This document shows positions 1-64,000 of a stretch of DNA of 64,000 bases, piece after piece. This DNA comes from Pedobacter sp. Leaf170 (GTDB taxonomy: Bacteria > Bacteroidota > Bacteroidia > Sphingobacteriales > Sphingobacteriaceae), in NCBI RefSeq assembly GCF_920984665.1, contig NZ_CAKLBP010000003.1:62001-126000 (forward strand), read 5' to 3'. The notes beneath the pieces are model-generated. The model was not told where the DNA came from. It did no database searches and worked only from the letters and a program-made list of their open reading frames with translations. Each line of letters opens with the position of its first letter. Position 1 is the stretch's first letter. The translations under genes were made by a program, and so were the position numbers.

Positions 1-2382
1 CCCTAAAATGTTCGAATAATCAAAACGGTATTGAAATGCAAAATTCCATGGAATATTAAAATCAACAAAAGCATTCGGGTCGCGGTTTAATGCATTTAAT
101 TGTTCAGATTGTAAAGGTGTCATACCTTGATTCTCCATCTGTTTTTTAGTTGCATCGTAAGCTTCATTTTTACGTTTAAGCGCTTCCGGGTTTAAACTAT
201 AATCAAATGAAAAGCCAATATTCTGTAATCTTGGAAAGAAGTTACCGCGTTCAAAAAAGTATTTTGAATCTTCAAGCTTTATTATTTCGCCATTTGCAGC
301 AGTCGAATCACGAAGTGCATAAGGGTTAAACGTTCCATTATAGGTTATGCCAAGTTTATCGGTAAACTGAGAACGCCCACTGAAACTAATATCTGATAAT
401 TTACGGGTTGGGGCTAAAAAATTGTAAGAGCCATTAAAAGTTAAGCCTTGAATAATTGGTATTTTTCTTTCTCCTGTACCTGTTGTGTCTTTTTTCGAAC
501 GAACCTTAAGTTCTGTTGTATTATCTAAAGTAAAACCTAATGAGGCCTGTTTGCCGGCGAAAGACCCCGGAAATGCACTGTTTTCAAATATCGAATAAGT
601 TAATGGTAGGCCTGTGCTAGGATTTATAATTTTTTGACCAGACTGATTTATCGCTTCTTTATAAATACCCTTTGATGGATCGGTAAAATCAGGAGAATAA
701 GTTAAACTAACGGATGGCGTCATTACATGGCGTAACTGCTTAATGTTTCCTAAATTTTTAAACTCCTTTGTTTTGCCGTAAATCTTGGTCGTCATACTTG
801 TTGATAAATTATAACTACCACCACGCTTAAAACCTGTTACGGTATCCTGTCTGGAAGTATAAGTTCCATCTGAGAATGTTGTAAATCTTCTGTTCGACGT
901 TTGAAAATTCCAAACCTCATTATAAGTTCCGCCCATTGTAAAAGTTAAATACTTTAAGGCCGTAAAGTTCATACTAATCGGAATATTATGGCTAAAACCA
1001 CTTTTTAATGCTCTTAAACCTGTTGGTTGAAACAATAAACTATCTTTTGTTGTGATGTTGTTATTTCCTTGCAAACTATATCCAACTGTAATTTTTTGAT
1101 ACCATTTCTGTTCTCCGCTCCTGTTTTTAGAATCAAATGGACTAATGGTTGCCATGTTTAAATTAAAAGTTGGCAATTGCAAAGCAATCTCTCGTGTACT
1201 AAACGTTTGTTGTGCACTCAAGGCGGTACTAAAATTAAACAAACCGCCCGCCAATACTTTTGAATAAGCTATACTACTGTTAGAACTATTGGTTGCAATT
1301 GCGCCTAAATCATAGGTCAAATTAGCCGCCGTTGCTCTGTAGTATGTGCTAGAACTTAAATTTACACTTGCACTAAAAGTTGTACCTGGGTTAGCATTTG
1401 GGTTTTGAGAGTGCGACCAACCAATACGGAAATTTTTCCCGACATCTTCCTGCCCTTGTATTCCATTTCTGGTATTGGCATAATTTAAATTTATGCTACC
1501 GTTATATTTATATCGTTTTGTGTAATTTGTATTTAAAGAAGCTTCGTATGAACCATTGGTATAAATTGAACCCATTAGCTTTGCATCCCAATAATCGCTT
1601 AAACCAAGGTAGTAACCAGCATTTTGAAGGAAAAAACCTCGGGTTGCATCTTCACCAGGTGTTGGTAATATGATACCCGATGTACGTTTGTTTTGTTTAG
1701 GAAAAAAAGCAAAAGGCAAGGCAAAAGGTGTAGGTACATCCTCTATAATCATGTAAACCGGACCAGTGATAATTTGTTTTTCTGTGGCGATGCCCTTACT
1801 AATCATCATTCCAAAATGCGGATGAGGGAGATTACAAGTGCTGTACATCATATTTTTGATGTGCAACTCATTATCGGGTTGCTTTTTACTCTGTCCGCCA
1901 GAGAAGAAACCTTCATCTTGCTGAGAGAAAACACCAAAAACCTTCGCTTTAGTTGTCGTTGAATTATAATAAAGTGAATCGGCAATTGCAGAACCATCTG
2001 TACCTGATTTAAAAATCGGACGGCCAACGTATCTCTTGGTTTTAGGATTTGTTCTGCCGCTGGCAAAAATCAGGTTATTCTTTTGGTCGTAACGGATATA
2101 ATCCGCATCCAATTCAAAATCATCGTAAATTACCCTGGCATTACCATACATGTAAATAATGCTTCGGTCTTTACTAAACCTTACAGAATCGTTTGCTTTA
2201 TATTCAATTTTTTTCTCTAAGTCGCTGTTATTTTTTGTTTTTACTTTTGATGTATCCCGTTTGGAAGTATCTTGTTTAACCACTTGTTGCAATGAAAAAG
2301 CAGAATATGCGTTAACTTTATTAACAGAGAGTGTTAATAAAATGACAGAAATTAGTAAAATAGAGTTGCTAAGAAGTTTCAA
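1..2382 (-). CDS. lptD: LptD-like LPS assembly outer-membrane protein (3' end beyond window)
   Basis: About 794 codons are visible on the minus strand and the gene runs off the left edge. The protein starts with a signal peptide (MKLLSNSILLISVILLTLS) and a basic, Lys/Thr-rich linker. An OstA/LptA-like segment follows (DRSIIYMYGNARVIYDD, then DADYIRYDQKNN). After that comes a long series of aromatic/polar beta-strands typical of an outer-membrane barrel. In the LptD family this protein inserts lipopolysaccharide into the outer leaflet. The only in-frame start is TTG at 2382, because a stop lies five codons upstream. It is divergent from the amidase pair and shares about 70 bp of control region with it. 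The name rests on motif recall and the Bacteroidota version is divergent. Confidence 0.8.
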   Translation of the reverse strand, partial: MKLLSNSILLISVILLTLSVNKVNAYSAFSLQQVVKQDTSKRDTSKVKTKNNSDLEKKIEYKANDSVRFSKDRSIIYMYGNARVIYDDFELDADYIRYDQKNNLIFASGRTNPKTKRYVGRPIFKSGTDGSAIADSLYYNSTTTKAKVFGVFSQQDEGFFSGGQSKKQPDNELHIKNMMYSTCNLPHPHFGMMISKGIATEKQIITGPVYMIIEDVPTPFALPFAFFPKQNKRTSGIILPTPGEDATRGFFLQNAGYYLGLSDYWDAKLMGSIYTNGSYEASLNTNYTKRYKYNGSINLNYANTRNGIQGQEDVGKNFRIGWSHSQNPNANPGTTFSASVNLSSSTYYRATAANLTYDLGAIATNSSNSSIAYSKVLAGGLFNFSTALSAQQTFSTREIALQLPTFNLNMATISPFDSKNRSGEQKWYQKITVGYSLQGNNNITTKDSLLFQPTGLRALKSGFSHNIPISMNFTALKYLTFTMGGTYNEVWNFQTSNRRFTTFSDGTYTSRQDTVTGFKRGGSYNLSTSMTTKIYGKTKEFKNLGNIKQLRHVMTPSVSLTYSPDFTDPSKGIYKEAINQSGQKIINPSTGLPLTYSIFENSAFPGSFAGKQASLGFTLDNTTELKVRSKKDTTGTGERKIPIIQGLTFNGSYNFLAPTRKLSDISFSGRSQFTDKLGITYNGTFNPYALRDSTAANGEIIKLEDSKYFFERGNFFPRLQNIGFSFDYSLNPEALKRKNEAYDATKKQMENQGMTPLQSEQLNALNRDPNAFVDFNIPWNFAFQYRFDYSNILG

Positions 2383-2398
2383 ATTCGTATTTGAATGT

Positions 2399-2406
2399 TA
2401 TTTTTG
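2399..2406 (+). promoter_or_regulatory. -7 box of the amidase operon
   Basis: TATTTTTG matches the Bacteroidota sigma-ABfr consensus TAnnTTTG exactly. It lies downstream of the leftmost possible TTG start (2391), which argues that translation begins further in, at 2457. Confidence 0.6.
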
Positions 2407-2456
2407 CACAAATGTTTAATCAAAAACGTTCAAAATTAGTGAAAAATATACCATTG

Positions 2457-3320
2457 ATGTATCTTAAAAACCTTTTAACATTTATTATTTGCTTTATAAC
2501 CTTCAATTCAATTGATAATCAAGCATTTGCACAAGAATATAAAATTAAAACAATTGTTATCGATGCAGGGCACGGAGGCAAAGATGGCGCAACTCATGGT
2601 GTTTATTCAAAAGAAAAAGATGTTGCGTTAAAAACGGCTTTAAACCTTGGCAAAGCTTTACAAGATAGCATAAAAGACATTAAAGTTATTTTTACTAGAG
2701 AAACTGATGTATTTATTCCACTATATGAGCGAATAAATATTGCCAATAACGCAAAAGCTGATTTATTTATTTCGATTCACTTAAATGATATGCCGGTAAG
2801 GGTTTCAAGAGTGGTAGATTATTATAAAAAAGTTAAAGGCAGAAAAGTTCCGGTTTACCGCACTATAACCTCAAAAAGCACTTCTACACGTGGTACAGAA
2901 ACTTTTGTATCAGGTACAGGACGATTAAGTGAGCAAGATGAAGTGATAAAGCGTGAGAATGCATCAATGTTTCTGGAGGATAATTATCAAAAAAACTACG
3001 AGGGCTTTATTGCCAATACTCCGGAAAATGATATAATGTTGTCGTTAATGAAGCAAACCAACCGCGATAGAAGTTTGAAATTTGCATCAATGATTCAGCA
3101 AGAATATGTTGCAGCAGGCAGAATTAATCGTGGCGTTCAGGAGAAAAGTTTAGCTGTTTTAGCCAGAGCAGCAATGCCTGCGGTTTTAACGGAGATTGGT
3201 TTTGTAAGTAACCCTGAAGAGGAAGACTATATGAACTCGCCCGAAGGGCAAACAGAAATTGTTAATGGAATAATTAAAGCCATTAAAAATTATAAACGCC
3301 TGGCAGAAACGTCCTTTTAG
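2457..3320 (+). CDS. N-acetylmuramoyl-L-alanine amidase (Amidase_3), copy 1
   Basis: A secreted zinc amidase that cleaves the bond between N-acetylmuramic acid and the stem peptide of peptidoglycan. From ATG 2457 the protein is 287 aa with a clear signal peptide ending FAQ. The Amidase_3 core follows: VIDAGHGGKDGA (first Zn His), SKEKDVALK (Zn Glu), LFISIHLND (second Zn His) and VLTEIGFVSNPEEE (catalytic Glu). An insertion between the second His and the C-terminal part carries the KSTSTRGTETFVSG segment. Starts at 2391 or 2412 would lie on the promoter or at the predicted transcript end, so 2457 is preferred. It is followed after 2 bp by a paralogue. Confidence 0.9.
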   Translation: MYLKNLLTFIICFITFNSIDNQAFAQEYKIKTIVIDAGHGGKDGATHGVYSKEKDVALKTALNLGKALQDSIKDIKVIFTRETDVFIPLYERINIANNAKADLFISIHLNDMPVRVSRVVDYYKKVKGRKVPVYRTITSKSTSTRGTETFVSGTGRLSEQDEVIKRENASMFLEDNYQKNYEGFIANTPENDIMLSLMKQTNRDRSLKFASMIQQEYVAAGRINRGVQEKSLAVLARAAMPAVLTEIGFVSNPEEEDYMNSPEGQTEIVNGIIKAIKNYKRLAETSF

Positions 3321-3322
3321 TA

Positions 3323-4102
3323 ATGAAGATAAAAGTTCTACTAATCCTTTCATTATTTATCTTCTTCTTTCAGATTTCTGAGCTATTTGCTCAAGGTTAT
3401 AAACTAAAAACCATTGTTATCGATGCTGGGCATGGAGGCAAAAAACCTGGTGCATCTGGAAGCATTTCCAAAGAAAAAGACATAGCGTTGAAAATCGCTT
3501 TGAAATTAGGTGCAAAGCTGAAAGAGTATTTGCCGGGCATAAAGGTAATTTATACCCGTACAAAAGATGTGGATGTTGATTTGTACCGAAGGGCAGAAAT
3601 TGCTAACGAAGCCAATGCAGATTTGTTTATTTCGATACATTGCAATTCTATGCCTGCAGGCAACAAGCATATAAAAGGTGTCGAAACCCTGGTAGCTGGT
3701 TCTCATAGATTAAAGGAGCAAGATGCCGCAATAAGAGAAAATGCCGATATTAAGCTAGAGAAGAATTATAAAAGTAAGTACGATGGTTATGATCCTAATA
3801 ATCCTGGTACATTTATCTTATTATCATTACTAAAAAATACCTTTCGGGATAAAAGCATTAAATTTGCCAAACTTATTCAAAATAGCTACATAAACAGAGA
3901 TGATAGAGCAAGCAGAGGCGTTAAAGAACAGGGTTTGTTAGTTTTGCAACGATGTGGTATGCCCGCTGTTTTAACTGAAGTAGGTTTTATATCCAATAAG
4001 GAAGAAGAAAAATATATCAATTCTTCAAACGGTCAAAACGAGATTGCAAATTCTATTTTTGAAGCGATAAAGACTTATAAAAAGAACATTGAAGTAAAAT
4101 AA
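3323..4102 (+). CDS. N-acetylmuramoyl-L-alanine amidase (Amidase_3), copy 2
   Basis: A 259-aa secreted paralogue of the preceding gene, with signal peptide MKIKVLLILSLFIFFFQIS ending FAQ. Every zinc and catalytic motif is kept: VIDAGHGGKKPGA, SKEKDIALK, LFISIHCNS and VLTEVGFISNKEEE. It lacks most of the insertion seen in copy 1 after the second His. The 2-bp spacing and shared reading direction indicate one transcript. The strong similarity suggests an in-place duplication followed by divergence of the central insertion, perhaps giving different substrates or localisation (inference). Confidence 0.92.
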   Translation: MKIKVLLILSLFIFFFQISELFAQGYKLKTIVIDAGHGGKKPGASGSISKEKDIALKIALKLGAKLKEYLPGIKVIYTRTKDVDVDLYRRAEIANEANADLFISIHCNSMPAGNKHIKGVETLVAGSHRLKEQDAAIRENADIKLEKNYKSKYDGYDPNNPGTFILLSLLKNTFRDKSIKFAKLIQNSYINRDDRASRGVKEQGLLVLQRCGMPAVLTEVGFISNKEEEKYINSSNGQNEIANSIFEAIKTYKKNIEVK

Positions 4103-4193
4103 CTAATTGAAGGATAATACTTGTTGCTTTAATTATCAAATAAAATAACATATACCAAACAAAACCTTTAGTGTAAACATTATCTATTATAGA

Positions 4194-4201
4194 TACATTT
4201 G
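4194..4201 (+). promoter_or_regulatory. -7 box before the MCE/MlaD gene
   Basis: TACATTTG is an exact TAnnTTTG match 75 bp before the ATG at 4277. A TTTAG about 22 bp upstream could serve as the -33 element. Confidence 0.5.
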
Positions 4202-4276
4202 CATAAAATATTAAGATAGCGCTCTGGCAAATATTAATAGCGAACATTAGCATTTGCGGCCACAAAAGAAGAACAC

Positions 4277-5230
4277 ATGAAAATTAAGAACGAGACCAAA
4301 GTAGGTATTTTAGCTGCATTCGCCATTGCTTTACTAATTATTGGCTATAACTTTTTAAAGGGCAATTCCATTTTTTCTAGCGAAACTACCCTATTTGCAA
4401 GATACACCAGAGTTGATGGTTTAACCGTTTCTAAACCAATCTTGATTAATGGTTATCAGATTGGAAGGGTTGCGAAATTACAATTAGAGCCAGGCGGAAC
4501 TATATTGGCTACTTTAAGCATCAACAGTAAATATGATATTCCGGAAAACAGTATTGCCCGTTTAGAAGGCACCGACCTTTTGGGTAGCAAAGCGATTGTA
4601 ATGTCGTTAGGTGACTCAAAGAAAATGGCTGAAGATGGTTTTACATTAAATGCAAATGTGGAGAAAGGTTTAATGGAGCAGGTTCAGCCGGTGCAAAAGA
4701 AAGCTGAATTAATTATTGGTAAAATGGATTCTATTTTAACCAGTGTAAACTCTATCTTAAATCCAAATTTTCAGAAAAATGTTGATAAAAGCTTTAGCAG
4801 CATTGCTGGAACCTTAGCATCTTTAGAAACTACATCTAAAAAAGTTGATGGTTTAGTTGGCTCTGAAAGTGCTAGAATTGAAGCCATTTTTAAAAATGTA
4901 GAAGGCATTACTGCCAACTTAAACAACAACAATAAAAAGATTAGCGATATTTTAACGAACATTAATACCGTTACGGATAAATTTGCTGCTGCTAATTTTA
5001 AGCAGACTTTAGATAATGCAAATAATGCTATAGCTGATTTGCAAAGTGTAATTTCTGGAATGAAAGATGGAAAAGGCAGTTTAGGTTTATTGCTTAATGA
5101 CGATAAAATGTACAACAATTTGAACAATGCATCTAAAAACTTAGATGAATTAATGATTGATTTAAAGGCTAATCCTAAACGTTACGTACACTTCTCTGTA
5201 TTTGGAGGCGGTAACAAGAAAGATAAATAA
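4277..5230 (+). CDS. MlaD/MCE-domain lipid transport protein
   Basis: A 317-aa inner-membrane-anchored MCE protein. It has a single N-terminal transmembrane helix (VGILAAFAIALLIIGYNF, about residues 10-27). The MCE domain follows (about 35-115: YTRVDGLTVSKPILINGYQIG and EGTDLLGSKAIVMSLG). A long helical region rich in Asn, Lys and Ser makes up the rest, typical of the coiled segment through which MCE proteins form a lipid tunnel. The family shuttles phospholipids between inner and outer membranes. The usual MlaE permease and MlaF ATPase are not adjacent here. It has its own promoter and a strong terminator. Confidence 0.88.
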   Translation: MKIKNETKVGILAAFAIALLIIGYNFLKGNSIFSSETTLFARYTRVDGLTVSKPILINGYQIGRVAKLQLEPGGTILATLSINSKYDIPENSIARLEGTDLLGSKAIVMSLGDSKKMAEDGFTLNANVEKGLMEQVQPVQKKAELIIGKMDSILTSVNSILNPNFQKNVDKSFSSIAGTLASLETTSKKVDGLVGSESARIEAIFKNVEGITANLNNNNKKISDILTNINTVTDKFAAANFKQTLDNANNAIADLQSVISGMKDGKGSLGLLLNDDKMYNNLNNASKNLDELMIDLKANPKRYVHFSVFGGGNKKDK

Positions 5231-5256
5231 ATAAATAAAACTTGTAATCAAAAAAA

Positions 5257-5282
5257 GCCTTGCAAAATGCAAGGCTTTTTTT
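5257..5282. terminator. Bidirectional terminator between the MCE gene and rnz
   Basis: GCCTTGC-aaaat-GCAAGGC hairpin flanked by A-runs and T-runs on both sides. It can end the MCE transcript (+) and the rnz transcript (-). Confidence 0.85.
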
Positions 5283-5301
5283 GTGGCAAAATTCTGGATC
5301 T

Positions 5302-6207
5302 CTACAACTGAAAAGTTTTCCCCTCAACAGCAAGTTCGGTGTTTTCAAAAACTGATTGAGTTTCTTCTAATAACATTTGCAGTGTTTTGTATCTTGAAGA
5401 AAAATGCCCAATCAACAATTTATTTACACCATTTCTTTTGGCAACCTCTCCTGCTTGCAAAGCTGTTGTATGGTGGGTTTCATTTGCACGGTCTAAAAGA
5501 TCGTGTGTAAAGGTTGCTTCATGGTAAAGCGTATCACAATTCTTTATTGTATCAAAATATCTTTCATCATAAAGCGTGTCCGAGCAATAGGCATAAGCAC
5601 GAGGGGCATCTGCAGCAGTTGTGTAATCTTCACTCTTTAAAATATCTCCATTCGGTAATTCTACATCAATGCCCTTTTTAAGCGCCGTGTAATAAGCCAT
5701 CGGAATTTCATCTGCCTTATCTTTAATCAGTTTTCTTTGTCGTTTTTTTTGTTGAAATAAGAAACCAGTAGTTGGGATTCTATGGTTTAAAATGATGGTC
5801 TTAACAATCAAATCACTATTCTCGAAAATTTGTAAAGAGTTTTCATTATCAACCGGAAAAAATTCAATTGGATATCTTAATGTAGTGTCCGAATATTTAA
5901 ATTGAATCTCGAGAATTTCTAGCAGTTGCTTTGGACCAAATATTTGCATTGGTTTAATTCGACCGTTAAGATGAAGACTTGATAATAAACCAATTAGCCC
6001 GAAATAGTGGTCGCCATGCAAATGACTGATAAAAATATGATCTATCCGAGCGGCTTTAAGGTTATACTTTATTAATTGTTGCTGTGTACCTTCGCCGCAA
6101 TCTATTAAGTAATATTTTTCATTACAATTTAAAAGCTGTGCCGATGGATTCCTGTTAAAAACCGGTGTTGCCGAACTGCTGCCAAGAATTGTAACTTCAA
6201 ATTTCAT
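5302..6207 (-). CDS. rnz: Ribonuclease Z
   Basis: tRNA 3'-processing endonuclease of the metallo-beta-lactamase superfamily, 301 aa, the usual length for the short RNase Z form. The zinc-binding signature HLHGDH is at residues 62-67. Further metal ligands lie in DTLYHEATF and in the C-terminal GHFSSRY motif. YAYCSDT is a typical family motif. The enzyme cuts pre-tRNA just after the discriminator base. It is convergent with the MCE gene, sharing a terminator, and sits just downstream of the STAS gene. Confidence 0.93.
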   Translation of the reverse strand: MKFEVTILGSSSATPVFNRNPSAQLLNCNEKYYLIDCGEGTQQQLIKYNLKAARIDHIFISHLHGDHYFGLIGLLSSLHLNGRIKPMQIFGPKQLLEILEIQFKYSDTTLRYPIEFFPVDNENSLQIFENSDLIVKTIILNHRIPTTGFLFQQKKRQRKLIKDKADEIPMAYYTALKKGIDVELPNGDILKSEDYTTAADAPRAYAYCSDTLYDERYFDTIKNCDTLYHEATFTHDLLDRANETHHTTALQAGEVAKRNGVNKLLIGHFSSRYKTLQMLLEETQSVFENTELAVEGKTFQL

Positions 6208-6224
6208 ATGTTGATATATAAAAA

Positions 6225-6252
6225 GCCTCGTAGATTTTAGAAACTACGAGGC
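6225..6252 (-). terminator. Terminator after the STAS gene
   Basis: GCCTCGTAG and CTACGAGGC form a 9-bp stem. Read on the minus strand it is followed by TTTTTATAT, ending the purC-STAS transcript before rnz. Confidence 0.8.
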
Positions 6253-6275
6253 CATTTTCTTTAGTAATATACAGG

Positions 6276-6653
6276 TTATTTATCGCCTCTAAACTCTTTT
6301 TCCAATTCATCCATAAAGATGAAATCAGTTGCTTCCTCTAATGTATTAACAAACGTTACAGATTGAAATATGTTTGATAATTCGATTATTGGGGCAATTT
6401 CATCATTAATTCCGGTTACAATAAATAAACCATTTGCGGCTTTGCATAATCTATCGCCAACTAAAAGACTGCTTAAATCTTGGGCGTCGTTACACTCTTT
6501 TATATAGCTTAAATCAACAATAATGTTTTTAAACCCTTCAGCATTAAGCAAATACAACTCTGATTTTAATCCTGGTGCATTTTCATTTGTAAACTTATGT
6601 TCTTCTAACTTTAAGGTTACATATTTCTCGTGTTTATCTACCGAAAATTTCAT
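6276..6653 (-). CDS. STAS-domain protein (anti-sigma factor antagonist-like)
   Basis: A 125-aa single-domain STAS protein. The fold is recognisable from IIVDLSYIKECNDAQDLSSLLVG (central strand and helix, about residues 44-66) and GLFIVTGINDEI. In SpoIIAA-type antagonists this loop carries a phosphorylated Ser in a D-S-S-G motif. Here the equivalent reads D-A-Q-D, so regulation by that phosphorylation looks absent. It lies 35 bp downstream of purC and before its own terminator, so is probably co-transcribed with purC. No partner kinase or sigma factor is nearby. Its exact role is unknown. Confidence 0.75.
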   Translation of the reverse strand: MKFSVDKHEKYVTLKLEEHKFTNENAPGLKSELYLLNAEGFKNIIVDLSYIKECNDAQDLSSLLVGDRLCKAANGLFIVTGINDEIAPIIELSNIFQSVTFVNTLEEATDFIFMDELEKEFRGDK

Positions 6654-6688
6654 CTCTCTTACTCTTTATTTTACTAATGTATAAAATT

Positions 6689-7633
6689 TTAAAGCGTTTG
6701 CAAAGCCTTTAAAACATTACTTTCTATACGGTTTGAAATTGCATCAGCATCAGCTTTTATAAATGCTTCACCAACAATTTTTTCATATAATTCGATGTAT
6801 CGCTCAGATATTGAGTTTACGATTTCTGGTGTCATTTCTGGAATAACCTGACCATCTTTGCCTTGAAAACCATTTTCAATAAGCCATTTTCTTACAAATT
6901 CTTTCGAAAGTTGCTTTTGCGGCTCGTTTGCATTCTGGCGTTCTTCATATCCTTCAGCATAAAAATAACGTGAAGAATCTGGTGTATGGATTTCATCAAT
7001 AAGATAAATCACGCCATCAGCTTTACCAAATTCATATTTTGTATCAACTAAAATTAAGCCGCTTTTAGCAGCAATTTCAGTTCCGCGTTCGTATAAAGCG
7101 TAAGTATATTTTTCTAATTGTTCGTAATCACTTATAGATACAATTCCTTTAGCCAAGATGTCTTCTTTGGAAATATCTTCATCATGTCCTACCGATGCTT
7201 TGGTAGTAGGTGTGATAATTGGTTGCGGTAATTTATCATTTTCTTTTAAACCATCTGGTAGAGAAACACCACAAACAGAGCGTTTCCCAGCACTATATTC
7301 ACGCCAAGCATGACCAGCTAAATAACCTCTGATAACCATCTCAACTTTAAACGGTTCGCAAATACGTCCGATAGTAACCATTGGATCTGGAACATTCAAA
7401 ACCCAATTTGGCACAATATCCTGCGTAGCAGATAAAAATTTTGCGGCAATTTGATTTAAAACCTGTCCTTTGTATGGAATTGCTTCAGGCAAAACTACGT
7501 CGAATGCAGAAATACGATCTGAAACCACCATTACCATTAATTTATCGGCAATTGTATAAACATCACGCACTTTACCTTTGTAAAAATTGCTTTGATTTGG
7601 AAAATTAAAATTAGTTTCTTTTTGTGCTTTCAT
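6689..7633 (-). CDS. purC: Phosphoribosylaminoimidazole-succinocarboxamide synthase
   Basis: SAICAR synthetase of purine biosynthesis, joining CAIR and aspartate with ATP. It is 314 aa, the longer family form. Seen motifs: [11 protein letters not shown] (nucleotide-binding, about 19-29), [31 protein letters not shown] and [13 protein letters not shown]. The start at 7633 gives [20 protein letters not shown], which fits the family N-terminus. It precedes the STAS gene on the same strand. Upstream lies a short 7-base word repeat. Confidence 0.94.
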
Positions 7634-7655
7634 GAGGGGATAAAAATAGTAAAAA

Positions 7656-7690
7656 AGTCTTAAAAGTCCGAAGTCTGGAGTGAGGAGATA
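7656..7690 (+). repeat. Short 7-base-phased AGTC word repeat
   Basis: AGTC begins at 7656, 7665 and 7672, then AGTG at 7679, with the last three in 7-base phase. It lies between purC and the terminator of the next gene. It resembles the larger heptad spacers elsewhere in the window. Confidence 0.35.
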
Positions 7691-7707
7691 AAATGTTTAA
7701 ATAAAAA

Positions 7708-7733
7708 GCCCCGCAGTTTTATCAGCTGCGAGG
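7708..7733 (-). terminator. Terminator after the small gene downstream of phoH
   Basis: CCTCGCAG and CTGCGGGG form a stem on the minus strand, followed by a TTTTTAT run. It sits six bases past the stop at 7739. Confidence 0.8.
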
Positions 7734-7738
7734 TTCAT

Positions 7739-8017
7739 TTATTTTAATTTGCTTAAAACTTGCTTAAAGCTTTCGGTGGAAATTGTATCAATTAATTCAT
7801 GCTTAACCCGGATATCAATTTTATTATCTCTTTTAATTAATTGAAGCCTGCCTTTAAAAAGATGCTCTTTACCATCATCAGCAAAAGCAAAGAGATTTTT
7901 TAATTTCTCCTTTTTACAAACCCATATATCGTTATTCTTTGAAACGATTAACCGTATGGTGTGCGGCAATTTCTCAAAAGAAAGCTTAAACTTATTATCT
8001 AACGAAATATTTTCCAC
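7739..8017 (-). CDS. Hypothetical protein, 92 aa
   Basis: A small, lysine-rich cytoplasmic protein with no signal peptide, membrane segment or known motif. It has alternating hydrophobic strands such as TIRLIVSKNNDIWVCKK and LQLIKRDNKIDIRV. It begins 31 bp after the phoH stop and ends at a strong terminator, so it is very likely the second gene of a phoH operon. I do not recognise the family. Confidence 0.6.
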   Translation of the reverse strand: MENISLDNKFKLSFEKLPHTIRLIVSKNNDIWVCKKEKLKNLFAFADDGKEHLFKGRLQLIKRDNKIDIRVKHELIDTISTESFKQVLSKLK

Positions 8018-8048
8018 TAAACTTGCAAGTTCATATTGAAATACCGGC

Positions 8049-9008
8049 TTACTGTATATCTCCGTAAGCTTTTAAAATATCTTTTACTAATTTGTGGCGA
8101 ACAACATCTTCTCCGCTTAGGTAAATAATATCTATGCCTTTAATATCTTCTAAAATTCTTAAACCATTAAACAAGCCCGACATTTGTTTCTTAGGCAAAT
8201 CGATTTGAGTAACATCGCCCGTAACGATAAATTTAGCTGTTGGTCCCATACGCGTTAAAAACATCTTTAATTGCATATCCGTAGCATTTTGAGCTTCATC
8301 CAATATTACAAAGCAATTATCTAAGGTACGGCCACGCATAAAGGCTAATGGTGCAATTTCTATCGTGCGGTTTTCGATGTAAAATTTTAACTTCTCTGCC
8401 GGAATCATATCATCCAAAGCATCATACAAAGGGCGTAAATACGGGTCGATTTTTTCTTTTAAATCTCCAGGCAAGAAACCAAGGTTCTCTCCTGCCTCAA
8501 CCGCAGGACGAGTTAAGATTATGCGTTTAATTTCTTTATTTTTCAAAGCACGAACGGCCAAAGCTACGGCGGTGTAGGTTTTACCGGTTCCGGCAGGGCC
8601 GATTGCAAAAAGAATATCATTTTTAGCAATACTGCTTACCATTTTTCGCTGATTCGCCGTTCTGGCTTTTACCAACAAGCCATTTGTACCAAAAACAATC
8701 ACTTCACCACCGCCACCGGTTGGTTGTTCTACATCTTTTTTTGCTACACCAGCAGCTTTTGCACCTAAAATAGATTCTACATCATTATTTGTTAACGAAC
8801 TATATTTTTCTAGGTGTGCAACCAACTGGCTAAATTTTGTTTCAAATGCCTTAAGTTCCTGCTCATCACCGAGAACCTTTACTTCGCTACCTCTCGCTAC
8901 TAGTTTTAACTTGGCGAAAGCACCTTTAATCATTTCGTAATTCTCATTGTTTGCTCCCCAAAAGTGAGCAGGATTTACGGTATCCAGAGTTAATTTTAAT
9001 TCGTTCAA
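8049..9008 (-). CDS. PhoH-family ATPase
   Basis: A 319-aa PhoH-like protein, cytoplasmic. The N-terminal part (about 1-105) is a KH-like region (ANNENYEMIKGAFAKLKLVARG). The ATPase domain has Walker A GPAGTGKT, ILTRPAVEAGENLGFLPGD, Walker B FVILDEAQN and the sensor segment VTGDVTQIDLP. Members are thought to act in RNA metabolism together with YbeY-type proteins. It leads a two-gene transcript with the 92-aa protein. Confidence 0.9.
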   Translation of the reverse strand: MNELKLTLDTVNPAHFWGANNENYEMIKGAFAKLKLVARGSEVKVLGDEQELKAFETKFSQLVAHLEKYSSLTNNDVESILGAKAAGVAKKDVEQPTGGGGEVIVFGTNGLLVKARTANQRKMVSSIAKNDILFAIGPAGTGKTYTAVALAVRALKNKEIKRIILTRPAVEAGENLGFLPGDLKEKIDPYLRPLYDALDDMIPAEKLKFYIENRTIEIAPLAFMRGRTLDNCFVILDEAQNATDMQLKMFLTRMGPTAKFIVTGDVTQIDLPKKQMSGLFNGLRILEDIKGIDIIYLSGEDVVRHKLVKDILKAYGDIQ

Positions 9009-9111
9009 ACTAGAGTATTTTAAAAAGTTATCGGGGTATATTAATTAAAATTTGAATATTTGCAGACGCTTATGCCTCTACACAAGAATAAGCAATAATA
9101 TTGAATTTTTA

Positions 9112-9891
9112 ATGGGGATAATTACTTTAACAACAGATTTAGGTTCGAAAGATTTTTACCAGAGTGCCCTTAAAGGTAGTCTGCTAAGTCTTATGCCTAA
9201 TGTTAATTTAGTTGATATCACCCACGAGGTTCCATCTTTCAATATATCTTACGCAGCATTTGTACTAAAAAATGCTTATCCGTATTTTCCTAAAAACACA
9301 GTTCATTTAATCGGTATAGATTCTGTGTACAGTGAAAACACAAAATATATCGCCATAAAGCATCAAGACCACTATTTTGTGGGTGCTGATAATGGTATTT
9401 TTTCTTTGTTGTTTGATGAAATGCCCGAAGATGTTGTAGAGTTAAACATTATGCAAGACTTAAAATATCTGCATTTTCCATTAGTTGATATTTTTGTTAA
9501 AGCAGCAACGCATTTGGCTAAAGGTGGAAGATTAAAAGACATAGGCTTACCTGTAGCAGAGATTGAACAAAAGATGCTTTTACATCCTGTTATCGAGCGA
9601 GATATCATTCGAGGAAGCGTTGTATATATTGATACTTTTTGCAATGTAATTACAAATATTACCAAAGATTTATTCACTAAAATTCAAAGAAACCGCGACT
9701 TTACTTTATACTTTAGAAAAAGCGAAACCATTACTCAGTTAAGCTGGCATTACAACGAAGTATCTGAGGGGGAAAAACTTTGTCTGTTCGGAATCAGTAA
9801 TCATTTGGAAATTGCCATAAACAAAGGTAAGGCAAGCGGCTTGTTAGGTTTACATTTGGGCGATATTGTTCGCGTGGAGTTTCATCCTTAA
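9112..9891 (+). CDS. SAM hydroxide adenosyltransferase / SAM hydrolase family (DUF62)
   Basis: A 259-aa protein of the S-adenosyl-L-methionine hydroxide adenosyltransferase family, which splits SAM to adenosine and methionine using water; relatives are halogenases such as SalL. Seen: the N-terminal ITLTTDLGSKDFYQSALKG motif, VDITHEVPSFNI, YFVGADNGIFS, and the second domain with YIDTFCNVITNI. A further-upstream start is possible, but ATG 9112 gives the family-typical MGIITLTTDLG. A -7-like AATATTTG lies about 50 bp before it. The physiological role of the family is unclear. Confidence 0.85.
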   Translation: MGIITLTTDLGSKDFYQSALKGSLLSLMPNVNLVDITHEVPSFNISYAAFVLKNAYPYFPKNTVHLIGIDSVYSENTKYIAIKHQDHYFVGADNGIFSLLFDEMPEDVVELNIMQDLKYLHFPLVDIFVKAATHLAKGGRLKDIGLPVAEIEQKMLLHPVIERDIIRGSVVYIDTFCNVITNITKDLFTKIQRNRDFTLYFRKSETITQLSWHYNEVSEGEKLCLFGISNHLEIAINKGKASGLLGLHLGDIVRVEFHP

Positions 9892-10054
9892 TTAGTTCAG
9901 TAGTTCATTGGCTCAATAGATCATTAGTTTGGAAACCAAAAAGTAATCTGTAAATCCATCTTGTCAACCTATTTATACATAGTCTTAATTGCTTGATTTT
10001 TAGCAGTGACAAAACTTTGCCAACCAATGAACCTATGACGAATGAACTAACATT
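9892..10054 (+). repeat. 8-base-phased word repeat with inverted second block
   Basis: Five consecutive 8-base units from 9892 to 9931 follow the pattern nTAGTTCA (TTAGTTCA, GTAGTTCA, TTGGCTCA, ATAGATCA, TTAGTTTG). A complementary block at 10023-10054 (ACCAATGA, ACCTATGA and so on) can pair with it: TTAGTTCA 9892-9899 with TGAACTAA 10043-10050, and GTTCATTGG with CCAATGAAC 10024-10032. The spacer precedes the small gene at 10089. Confidence 0.6.
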
Positions 10055-10088
10055 CAAACAACTCCTCCTCTTTATACGTTTATATCAG

Positions 10089-10607
10089 ATGAAGAAATAT
10101 TTTTGCCTAATCTCTATTCTATTCCTGAATATTCAATTGTTTGCCCAGCAAGATACAACTGCTTATGCAGCACAGCGTGTTAAAGTAAATTCGCTACTTA
10201 AAGAGCGAAGTACAAAATTCGGTCAGTATGATGAAAGCTTAAATCAGCGAACAGGAATATTTGGATGGCAAACTAAAAAAGACATTAAAAATTCTAATGA
10301 AATCCTTCGTCAGGTTGTATTAACAGATAATAATATTTTCAAAGAGTTGAAAATATTGATGGACTACAAAGACCTACAAAACGAGCAGAAAGTTGCAGTT
10401 GCAGATAATTCTCAAGAAAAAATTGAGAATTACATGCTAACTATCAAAAAACTTCAGGACCAAAACGAAACATTAAAAGTCGAATTAAGCAGAAAAGACA
10501 ACAAAAGTTTATCAACCTACATTATCGTTTTTCTTCTTTTAATAATGGCAGGTGGTTTTTTCTTTTTCAATAAAAAAATACGTGCTTATGAAAAAAGAAT
10601 TGTTTAA
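10089..10607 (+). CDS. Secreted/membrane coiled-coil hypothetical protein
   Basis: 172 aa. A signal peptide (MKKYFCLISILFLNIQLFAQ) is followed by a polar helical stretch with coiled-coil character (ENYMLTIKKLQDQNETLKVE, about 115-135). A C-terminal transmembrane helix (TYIIVFLLLIMAGGFFFF) and a short basic tail complete it. It is probably anchored in the inner membrane with the coil in the periplasm. A start at 9993 is open but would translate the repeat block and bury the signal peptide, so 10089 is chosen. It overlaps the next small CDS by 20 bp. I do not recognise a named family. Confidence 0.7.
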   Translation: MKKYFCLISILFLNIQLFAQQDTTAYAAQRVKVNSLLKERSTKFGQYDESLNQRTGIFGWQTKKDIKNSNEILRQVVLTDNNIFKELKILMDYKDLQNEQKVAVADNSQEKIENYMLTIKKLQDQNETLKVELSRKDNKSLSTYIIVFLLLIMAGGFFFFNKKIRAYEKRIV

Positions 10608-10734
10608 GATTTTAGCAAAAATAAACAAAGCAATTTTACCGAGCTTATATAAGAAAGACCCAAATAAGCTAACAAACATCCAGAAAGCAATTTTGGGTTA
10701 TCGTTATTGGGTATTAACCAATGCTTTAGATTAG
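10588..10734 (+). CDS. Small basic conserved protein, 48 aa
   Basis: MKKELFKILAKINKAILPSL is followed by a short charged linker and ends GYRYWVLTNALD. The pattern (basic amphipathic helix, LPS, then Q-x-A-I-x-G-x-R-x-x-V-x-x-N-A-L-D) matches my memory of a small Bacteroidota family often labelled SsrA-binding-like. It is far too short to be SmpB, so I leave it unnamed. It overlaps the upstream gene by 20 bp in another frame, suggesting translational coupling, and a hairpin follows at once. Confidence 0.65.
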   Translation: MKKELFKILAKINKAILPSLYKKDPNKLTNIQKAILGYRYWVLTNALD

Positions 10735-10738
10735 AAAA

Positions 10739-10758
10739 GGCCAACTTTGCAGTTGGCC
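10739..10758. terminator. Terminator hairpin between the small gene and serA
   Basis: GGCCAACT-ttgc-AGTTGGCC, a perfect 8-bp stem. The T-run is weak on the plus strand and is TTTTC on the minus strand. It could serve both converging transcripts. Confidence 0.65.
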
Positions 10759-10778
10759 AATTCTTATACTTTTACCTG

Positions 10779-10804
10779 GAGATTGCTTCGCCTCGCAATG
10801 ACGC
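10779..10804 (-). repeat. Single arm of the GTCATTGCGAGG palindromic repeat family
   Basis: GAGATTGCTTCG-CCTCGCAATGACG, the complement of the arm seen at 39545-39628 and 16461-16532. Only one arm is present. Confidence 0.6.
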
Positions 10805-10812
10805 GAGATTAC

Positions 10813-11763
10813 TTATTTCTTAAAATGCTCAATAATTAAAGTCGCTAGTTCTGTACCAATACGTTCTTGCGCTTCATTAGTTGAGGCACCAATGTGTGGT
10901 GTTAATGAAATTTTTGGGTGTGTTAAAATTTCGGCTAATGGGGTTGGCTCATTATCAAAAACATCTAAACCTGCAAAAGCAACTTTACCAGAATCTAAAG
11001 CCTCAATTAAAGCTGGCTCGTCGATTGTACCACCTCTAGAGCAATTTACAATACCAATACCTGGTTTCATTTTCGCAAATTCTTCAGCGCCTAAAATTGG
11101 TTTATCGGCAAATGGCGTATGTAAGCTTAAGAAATCACTTCCGGTAATAACTTCATCTAAAGAAACCGTTTTAATTGGGATGCTAACCGATTGTCCACCT
11201 TGAAAGCTTAAAGTAATTTCTGATTCAGAAGGAAACAAATCATAGGCTAAAACATTCATACCTAAACCTAAGGCAACTTTTGCGGTAGCACGACCAATAC
11301 GGCCAAAACCTATTATACCGATAGTTTTGCCATTTAACTCCGTTCCCTTTGCATAAGCTTTCTTAAGGTTGTTAAATTGCGTAGAACCTTCTAAAGGCAT
11401 TTTACGGTTCGCATCTTGTAAAAATCTTATACCGGTAAATAAGTGAGAGAAAACCAGTTCTGCTACAGATAGCGATGAAGCAGCCGGCGTATTTACCACA
11501 GCTACACCTTTACTACGAGCATATTCTACATCGATGTTATCCATACCAACTCCTCCTCTACCAATCAGTTTGATATTTGGAACAGCATCAATTAATTCTT
11601 TTCTAACTTTTGTAGCACTACGAACCGTTATGGCATCATAATTTTTCAAAGCTTCAGCTAATTGCTCTTGTGGGATGGTTTCTGTATCAACCTGAAAACC
11701 CGCCTTTTCTAATAATTCTTTTCCGATAGGGTCTATTCCATCGTTTGCTAATATTTTAATCAT
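10813..11763 (-). CDS. serA: D-3-phosphoglycerate dehydrogenase (short form, no ACT domain)
   Basis: First step of serine biosynthesis: oxidises 3-phosphoglycerate with NAD. 316 aa. The NAD-binding motif GFGRIGRAT, the substrate Arg region CSRGGTIDEPAL and the catalytic His in LTPHIGASTNEAQ are all present. It ends right after the catalytic domain, so it lacks the C-terminal ACT regulatory domain and should not be feedback-inhibited through one. ATG 11763 (MIKILANDGID) matches the family start better than 11784. It lies 66 bp downstream of serC on the same strand. Confidence 0.93.
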   Translation of the reverse strand: MIKILANDGIDPIGKELLEKAGFQVDTETIPQEQLAEALKNYDAITVRSATKVRKELIDAVPNIKLIGRGGVGMDNIDVEYARSKGVAVVNTPAASSLSVAELVFSHLFTGIRFLQDANRKMPLEGSTQFNNLKKAYAKGTELNGKTIGIIGFGRIGRATAKVALGLGMNVLAYDLFPSESEITLSFQGGQSVSIPIKTVSLDEVITGSDFLSLHTPFADKPILGAEEFAKMKPGIGIVNCSRGGTIDEPALIEALDSGKVAFAGLDVFDNEPTPLAEILTHPKISLTPHIGASTNEAQERIGTELATLIIEHFKK

Positions 11764-11829
11764 AATATGATTTTCAATAACCAAATTGATTACGCTTAAA
11801 TGAGTATCAATTATTTTTAATAATTTAAA

Positions 11830-12903
11830 TTAATTTGCTTTTGCCTGCGCTTCTTCAAAGGTTTGCATAGCATCGATTAAAGCATGTACACTTGTAATTG
11901 GTAAGGCATTATACATAGAAGCACGGAAACCACCAACACTTCTGTGTCCTTTAATGCCCACAATACCTTGCTCTTCAGCAAATTTTAAAAATGGCTTCTC
12001 CAGTTCAGCATTTTGCATCACAAAACAAATATTCATTTTCGAACGGTCTTCAATGGCACAAGTACCCTTAAATAATGGATTTCGGTCAATCTCCCGGTAA
12101 AGTGCTTCAGCTTTCTGCTTGTTTTCCTTCTCAATATCAGCTACACCACCTTTAGATTTTAACCAACGAAGGTTTAGCAAAGCAACATAAATAGAGAAAA
12201 CAGGTGGCGTATTGTACATCGAACCATTGTCTATATGAGATTGATAGTTCAACATCGAAGGAATTTTACGGTCTATTTTACCTAAAATTTCATCCTTAAC
12301 AATAACAATAGTTAAACCCGCAGGACCAACGTTTTTCTGTGCTCCAGCATATATTAAATCAAATTTGGAAACATCAATCACACGGCTCATAATATCCGAT
12401 GACATATCACAAACGATAGGCACACTTGTTTCGGGCACTTCAAAAAGTTCGGTACCATAAATTGTATTGTTTGAGGTGTAATGGAAGTAAGCACTATCAG
12501 CCGGAATTTCAAAATCTTTAGGGATAAATGTATAATTTGCATCTTTTGATGATGCAACAACATTAACATTACCTACAAATTTAGCTTCTTTTAAAGCCTT
12601 GGTTGCCCAAACGCCAGAATCTAAATAACTTGCGGTTTGTCCATCGCCCAATAAATTCATCGGTACCATAGCAAACTGCAAACTAGCACCGCCTTGTAAA
12701 AATAAAACGGAATAACCCGATGGCACATTTAGTAATTCTTTTACCAATTTTTCAGCTTCAGCAACAACAGCCTCAAACTCGGTTGTTCTATGCGAAATTT
12801 CTAAAATTGATAATCCATCGTTAAAATCTAAAACTGCCTGTGCAGCTTGTTTAAACACTTCTTGAGGTAAAATACAAGGGCCTGCGCCAAAATTATGCTT
12901 CAT
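11830..12903 (-). CDS. serC: Phosphoserine aminotransferase
   Basis: 357 aa, class V PLP-dependent aminotransferase converting 3-phosphohydroxypyruvate to phosphoserine. The N-terminal [14 protein letters not shown] is a family hallmark. The PLP lysine is in [12 protein letters not shown], and the C-terminal [18 protein letters not shown] contacts phosphate. It heads a serC-serA transcript; the last step, serB, is not here. A candidate -7 box TACATTTA lies upstream on the minus strand. Confidence 0.95.
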
Positions 12904-13271
12904 CTTATTATGTAAATGATTATGGGCGTAAATGTAAAATTTTTAAAGCACTAATGGCTACAAAATCGTATCATAAAAAATTAAATTTTGTTAAAAATAG
13001 TACCGATTTTAACTAATTCATTATGGTTTTTGTAATAAAACGTTTAACCTACGTTTATATAGATTTTTATAATTTGTAAAGCAATCAAGCAGCACTTAGG
13101 TTAACACAGTCCCGCCATTTACTTCAATCTTTTTGTTATCGCAATTATAAACTTGTCCATTTATTGCAACAAAAAGTATTTACGTTCCTGTCTGGTTTAG
13201 AGAATTTGGTTTTGATAATTCTTTGGGAGGTTTTCTGTTCTCAACGCCTAATCTTCCGTTTTTTACGAAGG
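12904..13271. other. Gene-free spacer between serC and the TonB receptor
   Basis: About 370 bp, AT-rich, with no plausible CDS. It holds the serC promoter region and one copy of the CCCGCC/CTTTTTG repeat (13110-13195). The receptor gene ends at the far side without a clear terminator hairpin. Confidence 0.7.
13110..13195 (+). repeat. Degenerate inverted repeat, CCCGCC...CTTTTTG/CAAAAAG family
   Basis: CCCGCCATTTACTTCAATC leads into TTTTTGTT (13130-13137), which pairs with AACAAAAA near 13168-13175, followed by GTATTTACG. The core is shared with 19450-19567. Confidence 0.5.
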
Positions 13272-15692
13272 TTAATTCTTCAATTTCACAATCAGTTTCA
13301 AATTAAATTGTCTGCCCGTTAAATAATTTGGAATAGCATATTGCACATTATCAATATCTTTAAGCCATAAATACGAAACCGTGTTATTAATATTGAGCAT
13401 ATTAAAAACCTCAAAAAATAAGATAACAGAATTAAAATTTTTATCTAAAAACTTAGGTTTGTGTAAAGCGGCATCATCCAGAAAATCTTTCGAAAAGCCA
13501 ATGTCAATTCGTTTGTACGATGGTATGTAAAACTTATCTAAATATCTTGGCGTTTGCGATGGGCCAATTGGTAACCTTGAACCATACAAAGCATTTAAGT
13601 GAACCTTGTAAGTTGGACTATTCAACAATCTATCTTGAAAAAAAACAGAGAAATTAAGTCTTTGGTCTGTAGGTCGTTTTAAATAACCCGGATAAATCCT
13701 TTCGCCATTTTGCATATAGCTGTCGCCAGTAATATCTTCATTAGCATGCATAACCGACATGCGAAAGTAAGAAACCAAGTCTTTTACAAATTCACCACCT
13801 ATACTAAAATCAGCACCATAAGCATAACCTTTAGAGCTTTCATTAGCTAAATACTTAATTCGGAGATTATCAATTTTATAAGGAATCAACCTATCTGAAT
13901 ATTTAAAATAAGCTTCGGAGGTAAATTTTAATCTTGTACCGAAAGCATCAAAAGCATAATCATAACCTATAGAAGTGTTATAAGAGCTTTGGGCTTTTTG
14001 ATGGATATTCAGGTTTCCGGTAAAGTCTCGTATGGTTCTGTAAGATGGCGGCTGCTTGTAAACCCCGGCTGTAAATCTTAATATTTTATTATTTGAACTA
14101 GGCCTGTATGCTATTAAAACCCTTGGGCTAATTAATAATTGCTTGCTTAAAGAGCTGTATGTTGCACGTGCACCCAGCTGAAGCTCTGCATTACTTGATA
14201 ATGAATAACTATCCTGAATATAAGCACTATAATTTTTTATATCAATATTATTTTCTACATTGATTACGTTTTGCAACAGAATATTTTTTGAATCATTGGG
14301 TAAAATATAACCAGCCGAGTCTGTATAATTATATTCATTTAATTTATCATCATATCTGGAATTATCAAACTTTAATCCCCAAGAGAAAACATGATTATTA
14401 AAATTTTGGTCGACTTTAATTTCCGAAGCAAAAATTTGTGTATTTAAACTATTCCTCCCGTAATTGTAATAATTGCCAATACCCTTATTTTTAGTAACGG
14501 GCCCAAAAGTTCCTAAGGGAAAATTGCTATCAATTTCGTCAAAAGTGTAACTGCCATTAATATCGAACCGTTCTCTCTCAATCGTATTGAAATAACTATT
14601 TATAAATTTGATGATTTGGTTATGTTTTGGCGAATAGGTTGCGGTAACCGCCGTACCAAAGGTTTGATAATCGTCAATTTCCTTTCCAGTATAATCAACA
14701 TTAAGGCGCAAAGTTGTATTTAACGTTCCAAATTGCGTTTCTCGATTTGTGGGCTCTAATTTAAACTGGCCAACATTTAAATTACCTAAAATGCTTATGT
14801 TAAATTTCGGCGAAAAATCATATTGATACAAGAACTGTGCATCAGCAAAATTTGGTTTATAACTTCCCTTCTCATCCTGCTTAATTAATACATTTGAGTT
14901 ATTTTTATACCTCAAACCTGCTAAAAAGAAGCTCCGTTTGTAAATCCGCTTTGCGGTTAAAGATGTATTTAACAAACTAGTGCTTAAAATCGTTTCGTTG
15001 CTATCGGGTTTATCATATCTTATATCTAAAACCGACGAAAGTTTATCGCCATATTTTGCCTCAAAGCCACCCGCTGAAAACTTCGCCTTACTAACTAATT
15101 CAGAATTTATAAAGCTTAAACCCTCTTGCTGCCCATTACGAATTAATACTGGTCTGTTGATTTCAACATCGTTGATGTAAATCAGATTTTCATCAAAATT
15201 TCCACCTCTAACGCTATATTGAGCGCTTAACTCATTGTTGGTAGAAACACCTGGCAGGGTTTTAAGCATGGTTTCAAAATTTCCAGAAACCATCGGCATA
15301 GAAGCAATATCAGCAATATTTATTGTAGTTGTATTACTGAGCTGATTTTGCTTATCGGTGATGTAAACCTGCTCTAACTCATTAACATTTGCCACCAAAC
15401 TTACCATTTGCATTATTCTGGCACCAGAGCGTTCGTTAAACTTTAAAGTTTGAGGCTGATATCCTAATAAAGAATATTTTATACTGAAACTTTTAGTTTT
15501 AGAATATATGGTATACATACCAAACTCATCTGTTACAGTAGATTGACCCTGCCCCAAAACTATTACTGTGACTTGTGGTAGAGGCAATTTATCACCACTA
15601 TAAACTATTCCCGATACCCTAACTAATGGCTGCGCAACCGCTAAACTGCAGCCAGCAATTAGAAAAAAAAGGATTAGCCGAAATTTGAGCAT
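13272..15692 (-). CDS. TonB-dependent outer-membrane receptor with carboxypeptidase-regulatory domain
   Basis: 806 aa. Signal peptide (MLKFRLILFFLIAGCSLAVAQ), then a CarboxypepD_reg-like beta-sandwich (VSGIVYSGDKLPLPQVTVIV...TDEFGMYTI, about 26-100). The TonB plug follows (IADIASMPMVSGNFETMLKTLPGV and YSVRGGNFDENLIYINDVEI, about 125-220), then a long beta-barrel ending in a hydrophobic strand (RQFNLKLIVKLKN). It imports a substrate across the outer membrane using TonB energy. No SusD partner is adjacent, so it is not a polysaccharide-utilisation SusC pair. The substrate is not inferable. Confidence 0.9.
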   Translation of the reverse strand: MLKFRLILFFLIAGCSLAVAQPLVRVSGIVYSGDKLPLPQVTVIVLGQGQSTVTDEFGMYTIYSKTKSFSIKYSLLGYQPQTLKFNERSGARIMQMVSLVANVNELEQVYITDKQNQLSNTTTINIADIASMPMVSGNFETMLKTLPGVSTNNELSAQYSVRGGNFDENLIYINDVEINRPVLIRNGQQEGLSFINSELVSKAKFSAGGFEAKYGDKLSSVLDIRYDKPDSNETILSTSLLNTSLTAKRIYKRSFFLAGLRYKNNSNVLIKQDEKGSYKPNFADAQFLYQYDFSPKFNISILGNLNVGQFKLEPTNRETQFGTLNTTLRLNVDYTGKEIDDYQTFGTAVTATYSPKHNQIIKFINSYFNTIERERFDINGSYTFDEIDSNFPLGTFGPVTKNKGIGNYYNYGRNSLNTQIFASEIKVDQNFNNHVFSWGLKFDNSRYDDKLNEYNYTDSAGYILPNDSKNILLQNVINVENNIDIKNYSAYIQDSYSLSSNAELQLGARATYSSLSKQLLISPRVLIAYRPSSNNKILRFTAGVYKQPPSYRTIRDFTGNLNIHQKAQSSYNTSIGYDYAFDAFGTRLKFTSEAYFKYSDRLIPYKIDNLRIKYLANESSKGYAYGADFSIGGEFVKDLVSYFRMSVMHANEDITGDSYMQNGERIYPGYLKRPTDQRLNFSVFFQDRLLNSPTYKVHLNALYGSRLPIGPSQTPRYLDKFYIPSYKRIDIGFSKDFLDDAALHKPKFLDKNFNSVILFFEVFNMLNINNTVSYLWLKDIDNVQYAIPNYLTGRQFNLKLIVKLKN

Positions 15693-15699
15693 TTTTTAA

Positions 15700-15734
15700 T
15701 ATCAAGATAAGAGCATCAGGTATCAAGTTTAAGA
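15700..15734 (+). repeat. 7-base-phased word repeat (TATCAAG)
   Basis: TATCAAG at 15700 and again at 15721 (three periods of 7), with CATCAGG in phase at 15714 and related units between. It lies in the short spacer between rpe and the receptor start. Confidence 0.45.
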
Positions 15735-15771
15735 TAAGGCAAAGTAAAGGCTTATTTTCTCAATTAAACAA

Positions 15772-16443
15772 TTAGATACTCACACTACTAGTTGTTAATT
15801 GTTTCATTTTTGAAATGGTTTCAGTAGGACTTTCCGTTGCGAAAATTGCATTGCCGGCAACAAAAGCGTTAGCACCAGCAGATACCAATGCACCAATGTT
15901 TTGTAAACCAACACCGCCATCAACTTCAATAACCAAATTTTCATTTACGCCTTTAATCAATTGCTTTAAATCCTTAATTTTTTTGTAAGTATTATGGATA
16001 AAAGCCTGTCCGCCGAAACCCGGATTAACAGACATAATTAAAACTAAATCTAAATCTTCGATAACATCTTGCAGCAAACTGACTGGCGTGTGTGGATTTA
16101 AGGCAACACCCGCCATGCATCCAGATGCTTTTATTAACTGGATTGTTCTATGTAAATGGGTGCATGCTTCATAATGTACTGTAATCATATCTGCACCAGC
16201 TTTTGCAAATTCTGGAATAAACTTATCTGGCTCTACAATCATTAAATGTACATCCAAAGGCTTTTCAGCATGTTTTTTTACAGCTGCCATCACCGGGAAA
16301 CCAAATGAAATATTTGGAACAAACACACCATCCATCACATCAACATGAAACCAATCAGCATCACTTTGATTGATCATTTCTATATCGTGTTGTAAATTAC
16401 CAAAATCGGCAGAAAGTATGGATGGCGCAATAATATGTTTCAT
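15772..16443 (-). CDS. rpe: Ribulose-phosphate 3-epimerase
   Basis: 223 aa TIM-barrel enzyme of the pentose phosphate pathway interconverting ribulose-5-P and xylulose-5-P. Motifs: APSILSADFGNL, WFHVDVMDGVFVPNISFG (metal His and Asp), LDVHLMI, MSVNPGFGGQAFI, and VDGGVGLQNI (catalytic Asp). ATG 16443 gives the conserved MKHIIAPSILSADF; an earlier ATG at 16476 is rejected because that stretch borders a palindromic intergenic repeat and is not family-like. Confidence 0.95.
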   Translation of the reverse strand: MKHIIAPSILSADFGNLQHDIEMINQSDADWFHVDVMDGVFVPNISFGFPVMAAVKKHAEKPLDVHLMIVEPDKFIPEFAKAGADMITVHYEACTHLHRTIQLIKASGCMAGVALNPHTPVSLLQDVIEDLDLVLIMSVNPGFGGQAFIHNTYKKIKDLKQLIKGVNENLVIEVDGGVGLQNIGALVSAGANAFVAGNAIFATESPTETISKMKQLTTSSVSI

Positions 16444-16460
16444 TTTGTATTTATATTTTT

Positions 16461-16532
16461 CGTCATAGCGAGGCACGAAGCAATCTTAAAACGAGAGTAA
16501 TTTAGGAGACTGCTTCGTGCCTTGAAATTACG
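16461..16532. repeat. Palindromic repeat, GTCATTGCGAGG family
   Basis: CGTCATAGCGAGGCACGAAGC on the left and GCTTCGTGCCTTGAAATTACG on the right form an imperfect long stem around a loop of about 30 bases. It sits directly upstream of rpe. Confidence 0.75.
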
Positions 16533-16627
16533 AATTAGTTATATAATTTCACTAATAAGGCAAGTTACAAAACAAGTCTGAAAGTTTTAAATCAGAAAGA
16601 ACTAAGTTCGCTTTAAATAAAACAAAA

Positions 16628-16653
16628 AACCCTTTCAGTAAACTGAAAGGGTT
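16628..16653 (-). terminator. pnp terminator
   Basis: CCCTTTCAGT and ACTGAAAGGG form a 10-bp stem. On the minus strand it is followed by TTTTTTG. It lies about 46 bp past the pnp stop. Confidence 0.85.
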
Positions 16654-16663
16654 TGTATTATTT

Positions 16664-16690
16664 ATCCTTCGACAAGCTCAGGATGACAAT
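16664..16690. repeat. Single arm of a CCTTCGACAAGCTCAGG repeat
   Basis: TCCTTCGACAAGCTCAGGAT lies between the pnp stop and its terminator. From memory, this motif recurs as an intergenic palindrome arm in other bacteria; only one arm is seen here. Confidence 0.4.
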
Positions 16691-16698
16691 CTACCTTA

Positions 16699-18834
16699 TT
16701 ACGCTTTTGGCGCAGCTGGTTTTTCTGGTCTAGGCAATAAAACTTTGCGAGAAAGTTTCATTTTACCTTGTTTATCAATGTCTAATAATTTAACCTCGAT
16801 TTTATCACCTTCTTTCAATACACCATCCATAGTTTCTAAACGCTCCCATGAAATTTCAGAAATGTGCAATAAACCATCTTTTCCTGGCATAACCTCAACA
16901 AATGCACCAAATGGCATAATTGATTTTACTTTACCTTGGTAAACCTCACCAATTTCTGGTTTAGCTACTATGTTACGGATACGAGTAACCGCTGCATCAA
17001 TTGCAGCTTTATTATCAGCGAAAATTTCTACGATACCTTTACCATCAACTTCTTCGATAGAGATTGAAGCTCCAGTTTCGCGTTGCATTTCCTGAATAAT
17101 TTTACCTCCAGGACCGATAATTGCACCTATAAACTCTTTCTCAATAGTGATAGAAACAATACGTGGAGCATGTGGCTTCATGTCTTCGTTAGGCTGAGCA
17201 ATCGTTTTCTTCATCTCATTTAAGATGTGCAAACGGCCTTCTTTAGCCTGTAATAAAGCTTTAGTTAACACCTCGTATGATAAACCATTGATTTTTAAGT
17301 CCATTTGGCAAGCAACGATACCGTTTTCAGTACCAGTAACTTTAAAATCCATATCACCTAAGTGATCTTCGTCACCTAAAATATCCGAAAGGATTGCATA
17401 TTTACCAGTTTTCTCATCAGTAATTAAACCCATTGCAATACCAGAAACTGGCGCTTTGATTTTAATACCTGCATCCATAAGTGCTAAAGTACCAGCACAA
17501 ACAGTTGCCATTGATGAAGAACCGTTTGATTCTAAAATATCAGAAACCACACGGATTGTATATGGATTAGCTTCGCCTTCAGGTAAAACTTTTTTCAATG
17601 AACGTTGTGCTAAAGCACCGTGACCAATTTCACGACGACCAGCGCCTCTGTTTGGTCTAACCTCTCCTGTTGAAAAACCTGGGAAATTATAGTGCAACAA
17701 GAATTTTTGATAACCATTAAAGAAAGCGCCATCAATCATTTGCTCATCATCTTTGCTACCTAAAGTAACTGATGTTAAAGATTGAGTTTCGCCACGTGTA
17801 AATACCGCCGAACCGTGTGCTGCTGGTAAATAACCAACTTCACTCCAAATAGGGCGAATTTCTGTAGTTTTACGGCCATCTAAACGAATGCCTTCATCTA
17901 ACAATAAATTTCTAATCGCATCGTACTGAACATCATGGTAATAATGTTTAGCCATTGCTTTAGTTAAATCTGCTGTATCTTCTGGCATTGCCTCAAAAAA
18001 CTCATTAATAATTGCAGTAAAACCAACTTTACGCTCATCTTTATTCGAACCAGATTTCGCAACTGCGTAAACTTTATCGTAAGTATCAGCATAAACCTTC
18101 GCTTTTAAATCAGCATCGTGGTCTTCATGGCTATATTCGCGTTTTACTGTTTTACCAGTAGCTTCAGTTAATTCAACCTGAATAGCACATTGAACTTTAA
18201 TTGCAGCGTGTGCAAATTTTAAAGCCTCAACCATTTCATCTTCTTGAATTTCATCGCACTCGCCTTCAACCATACCAATATCGTTAGCCGAACCAGCAAC
18301 CATAAATTCTAAAGTTGCACGCTCTAAATCGCTAGCGTATGGATTGATTACCAATTTACCATCAATTTTAGCAACTCGTACTTCAGAAATTGGACCATTA
18401 AAAGGAATATCAGAAACCGATAATGCAGCCGAAGCAGCTAAACCTGCCAAACAATCTGGCATAATATTTTTATCAGCAGAAATTAATGAAATCATCACCT
18501 GTGTATCAGAGTGATAATCACTTGGGAACATTGGGCGTAAAGCTCTATCAACCAAACGAGAAATTAAAACCTCGTAATCAGATAATCTTGCCTCGCGACG
18601 TAAAAACCCACCTGGAATACGACCAGTAGCCGCATATTTTTCTTGATAATCAACCGATAATGGTAAGAAATCAGTTCCTGGTTTAGCACCAACAGTAGAT
18701 ACAACCGTTGCTAACAACATCGTATCGCCCATTTTAACTACAACCGAACCATCAGCTTGTTTAGCCAATTTACCAGTTTCAATTTCTACAATTCTGCCAT
18801 CGCCCAAATCGAACGATTTTTTTATTACATTCAT
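16699..18834 (-). CDS. pnp: Polyribonucleotide nucleotidyltransferase (PNPase)
   Basis: 711 aa, phosphorolytic 3'-5' exoribonuclease and degradosome core. Two RNase PH domains are seen (first: [11 protein letters not shown]...[13 protein letters not shown]; second: [18 protein letters not shown]...[15 protein letters not shown]). A KH domain ([20 protein letters not shown], about 560-610) and a C-terminal S1 domain ([21 protein letters not shown], about 630-700) follow. It lies downstream of rpsO as in many bacteria, with a terminator between and its own leader containing a hairpin. Confidence 0.97.
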
Positions 18835-18848
18835 TTAAATAGAATTAT

Positions 18849-18874
18849 GGTGTGTTTTCCTCTTTCTACACACC
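18849..18874 (-). promoter_or_regulatory. Stem-loop in the pnp 5' leader
   Basis: GGTGTGT and ACACACC (7 bp, 12-base loop) lie 15-40 bases before the pnp ATG. A -7-like TATCTTCG lies further upstream on the minus strand. In enterobacteria pnp controls itself through RNase III cleavage of a leader stem. A similar role here is inference only. Confidence 0.4.
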
Positions 18875-18972
18875 GTTGTTTATATATGTATTTGTTTTTG
18901 CAAACGAAGATAAGACATAATCGCTTATCTATAAGTAAATCTTGCTAAAATATTTAACAGGAAACGTAAAAA

Positions 18973-18992
18973 GCCATTCCCGAAAGAATGGC
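18973..18992 (-). terminator. rpsO terminator
   Basis: GCCATTC and GAATGGC form the stem, followed on the minus strand by TTTTTACG. It separates rpsO from pnp. Confidence 0.82.
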
Positions 18993-19011
18993 TTTTGCTG
19001 ATAAAATTCGC

Positions 19012-19296
19012 TTATTTTTGTTTAATGATATCACGAAGCGATAAAGCTTTAATGATAGCACGGTAGCGCTCAATATCTTTTTTGTATAAGTAAGCCAAAA
19101 TACCGCGGCGTTTACCTACTAATTTTTGAAGTGATAACTGTGTAGAGAAATCTTTACGATTTTTCTTTAAGTGTTCTGTTAAGTGCGCAATACGGTATGT
19201 AAATAACGCTACCTGACCTTCTGCTGAACCAGTATTGGTTTCAACTTCGCCGTGTTGTTTAAAGATTTCGGCTTTCTTTTCTGGACTTAAATACAT
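19012..19296 (-). CDS. rpsO: 30S ribosomal protein S15
   Basis: 94 aa, all-helical S15 that binds 16S rRNA and nucleates the platform of the small subunit. Family motifs: TGSAEGQVALFTYRI, LTEHLKKNRKDFSTQ, LVGKRRGILAYL and YRAIIKALSLR. It has a good promoter and a 42-nt leader; a terminator separates it from pnp. Confidence 0.97.
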   Translation of the reverse strand: MYLSPEKKAEIFKQHGEVETNTGSAEGQVALFTYRIAHLTEHLKKNRKDFSTQLSLQKLVGKRRGILAYLYKKDIERYRAIIKALSLRDIIKQK

Positions 19297-19338
19297 TCTT
19301 GAATAATATTAAAGTGTAAAAATTAATTAAATGTGGCG

Positions 19339-19346
19339 CAAAGATA
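19339..19346 (-). promoter_or_regulatory. -7 box of rpsO
   Basis: On the minus strand TATCTTTG, an exact TAnnTTTG, followed by CGCCA. The near-identical TATCTTTGCGC precedes lepA. Confidence 0.65.
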
Positions 19347-19449
19347 AGGTATTTTTGGTTATAAGCAAGTGTAATTTGCAGATAGCTTTTTTAAGCTAAT
19401 CGCTTGATTATTTGGAAAGCAAGGTTCTGTTTTCCATCGGTTGCTACAC

Positions 19450-19567
19450 TCCCGCCCTCGCTGCAATCTTTTTGCTTACCGTATTTCCTTTGTCGTCTTT
19501 GCGAGGAGGAACGACGAAGCAATCTCATTTGGAAAATATTGCAAAAAGTATTTCCGCTAAGTCGGGT
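19450..19567. repeat. Composite inverted repeat with a nested GTCATTGCGAGG-type arm
   Basis: The outer arms are CAATCTTTTTGC (19464-19475) and GCAAAAAGTATTTCC (19541-19555); GTATTTCC and GGAAAATA pair further inside. Within the loop lies GTCTTTGCGAGG...CGAAGCAATC (19496-19534), an arm of the other palindrome family. One element seems to have inserted in, or recombined with, the other. Confidence 0.55.
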
Positions 19568-19616
19568 TTATACACTTAAGATTGTGAAATAAACATAATT
19601 TCCCTTACTGTAATCT

Positions 19617-20441
19617 TTACATTTCAGCAGTAATATAGATACTGCAACCACCAAGAACATTTTTCCTCCAAATACCTTGACTGCTGCTTCTTAAAAAACT
19701 ATCTGATGCACCTAATTTTGCACCGAATACAATTGTGTTCTGGGTACCAGGCAAGTATTCAAAAGCAACTACGAAATCTTCATCAATATAAATAGCCTGG
19801 TCTTTTAAATCTATGCTAAACCAACCTTTATTAATCTTAGCATTTCTAATTATGCTCTTCTCAATCAATCTTTTCCCGGGTAAGCCATTTTCTAAAGAAT
19901 AGAAATTTAAGCGAATATTAACATCCTTCAAAGATTCTGAAATAACATATATATTTGCATTAAGTAATTTCGCAGGCTTTTTTAGGTGTATTAATCTAGC
20001 CTGCTCAATTATATCAGTTTTCTGATAACTTTTGGTTGGGATAGATAACATCGGTGTTCTGCCAGTTATACCCAGCTTATATTGCTTTAATTTATTATTG
20101 GTTACTTTTATTTCAGTAAGTGAAATAATCTTTTCGTCAAGAACAACAATTAGATTATTTTTATCTTTAAGTGAACTAATTAAATAGCTCTTATCTTTAA
20201 ATCCAATACTTGAAAAAGTAAGAGAATCATTTGCTAGTGAATCTGGAATTGAAATATTGAATCTTCCATCATCCTTACTTACTGTACCAATCTTACCTCT
20301 TTTTATCCCAATATTGGCATACGGAATTGCCTCACTCTGTTTACTCTCGACTTTTCCAGATATTATGAATTGACCAAAGGAAGAAGAAGTAATTAAAACA
20401 AAAGCACTGGTTACTAAAATAATTGAGAGGTTTTTCTTCAT
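19617..20441 (-). CDS. Secreted carboxypeptidase-regulatory-like domain protein
   Basis: 274 aa. Signal peptide (MKKNLSIILVTSAFVLITSS), then a CarboxypepD_reg-like beta-sandwich (FIISGKVESKQSEAIPYANI...VSKDDGRFNISIPD, about 25-105), as at the N-terminus of TonB receptors but with no plug or barrel. The C-terminal half (about 120-274) is a beta-rich domain with YVISESLKDVNIRLNFYSLENG and ends in SIYITAEM. It is probably surface or periplasmic; function unknown. It is a single gene without near neighbours on its strand. Confidence 0.75.
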   Translation of the reverse strand: MKKNLSIILVTSAFVLITSSSFGQFIISGKVESKQSEAIPYANIGIKRGKIGTVSKDDGRFNISIPDSLANDSLTFSSIGFKDKSYLISSLKDKNNLIVVLDEKIISLTEIKVTNNKLKQYKLGITGRTPMLSIPTKSYQKTDIIEQARLIHLKKPAKLLNANIYVISESLKDVNIRLNFYSLENGLPGKRLIEKSIIRNAKINKGWFSIDLKDQAIYIDEDFVVAFEYLPGTQNTIVFGAKLGASDSFLRSSSQGIWRKNVLGGCSIYITAEM

Positions 20442-20791
20442 CTTACTAAGAAATGCATTAAAGTATTCACAAACAAAACTTTAACAACATTTAACAGCTA
20501 AAATATTTTATAGTAATTAAATATTTGGTTTACGAATCACAATCCCTTTTTCCTAAGGAACTTTTAGTGGTTACCCTCCATTCATCAAAGCAGCTAAATT
20601 ATTAAGTTTAATTAGTTTAAAAAACCTATCTTCTATCGAAATGGAAAGTAATTTAACTTCTCGATTTACTTCGATTTCATCTCAATTAACATCCGAATGA
20701 TACATTTTCAATCGACCCATAATTTAAAATTACAAAAAACTTAAAATACATCTAATATTAAAAACCATACTTTTGCACAAAACATTTACCC
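20442..20791. other. Gene-free spacer between divergent genes
   Basis: About 350 bp of very AT-rich sequence between two divergently read genes. Apart from the -7 box at 20768 I see no hairpin, repeat or small ORF worth naming. Confidence 0.6.
20768..20775 (+). promoter_or_regulatory. -7 box of the thioesterase gene
   Basis: TACTTTTG, an exact match, 16 bp before the TTG start at 20792; the leader would be about 10 nt. Confidence 0.6.
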
Positions 20792-21211
20792 TTGGAAAAG
20801 AATCAATTTAGCATTTTCGAAAGCGAATTACGTGTACGCCCTGATGATATAGATATGTTCAACCATGTGCACAACAGCAAATACCTTGATTATGTATTAG
20901 CTGCCCGTTACGAGCAAATGGAGAAATTCTATGGAATGCCTTGGGAACATTTTACTAAATTAGGTTTAGGCTGGGTAGTAAGTCGGGTAGAAATTAATTT
21001 CAAACGCCCACTTTTAATGAACGATTTAATGCTGATTAGAACAGGCATTTTAACTATGAATGATAAAGGCTGTGCCGTTCAGTTCGAAATCATTAATAAA
21101 AAAACAGGTAAAATCGCCTCTGATGGTATTTTCGACTATGTGTTAATTGATTTAAATACAAACCGCGGAACGAAGGTTACAGAAGAAATGATTAAAGCAT
21201 ATAGTATTTAG
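20792..21211 (+). CDS. Acyl-CoA thioesterase, hot-dog fold (4HBT)
   Basis: 139 aa. The family signature RVRPDDIDMFNHVHNSKYLDY includes the Asp and the HVHN loop that builds the active site in 4-hydroxybenzoyl-CoA thioesterase-like enzymes. WVVSRVEINFKRPLLMNDL is the central strand pair. It probably hydrolyses acyl-CoA or acyl-ACP; the substrate is unknown. It starts with TTG, chosen because the promoter lies just before it. A second member of the family is at 60298. Confidence 0.85.
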   Translation: MEKNQFSIFESELRVRPDDIDMFNHVHNSKYLDYVLAARYEQMEKFYGMPWEHFTKLGLGWVVSRVEINFKRPLLMNDLMLIRTGILTMNDKGCAVQFEIINKKTGKIASDGIFDYVLIDLNTNRGTKVTEEMIKAYSI

Positions 21212-21227
21212 TCATGTTTAATTAAAC

Positions 21228-21328
21228 CGTCATTTCGAGCGAAGCCGAGAAATCTTTGAAGCTGATTAAATCAATATTCAAAGATTTCTCTCCCGAATGT
21301 TCGGGACTGCGCTCCAGTCGAAATGACG
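21228..21328. repeat. Palindromic repeat, CGTCATTTCGA family
   Basis: CGTCATTTCGAGCGAAGCCG pairs imperfectly with the right end GTCGAAATGACG. Inside, GAGAAATCTTTGAA and TTCAAAGATTTCTC pair perfectly. An inserted TCCCGAATGTTCGGGA stem breaks the right arm. Confidence 0.75.
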
Positions 21329-21495
21329 ATTCGTTATTAGATTATCCCAAACTTAGGTTCGTATCTCCACGAATCGAAGCAAATAAACTCATCTTTGAAA
21401 AAATATAATTTCCGTGAGTTCCATGTTTCCGTGGCAAAAAAATAATTAGAAATTAAAATTTTATTTATCTTTACCACATCAAAAGGAAAAAAACC

Positions 21496-21528
21496 ATGAT
21501 AGTATCTGCAATCCGTTTGAGGTTTTAA
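21496..21528 (+). CDS. Possible 10-aa leader peptide MIVSAIRLRF
   Basis: A 10-codon ORF 88 bp before the MATE start, preceded by an A-rich stretch (GGAAAAAAACC) and a -7-like TATCTTTA at 21466-21473. Its stop overlaps the hairpin GGTTTT-aa-AAAACC. Whether it is translated cannot be seen. It would fit a leader controlling the downstream pump, but this is inference. Confidence 0.25.
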   Translation: MIVSAIRLRF

Positions 21529-21616
21529 AAAACCAAGGATTCCCTCCCATTTTTACAGATTATAAACGCTTTTTAGCGTATTTTGGTTTATTCATTACAT
21601 TTCATAATATCAATAT

Positions 21617-23041
21617 ATGTCACAGTCAACTAAGGCGCAGGGCAAACTATCTTCTTTTTTCGAGCTACTCGTACAATCGTTAAAAGGTAATGAAGTTGAT
21701 TTAACTTCAATCAGCATTAAAAGAGCAATTATTCTTTTGGCTATTCCAATGATGTTGGAAATGGCTATGGAATCAGTTTTTGCTTTAGTTGATTTATATT
21801 TTGTTGGTCATTTAGAAAACAGCAGCCTTGCTATACAAACTGTAGGGCTAACAGAATCAGTTTTAACGATTATCTATTCATTGGCAATAGGTTTAAGTAT
21901 GGCCGCAACAGCCGTAGTTGCCAGAAGAATTGGCGAAAAAAATCCGGAAGCTGCATCAAAAGCAGGTATGCAAACCATTGTAATTGCAGTTGCCGTAAAT
22001 ATTCTAATAAGTATTGCAGGTGTAATTTATGCTAAAGATATTTTACTATTAATGGGTGCTTCTGCAGAAACTGCAAACCATGGTGTAAATTTTGTCCGCA
22101 TAATGATGGGCGGAAGTATAATTATCGTTTTACTTTTCTTAATTAATGGAATTTTTAGAGGCGCCGGGAATGCAGCCATCGCTATGAGAAGTTTATGGAT
22201 TGCTAATATTGCAAACATCATTCTCTGCCCTATTTTTATTAATGGTTTCGGACCAATACCGGCATTTGGATTAACCGGTGCGGCGATTGCAACAACGATT
22301 GGACGAGGCTTAGGTGTATCGTATCAGGTTTACAATTTATTCAACGGTAAAAATGCATTAAAAATTCGAATCAGTCATTTCCTGCCAGATTTTGAGCAAA
22401 TTAAAGCTATCGTAAAAATTGCTGCACCTGCTATTTTTCAATTTGTTATAGCAAGTTGCAGTTGGGTTTTTCTTGCAGAATTAGTCGCCACAACCGGTGG
22501 TGACGAAGGTTCTGCCGGTTATCAAACGGCACTTCGGTTAATGATGTTCTTCTTGCTACCTGCTTGGGGTTTAAGTAATGCAGCAGCAACGTTGGTTGGT
22601 CAAAACTTAGGTGCAGGTCACATTGATAGAGCAGAACAATCAGTTTTTCAAACGTTAAAATACATTATTATTTTTATGGCTGTGGTTAGTGTGGTATTTT
22701 TAACCTGCGGCCATTTATTTGCATCTTTCTTTACTTCTGATGTTAAAGTGATAGAGATTGCAAGCAGAGCCTTAAAAATTTTAAGCATTGGCTTTGTTAT
22801 TTATGGTTCGGCGATGGTTTTTAGCAGTGCGTTTAATGGTGCTGGCGATACCTGGACACCAACAAAAATTAATGTTTTTGCCTTTTGGCTTTTTCAAATT
22901 CCATTAGCTTATTTTTTAGCGAAATATTTAGAAATGGGCCCGACAGGAGTTTTTATTGCTATACCGAGTGCAGAAGCCGGAATTGCCATTGCTGCCTTTA
23001 TCTTGTTTAAAAAAGGTAAATGGAAGAAAACGATGGTTTAA
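21617..23041 (+). CDS. MATE-family multidrug/Na+ efflux transporter
   Basis: 474 aa with 12 predicted transmembrane helices in two homologous halves. The first half has SIKRAIILLAIPMMLEMAMESVFALVDLYFVGH, typical of MatE; the second starts FEQIKAIVKIAAPAIFQFVIAS. The protein exports drugs or metabolites against Na+ or H+. It stands alone, with a repeat-laden leader. The substrate cannot be deduced. Confidence 0.9.
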   Translation: MSQSTKAQGKLSSFFELLVQSLKGNEVDLTSISIKRAIILLAIPMMLEMAMESVFALVDLYFVGHLENSSLAIQTVGLTESVLTIIYSLAIGLSMAATAVVARRIGEKNPEAASKAGMQTIVIAVAVNILISIAGVIYAKDILLLMGASAETANHGVNFVRIMMGGSIIIVLLFLINGIFRGAGNAAIAMRSLWIANIANIILCPIFINGFGPIPAFGLTGAAIATTIGRGLGVSYQVYNLFNGKNALKIRISHFLPDFEQIKAIVKIAAPAIFQFVIASCSWVFLAELVATTGGDEGSAGYQTALRLMMFFLLPAWGLSNAAATLVGQNLGAGHIDRAEQSVFQTLKYIIIFMAVVSVVFLTCGHLFASFFTSDVKVIEIASRALKILSIGFVIYGSAMVFSSAFNGAGDTWTPTKINVFAFWLFQIPLAYFLAKYLEMGPTGVFIAIPSAEAGIAIAAFILFKKGKWKKTMV

Positions 23042-23050
23042 CTTTTTTAG

Positions 23051-23180
23051 TTTGCCACGGAGACACGGATTTACATGGAATTATTTTTTTTAATAACCAC
23101 AGATAAACGGGATAAACACAGATGGATTGAAAATAATAGAAAAACCAAAATTCAGTGATTTCTGTGTTTCCGTGGCAAAA
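23051..23180. repeat. Inverted repeat, TTTGCCACGGA family
   Basis: TTTGCCACGGAGACACGGA (23051-23069) is mirrored by TCTGTGTTTCCGTGGCAAA near 23161-23179. The interior holds CCACAGATAAACGGG-like sequence. A lone arm of the same family is at 21411-21438. Confidence 0.65.
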
Positions 23181-23279
23181 ATAATTTAGGCATCTAGAAA
23201 GAAAACATTTAGAAGAACTTCTGTCTTGTTGCTAAGTACCTCATTATAGTGGAATCCTTTTTGGTAATATACAGAAATA

Positions 23280-23329
23280 GATTGCCGCGTCGTTCCTCCT
23301 CGCCGCCAGCCGCAGGTTGGCAATGACGG
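23280..23329. repeat. GTCATTGCGAGG-family element
   Basis: GATTGCCGCGTCGTTCCTCC...GGCAATGACG; both ends match the family arms, with a central CGCCAGCCGCAGG. Confidence 0.6.
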
Positions 23330-23487
23330 AATTTTGAGTATAACACAATGATAAAAAGATTTTAATGCCCGCCTGCGGGACGGGCAGGAAAAGCAGGACT
23401 GCAGCAACCAAAAAATTGTTGCTTTTGCTTTTCAGAAATTTAAAAATCCGGCCATCTTTTCGACCTTAAATTTTCCATTAAAAAGCA

Positions 23488-23495
23488 TATCTTTG
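23488..23495 (+). promoter_or_regulatory. -7 box of lepA
   Basis: TATCTTTG, an exact match, only 7 bases before the lepA ATG, so the mRNA should have almost no leader. Confidence 0.6.
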
Positions 23496-23502
23496 CGCAA
23501 AG

Positions 23503-25290
23503 ATGAAGCATATACGTAATTTTTGCATTATTGCACATATTGACCATGGTAAGAGTACTTTGGCCGATAGGTTATTAGAATATACCGCGACAATTTCGCA
23601 GCGTGAGGCGCAGGCGCAATTGCTCGATAATATGGATTTGGAGCGTGAAAGAGGCATTACTATTAAAAGTCATGCCATACAAATGAACTACAAAGTTGGT
23701 GATATTGAATATAATTTTAACTTAATTGATACACCCGGACACGTAGATTTTTCTTATGAAGTTTCGCGATCTATAGCGGCTTGCGAAGGTGCTTTACTTA
23801 TTGTAGACGCATCGCAAGGCATACAGGCACAAACGATTTCGAACTTATATTTAGCGCTTGAGCACGACCTTGAAATTATACCGATTTTAAATAAAATGGA
23901 TTTGCCTGGGGCGATGCCTGAGGAAGTGAAAGACCAGATTATTGATTTAATTGGCTGTAAACGTGATGATATTATTCCTGCATCGGGTAAAACGGGAATG
24001 GGTATTCCTGATATTATTCAGGCTATTGTAGACCGCGTACCTGCTCCTGTTGGTGAGCCTGAAGCGCCTTTACAAGCTTTAATTTTCGATTCAGTTTTTA
24101 ATTCTTTCAGAGGTATTATTGCTTACTATAAAGTTGTAAACGGAGAGATTAAAAAAGGTGATAAAGTTAAGTTCATCAATACTGGTAAAGAATATTTAGC
24201 TGATGAAGTTGGCATTTTAAAACTTGATATGTCGCCACGTAATGTGGTTAAAACCGGCGATGTAGGCTACATTATTTCGGGCATTAAAGAAGCTAGAGAG
24301 GTTAAAGTTGGTGATACCATTACTACAACCGCAAGACCAGCAGAAGGAGCTATTCAAGGTTTTGAAGAAGTAAAACCAATGGTTTTCGCAGGTATTTATC
24401 CTGTTGATACTGATGAGTTTGAAGAACTTCGCGAAGCGATGCACAAACTGCAATTAAATGATGCCTCTATCGTTTTCGAACCTGAAAGTTCTGCTGCATT
24501 AGGCTTTGGTTTCCGTTGCGGATTTCTTGGAATGTTGCACATGGAGATTATTCAGGAACGTTTGGAGCGTGAATTCGACATGACGGTAATCACTACTGTT
24601 CCTAACGTTTCATACATTGCTCATACAACTAAAGGCGATGAAATTTTCGTTAATAACCCATCAGATTTACCAGATCCAAGTAAGTTAGATTCTGTTGAAG
24701 AACCATATATCAAAGCAAACATTATTACAAAAGCCGATTTTGTCGGTCCTGTTATGTCGCTTTGTATTCAGAAGAGAGGTACAATCGTTAATCAATCTTA
24801 TTTAACATCAGATAGAGTTGAGTTGGTTTTTGAAATGCCAATGGGCGAAATTGTATTTGATTTTTATGATAAACTGAAAACAATTTCAAAAGGTTATGCG
24901 TCTTTTGATTATCATCAGATTGGCTACAGAAAATCAGATTTGGTTCGTTTAGATATGCTGATAAATGATGAGCCAGTTGATGCTTTATCATCATTAATTC
25001 ACCGCAGTAATGCTTACGATTTCGGAAAGAAAATTTGCGAAAAACTGAGAGAGTTAATCCCTCGACAGCAATTCGAAATTAAGATACAGGCATCAATCGG
25101 TGCAAAAGTTATTGCCCGCGAAACGCTTAGTGCTTTACGTAAAGATGTTACGGCTAAATGTTATGGTGGCGATATTTCTCGTAAACGTAAGTTATTAGAG
25201 AAACAGAAAAAAGGTAAAAAACGTATGCGCCAGGTTGGAAACGTAGAAATTCCACAATCTGCGTTTATGGCAGTTTTGAAATTGGATTAA
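23503..25290 (+). CDS. lepA: Elongation factor 4 (LepA)
   Basis: 595 aa translational GTPase that back-translocates or remodels stalled ribosomes. G-motifs: AHIDHGKST (G1, about 10-18), [11 protein letters not shown] (G2), DTPGHVDF (G3) and NKMDLPGA (G4). Domains II, III and V follow, then the LepA-specific C-terminal domain ([38 protein letters not shown]). [19 protein letters not shown] is the canonical N-terminus, fixing the start at 23503 although the promoter is only 7 bp away. Confidence 0.97.
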
Positions 25291-25292
25291 AC

Positions 25293-25372
25293 TAGTATTG
25301 CGTATTGCGATAAGCGTATTGCGATTTGCAATATGCCTTTTGTCTCAATACACAATACGCTATACTCAATAC
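25293..25372. repeat. 7-base-phased word repeat forming a spacer-wide hairpin
   Basis: Six units in strict 7-base phase at 25293-25334 (TAGTATT, GCGTATT, GCGATAA, GCGTATT, GCGATTT, GCAATAT). Four units follow at 25345-25372 (TCAATAC, ACAATAC, GCTATAC, TCAATAC), which are the complement. AGCGTATTG pairs with CAATACGCT and TAGTATTG with CAATACTA. It fills the spacer from just after the lepA stop to three bases before the folD ATG. Confidence 0.75.
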
Positions 25373-25375
25373 TAA

Positions 25376-26257
25376 ATGAAATTACTAGACGGAAAATACG
25401 TATCAGAAAAAGTTAAAGTGCAAATTGCTGAAGAGGCTGCTGATTTTTTGAGTAAGACCGGCAGAAAACCCCATTTAGTTGCCATTTTGGTTGGTAATGA
25501 TGGCGGTAGCGAAACTTATGTTGCCAGCAAGATGAAAAACTGTGAAAAGGTAGGTTTTAAATCTTCGCTTTACAGATATGATAACTCAGTTACTGAAGTA
25601 GAATTACTAGCTAAAATTGAAGAAATTAATCAAGATGCTGACGTTGACGGTTTAATTGTTCAATTACCTTTACCAAAACATATCGACCCTGAAAAAGTTA
25701 CCGAAAAAATTGATTACCGTAAAGATGTTGATGGTTTCCATCCGGTAAATTTGGGTAGAATGATGCGAAATTTACCATGCTTTATTCCTGCTACGCCTTA
25801 TGGCATTTTATTAATGTTGCAAGAATACAATATCGATACTACTGGAAAGCATTGCGTTGTAGTTGGCAGAAGTAATATTGTTGGTAGTCCGATGAGTATT
25901 TTAATGGCTCGTAACGCAAACCCGGGTAATTGTACGGTTACCCTTACGCACTCGCGTACGAAGGATTTAAAAGAGCAAGTTTTACAGGCAGATATTATTA
26001 TTGCAGCAATAGGCAAAAAGAATTTTGTTACTGCTGATATGGTAAAACCTGGAGCGATAATTATTGATGTTGGTATTAACCGCGAAAATTCTACTGATAC
26101 AAAATCTGGCTTTAAACTTTACGGCGATGTCGATTTTGAAAATGTTGCGCCTAAATCATCATACATTACACCAGTGCCGGGTGGTGTTGGTTTAATGACA
26201 ATTGTAGGTTTATTGAAGAATACATTAGCATCGGCTAGAAAAGAAATCTATAATTAG
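25376..26257 (+). CDS. folD: Bifunctional methylenetetrahydrofolate dehydrogenase/cyclohydrolase
   Basis: 293 aa, interconverts 5,10-methylene-, methenyl- and 10-formyl-tetrahydrofolate using NADP. Motifs: [14 protein letters not shown] (catalytic Tyr and Lys), [42 protein letters not shown] (dinucleotide binding) and [12 protein letters not shown]. It sits 85 bp after lepA on the same strand, separated by a repeat-built hairpin that may decouple the two. Confidence 0.96.
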
Positions 26258-26273
26258 CTAAAAGATATAAAGG

Positions 26274-26287
26274 TTTAGGGTTTAGGG
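26274..26287 (+). repeat. TTTAGGG heptamer twice
   Basis: Two perfect TTTAGGG units in tandem, flanked by GG and then by TAAAACC, which can fold back. It lies in the folD 3' spacer. Confidence 0.5.
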
Positions 26288-26315
26288 TAAAACCTATTGT
26301 TATAAAAATCACAAA

Positions 26316-26345
26316 AGCAATTCAAATAATTGAATTGCTTTTTTT
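26316..26345 (+). terminator. folD terminator
   Basis: AGCAATTCAA and TTGAATTGCT form a 10-bp stem followed by a run of seven T. Confidence 0.88.
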
Positions 26346-26375
26346 ACGTGTAAATTTTTTTTATTATACGTAAAA
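26342..26375. promoter_or_regulatory. Candidate operator of the toxin-antitoxin pair
   Basis: TTTTACGT (26342-26349) and ACGTAAAA (26368-26375) are perfect inverted 8-mers 18 bp apart. They flank the expected -33 region of the promoter at 26380. Antitoxins of this type usually bind such palindromes to repress their own operon (inference). The left arm overlaps the T-run of the folD terminator. Confidence 0.45.
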
Positions 26376-26379
26376 TTAT

Positions 26380-26387
26380 TATATTTG
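26380..26387 (+). promoter_or_regulatory. -7 box of the toxin-antitoxin operon
   Basis: TATATTTG, an exact TAnnTTTG match, 17 bp before the antitoxin ATG. Confidence 0.6.
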
Positions 26388-26404
26388 AGTTTAAATGAAC
26401 TGTT

Positions 26405-26665
26405 ATGGATTCGAAACTAACTCTAAGCTTTAACCAGGACGTAGTTACAAAAGCTAAGAAATATGCTGCTGATAACAATATTAGCCTATCTCGTTTAATT
26501 GAGCATTTATTAGTTCAAGTAACATCAAGTGATTACAAATCTCTTGAAGATTACCCCATTTCTGAATGGGTAAGTATGGTTGCCGAGGGCGAAGTAGAAT
26601 ACAAAAAAACCGTGAAAGCTGGTCGGAAGGCTTCAAAAGATGAATTCTTTTCTTCTAAAAAATAA
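26405..26665 (+). CDS. Antitoxin, DUF6364/VapB-like
   Basis: 86 aa. The N-terminal ribbon-helix-helix-like part, KLTLSFNQDVVTKAKKYAADNNISLSRLIEHLLVQV (about 4-40), fits the DUF6364 antitoxin family: a beta-strand followed by two helices for DNA binding. The C-terminal half is charged (EYKKTVKAGRKASKDEFF) and would wrap the toxin. It is 3 bp upstream of the PIN toxin and has its own promoter and palindrome. Confidence 0.82.
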   Translation: MDSKLTLSFNQDVVTKAKKYAADNNISLSRLIEHLLVQVTSSDYKSLEDYPISEWVSMVAEGEVEYKKTVKAGRKASKDEFFSSKK

Positions 26666-26668
26666 TAA

Positions 26669-27088
26669 ATGAAAATATTTTTAGATGCAAATGTTCTGGT
26701 TTCTGTACTCAATAAAGAGTATCCACTTTTTACTTACTCTTCCAGGATTTTGAGCTTAGCATCGCACCCAAAATTTGATGTTTATACGTCGCCACTTTGC
26801 TTAGCAATCGCTTTTTATTTTGCCGAAAAGAAACATAAATCTCAATTGGCTAAGCAGAAAATAGATTTGCTTTGTCAACATATTAAAATTGCACCAAATT
26901 CGGCAATGGGTGTTTTTGATACTCTGGTAAATAAATCAATTCACGATTTTGAAGATGGTTTAGAATATTATGCTGCCGATTCTGCTGGTTGCAAATGTAT
27001 CATAACAGAAGATATTGAAGACTTTTATTTCGCTGATATTGAAGTATTGAATTGCCAGGAGTTTTTTCAAAGACACTTAATGAATTGA
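26669..27088 (+). CDS. PIN-domain toxin (VapC-like ribonuclease)
   Basis: 139 aa. The PIN core has the first catalytic Asp in MKIFLDANVLVSVL (Asp6). A second acidic cluster is HDFEDGLEYYAADSAGC (about 92-107), and a final acidic patch is IITEDIEDFYFADI. It is expected to be a Mg-dependent endoribonuclease inhibited by the upstream protein. The sequence is intact, with no frameshift, so the pair is probably functional. Confidence 0.85.
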   Translation: MKIFLDANVLVSVLNKEYPLFTYSSRILSLASHPKFDVYTSPLCLAIAFYFAEKKHKSQLAKQKIDLLCQHIKIAPNSAMGVFDTLVNKSIHDFEDGLEYYAADSAGCKCIITEDIEDFYFADIEVLNCQEFFQRHLMN

Positions 27089-27192
27089 TAATCCGTCTAT
27101 TGAATCTGACGGCAAAGAATGCGAACAACTGATTGAATAAGTTTTCAGTCCCGCATAATTTTCATACCGATGACTTTAGTAAACGGGTAATA

Positions 27193-27528
27193 TTAGTTCC
27201 ACAACTTGCTCCACCAGCTTTCTTCAAAACCTACGTATAAACCATCTTCTCTTAAATCTGTAGGATATATATTAATGTAATCGCCTTGACCTTCAGCACC
27301 TCTTCCGGTTTCTAAGTGATAAGCATAGCGATGAATCGGGCAGATTAAATGTCCGTTTTTACACCATCCACCAGAAAAATGACCTCCCGCGTGTGGACAT
27401 GATGATTGAGTTGCAATAATTTTATTTTCATTGTTGATGATACAAAGTTGTTTACCATTTACCTCAACCGTCTTTATATCTCCACTAACCGGAATTTGAT
27501 TCTTTTGCAAGGCTTTTATCCACTTCAT
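27193..27528 (-). CDS. Rieske 2Fe-2S ferredoxin-like protein
   Basis: 111 aa single Rieske domain. The cluster ligands are Cys44-Pro-His46 (SSCPHAGGH) and Cys63-Pro-Ile-His66 (CPIHRYAYH). No signal peptide or membrane segment is seen, so it is a soluble cytoplasmic electron carrier of the type linked to dioxygenases or nitrite reductases. No such partner is adjacent. It is divergent from queE. Confidence 0.88.
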   Translation of the reverse strand: MKWIKALQKNQIPVSGDIKTVEVNGKQLCIINNENKIIATQSSCPHAGGHFSGGWCKNGHLICPIHRYAYHLETGRGAEGQGDYINIYPTDLREDGLYVGFEESWWSKLWN

Positions 27529-27634
27529 TAAGCTAAATTATTACTAAAATATCAGTGTTCTTTCATCTTTACATTAATTTTTTAAACCAGAAACGATTAC
27601 ACCATATTTTTTTTGGATATTTGCAACCTCAAAA

Positions 27635-28258
27635 ATGAAACAAGAAATACCAGAAGACGGCACATTACTTCCATTAATGGAAGAGTTCTACACAATACAG
27701 GGCGAGGGATTTAACACAGGAAAAGCAGCATATTTTATTCGTTTAGGCGGTTGTGATGTTGGCTGCCATTGGTGTGATGTTAAAGAGAGCTGGGATGCAG
27801 AAATGCATCCGTTGACGCCTGCTGATGTTATTGTAGAAAATGCTGATAAATTTCCGGGGAAAGCTGTTGTGATTACAGGTGGCGAACCCTTAATCTATAA
27901 CCTGGATTATTTAACTAATAAACTTAAAGAAAGAGGAATTTTAACCTTCATAGAAACCTCTGGTGCATATCCTTTATCTGGCAATTGGGATTGGATTTGT
28001 TTATCACCTAAAAAATTTAAGGCGCCACGACCAGACATCACGCCTTTTGCACATGAATTAAAAGTTATCGTTTTTAACAAAAGTGATTTTAAATGGGCAG
28101 AGGAATATGCGGCAATGGTATCTCCTACCTGCAAATTATATTTACAGCCAGAATGGTCAAAATCAAAAGAAATTACACCGATGATTATTGAATACGTAAA
28201 GGCTAACCCAAAATGGGAAATTTCATTGCAAACGCACAAATTTTTAAATATTCCTTAA
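27635..28258 (+). CDS. queE: 7-carboxy-7-deazaguanine synthase
   Basis: 207 aa radical-SAM enzyme of queuosine biosynthesis, forming the 7-deazapurine ring. The cluster motif Cys40-X3-Cys44-X2-Cys47 (CDVGCHWC) follows EEFYTIQGEGFNTGKAAYFIRLGG, a QueE hallmark. VVITGGEPLIY is the SAM-binding GGE motif. The other queuosine genes are not adjacent. A -7-like GATATTTG lies just upstream. Confidence 0.92.
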   Translation: MKQEIPEDGTLLPLMEEFYTIQGEGFNTGKAAYFIRLGGCDVGCHWCDVKESWDAEMHPLTPADVIVENADKFPGKAVVITGGEPLIYNLDYLTNKLKERGILTFIETSGAYPLSGNWDWICLSPKKFKAPRPDITPFAHELKVIVFNKSDFKWAEEYAAMVSPTCKLYLQPEWSKSKEITPMIIEYVKANPKWEISLQTHKFLNIP

Positions 28259-28269
28259 ATAGTTTACAT

Positions 28270-28277
28270 TAGCTTTG
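28270..28277 (+). promoter_or_regulatory. -7 box of the OmpA-family gene
   Basis: TAGCTTTG, an exact match, 19 bp before the ATG at 28297. Confidence 0.55.
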
Positions 28278-28296
28278 ATAACCAAATGTTAATGTA

Positions 28297-30183
28297 ATGA
28301 AATGCTGGTTTCTCTTACTCTTTAGCTCATTTAGCGCTTTTTGTTTTGCTCAAAATTCTTCAAATAGAAAAGCACAATCTTTTTTTGAGAAAGCTGAACC
28401 ATACATCGACAAAAATGATTACGCCTCTGCCGAAGGGGTTTTAAAAAGCGCTACAGAAGCCGACCCACTTTTTCAAAATGCATATTTTTTGCTGGCTGCT
28501 GTAAATAAGTTGCAAAGAAAATACGCCGAGTCAAAATTATCTTATCAAAAAGCTATTAAAATTAATAGTAAAGTAGCTCCAGAAGTAATCTATAACCTTG
28601 CAGAAGTAGAATTTGCAACACAAGAATTTGACAAAGCAAAACAACATTTTTTAGAGTTTTTAGCTTTAGATGGTTCATCCGCAAGAGCGGGTAAAGCGAA
28701 GAAATATCTTTTAGATTGTGATTTTGCCGCCCTAGCAATTAAAAAACCTGTTAGTTACTCACCGATAAATCTTGGCGAAGGTGTAAACACTACAGATTCA
28801 GAATATTTTCCAGCCTTAACTGCTGATGGCGAAACCTTAATTTTTACACGTCAGGTAAATGGAAACGAAGATTTTTGGTCCTCACAATTCAAAAATAATT
28901 CATGGAATCTGGCAACGCCACTATCAACCAGAATCAATACGACCAAATATAATGAAGGTGCACAAACCATATCTCCTGATGGAAAATATTTATTTTTTAC
29001 GGGATGTAATCGCCCGGATGGTTTAGGAAGATGCGATATTTATGTTTCTCATCGCGAAGGAAAAGATTGGGGTGAACCCTATAACGTTGGCAAACCTGTT
29101 AATTCTGAGTACTGGGAATCGCAACCAGCGATTAGTCCGGATGGTAGAACTTTATATTTCATTAGCAATCGGCCGGGTGGTTCTGGCGGTTATGATATTT
29201 GGAAAAGTACCATAACCGATGATGCAAAATGGGGACCTGCTATCAACCTTGGACCAGAAATTAATACGGCTAATGATGAAAACACTCCATTTCTTCATGC
29301 TGATGGAAAGACACTTTATTTTTCATCTGATGGCTGGCCGGGTTTTGGAAATAAAGATATTTACTATAACCGTATGGATGATGCTGGCAAATTTAAACAG
29401 CCGGTTAACCTTGGCTATCCAATAAATTCATTTGAGGATGAAAGCGGCTTAATTGTAAGTGCCGATGGTAACTTCGGAATGTTTTCTTCAAATCTTAAAA
29501 ATGGCTTCGGCGGACAAGACATTTACAGTTTTGGTATCCCCGAAGCGGCAAAGCCGTTAAAAATATCGTTTGTAAAAGGTATTGTGAGAGATAAGGACAC
29601 TAAAAAAACGATTGAAAGCAATGTTCAGGTTATTGATTTAAAAACAAATAAAACTGTTTTTGATGATTATACCGATGCTGAAACAGGTCAGTTTTTAGCA
29701 GTAATGCCAATTGGAGGCAATTATTTGTTTAATGTTAATGCAGATGGTTACCTGTTTTATTCAGAAAATTTTGAGTTAAAAACCGGGGATATCAATAAGC
29801 CTTATCTAATTGAAGTATCGATAGAAAAAATAAAGCAAGGCGGAAATGTTACGCTGAGAAATATTTTCTTCGATACCAATAAGTTTAATCTGCTGCCCGT
29901 TTCTATAAGAGAGTTAGATTTATTGATTGATTTTCTCAACCAAAATGCAACAGTAAATATTGAAATTCAAGGTCATACTGATAATGTTGGCGATGCTAAA
30001 TTGAATGAGAAATTATCCTTTAACAGGGCGAATGCTGTGTATGAGTATTTATTGAAAAATAATATAGAAGCAAGAAGACTTACTTTTAATGGATTTGGTG
30101 CAAGTAAACCGATTGCAGACAACAAAACAGAGTTTGGGAGAAAAAACAACCGCAGAACATCTTTTGTAATTACTAAAATCTAA
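28297..30183 (+). CDS. OmpA-family protein with TPR and PD40 beta-propeller repeats
   Basis: 628 aa. Signal peptide (MKCWFLLLFSSFSAFCFAQ), then a TPR region (about 25-140). A six-bladed-type propeller of PD40/TolB repeats follows (SPDGKYLFFTG, SPDGRTLYFISN, ADGKTLYFSSDG, about 150-415), then a carboxypeptidase-regulatory-like segment (about 420-510). A C-terminal OmpA domain (LRNIFFDTNKFNLL...IEIQGHTDNVGDAKLNEKLSFNRANAVYEYL) binds peptidoglycan. This is a common Bacteroidota architecture, near gliding and secretion proteins such as PorE, but the family is large. It is probably a periplasmic outer-membrane lipoprotein-like anchor; no lipobox is seen. Confidence 0.88.
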   Translation: MKCWFLLLFSSFSAFCFAQNSSNRKAQSFFEKAEPYIDKNDYASAEGVLKSATEADPLFQNAYFLLAAVNKLQRKYAESKLSYQKAIKINSKVAPEVIYNLAEVEFATQEFDKAKQHFLEFLALDGSSARAGKAKKYLLDCDFAALAIKKPVSYSPINLGEGVNTTDSEYFPALTADGETLIFTRQVNGNEDFWSSQFKNNSWNLATPLSTRINTTKYNEGAQTISPDGKYLFFTGCNRPDGLGRCDIYVSHREGKDWGEPYNVGKPVNSEYWESQPAISPDGRTLYFISNRPGGSGGYDIWKSTITDDAKWGPAINLGPEINTANDENTPFLHADGKTLYFSSDGWPGFGNKDIYYNRMDDAGKFKQPVNLGYPINSFEDESGLIVSADGNFGMFSSNLKNGFGGQDIYSFGIPEAAKPLKISFVKGIVRDKDTKKTIESNVQVIDLKTNKTVFDDYTDAETGQFLAVMPIGGNYLFNVNADGYLFYSENFELKTGDINKPYLIEVSIEKIKQGGNVTLRNIFFDTNKFNLLPVSIRELDLLIDFLNQNATVNIEIQGHTDNVGDAKLNEKLSFNRANAVYEYLLKNNIEARRLTFNGFGASKPIADNKTEFGRKNNRRTSFVITKI

Positions 30184-30697
30184 AATTACTGCAACTGTTA
30201 TGGCTTTGATTAGATCGTTAACGCTAAAATAATAATTGTTTAGACAAGTTCATTAATGCACAATAGTTCCTTTTATATGAAATAATCAAGGATATTAATT
30301 TCTGGTATTTGGACATTTAGCTAAACCTAAGCAGCGACTCTTCGTTTCACTTTAAACTGGGCTAATATCCCGAACTTACGGAATTGGGATGAGCTGTCAA
30401 AGCCGAACCACTTACTTTAATACAAAAATTTTCAGCCGGCGATTATTAACCTGTTTCTATTATTTTAATTGCATTAATGAACTCCCAGAAATGCTCGGCT
30501 TTGTTTCTTTTGTTGTCAAAGAAAAATTCCTGTCAGGCTAGGCCAAAATCATGTGATGCTAATTTTGTGAGATTTGCTCAACTCAATAAGATTGCCACGA
30601 AACTATGAAAAATAGTTTCTCGCAATAACGACTGTTTTAAAGACATCGTTTAAACTTTTACGAAAGAAAATTAACATTGTTAAGGCGATAGTAAAAC
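30184..30697. other. Gene-free repeat region between convergent genes
   Basis: About 510 bp with no credible CDS. It contains ATATCCCGAAC...GGGATGAGCTGTC (about 30360-30400), CTCCCAGAAATGCTCGGCTT and a CTGTCAGGCTAGG fragment, all resembling degenerate parts of the GC-rich repeat modules elsewhere, plus the hairpin at 30590-30631. Confidence 0.6.
30590..30631. repeat. GTCATTGCGAGG-family hairpin
   Basis: GATTGCCACGAAACTAT-gaaaa-ATAGTTTCTCGCAATAACG: the inner stem GAAACTAT/ATAGTTTC is perfect and the outer ends match the family arms. Confidence 0.65.
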
Positions 30698-31414
30698 CTA
30701 AAACTTCTTCCCTTTTAAAACCCTGATTTCAGAACCTTCAGCTAGCATTACAGAATCTGGATTTGCATTATTTAAAAAGGCAAAATCAGGTCCGTAATTC
30801 ACGCCAAAATCTACATCAATTTTGTAATCTTTAATTGGATATACTTCCCAACGAGGATGCTCTACACCATATTCAGATGTTTTGTTAACACCTAGCTTTG
30901 TGTAACCCCAATAATGTTCGGTTATAAATTCTTCTTCACTACCAATTGCAATTGGTTCAGCTTTTGGTGAAGCCGCGACAGAAAATTTATTCCATGATTT
31001 ATTTTTCCAAAGATATTCAACCTCTAATTCTTGCTTATGCTCAATCCAAGCATGTTTCATGGGTAAAGTTTGGTAATGTTCTTTATAAATTGTGTTAGCC
31101 ACAAAAGTAATCGCAGGTAATGGCACAATTTCTTTTAGAAAAACTACACCTCGCTTCCACTCATTGCCATCTTTAAATTTAACATAAAAACGAAGATTTA
31201 CTTCCTCAAAATTGGTATGAAAAGGGATGTTAAATCCCCTCAACTCTACGTTAACGAACATAAAACCAACCAAACTAACATAATATTTACCTTGCCAATC
31301 ATCTAATTCTGTATTCGCAGGTAAATATTTTTTCAGAATTTCTGCATCAACAGCATATTGAGCTAATGCTAATTTCCGCCATTCGGCAGTAAGGAAGACG
31401 TTGGGATTCGCCAC
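30698..31414 (-). CDS. YqjF-family protein (DUF2071)
   Basis: 238 aa cytoplasmic protein. Family features seen: WRKLALAQYAVDAEILKKYLP near the N-terminus, SLVGFMF and NLRFYVKFKDGNEWKRGVVFLKEIVP (about 85-110), and EHYWGYTKLG. Biochemical function of DUF2071 is unknown. It begins 2 bp after kdsA on the same strand, so the two are co-transcribed, which may be coincidental. Confidence 0.82.
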   Translation of the reverse strand: MANPNVFLTAEWRKLALAQYAVDAEILKKYLPANTELDDWQGKYYVSLVGFMFVNVELRGFNIPFHTNFEEVNLRFYVKFKDGNEWKRGVVFLKEIVPLPAITFVANTIYKEHYQTLPMKHAWIEHKQELEVEYLWKNKSWNKFSVAASPKAEPIAIGSEEEFITEHYWGYTKLGVNKTSEYGVEHPRWEVYPIKDYKIDVDFGVNYGPDFAFLNNANPDSVMLAEGSEIRVLKGKKF

Positions 31415-31416
31415 AA

Positions 31417-32229
31417 TTACAAAATTGCTTGTCTGATACGGATTAATTTGCTAAGTGTTTCTTCTAGTAAATCCAAGTGCAACATATTTGCGCCATCAGA
31501 TTTTGCATTTGCCGGGTCGGGATGGGTTTCGATAAACAAACCATCAGCACCAACAGCAATTGCAGCCTTTGCAATTGTAGAAATTAATTCGGGCTTACCA
31601 CCAGTTACGCCGCTACTTTGATTTGGCTGTTGTAAAGAGTGTGTACAATCCATCACAACAGGAACACCAAAACTCTGCATTTCCGGTAAGCCGCGATAAT
31701 CAACTATTAAATCCTGGTAACCAAAAGTGTTTCCTCTATCGGTTAAAATTACTTTATCATTTCCGGCCTCTTTAATTTTTTCTACTGCAAATTTCATTGA
31801 ACCTGCAGATAAAAATTGACCTTTTTTCACATTTACCACCTTACCGGTTTCAGCTGCAGCAATTAACAAATCTGTTTGCCGACAAAGAAAAGCTGGGATT
31901 TGCAAAACATCAACGTAAGCAGCAGCCATAGAAGCTTCATCACTTTCATGAATATCTGTTACAGTTGGCACGCCAAATTCCCTGGCAACTTTTGCCAAAA
32001 TATTCAACGCCTTTTCATCGCCAATGCCAGTAAAAGAACTGCCTTTACTTCTGTTCGCTTTGCGGTAAGAGCCTTTAAAAATGTAAGGAATTTGAAGTTT
32101 ATCCGTAATCGTAATAATTTTTTCTGCAATACGCATGGCGATGTCTTCGCCCTCAATAGCGCAAGGGCCAGCCATTAAAAAGAAATTACCCGAATCTGTA
32201 TTTTTTATATTGTGTAAGTAGTTAAGCAT
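31417..32229 (-). CDS. kdsA: 3-deoxy-8-phosphooctulonate synthase (Kdo-8-P synthase)
   Basis: 270 aa TIM-barrel aldolase joining phosphoenolpyruvate to arabinose-5-P, in Kdo biosynthesis for lipopolysaccharide. Motifs: FLMAGPCAIEGEDIA, FKGSYRKANRSKGSSFTGIG, FLCRQTDLL, NVKKGQFLSAGSM, LTDRGNTFGYQDLIVDYRG, and GLFIETHPDPANAKSDGAN. The arabinose-5-P it needs comes from KdsD, encoded at 34641. Confidence 0.96.
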   Translation of the reverse strand: MLNYLHNIKNTDSGNFFLMAGPCAIEGEDIAMRIAEKIITITDKLQIPYIFKGSYRKANRSKGSSFTGIGDEKALNILAKVAREFGVPTVTDIHESDEASMAAAYVDVLQIPAFLCRQTDLLIAAAETGKVVNVKKGQFLSAGSMKFAVEKIKEAGNDKVILTDRGNTFGYQDLIVDYRGLPEMQSFGVPVVMDCTHSLQQPNQSSGVTGGKPELISTIAKAAIAVGADGLFIETHPDPANAKSDGANMLHLDLLEETLSKLIRIRQAIL

Positions 32230-32251
32230 TTTGATAGGTTATGTAAAATGG

Positions 32252-32355
32252 TAGATGGATGATAGAAAATGGAAGATGTGAGATGGATAATGGAAGATGT
32301 CAGATCGGATAACCGAAAAGACACATCATCCATCTCACATGTACCATCATACATC
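32252..32355. repeat. 7-base-phased word repeat with inverted second block
   Basis: Eight units in strict 7-base phase at 32252-32307 (TAGATGG, ATGATAG, AAAATGG, AAGATGT, GAGATGG, ATAATGG, AAGATGT, CAGATCG). Five units with CATC follow at 32321-32355. The 17-nt arms 32276-32292 and 32324-32340 are inverted repeats with one mismatch. It fills the spacer between kdsA and recQ. Confidence 0.75.
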
Positions 32356-32359
32356 ACAG

Positions 32360-34549
32360 CTAGTTTCCTAGTTCTGACATAAATTTAATTCGCATTAATT
32401 GAATCTCTTCACGGGTGTAATCTGTTTCTCCCAGCTCATTTAGTGCTTCATCAATCGAATCGTTTTCTGCAGCACGGAAGTAATCAAAAACTTCATCCTG
32501 CCTATCATCATCAATCACTTCATCAATAAAATAATTCAAATTTAGTTTGGTACCAGAATTTACAATCGATTCAACTTCTTTCAGAATTTCTTCATAGGTT
32601 ATACCTTTAGAATCTGCAATATCTTCTAATCCAATCTGCCTGTCAATATTTTGGATAATAGATACTTTCATTTGCGATTTATTTGCCTGGGTTTTGATAA
32701 TCAGGTCAATTGGTCGCTCAATGTCGTTATCCTCCACATATTTTTTAATCAGTTCGATAAAAGGACTTCCAAATTTCATAGCCTTACCCGAACCAACACC
32801 AGAAATCTGTTTCAATTCTTCAGAAGTAATTGGATAGTGCGTGCACATTTCTTCTAAAGATGGATCTTGAAAAACTACAAAAGGTGGAACATTTTTTTGC
32901 TTCGCGATTTTCTTACGCAAATCTTTTAGCAGCTGTAGCAAATGAGTATCTAAAGCTCCGGTGCCTTGTTTTACATCGTCTTCATCATCAGCAACATTAG
33001 TTTCTATGAGCTCATTTAAAATAAACTTCAAGCTGTAAGGATTGATGATGAAATCTTTCCCTTGCTTGGTTAATTTTAGTAAACCATAATTATCAATATC
33101 CTTAAAAAGAAAATTATTTAAAACCGCCTGGCGGATAACTGATTTCCAAAGTAACTCTCCATCTTGCTTGCCGATTCCAAATTCAGGCAATTTACTATGC
33201 TCATAAGCGATGGTTTGAGCCGTTTCTAAACCTAAAAATACATTCAGCAAATGTGCATCATCAAATTTTTCTCCAGCGGTATTAATAAATTTTAACAAGG
33301 TTGATAATTGCTCTTCAGCATCAAACTGCTTTTTAGGTTTTTTGCAATTATCGCACATGCAGTTGCAACCGGTTTCATTAAAATTCTCTCCAAAGTAGTG
33401 TAAAATCTGCTTACGGCGACAAACGCCGGACTCGGCATAATCAATTACTTCTTTAAGTATCTGAGTACCAATTTCACGCTCGGCAACTGGTTTATCTTTC
33501 ATAAACTTGGCAAGCTTATCAACATCTTTTTGTGCGTAAAAAGCAATACAAACGCCTTCACCACCATCACGACCAGCTCTGCCGGTTTCCTGATAGTAGC
33601 CTTCCATACTTTTAGGCACATCATGGTGTATAACAAAACGAACATCAGGTTTATCAATCCCCATCCCGAAAGCAATTGTAGCTACAATTACCTCTGCATC
33701 TTCCATCAAAAATTTATCCTGAGTTTCTGCCCGAACTTTCGGCTCTAAGCCAGCATGGTATGGTAAGGCACTAATTCCGTTTAAGTTTAAAGCTTCGGCA
33801 ACTTCTTCTACCTTTTTACGGCTTAAGCAGTAAATAATACCAGATTTACCAGGATTAGATTTGATATATTTAATAATTTCCTTTGTTATATCCCTTTTCG
33901 GGCGGATTTCATAAAATAAATTCGGTCGGTTAAAGGATGATTTAAACAAAGTAGCCTCAGACATGCCAAGGTTTTTCATAATATCTTGCTGAACCTTTGG
34001 AGTAGCTGTAGCTGTTAAAGCAATAATTGGAATGTTATTACCTAATCCGGCAATAACCTGTTTAATTTTTCGGTATTCTGGTCTAAAATCATGCCCCCAT
34101 TCTGAGATACAGTGTGCCTCATCAACAGCAACGAATGAAATTTTTATCAGATTTAAAAACTCAATGTTCTCTTGCTTAGCCAAAGATTCTGGCGCAACAT
34201 ATAATAGTTTGGTCTGCCCGCTTAGCAGGTCAGATTTTACTTGAGTAATTTCAGATTTATTTAGGGATGAATTTAGAAAATGTGCAATACTATCATTTCC
34301 ACCAAATGCTCTTAACTGATCTACCTGATTTTTCATCAAAGCAATTAATGGAGAAATAACAATAGCTGTTCCTTCGCTCATTAAAGCCGGTAATTGATAG
34401 CAAATAGACTTCCCTCCACCCGTTGGCATTATAACAAATGTGTTATTGCCTTCTAAAATATTTGTAATGATCGATTCCTGATCACCTTTGAAATTATCAA
34501 ACCCAAAAAAATTCTGTAGGTTATCAAATAACGACTTTTTCACGTCCAT
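32360..34549 (-). CDS. recQ: ATP-dependent DNA helicase RecQ
   Basis: 729 aa, 3'-5' helicase for recombination repair. Helicase motifs: MPTGGGKSICYQLPAL (I), VDEAHCISEWGHDFRPEY (II plus aromatic loop) and ATIAFGMGIDKPDVRFVIHHDVPKSMEGYYQETGRAGRDG (V-VI). A zinc subdomain (CRRKQILHYFGE...CNCMCDNC), a winged-helix RQC domain, an HRDC domain (KKIAKQKNVPPFVVFQDPSL) and an acidic C-terminal extension follow. ATG 34549 (MDVKKSLFDNLQNFFGF) is preferred over 34588, whose extra 13 residues are not family-like. Confidence 0.94.
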   Translation of the reverse strand: MDVKKSLFDNLQNFFGFDNFKGDQESIITNILEGNNTFVIMPTGGGKSICYQLPALMSEGTAIVISPLIALMKNQVDQLRAFGGNDSIAHFLNSSLNKSEITQVKSDLLSGQTKLLYVAPESLAKQENIEFLNLIKISFVAVDEAHCISEWGHDFRPEYRKIKQVIAGLGNNIPIIALTATATPKVQQDIMKNLGMSEATLFKSSFNRPNLFYEIRPKRDITKEIIKYIKSNPGKSGIIYCLSRKKVEEVAEALNLNGISALPYHAGLEPKVRAETQDKFLMEDAEVIVATIAFGMGIDKPDVRFVIHHDVPKSMEGYYQETGRAGRDGGEGVCIAFYAQKDVDKLAKFMKDKPVAEREIGTQILKEVIDYAESGVCRRKQILHYFGENFNETGCNCMCDNCKKPKKQFDAEEQLSTLLKFINTAGEKFDDAHLLNVFLGLETAQTIAYEHSKLPEFGIGKQDGELLWKSVIRQAVLNNFLFKDIDNYGLLKLTKQGKDFIINPYSLKFILNELIETNVADDEDDVKQGTGALDTHLLQLLKDLRKKIAKQKNVPPFVVFQDPSLEEMCTHYPITSEELKQISGVGSGKAMKFGSPFIELIKKYVEDNDIERPIDLIIKTQANKSQMKVSIIQNIDRQIGLEDIADSKGITYEEILKEVESIVNSGTKLNLNYFIDEVIDDDRQDEVFDYFRAAENDSIDEALNELGETDYTREEIQLMRIKFMSELGN

Positions 34550-34640
34550 TTTGTGTAATAAAATATGCGATGCTATTTTTCTATCCAAAATAACATAATT
34601 TTACAAGAATTTCAATTATTAACAAACAATTTTTTTCTCT

Positions 34641-35609
34641 TTGAAAAGTAAAAAATCAACTACAGAATCGGCAATAAGTACACTTGAACTAGAAGCAGCG
34701 GCAATTTTAAACGTTGCTAAAAACCTAGGGAGTGACTTTGAAAAAGTTGTTTCGAGTATTTTAGAATGTAAAGGCCGGGTAATTGTTACGGGTATTGGTA
34801 AAAGTGCAATAATTGCTCAAAAAATTGTTGCGACATTTAATTCAACCGGAACACCTGCAATATTTATGCATGCCGCCGATGCTATTCATGGGGATTTAGG
34901 CATGATTCAGATTGATGACATCATTATATGCATTTCTAAAAGTGGAAATACACCTGAGATTAAAGTATTAGCGCCTCTATTAAAGAGTGCAGGCAATATC
35001 TTAATTGGAATGGTTGGCGAACTAAATTCGTTTTTAGCACAACAAGCAAACTTGGTTCTAAATACTTCGGTTGAAAAAGAAGCTTGCCCGCATAACCTTG
35101 CACCTACAACAAGCACAACTGCACAGTTAGCTTTAGGAGATGCTTTAGCAATATGCCTTTTAGAACAACGCGAATTTAATGAACAAGATTTTGCTAAATA
35201 TCATCCAGGAGGTTCATTAGGTAAGAAGCTCTATCTTAAGGCTAAAGATTTAGCTTTAAGTAATGAAAAACCATCCATAAAACCAGAAGCATCGGTTAAG
35301 CAAGTATTAATTGAAATTAGCAAAAACCGTTTAGGTGCTGTAGCTGTTGTTGATGGTAATAACCAAATATTGGGCATTATTACTGATGGCGACATCAGGC
35401 GCATGTTGGAGAATAATGTTGATATAACACCAATGCTTGCAAAAGATATAATGGGTAAAAATCCTAAAGTTATTGAAAGCGATGCATTAGCTGTTGACGC
35501 ATTAGATATTATTAAAAAAAATAACATTACACAGTTAATTGTTTTAGAACAAAATGCCTACTTTGGCATCATTCACTTACACGATTTGCTTAACGAAGGA
35601 ATTGTGTGA
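34641..35609 (+). CDS. kdsD: Arabinose-5-phosphate isomerase (KdsD/KpsF)
   Basis: 322 aa. An SIS domain (GRVIVTGIGKSAIIAQKIVATFNSTGTPAIFMHAADAIHGD, about 45-90, with IICISKSGNTPEI) converts ribulose-5-P to arabinose-5-P. Two CBS domains follow (about 205-320). It starts Kdo synthesis and feeds KdsA, encoded 2.4 kb away on the other strand. The only open start is TTG at 34641; a stop lies seven codons upstream and no ATG or GTG follows before the SIS domain. The TTG overlaps a -7-like TCTCTTTG, so its true initiation site deserves care. Confidence 0.9.
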   Translation: MKSKKSTTESAISTLELEAAAILNVAKNLGSDFEKVVSSILECKGRVIVTGIGKSAIIAQKIVATFNSTGTPAIFMHAADAIHGDLGMIQIDDIIICISKSGNTPEIKVLAPLLKSAGNILIGMVGELNSFLAQQANLVLNTSVEKEACPHNLAPTTSTTAQLALGDALAICLLEQREFNEQDFAKYHPGGSLGKKLYLKAKDLALSNEKPSIKPEASVKQVLIEISKNRLGAVAVVDGNNQILGIITDGDIRRMLENNVDITPMLAKDIMGKNPKVIESDALAVDALDIIKKNNITQLIVLEQNAYFGIIHLHDLLNEGIV

Positions 35610-35624
35610 TTTTCAAATCATCAA

Positions 35625-36716
35625 ATGAATAAAAATTATTACGTACTTATTATGGCCGGCGGTGTCGGAAGCCGTTTTTGGCCAGTAAGCAGAACACAAT
35701 ACCCAAAACAATTCATAGACTTTTTCGGGGTTGGCAAAACCCTTATTCAAAGTACATACGAACGATTTTTAAAAATATGCCCTGCGGAGAATATTTTTAT
35801 AGTTTCGAATGAAATTTATACTGATTTAATAAAAGAGCAATTGCCAAATCTATCTGAAAATCAGATAATGGCCGAGCCGCTACTGCGCAATACTGCACCT
35901 TGTATAGCTTATGGATGCTTAAAAATTGCTGAAATTAATCCAAATGCTACAATTGTTGTAACACCTTCAGACCATACAATTGCTGATTTACCTGCCTTTA
36001 CAGAAACTATAGAACAATCTTTAAAAGCAGCATCAGAAAACGATTGTTTGATAACTTTGGGTATAAGACCAAACCGACCTGATACCGGCTATGGCTATAT
36101 CCAGCATACTGACCACGTTTTAAATACGGATAAGGATTTACATAAAGTTAAAACATTTACCGAGAAACCTAATTTAGAGCTCGCAAAATCATTCATACAA
36201 AGTGGTGATTTTTTATGGAATGCCGGTATATTTATTTGGTCTGCTAAAACAATTTTAAATGCGTTTAGCAATCATTTACCTGATATGTATGATATTTTTA
36301 ACGCAGGCAGGTCGGAACTAAATACACCACGTGAGAAATCTTTTATAAACAATGCCTATTTGCAATGCACAAATATTTCAATAGATTTTGGAATTATGGA
36401 AAAAGCAGATAATGTTTATGTACTACCTGCAGATTTTGGCTGGTCAGACTTAGGTACCTGGGCATCTATTTACGACATGGCAGAAAAGGATTATGTTGGT
36501 AACGCAGTAATTCCATCAGAACAGGTTGTCATGTTCGATTCATCTAATTGTATGGTTAACGTACCTAAAGATAAATTGGTTATTTTAAACGGATTACATG
36601 ATTTTATAATTGTAGAAAGTAATAATACTTTAATGATTTGTCCGAGAGATGAAGAACAGAAAGTAAAAGAATTTGTTGCCGAAGTTAAATCAAGATTTGG
36701 GAATAAATACATATAA
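35625..36716 (+). CDS. Mannose-1-phosphate guanylyltransferase
   Basis: 363 aa nucleotidyltransferase making GDP-mannose. The signature MAGGVGSRFWPVSRTQYPKQF (residues 10-30) is the GT-A nucleotide-binding loop. VVTPSDHTI, TLGIRPNRPDTGYGYI, KTFTEKPN and LWNAGIFIWSA follow. It lacks the C-terminal isomerase domain of bifunctional ManC. It is 15 bp after kdsD, so probably in one transcript of surface-sugar genes. Confidence 0.92.
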   Translation: MNKNYYVLIMAGGVGSRFWPVSRTQYPKQFIDFFGVGKTLIQSTYERFLKICPAENIFIVSNEIYTDLIKEQLPNLSENQIMAEPLLRNTAPCIAYGCLKIAEINPNATIVVTPSDHTIADLPAFTETIEQSLKAASENDCLITLGIRPNRPDTGYGYIQHTDHVLNTDKDLHKVKTFTEKPNLELAKSFIQSGDFLWNAGIFIWSAKTILNAFSNHLPDMYDIFNAGRSELNTPREKSFINNAYLQCTNISIDFGIMEKADNVYVLPADFGWSDLGTWASIYDMAEKDYVGNAVIPSEQVVMFDSSNCMVNVPKDKLVILNGLHDFIIVESNNTLMICPRDEEQKVKEFVAEVKSRFGNKYI

Positions 36717-36741
36717 TTAGCTAAGAAGCAATTATAAAAAA

Positions 36742-36788
36742 GCCACAGATTTATAGATATCATTTAAGATAATCTGTAAATCTGCGGC
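36742..36788 (-). terminator. Long hairpin terminator between convergent genes
   Basis: GCC-a-CAGATTTA pairs with TAAATCTG-c-GGC. On the minus strand it is followed by a T6 run (rlmB side). Its CCACAGATTTA content resembles the interior of the TTTGCCACGG repeat family, so a repeat may have been adopted as a terminator. Confidence 0.7.
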
Positions 36789-36817
36789 TTCGATTTTATA
36801 GTCCAAATGTAGAAGGC

Positions 36818-37582
36818 TTAAACTCTTTGTCTAACGGCTTCGTATAAAATGACACCAGCAGCAACAGAAACATTTAAAGATTCTATTTTGCCAGCCATAG
36901 GGATTTTTGCAAGATGATCAGCAACTCTTAGCAAATCGTTAGAAATTCCTTCATCTTCCGAGCCCATAACAATTGCTGTTGGCATTGTATAATCAGGATT
37001 GTAAATTAAATCGCTTGTTTTCTCTGTGCAAGCCACAATTTGCAAACCACTATCTTGTAAAAACAAACAGGTTTTGTGCAAATTTGCGTGTCGGCAAATT
37101 GGAATGTTAAATAATGCGCCAGCAGATGTTTTAATTGCATCAGCATTTATTTGTGCAGCATTTTTTAATGGAACAACAATCGCATGTACGCCAACACAAG
37201 CTGCTGTACGGGCAATTGCACCCATATTCCTAACATCAGTAACACTATCTAAAATTAAAATTAAAGGCACCTCTCCTTTCTCAAAAATTGCAGGTATAAT
37301 ATCTTCAATATTTTGGTAAGTAATTGGCGAAATCACCGCGATAACGCCTTGGTGATTTTTCTGAGACATTCTATTCAATTTCTCAATCGGAACAGAATTC
37401 AGTGGAATTAAGGTTCCGGAAAGCAATGCTTTTAGTTCCAGAAATAAATCGCCGCCTAAACCTCTTTGTACATAAATTGTTTCAATATCTCTGCCGGCTT
37501 TAATTGCCTCAATTACAGCTCTAATACCAAAAACAAACTCATTATTTTCCTTTACCCGTTGCGGTCTTCTAAAATTATCCAT
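36818..37582 (-). CDS. rlmB: 23S rRNA 2'-O-methyltransferase RlmB-type (SpoU family)
   Basis: 254 aa. An N-terminal substrate-binding domain (FVFGIRAVIEAIKAGRDIETIYVQ) is followed by a SpoU knot domain with VTDVRNMGAIARTAACVGVHAIVVP (motif 1), AIVMGSEDEGI (motif 2) and KIPMAGKIESLNVSVAAGVILYE (motif 3). It methylates G2251 in E. coli. The promoter at 37600-37607 lies downstream of the further-upstream ATG at 37633, so 37582 is the start. Confidence 0.92.
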   Translation of the reverse strand: MDNFRRPQRVKENNEFVFGIRAVIEAIKAGRDIETIYVQRGLGGDLFLELKALLSGTLIPLNSVPIEKLNRMSQKNHQGVIAVISPITYQNIEDIIPAIFEKGEVPLILILDSVTDVRNMGAIARTAACVGVHAIVVPLKNAAQINADAIKTSAGALFNIPICRHANLHKTCLFLQDSGLQIVACTEKTSDLIYNPDYTMPTAIVMGSEDEGISNDLLRVADHLAKIPMAGKIESLNVSVAAGVILYEAVRQRV

Positions 37583-37599
37583 TACTAAAAATTGTTGTG

Positions 37600-37607
37600 C
37601 AAAAGTA
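37600..37607 (-). promoter_or_regulatory. -7 box of rlmB
   Basis: On the minus strand TACTTTTG, an exact match, 17 bp before the ATG at 37582. Confidence 0.6.
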
Positions 37608-37749
37608 ACCGAAATAATTATCCTTATCCACATTTTGTTGTTTAAAAAAATATTTGCCAGTCAAAATCGACTAAAAAAACAAATTATTTAAATGTCAGTT
37701 TGTTAGCAACTCCTAATAACTTCTTAAAACAACACCTTAAACTTTTAAC

Positions 37750-37757
37750 TACTTTTG
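37750..37757 (+). promoter_or_regulatory. -7 box of dnaB, four bases from the ATG
   Basis: TACTTTTG ends at 37757 and the ATG starts at 37762. Transcription would begin at or beside the start codon, implying a leaderless mRNA. Confidence 0.6.
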
Positions 37758-37761
37758 TGAT

Positions 37762-39327
37762 ATGAGTATCGATAACGAACAAGGCGGAAAGAATAGTATA
37801 TCAGCTAGAAAAGCACGGTTAAGCACAACTGTAAGCACTGCAGGCAAACTTCCACCACAGGCATTAGATTTAGAAGAAGCGGTTTTAGGAGCTTTAATGC
37901 TGGAGAAAGATGCCTTGTCAGCTGTTATTGATATCTTAAAACCAGAAGTTTTTTATCACGAAGCACACCAAAAGATTTTTGCGGCAATACACATGCTGTT
38001 CGAAAAATCTAAACCTGTAGATATTTTAACAGTTACTTCAGAGTTACGCCAGATGGGAACTTTGGAAATGGTGGGAGGTGCTTATTATATCACAAATCTT
38101 ACTAATCGTGTTGCTTCTGCTGCAAACATCGAGTTCCATGCAAGGATTATTTCTCAGAAATACATTCAGCGTGAGTTGATTAGAATTTCTACAGATATTA
38201 TTACAAATGCTTACGAAGATACAACCGATATTTTCGATTTATTAGACCACGCAGAGAAAGGTTTATTTGATATTGCCCAGAACAACTTACGCAGAGATAC
38301 GCAAAAGATGGACGATATTATCAAACAATCTTTAGCAACGTTAGAAGAATTAAGAACAAAAACTGATGGTTTAACTGGTGTTCCAACCGGTTTTACAGGA
38401 TTGGATAGAATTACCGGTGGTTGGCAAAAGCAAGATTTAGTTATCATTGCTGCTCGTCCGGCGATGGGAAAAACAGCCTTTGTACTAACCTGCGCCAGAA
38501 ACGCAACGGTAGATTTTGCAAAGCCAACAGTTGTATTTTCCCTGGAGATGTCATCCGTTCAGTTAGTGAATCGTTTAATTTCCGGCGAAGCCGAAATTGA
38601 GCAGGAGAAAATTAGAAAAGGTAATTTACAAGAGTGGGAATGGCAACAACTGCACAGTAAAATCGGTAGGTTAACAGAAGCGCCGCTACTTATTGATGAT
38701 ACGCCAGCTTTAAATATTTTTGAATTCAGGGCAAAATGCCGAAGATTGAAATCGCAATACGATATTCAGTTGGTAATTGTAGATTATTTGCAGTTAATGC
38801 ATGGTAAAGGCGAAGGCGGTAAAGGCGGCGGAAACCGTGAGCAGGAAATTGGTAGTATTTCCAGAGCGCTTAAATCTGTAGCTAAAGAGCTTGATGTTCC
38901 GGTGCTAGCTTTATCTCAGTTAAGTCGTGCGGTAGAAAGCAGACCGGGCTTGCAAGGTAAAAGACCAATGTTATCAGATTTGCGTGAATCTGGTTCGATT
39001 GAGCAGGATGCTGATATGGTATTATTTCTATACCGCCCGGAATATTACGGTATTACAGAAGATGAGCAAGGACGTTCGCAAGCAGGTATTGGCGAAGTAA
39101 TTATTGCAAAACACCGTAACGGTGAAACCGGAATTGTGCCGCTTAGATTTGTTGGTAAGTTTGTTAAGTTTACCGATTTGGAAGAGGATTTTACAGCTCC
39201 AAATTCATTCTCTGCCGATAGCCCGTCATCCGGCATGTACCCTTCTCAAGATTTTGAAAAGCAAGGAAACGTCATAATTCGCCCTTCCAAAATGGATGAT
39301 TATAGTGACGAAGACCCACCGTTTTAA
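37762..39327 (+). CDS. dnaB: Replicative DNA helicase
   Basis: 521 aa hexameric helicase unwinding the replication fork. An N-terminal DnaB domain (KLPPQALDLEEAVLGALMLE, about 30-135) and a RecA-like C-terminal domain follow, with Walker A IIAARPAMGKTAF, Walker B LQLVIVDYLQLM, ALSQLSRAVE and LRESGSIEQDADMVLFLYRPEYY. No intein interrupts it. A low-complexity tail (about 485-521) ends DEDPPF. A strong terminator follows. Confidence 0.97.
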   Translation: MSIDNEQGGKNSISARKARLSTTVSTAGKLPPQALDLEEAVLGALMLEKDALSAVIDILKPEVFYHEAHQKIFAAIHMLFEKSKPVDILTVTSELRQMGTLEMVGGAYYITNLTNRVASAANIEFHARIISQKYIQRELIRISTDIITNAYEDTTDIFDLLDHAEKGLFDIAQNNLRRDTQKMDDIIKQSLATLEELRTKTDGLTGVPTGFTGLDRITGGWQKQDLVIIAARPAMGKTAFVLTCARNATVDFAKPTVVFSLEMSSVQLVNRLISGEAEIEQEKIRKGNLQEWEWQQLHSKIGRLTEAPLLIDDTPALNIFEFRAKCRRLKSQYDIQLVIVDYLQLMHGKGEGGKGGGNREQEIGSISRALKSVAKELDVPVLALSQLSRAVESRPGLQGKRPMLSDLRESGSIEQDADMVLFLYRPEYYGITEDEQGRSQAGIGEVIIAKHRNGETGIVPLRFVGKFVKFTDLEEDFTAPNSFSADSPSSGMYPSQDFEKQGNVIIRPSKMDDYSDEDPPF

Positions 39328-39341
39328 AATTTAAATAGAAA

Positions 39342-39367
39342 AGGAGATGTTTTAATATCTCCTTTTT
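39342..39367 (+). terminator. dnaB terminator
   Basis: AGGAGAT-gttttaat-ATCTCCT followed by a run of T. Confidence 0.85.
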
Positions 39368-39439
39368 TTATGATTAATATTTTGAAAATGAATGTTCAGT
39401 AATTCTTTTGAGAAACCTGCCCTGCTGTTCATTTTAGTC

Positions 39440-39459
39440 CCGATGAAAAAATCGGGAGC
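39440..39459. repeat. Palindrome TCCCGAT...ATCGGGA
   Basis: A 7-bp perfect stem around GAAAAA, framed by GTCC and GCTGTCATTTCCATCAGG. Similar frames occur near 56570 and 61005. Confidence 0.5.
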
Positions 39460-39544
39460 TGTCATTTCCATCAGGTTTAGACAACTTAAGTTTTTAGAAT
39501 TATTTAAGTTTCTTGCCTTTCAATTTGTTAGGTTTTTTGCGCTT

Positions 39545-39628
39545 CGTCATTGCGAGGCACGAAGCAATCCTACCACTATGGGTTTTGTTAACTAACGCTT
39601 TAAGATTGCTTCGTGCCTCGCAATGACG
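39545..39628. repeat. Best-preserved GTCATTGCGAGG palindrome
   Basis: The left arm CGTCATTGCGAGGCACGAAG, continuing CAATC, is repeated as an exact inverted copy at the right end (39604-39628). A loop of about 35 bp with GGTTTTGTTAACTAACGC lies between. Confidence 0.85.
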
Positions 39629-39721
39629 TGTTGGGTATGCATGGCGTTAAATCTGATACTTAACCAAAACCGGCCTGATTTCATAAACCTGACAGTGTGG
39701 ATACCGGCCTCGAGCTTAAGG

Positions 39722-39750
39722 CCTGCAGGCGCCTGCCTTCCGCAGGCAGG
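39722..39750. repeat. GC-rich inverted module CCTGCAGGC...GCCTGC...GCAGGCAGG
   Basis: Overlapping palindromes made of GCCTGC/GCAGGC words, much richer in G+C than the surroundings. A related block is at 23369-23389 (CCCGCCTGCGGGACGGGCAGG). Confidence 0.55.
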
Positions 39751-39812
39751 TATGAGCAAATGGCAGGACTAACATTTAATAGTTGCACTGCCACTGCTTT
39801 TCAAGAAAATAT

Positions 39813-41030
39813 TTAAAAAAGATAGCCAACCAAAATTCCTGCTAATACAATTAATGGTGTACTAATTTTTGTAAAGTTGAGCAGCAAAAATGTAATTATC
39901 ATAATGCCGATAAATAACCAATTAAAACCCATTGGCATTAATAAAAGTATAAACGCGGCAAATATAAAACCGACACTTACAGCATTAATACCAGATAAGC
40001 TGTGCCTAATTCTGGATATTTTCTTCAAATCATCCCAGAATGGAACAATAAATAAAACTAAAATTAAACCTGGCAAATTTATCCCGATTACACCAATTAC
40101 GCCGCCTAAAATTTGTCCGCCAATGCCATAACCAAAATTCCGCATACTTAGTGCGCCAAGATAGCTGGTAAAAGAAAAGGTTGGCCCGGGTAAAGCTTGT
40201 TGCAATGCAAAACCCGATAAAAAGCCGGGCGCTTTCAGATAATGCTTCATTTCTACAAATTCTGTAAACATTAATGGCACCAAAACTTGTCCGCCGCCAA
40301 AAACCAAAATACCATTACGATAAAAATTTTCGAGTAAACGAATAGGCAAACTAAATGGAGAAGTTCGGTTTATTATTGCGCCAAATAAAGCAAACAATAA
40401 TAAAGCACCCAAAAAGTAAATTAATTTACGTGGATTAATATTCGAAAAAAGGTTTACGCGAAGTTCTGTTTCTTCGTGAGGTGTTTCTATTGCAGAAGAA
40501 ATTATGCCACCAATTAATATAGCCAGAGGAAACACGTAAGCATTTTTTAAAACTAAGGTTGCTATTACTGCTGCAAAAGAAAGAAAAATAGAAACCTGAC
40601 TTTTTAACACTGTTTTGCCTAACTTGAATGCGCCATAAGCAACAATGCCGAGTGCAATTGGTTGTATATATTCTAAAACGTCTGCAAATTTTTGTTGTTG
40701 ATCTAAAACTGCATAACTTATTGCAGCAAAAGTCATTATGGTTGCAGTTGGCAAAATCCAAATGAGAAAAGTTATAACAGCCAACTTAATTCTACCAACC
40801 TTCCAGGCTATACCAACTAAAGTTTGTGTAGATGCAGGACCAGGTAAAACCTGTGCCAAAGCGTTTAATTCTAGTAATTCTTCTTCGGTTATAAATTTTG
40901 TATTGTGCACAAAATATTTTAAAAGTAAGGCTAAATGAGCCGAAGCACCTCCAAAAGATGTGAATGTAAAAAATATAACATTTCGTAAAAAAAGAAGTTG
41001 TCTCTTTGGCGAAATAGACTTTGTTTCCAT
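39813..41030 (-). CDS. chrA: Chromate transporter ChrA
   Basis: 405 aa, long (two-domain) CHR family: two homologous halves of about six helices each. The first has VIFFTFTSFGGASAHLALL and ALAQVLPGPASTQTLVGIAW; the second has NGILVFGGGQVLVPLMF and FALQQALPGPTFSFTSYLGAL. Both GPxS/T-type motifs are kept. It expels chromate, probably by proton exchange. It lies 27 bp downstream of a TPR gene on the same strand, so they may share a transcript. No chrB regulator is nearby. Confidence 0.9.
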   Translation of the reverse strand: METKSISPKRQLLFLRNVIFFTFTSFGGASAHLALLLKYFVHNTKFITEEELLELNALAQVLPGPASTQTLVGIAWKVGRIKLAVITFLIWILPTATIMTFAAISYAVLDQQQKFADVLEYIQPIALGIVAYGAFKLGKTVLKSQVSIFLSFAAVIATLVLKNAYVFPLAILIGGIISSAIETPHEETELRVNLFSNINPRKLIYFLGALLLFALFGAIINRTSPFSLPIRLLENFYRNGILVFGGGQVLVPLMFTEFVEMKHYLKAPGFLSGFALQQALPGPTFSFTSYLGALSMRNFGYGIGGQILGGVIGVIGINLPGLILVLFIVPFWDDLKKISRIRHSLSGINAVSVGFIFAAFILLLMPMGFNWLFIGIMIITFLLLNFTKISTPLIVLAGILVGYLF

Positions 41031-41057
41031 TTAAAAATTTAAACCGGTTGCTTAAAA

Positions 41058-41393
41058 TTAATCATCCTCGTAATCTAATCCTGCGGCAGAATTATATGCA
41101 CCTTGTAACTCTGAAAAAGCATGCATATCACGCTTATTTCTAGCTACAAACATACCCTTTTGATAAATATCGATGGCCTTGTCCTTTTCACCATCTTTTT
41201 CAAATAACTTACCTAAATGATAATAAGTACCAACATAATCCGGGTGTTTTTCAGTTAGCTGAAGGTAAAAATTATAAGCTTTTTCTTTATCATTTTGATT
41301 GTTATACTCTGTGGCTAAGGCATATAGAATAAATGGATCGTTCGGTTCATTTTCTAAAAACTCCAATAACTTTGCTAAACGGCTTGATGACAT
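41058..41393 (-). CDS. Small TPR-repeat protein
   Basis: 111 aa with two to three tetratricopeptide repeats (DPFILYALATEYNNQNDKEKAYNFY, YVGTYYHLGKLFEKDGEKDKAIDIY) and an acidic C-terminus. It is cytoplasmic with no signal peptide and probably acts by protein binding. It precedes chrA. Confidence 0.8.
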   Translation of the reverse strand: MSSSRLAKLLEFLENEPNDPFILYALATEYNNQNDKEKAYNFYLQLTEKHPDYVGTYYHLGKLFEKDGEKDKAIDIYQKGMFVARNKRDMHAFSELQGAYNSAAGLDYEDD

Positions 41394-41472
41394 TTTATTT
41401 CCTTGCTTTTTTAATTAAATTTGCAGAAAGACCTAATATATAAATCTAAATAATTATGAGTTTTCCAGTGGA

Positions 41473-41480
41473 TAAATTTG
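41473..41480 (+). promoter_or_regulatory. Candidate -7 box of etfB
   Basis: TAAATTTG, an exact match, 48 bp before etfB. A second exact copy is at 41416-41423; either could be used. Confidence 0.4.
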
Positions 41481-41527
41481 TTAATCTATATTGAGAAAAA
41501 CATAATATTAAACCCAATTTTATACAT

Positions 41528-42265
41528 ATGAAAATATTAGTTTGTATCAGTAACGTGCCCGACACAACGACAAAAATAACTTTTACTAATGATAATACCG
41601 AATTCAATACAGCAGGTGTTCAATATATCGTAAATCCTTACGATGAAATTGCCTTAGCTAGAGCGATTGAATTAACAGAGGGAGGTAAAGGAACTACAAC
41701 TGTAATTAATGTTGGAGAAGCAGCAACCGACCCAACCATTAGAAAAGCATTGGCAATTGGTGCTGATGATGCTGTACGTGTAAATGCAGCGCCTCGTGAT
41801 GCTTATTTTGTGGCTAAGCAGATTGCAGAATACGCAAAAGATAAAGACTTTGATATGATTTTGACTGGTCGCGAATCTATTGACTACAACGGAAATCAGG
41901 TTGCTGCAATGGTTGGCGAATTTTTAGATATCCCATCAATCTCTATCATAAAAAAATTAGATACTGATGGCACAAATGCAACCATTGAACGTGAAATTGA
42001 AGGTGGTAAAGAAGTTTTAACCGTATCTGGAAAGTTTGTTGCAAGCTGCGCTGAAGGTGTTGCTGAACCAAAAATCCCGAATATGCGTGGTATTATGAGT
42101 GCTAGAACTAAACCATTAACGGTTGTAGAAGCAGTTTCTATCGAAGAAGTAACAAAAGTTGCTAAATATGAAACGCCAGCGCCTCGTGGTACTGTGAAAT
42201 TAATTCCGGCAGAGCAAACAGCAGAATTAATTAACCTTTTACACAGCGAAGCTAAAGTGATTTAA
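41528..42265 (+). CDS. etfB: Electron transfer flavoprotein, beta subunit
   Basis: 245 aa. EtfB fold with MKILVCISNVPDTTTKITF, VNPYDEIALARAIELTE, ILTGRESIDYNGNQVAAMVGEFLDIPSIS and the C-terminal PKIPNMRGIMSARTKPL, which forms the AMP-binding part. With EtfA it carries electrons from acyl-CoA dehydrogenases to the quinone pool. It is 72 bp upstream of etfA. Confidence 0.95.
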   Translation: MKILVCISNVPDTTTKITFTNDNTEFNTAGVQYIVNPYDEIALARAIELTEGGKGTTTVINVGEAATDPTIRKALAIGADDAVRVNAAPRDAYFVAKQIAEYAKDKDFDMILTGRESIDYNGNQVAAMVGEFLDIPSISIIKKLDTDGTNATIEREIEGGKEVLTVSGKFVASCAEGVAEPKIPNMRGIMSARTKPLTVVEAVSIEEVTKVAKYETPAPRGTVKLIPAEQTAELINLLHSEAKVI

Positions 42266-42337
42266 TTCGCTTAAACGATTTCAATCAAATTAAACAATTA
42301 GTTAAACAATCCTCCAAAGGATTTCAGAAATAAATAT

Positions 42338-43306
42338 ATGTCAGTATTAGTATATGTAGAGCAAGCTGAAGGAAAATTTAAAAAATCAGTATTCGAAGCT
42401 GTTTCTTATGCCAAAGCAATTGCCAACCAGCAATCAACTAATTTAACAGCAATTTCTATTGGTGATGTTGCCGAAAGCGAATTAAAAGAATTAGGCAAAT
42501 ATGGCGCTTCAAAAGTTTTAAATGTTAGCACAGATCAATTAAAAACTTTTGTAAATCAGGCTTATGCAAGTGTTATTTCAAGCGCAGCTGAAAAAGAAGG
42601 CGCAGACGTTGTTGTACTTTCGAACTCATTCTCTGGTAAAGGTTTAGCACCACGCATCGCTGTAAAGCTTAAAGCTGGTTTAGCAGATGGCGCTGTAGAA
42701 TTACCAAGCACTGATGGAAAATTTTCAGTTAAAAAAACGGCGTTTTCGGGTAAAGCTTTTGCCATTACAGAATTAACTTCTGCTAATAAAGTTATTGCCT
42801 TAAACCCAAATGCATTTGGCGTTAAAGAAAATGCAACAGATGTTACTATCGAAAATTTTAATGCTGATGTTAAACAATCAGACTTAGGTACGGTTATTAA
42901 AGATATTGTAAGGGCTACAGATAAAGTTTCATTACCTGATGCTGAATTGGTAGTTTCTGCAGGTAGAGGTTTAAAAGGCCCTGAAAATTGGGGAATGATT
43001 GAAGAATTAGCCGGCTTATTAGGTGCTGCAACGGCTTGTTCAAAACCAGTTTCTGATGCAGATTGGAGACCACACTCAGAACACGTTGGTCAAACCGGTA
43101 TCGCAATTAGCCCAAATTTATACATTGCAATTGGTATTTCTGGTGCAATTCAGCATTTAGCCGGTGTAAGTTCTTCAAAAGTAATTGTTGTAATTAACAA
43201 AGACCCTGAGGCACCATTCTTTAAAGTGGCTGATTATGGTATTGTTGGCGATGCTTTTGAAGTTGTTCCAAAATTAATTGAAGCTTTAAAAGCACATAAA
43301 GCATAA
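42338..43306 (+). CDS. etfA: Electron transfer flavoprotein, alpha subunit
   Basis: 322 aa. An N-terminal domain (SVLVYVEQAEGKFKKSVFEAVSYA) is followed by the FAD-binding C-terminal domain: VVSAGRGLKGPENWGMIEELAGLLGAATACSKPVSD, GQTGIAISPNLYIAIGISGAIQHLAG and VINKDPEAPFFKVADYGIVGD. It binds the FAD that receives electrons. It pairs with etfB directly upstream. Confidence 0.96.
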   Translation: MSVLVYVEQAEGKFKKSVFEAVSYAKAIANQQSTNLTAISIGDVAESELKELGKYGASKVLNVSTDQLKTFVNQAYASVISSAAEKEGADVVVLSNSFSGKGLAPRIAVKLKAGLADGAVELPSTDGKFSVKKTAFSGKAFAITELTSANKVIALNPNAFGVKENATDVTIENFNADVKQSDLGTVIKDIVRATDKVSLPDAELVVSAGRGLKGPENWGMIEELAGLLGAATACSKPVSDADWRPHSEHVGQTGIAISPNLYIAIGISGAIQHLAGVSSSKVIVVINKDPEAPFFKVADYGIVGDAFEVVPKLIEALKAHKA

Positions 43307-43309
43307 TTT

Positions 43310-43369
43310 GTCATAACGAGTTTATAGAAATGCGTAGCTTAACCAGTGTTTCTATAAATTCAATGTGAC
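43310..43369. repeat. Hairpin spacer between etfA and the DUF151 gene
   Basis: TTTATAGAAA and TTTCTATAAA form a perfect 10-bp stem around an 18-base loop. The outer GTCATAACGAG and TTCAATGTGAC also pair imperfectly, making this a diverged member of the GTCATTGCGAGG family. It lacks a T-run. Confidence 0.6.
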
Positions 43370-43379
43370 ATCAGCATAT

Positions 43380-43994
43380 ATGAAGAAAGTAAAATTAGAT
43401 ATTGTAGGTTTATCTTATAGCCAAACTCAATCTGGTGCTTATGCGCTGGTGTTAGGTGAAGTTAATGGCAGAAGACGTTTACCCATCATTATTGGAGCTT
43501 TTGAAGCTCAGGCAATTGCCATCGAAATTGAGAAGATGACTCCAAGTAGGCCGCTAACGCATGATTTATTTAAATCGATGGCCGAAACGTTTCATATTAA
43601 TGTTCAGGAGATTATCATTTACAACCTGGTTGATGGTGTTTTTTATGCAAAGTTGATTTGCAGTGATGGTAAAAACACACATGAAATCGATGCAAGAACA
43701 TCTGATGCTATCGCGTTGGCGGTAAGGTTCAACGCAATGATTTATACTTACGAATTCATTCTTGCATCTGCAGGAATTGTAATTGAAGGTAATGATTTTC
43801 TGTTTCTTGAAAACATGGATAGCCTTGCCAAAGAACCTGATGCTGACACCTTACCAACATCTACAAGCCAACAAGGTTATACAGATTTAACCGTAGAGGA
43901 GTTGCAGCAAAAACTTCAGGAAGCAATTGCTGATGAAGCTTATGAGAAAGCCGCCCGCTTACGTGATGAATTGAACAAACGAGGCACATCTTAG
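43380..43994 (+). CDS. Bifunctional nuclease family protein (DUF151) with C-terminal UVR motif
   Basis: 204 aa. The DUF151 domain (about 1-135) shows SYSQTQSGAYALVLGEVNGRRRLPIIIGAFEAQAIAIEIE and EIDARTSDAIALAVRFN. A C-terminal UVR-type helical hairpin (TVEELQQKLQEAIADEAYEKAARLRDELNK, about 168-200) is like that of UvrB. Homologues are reported to cleave DNA and RNA. ATG 43380 is preferred to GTG 43365, which lies in the upstream hairpin. Confidence 0.88.
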   Translation: MKKVKLDIVGLSYSQTQSGAYALVLGEVNGRRRLPIIIGAFEAQAIAIEIEKMTPSRPLTHDLFKSMAETFHINVQEIIIYNLVDGVFYAKLICSDGKNTHEIDARTSDAIALAVRFNAMIYTYEFILASAGIVIEGNDFLFLENMDSLAKEPDADTLPTSTSQQGYTDLTVEELQQKLQEAIADEAYEKAARLRDELNKRGTS

Positions 43995-44058
43995 TAATAA
44001 AATAGCTCAACTGATGTATTTTATTTACAATAATTTATACAATAACTATTAAAATCAA

Positions 44059-44099
44059 AATGAACCCAGATTATTCAAAATAATTTGGGTTCATTTTTT
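44059..44099 (+). terminator. Terminator before the nucleoside transporter gene
   Basis: AATGAACCCA and TGGGTTCATT, with an inner ATTATT/AATAAT, form a long stem followed by TTTTTT. Confidence 0.85.
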
Positions 44100-44160
44100 A
44101 ATTATATTTTAAAATAGTTCTATATTCAGCCTTTACTTTCAAAATCAAACACAACAAAAT

Positions 44161-45549
44161 ATGATGAATGTTAAGTTTCGCTTAACGCTGATGAGCTTTA
44201 TGCAGTTTTTTGTTTGGGGCGCCTGGCTTATCACAATTGCAAATTATTGGTTTGGCACAAAACAATGGGATGGTACGCAATTCGGGGCAATATTTGCAAC
44301 CATGGGATTTGCTTCTTTATTTATGCCAACATTAACCGGAATTATAGCCGATAAATGGGTTAACGCTGAAGTTTTGTATGGCATTTTACATATGCTATAT
44401 GCTGCCGTTTTATTTTACTTGCCACAAGTAGAAAGTCCGAATGCATTTTTTTGGACCATATTAGTTGCCATGTGCTTTTATATGCCAACAATTTCTTTAA
44501 GTAACTCTATTTCTTACACCACACTAAAGGCCAGAAATCTGGATGTTGTGAAAGACTTCCCTCCTATACGTGTTTGGGGAACAGTGGGTTTTATCGCCGC
44601 CATGTGGATTACAAATCTTTCTGGCAATAAAGCTAGTGCTTATCAGTTTTACATAGCCGGAACAGGTGCGCTATTGTTGGGTGTATATGCATTTACTTTA
44701 CCAAAATGCAAACCTACTAAATTGATATCAGAAGAAGCTTCTCTAATGCATACCTTAGGTTTAGAGGCATTTAAGCTTTTTGCGAATTACAAAATGGCTT
44801 TATTCTTTATCTTCTCGATGTTTTTAGGTGGAGCCTTGCAACTAACCAACGCTTATGGTGATGTTTTCTTAGATGAATTTAAAAACTTCCCAAAATATGC
44901 CGATTCATTTGTTGTGAAATATTCAACAATAATTATGTCTATATCTCAGGTTTCAGAAACGTTGTTTATCCTTGCAATACCATTTTTCCTTAAACGGTTC
45001 GGTATAAAAAAAGTGATGATTATCGCTATGCTAGCCTGGGTTTTCCGTTTTGGTTTATTCGCTTACGGAAATCCATCAGAAAATTTATGGATGATTGTTC
45101 TATCGTGTATTGTATATGGAATGGCTTTCGATTTCTTCAACATTTCAGGTTCATTATTTGTAGAAACCTCAACTACTGCTAAAACAAGATCTTCCGCTCA
45201 AGGTATGTTTATGATGATGACAAATGGTTTCGGAGCTGTGTTCGGAAGTTTAGTTTCTGGTTGGATGATAGATAAATACTTCACGAAATCTTTCACAAAT
45301 GTACAGTCTACAGCAGAATTTGTAGGTTCAGAATCAACGAATAGCCACCTTTTATCGTTTGTAAAAAGTCAGGGCGTTAGCATTTTAAATAACGGAGCAT
45401 TTGATAAAACCATTCACATGAAAGACTGGCATAGCATATGGCTTTCATTTACCATCTATGCCTTAATCATTACCGTATTATTTGCCATTTTATTTAAGCA
45501 TAAGCATACCCGAGCTGAAGAAAAAGCTATTGAAGCCATAACACACTAA
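44161..45549 (+). CDS. Nucleoside permease, NupG-type MFS transporter
   Basis: 462 aa, 12 transmembrane helices. The N-terminal RLTLMSFMQFFVWGAWLITIANYWFG and the FPPIRVWGTVGFIAAMW segment are characteristic of the nucleoside:H+ symporter family. The C-terminal half carries FDFFNISGSLFVETSTTAKTRSSAQGMFMMMTNGFG. It imports nucleosides with protons. A terminator separates it from the upstream gene. Confidence 0.88.
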   Translation: MMNVKFRLTLMSFMQFFVWGAWLITIANYWFGTKQWDGTQFGAIFATMGFASLFMPTLTGIIADKWVNAEVLYGILHMLYAAVLFYLPQVESPNAFFWTILVAMCFYMPTISLSNSISYTTLKARNLDVVKDFPPIRVWGTVGFIAAMWITNLSGNKASAYQFYIAGTGALLLGVYAFTLPKCKPTKLISEEASLMHTLGLEAFKLFANYKMALFFIFSMFLGGALQLTNAYGDVFLDEFKNFPKYADSFVVKYSTIIMSISQVSETLFILAIPFFLKRFGIKKVMIIAMLAWVFRFGLFAYGNPSENLWMIVLSCIVYGMAFDFFNISGSLFVETSTTAKTRSSAQGMFMMMTNGFGAVFGSLVSGWMIDKYFTKSFTNVQSTAEFVGSESTNSHLLSFVKSQGVSILNNGAFDKTIHMKDWHSIWLSFTIYALIITVLFAILFKHKHTRAEEKAIEAITH

Positions 45550-45571
45550 ATTTTTATTACGCAATCTCCTT

Positions 45572-46696
45572 ATGTCAGCAGGTAAATACAGAAAAGAACA
45601 TAATTGCTTAAACTGTGGTTCTCATGTAGAAAGCCATTATTGCAGCAGTTGTGGTCAGCCTAACTTAGAATTAAAAGAAAGCTTTTGGGGCTTTATTAGC
45701 CATAGTATTGCCCATTATTTTCATTTCGATAATAAGTTTTTTCAAACATTAACACCACTTCTAACTAAACCCGGACAAGTTACACTTGATTATTTAGCAG
45801 GTAAAAGAGCTAGATATATCAACCCGGTAAGTATGTACATTTTTGTATCTATCGTTTACTTTTTAATCGCGTATTCGCCTGAGCACAAGACTAATACAAA
45901 TGAGCATGAAAATAAAGCTCCAACGAAATCAGAAACTAAGAAAGTACTTGATAGTGCCGATAAGGAACTGACCAAAATTGGTTTAAAAAACACAAGTCCC
46001 GCACTTTTTAATCATGCTAAAAAACAGATTTTAGAAGAAATTGACAAGGAAGCTTTTAAAAAACTTAGCTTAAATGAACAAAACATTAAACTAGCGGAAC
46101 TTAGGAAACAGAATAAGGCTAACAAAACAGATTCATTAACCAATATTATTAAGCAATATAATGCGATTAATATTAAACGCAATGATTCAACTTATGCGGC
46201 TTACTTATCCCGACAAAAAAGCCTGAGCTCGGAAGAGCAGGATAATTGGATTGAAAAGCTAAGTAAAAAACGTGCTATTACTTTAGGGCAAAATGCTGAG
46301 GTTATTCAAGAAACTCTGGAGCATAACAGGCCAAAGCAATACTTTCTGCTAATGCCCTTGCTTGCACTATTTATCATGTGGAATTTTAGAAAAAACCATA
46401 TCTATTACCTCGACCATTTGATATTTACCATACATGGGATGACCGCTTATTTCATTGTATCAATTTTGACAAAACCTTTTATTAAGTATGTTTTTGGGGA
46501 AGATTCTTTGATGGCTAATATAATTGGTTTGGGGATTTTTGCATGGATTTGCTGGTATATGTTTAATGCGTTAAAAATATTCTATCAACGTAAAAAAGTA
46601 ATCGGCAAAATGATAACGATTTTTATTCTGTATGCTATTGCATTTAAAATTACAGAAATGGTAATGCTCAACTTAATCTATTACGTAGCAACATAA
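45572..46696 (+). CDS. DUF3667 membrane protein with N-terminal zinc ribbon
   Basis: 374 aa. The N-terminal zinc ribbon is CLNCGSHVESHYCSSCGQ. SFWGFISHSIAHYFHFDNKFFQTLTPLLTKPGQVTLDYLAGKRARYINPVSMYIFVSIVYFL is the DUF3667 core with the first membrane helix. A long charged helical region (about 110-250) follows, and then three to four further membrane helices. Function unknown. It is 22 bp after the nucleoside transporter, probably one transcript. Confidence 0.82.
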   Translation: MSAGKYRKEHNCLNCGSHVESHYCSSCGQPNLELKESFWGFISHSIAHYFHFDNKFFQTLTPLLTKPGQVTLDYLAGKRARYINPVSMYIFVSIVYFLIAYSPEHKTNTNEHENKAPTKSETKKVLDSADKELTKIGLKNTSPALFNHAKKQILEEIDKEAFKKLSLNEQNIKLAELRKQNKANKTDSLTNIIKQYNAINIKRNDSTYAAYLSRQKSLSSEEQDNWIEKLSKKRAITLGQNAEVIQETLEHNRPKQYFLLMPLLALFIMWNFRKNHIYYLDHLIFTIHGMTAYFIVSILTKPFIKYVFGEDSLMANIIGLGIFAWICWYMFNALKIFYQRKKVIGKMITIFILYAIAFKITEMVMLNLIYYVAT

Positions 46697-46720
46697 CCAT
46701 CAAAATTATAGCATAAAAAA

Positions 46721-46752
46721 AACCAGGTTTTTTCAAACCTGGTTTTTTTTAT
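46721..46752. terminator. Bidirectional terminator between the DUF3667 gene and gltA
   Basis: AACCAGGTTT-tttc-AAACCTGGTT with A8 and T8 flanks; it works for both converging transcripts. Confidence 0.9.
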
Positions 46753-46763
46753 GCTATTTATAT

Positions 46764-48053
46764 TTACTTTCTATCTTTAATGCCAACGAAAGCTCTGTCC
46801 GTTTCACCTACGTAAATTTGACGCGGACGACCAATTGGCTCTTTATTTTCATGCATTTCTTTCCATTGAGCAATCCATCCTGGTAAACGCCCTAAAGCAA
46901 ATAGTACCGTAAACATTTCTGATGGAAAGCCTAATGCTCTGTAAATAATACCTGAGTAAAAATCTACGTTTGGATATAATTTTCTGTCGATAAAATATTG
47001 ATCAGTTAATGCAGCTTCTTCTAATTTTTTAGCGATTTCTAAAATCGGATCATCAATACCTAGATTTTCTAAAATATCATCACATGCTTTTTTAATGATT
47101 TTAGCACGCGGATCGAAATTTTTGTAAACTCTATGACCAAATCCCATCATCCGGAAAGGATCATTTTTATCTTTAGCCTTTGCAATCCATTTTTCAGTAT
47201 CACCACCATCAGCTTTGATAAGTTCGAGCATATCAATTACCGCCTGGTTTGCACCACCATGTAGTGGACCCCACAATGCAGCTATACCTGCAGCTATAGA
47301 TGCATATAAATTACAATCAGATGAACCAACAATACGAACAGTTGATGCTGAACAATTCTGCTCATGGTCTGCATGTAAAATTAACAATTTATTCATTGCA
47401 CTAACCACAATCGGGTTTACATCGTAATCTTCTGTACGCTGACCAAAAGTCATCCAAAGGAAATTGGTCACGTAATCATATTTATTTTTAGGGTAAATAA
47501 GTGGATGTCCTAATGACTTTTTGTAAATGAACGATACAATTGTTGGTAATTTAGCCAATAACTTAATAATGGTTAAATTTTGCTCTTCAGCTGTTTGATT
47601 TGGCTTTAAACACTCAGGATAAAATGTTGATAAAGAGAAGATTAAAGAACCTAACTGACCCATTGGGTGAGATTTTGACGGATAGCCATCAAAAAATTTC
47701 TTCATGTCTTCATGAATCAATGTATGCTTACTAATTTCTCCTTGAAAATCATCAAGTTGCGCTTGAGTTGGTAATTCACCGTACACAATTAAATAAGAAA
47801 CCTCTAAGAAACTAGCTTTCTCAGCAAGCTCTTCAATTGAGTAACCTCTATATTTTAGGATACCTTTTTCACCATCTAAAAAAGTTACTTTACTTTTTGT
47901 AGAGCCGGTATTTTTAAAACCTGTATCTAAAGTTACAAAACCGGTTAAATCCCTTAGCTTAGAAATATCAATCGCCTTTTCGTCTTCCGTTCCTGTAATT
48001 ACCGGTAATTCAATTGTCTTACCATCAACTTTAATCTCTGCAATATCTGACAT
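46764..48053 (-). CDS. gltA: Citrate synthase
   Basis: 429 aa, condenses acetyl-CoA and oxaloacetate in the TCA cycle. Family motifs: GILKYRGYSIEELAEKASFLEVSYLI, NKLLILHADHEQNCSASTVRIVGSS (active-site His), WGPLHGGANQAVIDML (His), GFGHRVYKNFDPRAKIIK and NVDFYSGIIYRALGFPSEMFTVLFALGRLPGWIAQW (catalytic Asp). The N-terminal 45 residues form the small beta domain of the hexameric Gram-negative type. Confidence 0.97.
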   Translation of the reverse strand: MSDIAEIKVDGKTIELPVITGTEDEKAIDISKLRDLTGFVTLDTGFKNTGSTKSKVTFLDGEKGILKYRGYSIEELAEKASFLEVSYLIVYGELPTQAQLDDFQGEISKHTLIHEDMKKFFDGYPSKSHPMGQLGSLIFSLSTFYPECLKPNQTAEEQNLTIIKLLAKLPTIVSFIYKKSLGHPLIYPKNKYDYVTNFLWMTFGQRTEDYDVNPIVVSAMNKLLILHADHEQNCSASTVRIVGSSDCNLYASIAAGIAALWGPLHGGANQAVIDMLELIKADGGDTEKWIAKAKDKNDPFRMMGFGHRVYKNFDPRAKIIKKACDDILENLGIDDPILEIAKKLEEAALTDQYFIDRKLYPNVDFYSGIIYRALGFPSEMFTVLFALGRLPGWIAQWKEMHENKEPIGRPRQIYVGETDRAFVGIKDRK

Positions 48054-48185
48054 ATTATTGTGTTGTGTTTATAGCTTCTAATTTATATAAAAATTAATAT
48101 ACATGCATAGCAAATCTGTTAAATTAATATGAATTATTAATCAAAATGACGTAACAATCATGATTATATAACAGTCATTAATGCA

Positions 48186-48716
48186 TTATATTCCTTTGAT
48201 TTCATCTGTTACTCTGCCGCATTCGAGCATTTCGTTACCATAATACGGGTTCTTAATTTCTTTTTCTGTTGATAACCAATCGCCACCATCGCCTTTGTTT
48301 GCCATTGGGCAGTGCTGCACATAAATTTTACCGCTTTTTATTGGAGTAGATTTTATGAAAGCAATTAAATCCATACTTAATGCAGTAAAATCTTTACGTT
48401 GCACAACAAGATTTTTTGTTTCAGCAATTTTTTTGGCAATGCTTGCGGTAGTTTCGCAACCCTCATAAGCGGCTAAACTTTTTTCTAATTCAACAGCTGA
48501 TTTCTGGGCTTCAGCAGCATCTGATTTTACAAAGGCATCTTTTAGCTGAACATAATGAGCAAATATTTTTGCTTTTTTTTCATCTTCAATAACAACGCTT
48601 GTTGAAGTTCCTGAAGATTTAGCTATTGTAGAATCTGCTTTTTCATCAGATTTTTTCTCTGCTTGATTGCAGGCCATGAGAACTGTTAATATCGCTATTC
48701 CGAATATTTTTTTCAT
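48186..48716 (-). CDS. DUF3347-type lipoprotein
   Basis: 176 aa. The start at 48716 gives MKKIFGIAILTVLMACNQ with a lipobox (L-M-A-C, Cys16). The mature part is mostly helical: KAKIFAHYVQLKDAFVKSDAAEAQKSAVELEKSLAAYEGCE, then YVQHCPMANKGDGGDWLSTEKEIKNPYYGNEMLECG. The latter resembles the conserved CPM...W motif of DUF3347, found in efflux- or copper-linked proteins; HCPMA and MLECG suggest possible metal binding (inference). It is lipid-anchored, and no efflux genes are adjacent. Confidence 0.8.
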   Translation of the reverse strand: MKKIFGIAILTVLMACNQAEKKSDEKADSTIAKSSGTSTSVVIEDEKKAKIFAHYVQLKDAFVKSDAAEAQKSAVELEKSLAAYEGCETTASIAKKIAETKNLVVQRKDFTALSMDLIAFIKSTPIKSGKIYVQHCPMANKGDGGDWLSTEKEIKNPYYGNEMLECGRVTDEIKGI

Positions 48717-48770
48717 TGTATTTGGTTTTCGGCTCAAAATAGCAATTAAAATATTAAAATGACAAAAAAA

Positions 48771-48791
48771 GCCCCCGAAAATTTCGGAGGC
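48771..48791 (-). terminator. Terminator after the first small barrel gene
   Basis: GCCTCCGAA-at-TTCGGGGGC on the minus strand, followed by TTTTTTTG. Confidence 0.85.
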
Positions 48792-48812
48792 TTCAATTAT
48801 ATGATGTTTCGA

Positions 48813-49355
48813 TTATAATTTAAAATTGTAACCAATTCTTAAAGCGTACTGACCAGTTTTCATGAAGTATAAATCAGAATCGCTATTGTTTACGTAACCT
48901 TCATATTTTACGCCAACTTCTAATCCATTATTCCATTCGTAACCTAAACCACCGGTGTAAATAAAATTCATATTTGCACCATCTTTTAATGCTAAACCTG
49001 TACCAAGGCCACCTGTTAAGAACATTCTGTCTACAACAAATGCTTTAACACCACCCATTAATGGAATGAATTCGAAATTTAAAGGGCTTCCTTTCCATTT
49101 AAGTTTTGTATAACCTGCAGAAGCTGTAATTGCAACATCTTTAGTTAAATCATATTGTAATCTTAAATCAGCACCGTATCCATAATCCATTTCAGATTTA
49201 TCAGGAAATAATCCACCTTGTACGCCTACACCCACTTTAAATGCCATACCATTATTAGTTGTCATTGTTGTAGTTGATGTTTGCGCCTTTAAGCTACCAG
49301 TAGTAAAAATTGCAATTGCTGCTGCTGTTGCAAAAAATTTAGTAAGTGTTTTCAT
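48813..49355 (-). CDS. Small outer-membrane beta-barrel protein, copy 1
   Basis: 180 aa. Signal peptide (MKTLTKFFATAAAIAIFTTGS, cleavage after LKA), then about eight amphipathic beta-strands: FKVGVGVQGGLFP, DLRLQYDLTKDVAITASAGYTKL, YTGGLGYEWNNGLEVGVKYEGYV, and a C-terminal ALRIGYNFKL strand ending in an aromatic/hydrophobic pattern. An OmpW/OmpA-like porin fold is likely. It is a paralogue of the next gene, with its own terminator. Confidence 0.82.
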   Translation of the reverse strand: MKTLTKFFATAAAIAIFTTGSLKAQTSTTTMTTNNGMAFKVGVGVQGGLFPDKSEMDYGYGADLRLQYDLTKDVAITASAGYTKLKWKGSPLNFEFIPLMGGVKAFVVDRMFLTGGLGTGLALKDGANMNFIYTGGLGYEWNNGLEVGVKYEGYVNNSDSDLYFMKTGQYALRIGYNFKL

Positions 49356-49456
49356 GTTAATTTTTTTAAGTTATTTAATTAAGGGTTTAGTTTACTTACG
49401 AAAAATAACATGAAACAGATTTAATATATTTTATTGAAATTCTTGAAATAAAAAAA

Positions 49457-49475
49457 GCCCCTGATTATCAGAGGC
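49457..49475 (-). terminator. Terminator after the second small barrel gene
   Basis: GCCTCTGAT-a-ATCAGGGGC on the minus strand, followed by T7. Confidence 0.83.
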
Positions 49476-49499
49476 TTTATGTGTGAATAAAATTATTTA

Positions 49500-50021
49500 C
49501 TATAGGGAGAAACCATAAGCTAAACGTAAACCAACGTAACCTGTGTTGTTACTGTTTCTTGATAAACCTTCGTATTTAACACCAAGGTCTAAACCGTTGC
49601 TCCATGAATAACCTAAAGCTGGTGAATAAACAAATGATGTTCCACTACCTTCTTTTGTGCCAAAACCAGCACCTAATTCAGCTAAACCATAAACACCTGA
49701 ACCAGATTCATTGAAGAAATACTTTGCACCAACTTTAACCGGTATATACCCAAAACTTGGAAAATCTACACCTGTGTTACCGATTTCTTTTCCGCTGAAA
49801 TGTGTATAACCTGCTGTAACTGGAATTGATAATTGTTTATCTACGTTAAATTGGTATCTTAAATCAGCACCTAATGCAACACTATATGCATCACTAGTTG
49901 GTACACCAGCAATAATACCAACACCTAAATTTCTTGGTGTTGTTTGTGCATTAACGTTTGTAGAGACAAATAACGCTACAGCAGCTGCTGAAGTAGCGAG
50001 AATTTTAGTAATTGTTTTCAT
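49500..50021 (-). CDS. Small outer-membrane beta-barrel protein, copy 2
   Basis: 173 aa. Signal peptide (MKTITKILATSAAAVALFVS) and strands NLGVGIIAGVPTSD, DLRYQFNVDKQLSIPVTAGYTHFSG, FVYSPALGYSWSNGLDLGVKYEGLS and GYVGLRLAYGFSL. The shared pattern ...LGY.WSNGLDLGVKYEG... with copy 1 shows a tandem duplication with separate terminators. Ligand unknown. Confidence 0.82.
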   Translation of the reverse strand: MKTITKILATSAAAVALFVSTNVNAQTTPRNLGVGIIAGVPTSDAYSVALGADLRYQFNVDKQLSIPVTAGYTHFSGKEIGNTGVDFPSFGYIPVKVGAKYFFNESGSGVYGLAELGAGFGTKEGSGTSFVYSPALGYSWSNGLDLGVKYEGLSRNSNNTGYVGLRLAYGFSL

Positions 50022-50139
50022 TATGAGTTATTTATTTTGGGTAATCAATATATAGCTACACTGTTTACAAACCCTATGCCAAAATAATGGAATAATGCCA
50101 TTTAAATGCACTAGAACGTCATATTTAACTCATAATAGC

Positions 50140-51069
50140 CTATTTTATTTTTTTTAAAACCATTTCTAAAATGCTTTGTTTTAAGTGGTTGCTTCCGAGT
50201 TTTGCATCAAGCCAAATAATAGGAATTCCGTCCTTTTCCATCTTTCTGAAAAATGTATTTTGTCGCTTGGCAAATTGACAAATGGCTATTTCAAGCTTCA
50301 GTTTTAATTCGTCAAGATTTAACTCGCCATTTAAATACATCACAATAAATTTATATTCCAATCCATAAAAAATCAAAATATCTTTACTTACGCCGCTCTT
50401 AATAAGCTCCTCTACCTCATCTATCATTCCATTTTGTAAGCGAATATCTAAACGCTTTAAAATATTTGTGCGGGTTATTTCAACTTCGTTCTTCAACCCA
50501 AAAACTAAGGGTTTAAATTTTGGATAATCTATTTGCTCTAAAGTATTATGTTTCAAATATTCTCCAATTTCAATAGCCCGAATTAATCGTTTTTTAGATG
50601 ATTTATCCACATGGCTGATATGCGCATCATCGTAATTTTCAAGTTTTAAAACTAAATCTTCTTTGCTATAATCTTCCAGCTTATCCCTCAAGGTTAAATC
50701 TTTAGGCACTGCAGTAAAAGGCTGGTTTTGCAGTATAGAATGAATGTACATTCCGGTACCGCCGCAAAGAATTGGTATTTTTTTCGCTGCAGTTATTTCT
50801 TCAAAGGCTTGATAAAAATCCTTTTTAAACGCATCAACGTGATACCGCTCTCCGGGTTCCAAAATATCTATTAAATGGTAAGGAACTTTTTTTCCGTTGA
50901 TAAAATATTCCGACAAATCTTTTCCCGTACCGATATCCATACGCTTAAAAATCTGTCTGCTATCTGCACTAATGATTTCGCCGTTCAAAGCATCAGCTAC
51001 CTGCACAGCAAGTTTTGTTTTGCCAGATGCCGTAGCACCCAAAATAACAATTAGTGGGTTTTCATCCAT
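50140..51069 (-). CDS. miaA: tRNA dimethylallyltransferase
   Basis: 309 aa. Adds the isopentenyl group to A37 of tRNAs reading U-starting codons. P-loop VILGATASGKTKLAVQVAD, then EIISADSRQIFKRMDIGTGKDL, HLIDILEPGERYHVDAF, PILCGGTGMYIHSIL, and AICQFAKRQNTFFRKM near the C-terminus are all MiaA motifs. Its ATG is one base past the stop of the upstream GNAT/Mom-like gene, so the two are translationally close and co-transcribed. Confidence 0.95.
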   Translation of the reverse strand: MDENPLIVILGATASGKTKLAVQVADALNGEIISADSRQIFKRMDIGTGKDLSEYFINGKKVPYHLIDILEPGERYHVDAFKKDFYQAFEEITAAKKIPILCGGTGMYIHSILQNQPFTAVPKDLTLRDKLEDYSKEDLVLKLENYDDAHISHVDKSSKKRLIRAIEIGEYLKHNTLEQIDYPKFKPLVFGLKNEVEITRTNILKRLDIRLQNGMIDEVEELIKSGVSKDILIFYGLEYKFIVMYLNGELNLDELKLKLEIAICQFAKRQNTFFRKMEKDGIPIIWLDAKLGSNHLKQSILEMVLKKIK

Positions 51070-51070
51070 T

Positions 51071-51874
51071 TTAAAATTTTAAAATAAACTTAATACTACC
51101 AGTATTAAAAACGGTAGCCTTATTATTTTGAACAACAGCTTTTGATAAACTTCGAGATAAATTTGTATCAAGTTCAAAAGTTTGGGCGTTGGTGTAAGAA
51201 ATTTGTTCGAAACCTAATTTTAAATATGAAGCACCTGCCGACCAATCTCTATCGGCATAGCTCATTATATCATCTGGATTAAGATTTTTGCGGGTATATA
51301 CCAATAACTTTGATAAGCCACCACTAACTGAAAAGCCAGCTTTTACCGCAAACCTTATTAGCTCTATTGATTTATAGTTCTCAGTATGGTTCATTTTTCT
51401 TAATGCAGAAAATGTGGCAACGGCTACAAGTTCATCAGCAAAAAAGAGACCAAATTTATGTCGACTGATAACAGCGCCCTGAAGATGATTTTCATTTAAA
51501 AATGCGTCTGCCGTAGGTTTATCGATTTTTAAGACCCTGGTTTTTCTGCCATGGATTCTCGAATTTTTTCCTGCTAGAGATTTTATACGCTCTAAAACCA
51601 AAAGTGGCTTATTTCTGAAAACATCCTCCCAAAGATGGATAAGACTTAAGCCACGACTGTAAAATGATTGCTGAATATTTATAAGCGTTTGCGGAATATG
51701 TTTGGAATCTATGTTAATTAAATTTAAAACAACAGCGCTATCCATAACATAGATTAAGGTATAACCTTCTTCATTTATGGTTTCAAATTTAAAACCAGCT
51801 GCGTTTAATGCAGAAAGGAGATCATCGACCCATTTAAGATTATTTAATGGAAGCGTTTTGCTTATGATATCCAA
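51071..51874 (-). CDS. Mom/GNAT-like protein with a Vsr-like N-terminal remnant
   Basis: 267 aa. The C-terminal part (about 110-245) has the acetyltransferase-like pattern of Mom-type proteins: FLNENHLQGAVISRHKFGLFFADELVAVATFSALR, ELIRFAVKAGFSVSGGLSKLL and IMSYADRDWSAGASYLKLGF. The N-terminal part ends SRGLSLIHLWEDVFRNKPLLVLERIKSLAGKNSRIHGRKTRV. From memory, this is how Vsr-like endonuclease domains join this module in phage proteins; the EYNG-type catalytic residues are not seen here, so the nuclease part looks decayed. It directly precedes miaA. The role is unknown. Confidence 0.6.
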   Translation of the reverse strand: MDIISKTLPLNNLKWVDDLLSALNAAGFKFETINEEGYTLIYVMDSAVVLNLINIDSKHIPQTLINIQQSFYSRGLSLIHLWEDVFRNKPLLVLERIKSLAGKNSRIHGRKTRVLKIDKPTADAFLNENHLQGAVISRHKFGLFFADELVAVATFSALRKMNHTENYKSIELIRFAVKAGFSVSGGLSKLLVYTRKNLNPDDIMSYADRDWSAGASYLKLGFEQISYTNAQTFELDTNLSRSLSKAVVQNNKATVFNTGSIKFILKF

Positions 51875-51890
51875 TTATAATGTTATTTAT

Positions 51891-51925
51891 TTGTAAGCAA
51901 TATTTTAATTATTGCTTACAAATTT
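51891..51925. repeat. Perfect 13-bp inverted repeat
   Basis: ATTTGTAAGCAAT and ATTGCTTACAAAT flank a 9-base AT loop. It lies between the stop of the 120-aa gene and the start of the Mom-like gene. It may be a weak terminator without a T-run, or an operator. Confidence 0.5.
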
Positions 51926-51948
51926 ACCTTTTGGAATTGAAATAGGTG

Positions 51949-52311
51949 TTAAACCCACTCCTTTTCTTTAAAGTGGACGTTTATAATTTCGACCAAAGTA
52001 TCTATTTCTTTAAGCTTTTCATTATCCAAACTATTAACTTTTAAACCTACTTTCTCAGAATCAAATTTAATTATATTCGGATTTGAAGGTTCAAACTCTT
52101 GTGTATTTACCTTCACTTCTACTTCAGATCCATTTATATAAACCCCTGCAAAAAAGCGTTCTGTAATTTTTTCGCCGTCAACTTCAATATTTTTTTCGCT
52201 GTATAAGTCATATCCCGTTTCCGAATTTTCGTGAACGGTATAACCCAAGGCTGCGAAAGGTTGTAAACTTGCTCTAATGGTCTGAAAAATTTCTACAAGG
52301 TCGGTTTTCAT
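51949..52311 (-). CDS. Hypothetical protein, 120 aa
   Basis: Acidic cytoplasmic protein without signal peptide or membrane segment. Predicted helix (MKTDLVEIFQTIRASLQPF), then beta-strands (YTVHENSETGYDLYSEKNIEVDG, RFFAGVYINGSEVEVKVNTQEF) and a C-terminal helix (LKEIDTLVEIINVHFKE). I do not recognise the family. It is a single gene between the Mom-like gene and the metallo-beta-lactamase gene on the same strand. Confidence 0.6.
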   Translation of the reverse strand: MKTDLVEIFQTIRASLQPFAALGYTVHENSETGYDLYSEKNIEVDGEKITERFFAGVYINGSEVEVKVNTQEFEPSNPNIIKFDSEKVGLKVNSLDNEKLKEIDTLVEIINVHFKEKEWV

Positions 52312-52367
52312 AATCTGCTATTTTTGAAATAAACAACATCAAACCGCTATTGTTTAAATTTTATATA

Positions 52368-53450
52368 TTACCACCATTTATCATTTGTATGGGAGATGCC
52401 TACAGTTACCGTTTCACCCAACTTTGGCGTTATTAATGGAAATTGCTTTTCTGTAGCCGCAATTGTAACTCTTTCCACCGGCTCATTCCACGGATGCATA
52501 GCTAAACTAAATTTGCCCCAATGTACCGGCAATAAAACCTTTGCGTTCAAATCTATAGCCGCCTGCACGGTTTGCTCTGGATACATGTGTATGTATGGCC
52601 AAAGTTCGTTGTATTGACCACATTCCAGCAGCGCTATATCAAATGGACCAAATTCATCTCCAATAGTTTTGAAATGTGTATCGTAGCCAGAATCTCCTCC
52701 TAAAAACATTTTCGCAGCGCTAGATTTTAATACAAATGCAGACCATAATGTTTGGTTTCGCTTAAACTTTCTACCCGTAAAGTGCCTTGCCGGAACCGCA
52801 GTAAATGTCAAACTATCAAATATGTTAACAGATTGATTCCAAGCTAACTCTTTGATTTTATTGGTGGAAACACCCCATCTTTCTAAATGAGCGCCCACAC
52901 CCAAGGAAGTTATAATAATCTTAGCATTTGGTGCTATTTTCAAAATGCTTTGATAATCCAAATGGTCGTAATGATCGTGAGTGATTAATAAAACATCAAT
53001 ATCCTTAAAATCATCAGCCTTTATAAAATCTGTTCCTTTAAAAGCTTTGCTTCCAATAAAAGAAAATGGCGATGGCGTTGAACTAAAAATTGGATCGACT
53101 AAAATACGAAGACCATCAACTTTTATCAGATAAGATGAATGCCCGAACCAAATAATTTCTGGTAGCGAACTTTTCTGAGCCTCTTTAATGGCTGGATGTA
53201 AAAAAGGCAGGGCATGGGAAGGAGTTTTATTTGGTTGTTTTGACAATAAAAATTTACGTAAAACTTCAAAAAAACTAACCCCTTCGGGTTGCATTAAGGT
53301 TACTGATAGATTTTGTATAGCTCCATCTTTATAATTTGATAAGTGATGAATTTTTTCAAGTCTTTCGCCTTTTGGCAAACGGCCGAATACAGGGAGGTTA
53401 ATTACAACTAAAAAGATTATTATAAAAACAAATACCGAAGCGATTATCAT
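52368..53450 (-). CDS. Membrane-anchored metallo-beta-lactamase-fold hydrolase (NAPE-PLD/UlaG-like)
   Basis: 360 aa. An N-terminal membrane helix (MIIASVFVFIIIFLVVINLP) precedes the hydrolase domain: IIWFGHSSYLIKVDGLRILVDPIF, LLITHDHYDHLDYQSIL (zinc HxHxDH), VPARHFTGR, FLGGDSGYDTHFKTIG and LLPVHWGKFSLAMHPWNEP. The last motif is typical of the NAPE-PLD/lipid-hydrolase branch. It probably hydrolyses a phospholipid-like substrate at the inner membrane (family inference). Confidence 0.87.
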   Translation of the reverse strand: MIIASVFVFIIIFLVVINLPVFGRLPKGERLEKIHHLSNYKDGAIQNLSVTLMQPEGVSFFEVLRKFLLSKQPNKTPSHALPFLHPAIKEAQKSSLPEIIWFGHSSYLIKVDGLRILVDPIFSSTPSPFSFIGSKAFKGTDFIKADDFKDIDVLLITHDHYDHLDYQSILKIAPNAKIIITSLGVGAHLERWGVSTNKIKELAWNQSVNIFDSLTFTAVPARHFTGRKFKRNQTLWSAFVLKSSAAKMFLGGDSGYDTHFKTIGDEFGPFDIALLECGQYNELWPYIHMYPEQTVQAAIDLNAKVLLPVHWGKFSLAMHPWNEPVERVTIAATEKQFPLITPKLGETVTVGISHTNDKWW

Positions 53451-53712
53451 AAAAATAAATAAAAGGCAAAAGTATATTATTTTAGGTGCAAAAAAACTTG
53501 ACGATAAATCCTGGAATCGGTGAGAGATTTGTATTAAATTGATTTAAATATAAATTTCTCAACAAAAAGGTTCATTCTACGTCAAATAAGCGTTGTTCTG
53601 ACATTAAATTAATTTTAATATTGTGTAAAGAATTGCAATACAAAACCGCTATTACGAGTATTTATTTTGTAATATTACATCGTAAAGATATTTCATATAG
53701 CTTATAAACTAG

Positions 53713-54723
53713 ATGCAATCGAAACCAACTACCATAAAGGAAATCGCAAAAATTTTAAATATTTCGCCCTCAAGTGTGTCTAGGGGCTTGCATGATCACC
53801 CCAGTATTGGAGCCGTTACCAGAGAAAAAATTAAAGAACTTGCAAAATCATTAAATTACGAACCAAATAATGCGGCAATTCTTTTTCAAAAGGGCAAAAC
53901 CTACACAATAGGCGTAATTTTACCAGAACTGGCTGAGCATTTTTTTTCTACTGCAATTTCGGCTATTGAAGATGAAGCCTTAAAAAGAAATTACACGGTT
54001 ATTTTCGCTCAATCTCATGATGATTTTGAGAAAGAAGTAAAGTTGGTTGATAAAATGAAAAATCAACGGGTTGATGGTTTGCTGGTTTCCATTACAAAAG
54101 ATACCTCAACATTTGAGCATTTCGAAAAGCTAAAAAGCTTCAATATTCCTGTTGTATTTTTCGATCGCATTCCTCCGGTAAAAAATGTACATTATGTTGC
54201 CTGTACTTTAGAAAATGCAACAATTAAGGCTGTAAATTACTTACTAAAAAAAGGACACAGAACTATTGGAATGATTAATGGTCCATCTACTTTATTTGCT
54301 AGTGGCGAACGTAAAGATGGTTATATGCAGGCCATTAATTTTAACCGACTTAAATTCGATCCAACCTTAGTTACCAATTGCGACCTTACAGAAGAAGGTA
54401 CAATAGAAGCCACAAATCAACTTATTAATCACAAAAGAAAACCATCTGCAATTGTTGCCTTTAACGATTATGTGGCGCTATTTGTTATAAAATACCTGAA
54501 AAAGCAAAACCTGGCTGATAAAATCGATATTGTGAGTTATGCCAACTTACCCTTAATGGATTATTTAGATTATTCGCCAATTGCTTCTGTAGAACAATAC
54601 CCATACTTGCAAGGGCAAAAGGCAGCAAATATCTTACTCGATTTGATTAACAATCCAAATACTGAAAACCAGGCATTTTACAATACCCTTGTCGAATCAG
54701 AATTAGTTGTTAATGAGAAGTAA
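53713..54723 (+). CDS. LacI-family transcriptional regulator
   Basis: 336 aa. The DNA-binding helix-turn-helix and hinge are at 6-60 (TIKEIAKILNISPSSVSRGLHDHPSIGAVTREKIKELAKSLNYEPN). A periplasmic-binding-protein-like effector domain follows (TIGVILPELAEHFFSTAISAIEDEA, VDGLLVSI, GHRTIGMINGP, PSAIVAFNDYVAL). It represses or activates sugar genes in most cases; no sugar operon is adjacent, so the regulon is elsewhere. Confidence 0.93.
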   Translation: MQSKPTTIKEIAKILNISPSSVSRGLHDHPSIGAVTREKIKELAKSLNYEPNNAAILFQKGKTYTIGVILPELAEHFFSTAISAIEDEALKRNYTVIFAQSHDDFEKEVKLVDKMKNQRVDGLLVSITKDTSTFEHFEKLKSFNIPVVFFDRIPPVKNVHYVACTLENATIKAVNYLLKKGHRTIGMINGPSTLFASGERKDGYMQAINFNRLKFDPTLVTNCDLTEEGTIEATNQLINHKRKPSAIVAFNDYVALFVIKYLKKQNLADKIDIVSYANLPLMDYLDYSPIASVEQYPYLQGQKAANILLDLINNPNTENQAFYNTLVESELVVNEK

Positions 54724-54747
54724 TGGCTAAAGCATTTAAATTTTAGC

Positions 54748-55095
54748 TTATCCGTAATTTGCAGATACAATTGTATCATGCACCACCACTCTATACCAGT
54801 TTTTAGAAAACTTTTCTACAGCATCTAAATGGGTTTTATCTTCCTGATAAGCGTTATGATCTTCGATGTTATCAAAAGTTATGGTTAAGGAATAAGTAAA
54901 AGAGTTATCCGTAACAGGTCTTATTGGTGTATTTGCAGCCAAACCGTAATTTAATGTCTTAATATATTTTATAGGTTTTAAACTCTCGAAAAAATTTGTA
55001 AAATCTAATATTTCCGCTTTTGTTAATTGTGGCTTTAACCAAAACATCACAAAATGCTGAATCTGTCCTTTGGTAGCGTAACTATTTTCAGTCAT
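54748..55095 (-). CDS. Dabb-domain stress-responsive protein
   Basis: 115 aa, ferredoxin-like alpha/beta barrel dimer family. IQHFVMFWLKPQLTKAEILDFTNFFESLKPI is the typical N-terminal strand and helix with the conserved His; YSLTITFDNIEDHNAYQEDKTHLDAV and WYRVVVHDTI follow. The function of this family in bacteria is mostly unclear. It is convergent with the LacI gene. Confidence 0.83.
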   Translation of the reverse strand: MTENSYATKGQIQHFVMFWLKPQLTKAEILDFTNFFESLKPIKYIKTLNYGLAANTPIRPVTDNSFTYSLTITFDNIEDHNAYQEDKTHLDAVEKFSKNWYRVVVHDTIVSANYG

Positions 55096-55157
55096 AATTT
55101 TTAATAATTAGATATTTAAATATAACGGTTAAATACTGTGAATATTAACAATGCGTA

Positions 55158-56459
55158 TTAAGATAAACCTTTTTTGTTTTTATAGGTCATTTTAGCTTTT
55201 GTACCTGCGCTGTAATTGTAATTTTTAACGTTACTCGCTTTCTTATCGTGGAAAGCAGCGCCTCTTTCCAGATTATCTTCCTCTTCATCCTTTTTCTTTT
55301 TCTTCGGCTTTGCGGTAGATGCATCCACAATTTTCAAATCTTCAGGTAATTCAATAACTTCCATTCGTTCACCAATAGCTTGTTCAATCTTCTTAACCTC
55401 AATTAACTCAATATCAGTAGAAAAAGTTATGGCTACCACTTCATCATCGCCTTGCTTCACAATACGCTTTATTAACGTTTCTTTTTGCTCGGGTAATTCA
55501 AAATGTAAAATAAAAGGTATTCCCTGTATGTCTAAATCGCCTAAGTTTTCATTCGCCACAATCAAAACTCGGGCATCCGGATTGGCTTTAAAATCATCAA
55601 TATCATCAAATCCTTCATCATCAAAAAACAATGAGCGATAAATGCTAATTTCTCCCGGTTTCGGATTGTTCAAATTTTTATAAACCGTTTGGGCAGTTAG
55701 CCTAGTATTTACGAAAACAATAACTTTATCAAAAAACTCAGCATCGTTTAACAATAAAGTTAAAAGATTTAGTTTAGTTCTAAAATTTGGAACCTGGTAA
55801 AGCATCTGCGGATAAACTTCTGCCTGTTTCTCTCCTATTTCATCTACCTCAATGGTTGTGGTAGAATCTTTCATAAATGGAGAAATCATGTGGTTTAATT
55901 TCTCATGTAAAACTTCTGTAAATACAACATGTTGAGATTTATATGCGCTATTTGCAAGTTCTACAACTGGCAATTGTAAACCTTTTTTAACAATAAGCTC
56001 AGCATTATCCACTATAAAAAGCTGAATTTTATTGGTGTTTAATGCAAGTTTTAAGTACAAAGCCCGAGCTCTATCAGGCACAGCAACAATAATATCGCAA
56101 CCATCGGTAATCTCATTCATCTGCGTTTCTACAACACCACGGCTATCTATACCTAAAATTCTGAATGTATTATTTCTATTTAATAATTTAAATTGCTCCA
56201 AAACGTGGTCTACATGCTCTGCATCAGGCACCAAAATTAATGCTCTTGGTGCTTCTTCAAAAGCATATTTCAATTTCATTAAAGTTGCTAAAACATAAGT
56301 AGTTGTTTTTCCGGCGCCTTCTGGTCCTACTGCTATAACATCTTGTCCACCCAAAATCCGCGACATGGTTTTTAACTGGATTTCTTTTGGTGTTAAAAAT
56401 CCTGCATCCGTCATGGCTGCAACTAATGGTTTACTAAGTTTTAATTTATCTAATGACAC
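55158..56459 (-). CDS. Degenerate DEAD-box helicase-like protein
   Basis: 433 aa from GTG 56459. The two RecA-like domains of a DEAD-box RNA helicase are recognisable: the Q motif (GFLTPKEIQ), motif I VGPEGAGKTTT, and domain 2 VIVFVNTRLTAQTVYKNL...VLIVANENLGDLDIQGIPFILHFELP. But motif II reads D-N-A-E instead of D-E-A-D, no SAT motif follows, and the motif VI region reads RIVKQGDDE instead of HRIGRTGR. Helicase activity is doubtful. The tail is basic (KPKKKKKDEEEDN...SAGTKAKMTYKNKKG). The TTG at 56486 lies inside a -7-like GATATTTG, so GTG 56459 is preferred. Confidence 0.78.
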   Translation of the reverse strand: MSLDKLKLSKPLVAAMTDAGFLTPKEIQLKTMSRILGGQDVIAVGPEGAGKTTTYVLATLMKLKYAFEEAPRALILVPDAEHVDHVLEQFKLLNRNNTFRILGIDSRGVVETQMNEITDGCDIIVAVPDRARALYLKLALNTNKIQLFIVDNAELIVKKGLQLPVVELANSAYKSQHVVFTEVLHEKLNHMISPFMKDSTTTIEVDEIGEKQAEVYPQMLYQVPNFRTKLNLLTLLLNDAEFFDKVIVFVNTRLTAQTVYKNLNNPKPGEISIYRSLFFDDEGFDDIDDFKANPDARVLIVANENLGDLDIQGIPFILHFELPEQKETLIKRIVKQGDDEVVAITFSTDIELIEVKKIEQAIGERMEVIELPEDLKIVDASTAKPKKKKKDEEEDNLERGAAFHDKKASNVKNYNYSAGTKAKMTYKNKKGLS

Positions 56460-56747
56460 GCTTATCGTTTTTGTATTGAATTGCAAATATCCTTAAAATA
56501 ATTAGCTTTTAAGAACTTGATTAAAAGGTTTGGAAACGAGCGCCGCTTATTCTTAGATACTTCAGCCCTGCTATCCATTATTTTCGATGAAAAATCGAAA
56601 CCATTTCTATCAGGTTTATTGAACAAAATACTGTGCTTAAATAAAAATAACAGAGCATCCGAAGTAATTAAATAACTGAAATAAAGCCTCTTAAAAAATA
56701 AATACAAATATTATCTACTATATCTATAGAAATTATATACAATTTAA

Positions 56748-56755
56748 TATATTTG
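56748..56755 (+). promoter_or_regulatory. -7 box before the candidate RNA gene
   Basis: TATATTTG, an exact TAnnTTTG, followed by no ORF. Confidence 0.5.
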
Positions 56756-56761
56756 CTTGCA

Positions 56762-56965
56762 GTTAATGATTTATAAACTTGGCCAGCTGACTAAAAGTAA
56801 GTTCAGAATTTGACAAAATTTGCCTAATGGTTCGATTCCATTAATGGCAATTAAGTTTTTTATAAATGCAATAACCTGATTCTGTTCAATCGGGTAAGAT
56901 TTGGTTATCTTATATTTGTTTTGTTGTTAGCAAAGGCTACCCGCGATGGGTAGCCTTTAATTTTT
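56762..56965 (+). ncRNA. Candidate structured small RNA, about 200 nt
   Basis: It lies between the -7 box at 56748 and a strong terminator (AAAGGCTACCC-gcgat-GGGTAGCCTTT, 56932-56958, then TTTTT). Inside are several hairpins. One is TTGCC-TAATGG-ttcgatt-CCATTA-at-GGCAA (56820-56850), whose GGTTCGATTCC matches a tRNA T-arm. Another is ACCTGATT-ctgttc-AATCGGGT (about 56868-56895). A third is AAGAT-ttggtt-ATCTT. No ORF covers it. No acceptor stem or anticodon arm fits, so it is not a tRNA. I cannot assign an RNA family. Confidence 0.45.
56932..56965 (+). terminator. Terminator of the candidate RNA
   Basis: An 11-bp perfect stem, AAAGGCTACCC/GGGTAGCCTTT, followed by AATTTTT. Confidence 0.85.
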
Positions 56966-57112
56966 GAATATTATTCCAAACCATCAAAATAGCTAAATAT
57001 ATTTAAGCTTATGTACATTTATTTAAAAATCTCAAAACATTTTTATTCATTCTTGGTTATCTATACAATTCACATTATACTAATCTTTTACAGATTAATT
57101 TGTTTGGTTTAA

Positions 57113-57148
57113 AAAGGGATTTATGGATATAAATCCCTTTTCTTTTAT
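57113..57148 (+). terminator. Second orphan terminator
   Basis: AAAGGGATTTAT-ggat-ATAAATCCCTTT, a 12-bp perfect stem followed by TCTTTTATG. No gene precedes it; the S66 peptidase gene starts 58 bp later. Confidence 0.7.
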
Positions 57149-57198
57149 GCGCTATTTTTAAATCATATATTCGCTAAAAACAAACCAATCTTTTTTAA

Positions 57199-58224
57199 AT
57201 GAACAGAAAACACTTCCTTTCTTCAATTATTGCAAGCACAACATTGCTTCCTGCATTAAAAAGTTTGGCAAAATCAACAGAAAATGAAGGTTCATCATTT
57301 AAAATACCTCCATATTTAAAGCCTGGCGATATAATCGGAATAACAAGTCCGGCTGGCTACATCACCTTAGAGCAAATTCAACCATCTGTTTTACAAATAC
57401 AAAATTGGGGTTTTAACATTAAAATTGGCGATACCATTGGTAAGCGTGATTTTACTTACGGCGGAACAGATGATGAAAGACTTAAAGATTTTCAACAAAT
57501 GTTGGATGATCCGAAAGTTAATGCTATCATGTGTGCCAGAGGTGGCTATGGTTTTGTGAGAATTATCGACAAGCTTGACTTTGCAGCATTTAGAAAAAAT
57601 CCTAAGTGGATTATTGGTTTTAGTGACATTACAGTTCTTCATTGTCACTTAGCTAAAAATTATGGAATCGCTTCCATTCATTCAAAAATGTGTAATAGCT
57701 TTCCTGATGATTGGTCAAAAGCTGAACCTATTCAAGTAGAAACCATTTTATCAGTCAAAAATGCCTTAGTTGGACAACAATTAAATTACAGTGCTTTAGC
57801 AAACCTTAACAACAAATTAGGAAGAGCTGAAGGTATTTTAGTTGGCGGAAATTTAAGCATTATAGAAACCCTGGCAGGAAGCGATTCAGATTTAGATACT
57901 AAAGGCAAAATTCTTTTTATAGAAGATACAGGAGAATATCTTTACAGTATCGACAGAATGTTGTGGAATTTAAAGCGTAGCGGTAAGTTAAAAAATTTAA
58001 AGGGGTTAATTATTGGTGGCTTTAAAGTTAAACCTGATGATATTGGCGAAGAGTTCGGCAAAACCATTTACGAAATTGTGCTGGAAAAAGTTAGGGAATA
58101 CAACTACCCTATCGCCTTTGACTTTCCTGTCGGCCATCAGCGAAATAATTTCGCCTTAAAGTGTGGTGCTCATCATATTTTAGAAGTATTACAAACCGGG
58201 AGCACCCTAAAAAGCATGAGTTAG
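57199..58224 (+). CDS. LD-carboxypeptidase, peptidase S66 family
   Basis: 341 aa exported serine peptidase that trims D-Ala from the L-Lys/mDAP-D-Ala end of muropeptides. An N-terminal export signal (MNRKHFLSSIIASTTLLPAL) is present. Catalytic Ser142 lies in IIGFSDITVLH, the Glu in VGGNLSIIETLAGSD, and the His near the C-terminus in FPVGHQRNNFALKCG. ARGGYG at 113-118 is the family oxyanion-loop motif. It has its own short leader after the orphan terminator. Confidence 0.9.
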   Translation: MNRKHFLSSIIASTTLLPALKSLAKSTENEGSSFKIPPYLKPGDIIGITSPAGYITLEQIQPSVLQIQNWGFNIKIGDTIGKRDFTYGGTDDERLKDFQQMLDDPKVNAIMCARGGYGFVRIIDKLDFAAFRKNPKWIIGFSDITVLHCHLAKNYGIASIHSKMCNSFPDDWSKAEPIQVETILSVKNALVGQQLNYSALANLNNKLGRAEGILVGGNLSIIETLAGSDSDLDTKGKILFIEDTGEYLYSIDRMLWNLKRSGKLKNLKGLIIGGFKVKPDDIGEEFGKTIYEIVLEKVREYNYPIAFDFPVGHQRNNFALKCGAHHILEVLQTGSTLKSMS

Positions 58225-58282
58225 TTTGTGTAAGTGTAAGTATGTTTTAGAGAAGATTTACCCGATTAGTAAATGTAAAACA

Positions 58283-59599
58283 TTAAACCGTTTTCACTTC
58301 GTCATCTTCGTAATCTTCAATATCGGTAATGTAACCGTTTATTAATAGAAAATCGAATAAAGGCTTGGCCTCTGCAGTAACCGGCATGTTAGCAGTTGTG
58401 ATAACCTGATTGGTTTTTTTATCTAAAAACGGATAGGCAAATAATCTCACATTTGTATTAAACATATCGTTAACATAGCTTAGCAGCTGCCCTGAATAGT
58501 TTTCGCCTTTAAAGTTGGTAGAATTAAACACGAATTTCAGGTTATTAATGTTGGTAGCTAAACCTACACTTTTTGGCTTACACCTTGCCAAATATTTAGC
58601 CAGGCGATTGTGACGGGTAAAGTTTGATACCACTACAATATTTCCGGTATCGCACATTTCCTGGGCACGTTTTGCAACAGTTTCTAAATCAATATCATCT
58701 GGCGTTTCCTGGTCGTCGGTTAAAACGTTGGTTAATAAAACTTCTATCATAACGGCCAGATTTCCTTCTTCAACCTGATTTGTTCTTTTAAACTGATCTG
58801 TAGCTTTGTTAAACAAATTAAAGTTTGGTAATGATTTCTGACCATATTTGGTTCTTAAAATCATAATGTCTTTTTTGTATAACAAATCTTTTGCCTGGCG
58901 TGGATGAGCATCTGCATCGAAAATTGCAGCGGCAGAAAAATCTTTCATAATCATATAAAGATTTAAAAGAATGTTATCAACTTCTGGAAACACTGGTCCT
59001 TTAACAGAAATCAGGTCAATTTCAACTGAACCTATTGTTAAATTATCGGCCAATGATTCGACCATAATTTTAGGTTCATGGCAATGGTAAAAAGCCGCGT
59101 AAACCAGATTTACACCAATAATACCCAAAACACGCTGTTGCATGTTTACATCCGTATCAAGCAACCTAACATGGAAAAATATTTCATTTGGTAAACTTCC
59201 TGGTTCATCCTGGAATCGAATCCCAATCCAACCATGAGGCTCATTTGTACGTTTGTAATTTAAGGTGGTAACAGTATCGGCGAAGGCGAAAAATGTTCTG
59301 CTTTCATACTTCTCACCAGATAACCTTTCATTTAGCAAGCCAAATTCATGGTCGAGCATTTGGATAAGGCGGTTTTGAGAAACATACCTGCCGTTTGATT
59401 CTGCTCCGTAAATAGCATCACTAAAAGTCATATCATAGGCCGACATTGTTTTAGCAACCGTTCCAGAAGCTGCACCTGCATTAAAAAAATTTCTAGAAAC
59501 TTCTTGTCCAGCTCCTATTTCGGCAAAAGTACCGTAAATTCTAGGGTCTAAATTTATTTTTAATGCTTTACGTTTAGTATCCAGTATTTCTCTTACCAT
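58283..59599 (-). CDS. Large conserved protein of unknown function
   Basis: 438 aa soluble protein, with no signal peptide or membrane segment. Striking conserved-looking stretches are TFAEIGAGQEVSRNFFNAGAASGTVAKTMSAYDMTFSDAIYG near the N-terminus, GWIGIRFQDEPGSLPNEIFFHVRLLD, VNLVYAAFYH and NIVVVSNFTRHNRLAKYLARCKP. From memory, relatives have carried a TonB-receptor label; nothing here looks like a receptor. ATG 59599 is chosen because a perfect -7 box lies four bases before it. Confidence 0.7.
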   Translation of the reverse strand: MVREILDTKRKALKINLDPRIYGTFAEIGAGQEVSRNFFNAGAASGTVAKTMSAYDMTFSDAIYGAESNGRYVSQNRLIQMLDHEFGLLNERLSGEKYESRTFFAFADTVTTLNYKRTNEPHGWIGIRFQDEPGSLPNEIFFHVRLLDTDVNMQQRVLGIIGVNLVYAAFYHCHEPKIMVESLADNLTIGSVEIDLISVKGPVFPEVDNILLNLYMIMKDFSAAAIFDADAHPRQAKDLLYKKDIMILRTKYGQKSLPNFNLFNKATDQFKRTNQVEEGNLAVMIEVLLTNVLTDDQETPDDIDLETVAKRAQEMCDTGNIVVVSNFTRHNRLAKYLARCKPKSVGLATNINNLKFVFNSTNFKGENYSGQLLSYVNDMFNTNVRLFAYPFLDKKTNQVITTANMPVTAEAKPLFDFLLINGYITDIEDYEDDEVKTV

Positions 59600-59603
59600 G
59601 CCG

Positions 59604-59611
59604 CAAAAGTA
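59604..59611 (-). promoter_or_regulatory. -7 box four bases before the unknown gene at 59599
   Basis: On the minus strand TACTTTTG followed by CGGC and the ATG; implies a leaderless mRNA, as at dnaB. Confidence 0.6.
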
Positions 59612-59624
59612 CAAAAATGGTTTA

Positions 59625-59656
59625 TTAGTTCAATTGGAAATTAGTTCAATTGGAAT
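59625..59656 (+). repeat. 16-base tandem repeat of 8-base words
   Basis: TTAGTTCA-ATTGGAAA-TTAGTTCA-ATTGGAAT: two copies of a 16-mer. The word TTAGTTCA is the same as at 9892. Confidence 0.6.
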
Positions 59657-59717
59657 TTGTTAATTTTCTAACACCATTAACGAAGGCAAATTAACCAATA
59701 TCCTAAAAACAAAATAA

Positions 59718-59741
59718 GGTTAGCACTATCCAATGCTAACC
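59718..59741 (-). terminator. hsp20 terminator
   Basis: GGTTAGCA and TGCTAACC form an 8-bp stem; on the minus strand TTATTTTGTTTTT follows. Confidence 0.8.
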
Positions 59742-59795
59742 TTATAAAACCTAAACTTAAACTATTATGAAAATCCTCTTTCGAGAAACTCTTTA

Positions 59796-60230
59796 TTACG
59801 ATACTACGATTTCTTTATGTTGAGATTTTGTATCGTCTTTTTTGCCGATGGTGATATTTAGAATGCCGTCTTTATATTCAGCTGAAATTTTATCAGCATC
59901 AGCAGTTTCTGGTAAATTAAAAGACCTTGCAAATGAGCTGTAATCAAACTCTTTACGAGTAAAATCTTTTGCTATTTGAGTTTCATCTTTTTTTACTTCT
60001 GCCCAAACAGACAGTGTATCTTTTTTTAAGTTAATTTGAAAATCTTCTTTCTTTAATCCCGGAGCTGCTAATTCAATAACATAAGCGTTTTCATTTTCGT
60101 AAATATTTACGTTTGGCGATTTATCAACCATTTTGTTTTTAGTTACGGCATCGCTAAACAATGAATCGAAAACATTGTTAAAGTAAGGAGCTGTGTTGCG
60201 GGTTCTGTTGTTAAAATTTACAAGTGTCAT
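59796..60230 (-). CDS. Small heat-shock protein, Hsp20/alpha-crystallin family
   Basis: 144 aa ATP-independent chaperone that holds unfolding proteins. The alpha-crystallin domain spans about 40-140 (NVNIYENENAYVIELAAPGLKKEDFQINLKKDTLSVWAEVK, FARSFNLPETADADKISAEYKDGILNITIGKK). The C-terminal extension is short. It is divergent from the thioesterase gene at 60298, with a 67-bp shared control region. Confidence 0.93.
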   Translation of the reverse strand: MTLVNFNNRTRNTAPYFNNVFDSLFSDAVTKNKMVDKSPNVNIYENENAYVIELAAPGLKKEDFQINLKKDTLSVWAEVKKDETQIAKDFTRKEFDYSSFARSFNLPETADADKISAEYKDGILNITIGKKDDTKSQHKEIVVS

Positions 60231-60297
60231 ATCTCTAATTTTTTATTTTTTAATTGATAAAAAGCATTATTCAACTTACATACCAAACCAAAAAATT

Positions 60298-60783
60298 ATG
60301 ATTTTTAAGACATTATGGCAAAATTTATCAAAATCTAAAGACAAATTGACAGAATCTAGAGTTTTTTCAGACGAATTCAACTATAAAACCAACATTCACA
60401 CACGTTTTATTGATTTTGATATGATGGGTCATGTAAACAATTCTGTCTACTTCACATATTTAGAAATTGCAAGAACGAAATATTGGGAAGAAACCATAAA
60501 ATGGGATTGGCAAAAGACCGGAATCGTAATTGCACATGCAGAGATTGATTACATTTTACCGATTGTTATGCAGGATAAAATTGCAGTTTATGTTAAAACA
60601 TCAAGAATTGGAAGCACAAGTTTTGACCTGGATTATCAAATCGTAAAAATTAAAGGCGGCGAAGAGGTAATTTGCAGCAAAGGAAAAACGGTTTGTATAG
60701 CCATTGATTATGCATCAAAAAGACCAACAGAAATACCAGAAGCAGAAAAACAACGAATGTTGGGTTTTGAGCAATTGCAATAA
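60298..60783 (+). CDS. Acyl-CoA thioesterase, hot-dog fold (4HBT)
   Basis: 161 aa. Signature HTRFIDFDMMGHVNNSVYFTYLEIARTKYW (about 38-67) with the Asp and HVNN loop, then IVIAHAEIDYILPI. It is a distant paralogue of the gene at 20792, here with a 30-residue N-terminal extension. The substrate is unknown. ATG 60298 is the first Met after the divergent promoter region. Confidence 0.85.
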   Translation: MIFKTLWQNLSKSKDKLTESRVFSDEFNYKTNIHTRFIDFDMMGHVNNSVYFTYLEIARTKYWEETIKWDWQKTGIVIAHAEIDYILPIVMQDKIAVYVKTSRIGSTSFDLDYQIVKIKGGEEVICSKGKTVCIAIDYASKRPTEIPEAEKQRMLGFEQLQ

Positions 60784-61115
60784 ATTTTATCTTTTTAAAA
60801 AAATTGAAGATTTAGAAAAGGAAATTTCTACAATTATTATCGTTAGTCGGGCTTTGCGCTAAATCTTTTAAAATACATCATAACGGCATGAACAAAGTTG
60901 CTACAATTTTAAAAGGATATCGCTTCAATCCCGTTTAGACGGCTGGGAAAATATAACTATTTGCAGTTGCAAGGCGTTTTACATAGTCCATTAATTTTAA
61001 ACCCGACAAAAGCGGGCATCCCGATAGTTCATCGGGATAAAGCGAATGGCGGGACTAAAATTGCCACAAAGCACTGAATTTTCATTTCCAAAACCTTTTA
61101 ATTATTTTTTATTCC
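60784..61115. other. Gene-free spacer with degenerate repeats
   Basis: About 330 bp between convergent genes. It includes CCCGACAAAAGCGGG and TCCCGATAGTTCATCGGGA (61005-61039) followed by GCGAATGGCGGGACTAAA, part of the GC-rich repeat group, and a GTTAGTCGGGCTTTGCGC fragment at about 60843. No CDS or clear terminator is seen. Confidence 0.6.
61005..61057. repeat. Double-hairpin GC-rich repeat
   Basis: Two adjacent small stems, CCCG-acaaaag-CGGG and TCCCGAT-agttc-ATCGGGA, then GGCGGGACT. Parts recur at 39440 and 13110. Confidence 0.55.
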
Positions 61116-62525
61116 CTATAATTTATCAGGCATAATTTTACCAGGATTTAGAATTCCATTCGGGTCGAATACCTGTTTAATACCACGCATCAGGTTTAAA
61201 TGAATTTCTGAGTATTTAATTGGCATAAACTCTTTCTGAACCAGGCCAATTCCATGCTCACCCGATAAAGTTCCGCCCAAAGCGGTGGTAAGCTCAAAAA
61301 TTTCGGCAATACCAAATTTAAGTTTGTTCTTCCAGTCTTCATCGCTCATTCCGGCTTTAATAATGTTTACGTGCAAATTTCCATCACCAGCATGCCCGTA
61401 ACAAACACTTTCAAAACCATATTTAGCGCCAATTTCTTTGATACCATTTACCAATTTTGGCAAAGCTGCACGAGGCACAACGGTATCTTCTTCTTTGTAA
61501 ACAGAGTTAGATTTTACCGATTCGGCCATTGTGCGGCGCATTCTCCAAAGCTCTTCTTTTTGCGTAGCTGTATCGGCAAACAAAACATCAGTACAATTAT
61601 GTTCTTCTAAAACTATATTCGTTTTTTCACAATTTTTAAATATATCGTCCAAATCATCACCATCAAATTCAATCATCAGCAAGGCAGCAACATTATCTTT
61701 TAAATCGAATTTTATATCATCAAATTTAATAACCCACTCCACTCCTTTTCGCTCCATAAACTCCAGCGCTGATGGTGTAACACCTGCTCTAAAAATTGCG
61801 GAAACCGCAGCACATGCATCTTCGTTTGTAGCGAAAGAACCCATCATCAACACAGATTGTGATGGTTTGGGCAAAAGTTTGGTCACGATTTTTGTTACTA
61901 CACCTAATGTCCCTTCAGAACCTATCATTAACTGCGTTAAATTATAGCCTGATGCATATTTTAGCGTGTTTGCACCGGTCCAAATGATATCGCCATTAGG
62001 CAAAACCACTTCTAGGTTCAAAATATATTCGCGGATTGTACCATACTTTACCACTCTCGGGCCACCAGAACCATGTGCAACGTTGCCCCCAATAAAACAA
62101 GAACCTTTACTACTCGGATCTACCGGATAGAGCAAACCTTTTTCTGCAACAGCGTTTATAAATTCTTCGGTAATTACACCTGGCTCAACCGTTGCCTGCA
62201 AATTTTCGGTATCAATATCTAAAATGGCTTTAAATTTTTCCATTGATAAAGAAACACCACCATAAATTGGTAAGGCAGCACCGCTTAAACCTGTACCACC
62301 ACCGCGTGGCGTTACCGGAATATGGTGTTGGTTACAAATCTTAAGTAATTTCGAAATATCTTCTGCAGATGTTGGTTTTACAACAACCTCTGGCTGGTAA
62401 CGCAAATCTTCTGTTTCATCGTGACTGTAATTATCTAAACTTTCCACATCCGTAAAAACCTTTTCAGTGCCGATAGCGGCCTTAATTTCTTCTAAAATTT
62501 CGGAATTAATTTTTGTAAAATTCAT
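61116..62525 (-). CDS. FAD-linked oxidase, GlcD/lactate dehydrogenase-like
   Basis: 469 aa. PCMH-type FAD domain (VVKPTSAEDISKLLKICNQHHIPVTPRGGGTGLSGAALPIYGGVSLSM, about 50-100; FIGGNVAHGSGGPRVVKYGTIREY) and a C-terminal oxidase domain with HAGDGNLHVNIIK and TLSGEHGIGLVQK. It probably oxidises a 2-hydroxy acid such as glycolate or D-lactate. It has no iron-sulphur domain of its own, and no GlcE or GlcF partner is adjacent. It starts 2 bp after folB. Confidence 0.88.
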   Translation of the reverse strand: MNFTKINSEILEEIKAAIGTEKVFTDVESLDNYSHDETEDLRYQPEVVVKPTSAEDISKLLKICNQHHIPVTPRGGGTGLSGAALPIYGGVSLSMEKFKAILDIDTENLQATVEPGVITEEFINAVAEKGLLYPVDPSSKGSCFIGGNVAHGSGGPRVVKYGTIREYILNLEVVLPNGDIIWTGANTLKYASGYNLTQLMIGSEGTLGVVTKIVTKLLPKPSQSVLMMGSFATNEDACAAVSAIFRAGVTPSALEFMERKGVEWVIKFDDIKFDLKDNVAALLMIEFDGDDLDDIFKNCEKTNIVLEEHNCTDVLFADTATQKEELWRMRRTMAESVKSNSVYKEEDTVVPRAALPKLVNGIKEIGAKYGFESVCYGHAGDGNLHVNIIKAGMSDEDWKNKLKFGIAEIFELTTALGGTLSGEHGIGLVQKEFMPIKYSEIHLNLMRGIKQVFDPNGILNPGKIMPDKL

Positions 62526-62527
62526 TT

Positions 62528-62896
62528 TTATTTGACTGAGGTATAAGATAATTTAACAAATGAATGCCCGATTTGCCCTGGCATTGGTGGATTTAACTTT
62601 TTAATGCTCACATTAACAGTTTCAACAAAGGGGTAAAGCTTAATTACTTTTGAAATAATGTTGTTTAAAACGGTTTCTAAAAGTTTTTGAGTTTTCTTCA
62701 TTTCCTCGAGAATGATGGCATTTAAATCTTCGTAATTTACGGTTTGATTTAACTCATCATCAAAGCCCAACGGTAAAAATTCAGTTTCCAAATCGACAAC
62801 AAAGTGATTGCCAATAAGTTGCTCTTCAGGATAAAAACCATGAAGTGCAAAACATTTTACATCTTTTAAGGCTACAGTTTGTTTAAAGTGATTCAT
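62528..62896 (-). CDS. folB: Dihydroneopterin aldolase
   Basis: 122 aa. Cleaves dihydroneopterin to 6-hydroxymethyl-dihydropterin in folate synthesis. Motifs: VKCFALHGFYPEEQLIGNHFVVDLETE, TVNYEDLNAIILEEM, LETVLNNIISKVI and VSIKKLNPPMPGQIGHSFVKL. It is the first gene of a folB-oxidase transcript; the pairing has no obvious functional logic. Confidence 0.92.
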   Translation of the reverse strand: MNHFKQTVALKDVKCFALHGFYPEEQLIGNHFVVDLETEFLPLGFDDELNQTVNYEDLNAIILEEMKKTQKLLETVLNNIISKVIKLYPFVETVNVSIKKLNPPMPGQIGHSFVKLSYTSVK

Positions 62897-62913
62897 TGAA
62901 GTTTTGTATGGCT

Positions 62914-62921
62914 CAAAAATA
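62914..62921 (-). promoter_or_regulatory. -7 box of folB
   Basis: On the minus strand TATTTTTG, an exact match, 17 bp before the ATG at 62896. Confidence 0.55.
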
Positions 62922-62961
62922 ATTTTTATTCGCGAATATAATGCCCATTGCCGTAAATTGT

Positions 62962-62969
62962 TACCTTTG
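62962..62969 (+). promoter_or_regulatory. -7 box of the acyl-CoA dehydrogenase gene
   Basis: TACCTTTG, an exact match, 38 bp before the ATG at 63008. Confidence 0.6.
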
Positions 62970-63007
62970 AAATGAACGCTTAAACCATAACCAAATTAGA
63001 ATAAGCA

Positions 63008-64000
63008 ATGAGCAAATCAGTGAAAAAAGACTTATACGAGGCCCCAGACTATTATTTGTTAGATGAATTGCTAACAGATGAGCATAAATTAATTCGTGCT
63101 ACAGCAAGGGAATGGGTTAAAAAGGAAGTTACTCCAATTATTGAAGATTATGCGCAAAAAGCAGAATTTCCTAAACATTTAATTAAAGGATTGGCAGATA
63201 TTGGAGCATTTGGCCCGACAATTCCGGTAGAATATGGTGGTGCTGGTTTAGATTATACTGCTTATGGCATTTTAATGCAGGAAATAGAAAGAGGCGATTC
63301 AGGAATTCGTTCAACAGCATCAGTACAAGGTTCCTTAGTTATGTATCCAATTTATGCATACGGTAGCGAGGAACAGCGTAAAAAATATTTACCAAAATTA
63401 GCGAGCGGAGAAATGATGGGCTGTTTTGGCTTAACTGAGCCAGATCATGGTTCTAATCCAGGTGGAATGGTGACTAATATAAAAGATGCAGGCTCACATT
63501 ACATCTTAAATGGTGCTAAAATGTGGATTAGTAATGCGCCATTTGCAGATATCGCCGTAGTATGGGCCAAAGATGAAGCCGGTAAAATACGTGGTATGGT
63601 AGTAGAACGCGGCATGCAAGGTTTTTCTACTCCAGAAACGCATAATAAATGGAGCTTAAGGGCATCAGCAACTGGAGAATTGGTTTTTGATAATGTTCAA
63701 ATCCCGAAAGAAAACGTTTTTCCAGAAATTAGTGGATTAAAAGGACCTTTAGGCTGCTTAAACCAAGCTCGTTATGGTATTGCCTGGGGTGCATTAGGTG
63801 CTGCAATGGATTGTTATGATACTGCACTTCGTTATTCAAAAGAGCGAATTCAATTTGGCAAACCAATTGGCGGTTTTCAATTGCAACAAAAAAAATTAGC
63901 AGAAATGGTTACCGAAATTACTAAAGGTCAGCTCCTGGTTTGGCGCTTGGGTGTTTTAAAAAGCGAAAACCGTGCAACTGCTGAGCAAATATCAATGGCA
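63008..64000 (+). CDS. Acyl-CoA dehydrogenase, glutaryl-CoA dehydrogenase-like (3' end beyond window)
   Basis: 331 codons are visible and the gene runs off the right edge. An N-terminal helical domain comes first (LLTDEHKLIRATAREWVKKEVTPIIEDYAQKAEFPK). A middle beta-domain follows, with CFGLTEPDHGSNPGGMVTNIK and the WISNAPFADIAVVWAKDE flavin region, then the start of the C-terminal helical domain (ARYGIAWGALGAAMDCYDTALRYSKERIQFGKPIGGFQLQQKKLAEM). RQF-type ERIQFGKPI and the TEPDHGSNP motif favour glutaryl-CoA dehydrogenase. The catalytic base region lies beyond the window. Electrons would go to EtfAB, encoded at 41528. Confidence 0.88.
   Translation, partial: MSKSVKKDLYEAPDYYLLDELLTDEHKLIRATAREWVKKEVTPIIEDYAQKAEFPKHLIKGLADIGAFGPTIPVEYGGAGLDYTAYGILMQEIERGDSGIRSTASVQGSLVMYPIYAYGSEEQRKKYLPKLASGEMMGCFGLTEPDHGSNPGGMVTNIKDAGSHYILNGAKMWISNAPFADIAVVWAKDEAGKIRGMVVERGMQGFSTPETHNKWSLRASATGELVFDNVQIPKENVFPEISGLKGPLGCLNQARYGIAWGALGAAMDCYDTALRYSKERIQFGKPIGGFQLQQKKLAEMVTEITKGQLLVWRLGVLKSENRATAEQISMA

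Follow-up and report, generated by a model that had tools for sequence, protein, structure and literature searches.

Intergenic spacers of Pedobacter carry elements composed of tandem, degenerate 7-nt units (heptads), in which 7 is the only period that stands out, the two arms lie head-on and share a common word, the blocks follow a definite polarity, and the layout is kept in orthologous spacers despite the swapping of the words. Two such elements, one between recQ and kdsA and the other between lepA and folD, are present in the window, i.e. the whole 64,000-nt stretch of Pedobacter sp. Leaf170 DNA analysed here. The best overall account, to which we give slightly less than even credence, is that they are heptad minisatellites generated by slippage in 7-nt steps, arranged head-on between co-directional genes and able to pair in many registers.

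Heptad elements in the recQ-kdsA and lepA-folD spacers

The recQ-kdsA gap (positions 32230-32359, 130 nt) consists mostly of repeats and separates two genes of the minus strand: the upstream recQ (32360..34588; DNA helicase RecQ, TIGR01389, 670 bits, cut-off 640) and the downstream kdsA (31417..32229; 3-deoxy-8-phosphooctulonate synthase, TIGR01362, 384 bits, cut-off 314). On the plus strand, a G-rich block of about ten in-phase 7-nt units of the AT-G-K-N-A-G type, designated a class A word (32237..32306), is followed by an intervening stretch (32307..32322), the loop being dependent on the register, and by a C-rich block of five heptads (32323..32357). Read on the transcribed minus strand, the second block becomes the G-rich 5' arm right behind the recQ stop codon, and the first one the C-rich 3' arm immediately upstream of kdsA. 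The original prediction had placed here eight heptads of the nAGATG[GT] pattern, in phase from 32252. The phase is correct, and four of these units (TAGATGG, ATGATAG, AAAATGG, AAGATGT, GAGATGG, ATAATGG, AAGATGT, CAGATCG) follow the pattern exactly, the other four deviating from it at 1-2 positions; the array, however, begins earlier than proposed, being in phase already from about 32237 (GGTTATG, TAAAATG, GTAGATG and so on). The five units of the same period that were said to carry CATC on the opposite side are present (ACATCAT, CCATCTC, ACATGTA, CCATCAT, ACATCAC), with CATC in four and CAT in every one of them. The predicted 17-nt arms with one mismatch were located at 32276-32292 and 32324-32340; the arms of the best ungapped pair are 31 nt apart, and a repeat search of the spacer yielded a 33-nt inverted arm pair at 79% identity.

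The best column identity over eight heptads of this spacer is 0.699, compared to a maximum of 0.423 among 300 dinucleotide shuffles, none of which (0/300) reaches the observed value, and at periods 5, 6, 8 and 9 the column identity is no higher than in the shuffles. Lag-7 windows with at least 36 matches out of 60 occur at two places only in the 64 kb, namely in the recQ-kdsA and lepA-folD spacers; among the other lags of 3-15, the same threshold is reached by lag 14 only, at one place, which is again the recQ-kdsA array. The second element (25291..25375, plus strand) consists of GTATTGC / CAATACG heptads, a class B word, with an inverted block present, and lies between lepA (23503..25290, plus strand; elongation factor 4, TIGR01393, 986 bits, cut-off 534) and a folD-like gene (25376..26257, plus strand), whose best model, NF010782, scores 463 bits, under the cut-off of 507. 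At both loci the heptad element fills almost the entire gap from stop to start.

The sense RNA of the recQ-kdsA spacer has a predicted fold of -46.3 kcal/mol (z = -6.7), and the RNA of the lepA-folD spacer one of -29.8 kcal/mol (z -5.9). These strong predicted folds speak for a bidirectional intrinsic terminator or attenuator, in which transcription would be ended or attenuated by a hairpin that pairs in many registers, its 5' arm being of purines and its 3' arm of pyrimidines, and so does the fact that the lepA-folD spacer is one of 8 flagged by a looser terminator script, on its TTTTGTCT run. On the other hand, a scan of positions 31900-32700 for a GC-rich hairpin followed directly by a T run returned 0 terminator-like sites, and the element abuts kdsA; a strong terminator between recQ and kdsA was therefore rejected. 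A sigma-70-type scan, which models a promoter type that is not that of Bacteroidota, gave 3 sites versus 3.3 expected, none of them on the kdsA strand within the spacer.

Several other identities of the recQ-kdsA spacer were considered and rejected. A coding role is at odds with the unit length, as 7 is not a multiple of 3, and with the location of the element between stop and start codons. The units are contiguous 7-mers and not long fixed repeats with unique spacers, as in CRISPR or similar arrays. A search of plasmids in the 'distant' mode returned no match to the spacer, which argues against a plasmid-borne element, and a known RNA family was dismissed since no structured family of Rfam matches the spacer at the gathering score. 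The only Rfam matches above that score elsewhere in the window are two to the Flavo-1 RNA (RF01705), both on the minus strand, at 13104-13202 (43.4 bits) and 60841-60940 (56.5 bits). The word of this spacer lacks GGG and hence has no G-run of the G-quadruplex type in the unit; the AGGGTTT class found elsewhere has one.

Period 7 and block polarity in surveyed spacers

A search for spacers with a lag of 7, of the kind that the original prediction had proposed, reveals that the recQ-kdsA spacer is not unique: a blind survey of 864 kb of the source genome found period-7 blocks in 34/512 spacers. Blocks with periods 5, 6, 8, 9, 10 and 11 were found in 5, 6, 6, 1, 1 and 0 spacers, respectively; six units were demanded at every period, so that the longer periods require longer spacers. 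The genes in the survey are simple ORF calls rather than curated annotation, and the window entered it as four 16-kb pieces, with kdsA cut at 32000, and so the recQ-kdsA spacer is itself absent both from the 34/512 and from the counts of array spacers and of palindromes given below. In seven other Pedobacter genomes, period-7 blocks occur in 25/275 spacers, and those with periods 5, 6, 8, 9, 10 and 11 in 2, 2, 6, 1, 0 and 0. Two further genomes exhibit them in 5/102 (G009) and 12/126 (G058) spacers, with at most 2 for any other period. Four other genomes of Bacteroidota gave 3/58, 3/63, 0/49 and 3/63 spacers at period 7, compared to 0, 0, 2 and 2 at period 8 and 1, 0, 0 and 1 at period 6, and none of the 117 spacers of E. 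coli K-12 contains blocks at any period surveyed. Perfect arrays (at least 3 units, period above 4) follow the same preference: at period 7 the three sequence sets of 864, 794 and 400 kb contain 2, 7 and 2 of them, respectively; each set has at most one at periods 5 and 6, and none at periods 8-13. The longest array has 12 units, and such long perfect heptad arrays suggest recent expansion.

Many different heptad words share the period in the survey blocks, and the words also vary inside the arrays. An AGATG-type pattern with up to 2 mismatches occurs in 28/148 genomes of the phylum (23/83 genera), but its backward control, likewise of period 7, occurs in 22, so that the pattern does not mark AGATG out as a special word phylum-wide. 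At least four tandem copies of TTTAGGG, which we take to be a word resembling the plant telomere repeat, are present in 35/99 Pedobacter genomes, and of its backward control in 0; perfect or near-perfect (TTTAGGG)n arrays adjoin genes of Pedobacter at four loci (L132, near position 4762; L287, near 12723; L288, near 10213; L290, near 4208). A universal AG anchor was also rejected: a conserved AG is found in 26/86 blocks versus 18.7 in a column-permuted null, which is suggestive only; for GT the values are 28 and 14.7. With respect to the type of spacer, arrays were found in 49/618 co-directional, 11/191 convergent and 9/211 divergent ones, and depletion in the divergent spacers is not significant (p 0.08-0.12). 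Outside Pedobacter, spacers upstream of kdsA at two Hymenobacter loci carry heptad words of their own, a near-perfect palindrome of the GTGACAC type (L080) and an array of the ACGACTC type (L092); neither locus has a recQ match beside kdsA.

The blocks are strand-asymmetric, with a mean |GC skew| of 0.60, as against 0.38 for segments drawn at random from the same spacers and 0.25 for spacers other than these, and the asymmetry is oriented with respect to the genes. In co-directional spacers, after omission of blocks with |G-C| under 3, the blocks near the stop codon are G-rich in the sense strand in 20 cases and C-rich in 6, and those near the start codon C-rich in 20 cases and G-rich in 1 (Fisher 7e-7); in convergent spacers there are 8 G versus 3 C on the left side and 0 G versus 6 C on the right side. 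In the small replicate from G009 and G058, the near-start half of this rule is seen (4 C, 1 G) but the near-stop half fails to recur (0 G, 2 C), with a pooled Fisher value of 1e-6. Array spacers barely exceed the controls in the frequency of palindromes: a score of at least 10 is attained in 40/69 versus 321/560 and a score of at least 14 in 21/69 versus 105/560, where many of the control palindromes may be ordinary terminators, and 29/69 array spacers contain no palindrome with a score of at least 10. In the 40 palindromic array spacers the first arm is G-rich in 30, C-rich in 7 and tied in 3, whereas the controls are distributed as 116, 143 and 62; the orthologous elements described below, which are not independent of each other, are G-first in 53/54, with one tie. 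The heptad elements are thus marked by the polarity and the repeated word more than by the presence of a palindrome.

In the 49 co-directional array spacers, the array starts at a median of 4 nt past the stop codon (range to 633) and ends at a median of 7 nt ahead of the next start codon. Such a location at the 3' end of a gene agrees with the terminator or attenuator introduced above, and so does the somewhat lower frequency of canonical terminators in array spacers, which among spacers of at least 40 nt is 8/46 compared to 118/484 in the other co-directional ones and 3/11 compared to 79/168 in the convergent ones. However, an array that reaches so close to the next start would cut off the downstream gene, unless a promoter is located inside. 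Besides, inspection by eye revealed that several arrays (L211, L212, L190, L207) adjoin a separate canonical hairpin followed by a T run, and the palindromes of the controls do not obey the G-first rule. Altogether, we find it unlikely that termination or attenuation is what the elements are for.

Kept layout and swapped words in orthologous spacers

The cross-species comparison covered 30 of the 99 genomes of the genus, namely those whose KdsA matched best; they constitute a biased, closely related subset. The best lag is 7 in 28/30 recQ-kdsA and 28/29 lepA-folD spacers, with z above 3 in 26 and 22, respectively; the lepA-folD gap of G081 was outside this test, and two of three lepA-folD spacers of the CCCC type are also best at lag 7, so that the 'best lag 7' overcounts. 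At recQ-kdsA the words are of the GATG type in 12 genomes and of the GAGAT type in 17, with one spacer decayed. At lepA-folD we found 17 AGTATCA-type, 8 GAGAT-type and 1 GTATTG-type words, 3 spacers with an unrelated CCCCTAGCCCCCT palindrome, and one 944-nt gap; the decayed spacer and the 944-nt gap both belong to G081, which was left unclassed. The classes were called by eye and later checked by motif counts, according to which both halves give one word in 49/54 orthologous elements (28 + 26, the double element of G049 being omitted wherever a single palindrome was required); in 2/5 exceptions one half scored zero. A third orthologous gap, following a gene recognized by eye from its terminal KKLLAEAN, has words of the AGTATC type in two species and one of the GAGAT type in another (L269, L242, L235).

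Word changes, which as a rule affect both arms together, are seen even among sister species, and such species may disagree at one locus and match at the other. Word classes require 9 and 12 changes on the tree at the two loci, compared to means of 10.5 and 11.9 for shuffled classes, and hence track the tree weakly at best. The original prediction, according to which such spacers share the architecture and not the sequence, holds insofar as many words share the period and the head-on layout is kept across most of the 30 species; it has to be qualified in that each word is also dispersed, that the two blocks share a word but no mirrored order of heptads, and that heptamers of Xanthomonas and Nostoc had already been described. 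When the heptads of the 3' half are permuted, the palindrome score stays the same (14.67 observed versus 14.62 permuted, the observed value being higher in 23/54). Therefore, the pairing is register-free and no mirrored copy lies behind it, and we ruled out a palindrome that arose as a mirror copy by recent inverted duplication.

The irrelevance of the heptad order, with the word and the period being what matters, would also be compatible with arrays to which an oligomeric protein binds, on RNA or DNA, in steps of 7 nt, with a separate paralogue for each word. The direction rule of the blocks and the retention of the layout in orthologues could likewise be invoked for this reading. Nonetheless, the words are very many and vary within arrays, and among the alternatives discussed here we grant this one the smallest chance.

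Some features of the orthologous spacers resemble those of mobile DNA. In principle, small MITE-like palindrome families, one per word, could insert after stop codons and replace each other. Searched against its own genome, the recQ-kdsA spacer gives 13 matches at E <= 0.001, including itself once per strand. For elements of two other word classes, a search of eight genomes revealed paralogues of almost full length, 72-79% identical, in several of them; matches for these classes are present in 5/8 and 6/8 genomes, orthologues included. The recQ-kdsA spacer of G049 (L018) and that of L047, records that may represent the same or close species, contain two complete heptad palindromes in tandem, possibly an intermediate of replacement. 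In the lepA-folD spacers of G071 (L175), G031 (L178) and G041 (L186), the heptads give way to the other palindrome, CCCCTAGCCCCCT ... AGGGGATTTA, in a spacer of 123 nt. The paralogues, the tandem pair and the foreign palindrome, together with the scatter of the word classes over the tree, would all suit mobile families. However, there is no fixed sequence, as heptad order, number and word vary and the order is unconstrained between the arms; there are also arrays with a single side, and other words form perfect 7-mer arrays; and the plasmid search was negative. A fixed MITE or REP-like sequence with defined ends was rejected on account of the variable ends and heptad order and of the 72-79% identity of paralogues, and so was a single dispersed element, in view of the many words; accordingly, the recQ-kdsA spacer is not a decayed copy of one dispersed element of fixed sequence, the outcome that would have spoken against the original prediction. 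We consider mobile palindromes rather improbable as the source of the elements.

Alternatively, each locus may have a set of two or three old alleles, the words, which homologous recombination passes from one species to another. Among 13 chosen pairs, some same-class spacers of distant species (G083-G088, G007-G083, G009-G051) have loops in common and are 93-98% identical, i.e. more similar than the flanking coding DNA. Furthermore, G083 and G030, which have different words, are similar at 0.74-0.88 in recQ and at 0.93-0.97 in the first five kdsA windows (of about 140 nt), the jump occurring exactly at the spacer, as a breakpoint there would give; recombination at this site is possible. Against this scenario, in the other pairs examined the similarity of the coding DNA neither rises nor falls clearly at the spacer, and the near flank (400 nt beside the spacer) is not superior to the remainder of the genes as a predictor of the recQ-kdsA word: the nearest relative shares the word in 17/29 cases by the former and in 20/29 by the latter, with G081 omitted. 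Exchange of old alleles thus appears to us a minor prospect, on a par with that of the terminator. For pairs with third-position divergence up to 0.36, the mean divergence of same-class spacers is 0.17-0.30 without gaps, compared to 0.27-0.34 at third codon positions; with gaps counted, the spacers fall under the third-position divergence in 42/106 pairs.

The distance between recQ and kdsA is 0-38 nt in 26/37 named relatives with a measurable gap (of 80 named loci, 41, L039-L079, were examined, four of them without a recQ-kdsA gap). The simplest reading is therefore that the heptad element was added to a tightly spaced gene pair. Transcription must then pass through it, unless it contains a promoter; we regard such read-through as probable.

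Origin, putative role and relation to known heptamers

Two tandem arrays of one degenerate 7-nt word are placed head-on between co-directional genes, the G-rich strand first, and we propose that replication slippage, or template switching from arm to arm, favouring a 7-nt step may build the arrays and keep them homogeneous. The repeated words would then let the transcript pair in many registers, giving rise to a putative intercistronic hairpin through which RNA polymerase would read. A hairpin of this kind would most plausibly modulate the processing or stability of the mRNA and the coupling of the two genes, and less plausibly provide a specific binding site or terminate transcription strongly.

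Slippage as the origin of the arrays is the part of this proposal that we consider somewhat more likely than not. In close same-class orthologous spacers, gap lengths peak at 7 (21, versus 7 at length 6 and 9 at length 8) and at 14 (13, versus 5 and 1), though one-base gaps are the commonest (84) and merging of gaps at the same place shrinks the peaks to 10 (versus 5 and 7) and 4 (versus 2 and 1). Slippage alone does not explain the joint switch of the word in both arms, the G-rich block being first, or the weak tracking of the tree by the word, and same-class spacers that are closer to each other than the flanking coding DNA are not expected from simple neutral slippage. A selected role for the putative hairpin, as opposed to a tolerated by-product, is doubtful in our opinion, the more so since palindromes are scarcely enriched in array spacers. 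The arm mismatches in the sense strand provide no clear sign of RNA-level selection on pairing, with G.U versus A.C counts of 12 versus 18 in the survey set and 62 versus 44 in the orthologous set, in which the loci are correlated. It is tempting, if far-fetched at present, to speculate that Bacteroidota possess an active, word-agnostic process with a 7-nt step, either polymerase slippage combined with copying from one arm to the other or a dedicated enzyme, by which palindromes between cistrons are rewritten in place, such that the period, the head-on layout and the G-first polarity are inherited and the word is exchanged in both arms simultaneously.

Tandem heptads are known from other bacteria. 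The STRR sequences of cyanobacteria are heptanucleotide tandem repeats, as are the elements of Pedobacter, but their words are exact, and we know of no paired inverted block in them. REP and BIME sequences are dispersed extragenic palindromes, REPs being small with a fixed tag; the Pedobacter elements are also dispersed extragenic palindromes, but with arms made of degenerate tandem heptads.

The closest likeness is to the G-rich heptameric repeats GGGAATC of Xanthomonas and GGGGA(C/T)T of Nostoc, which the available portion of the source describes as degenerate, intergenic 7-nt units with function not known; heptanucleotides of Calothrix are mentioned there as well (PMC4692102). Those of Xanthomonas lie near the end of the upstream ORF, are paired head-on across the two strands in 70 and 75 cases and follow the same coding-strand rule (PMC4692102). 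Heptamer length and sequence vary between related species, and the same portion of the paper relays an earlier idea that heptamers arise via polymerase slippage tied to the polymerase footprint (PMC4692102). By the tandem 7-nt unit, the head-on pairs and the G-rich strand toward the gene end, the Pedobacter elements belong with these intergenic heptameric simple-sequence repeats. They differ in that the words studied in Xanthomonas and Nostoc, as presented in that portion, are of one G-quadruplex type per genome (PMC4692102), whereas those of Pedobacter are many, mostly without G-runs, and replaced in orthologous spacers. Intergenic direct repeats of TAACTGA, also a tandem 7-nt unit, have been reported in Beggiatoaceae, Cyanobacteria and five Bacteroidetes, and Gramella forsetii and A. 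sublithincola are mentioned as having other direct repeats of heptamers between genes (PMC4679880). Unlike in Pedobacter, TAACTGA is one exact word, which in the main genome mostly precedes start codons, and the available portion of the source does not report head-on pairing (PMC4679880). Beyond these two papers, we found no description of the heptad elements of Pedobacter or other Bacteroidetes among the open-licence papers listed, as judged by titles and the beginnings of abstracts. Heptamers per se are thus known, and what is new, as far as could be seen, is the swapping of words within a kept layout, i.e. head-on heptad elements with multiple words.

As regards the over-representation of 7-nt repeats in bacteria, a genus that keeps the step and the layout but swaps the word offers a natural test of mutation bias versus selection. 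Our results also suggest that, in these bacteria, long stretches of pairing-prone RNA are often wedged between apparently co-transcribed genes.
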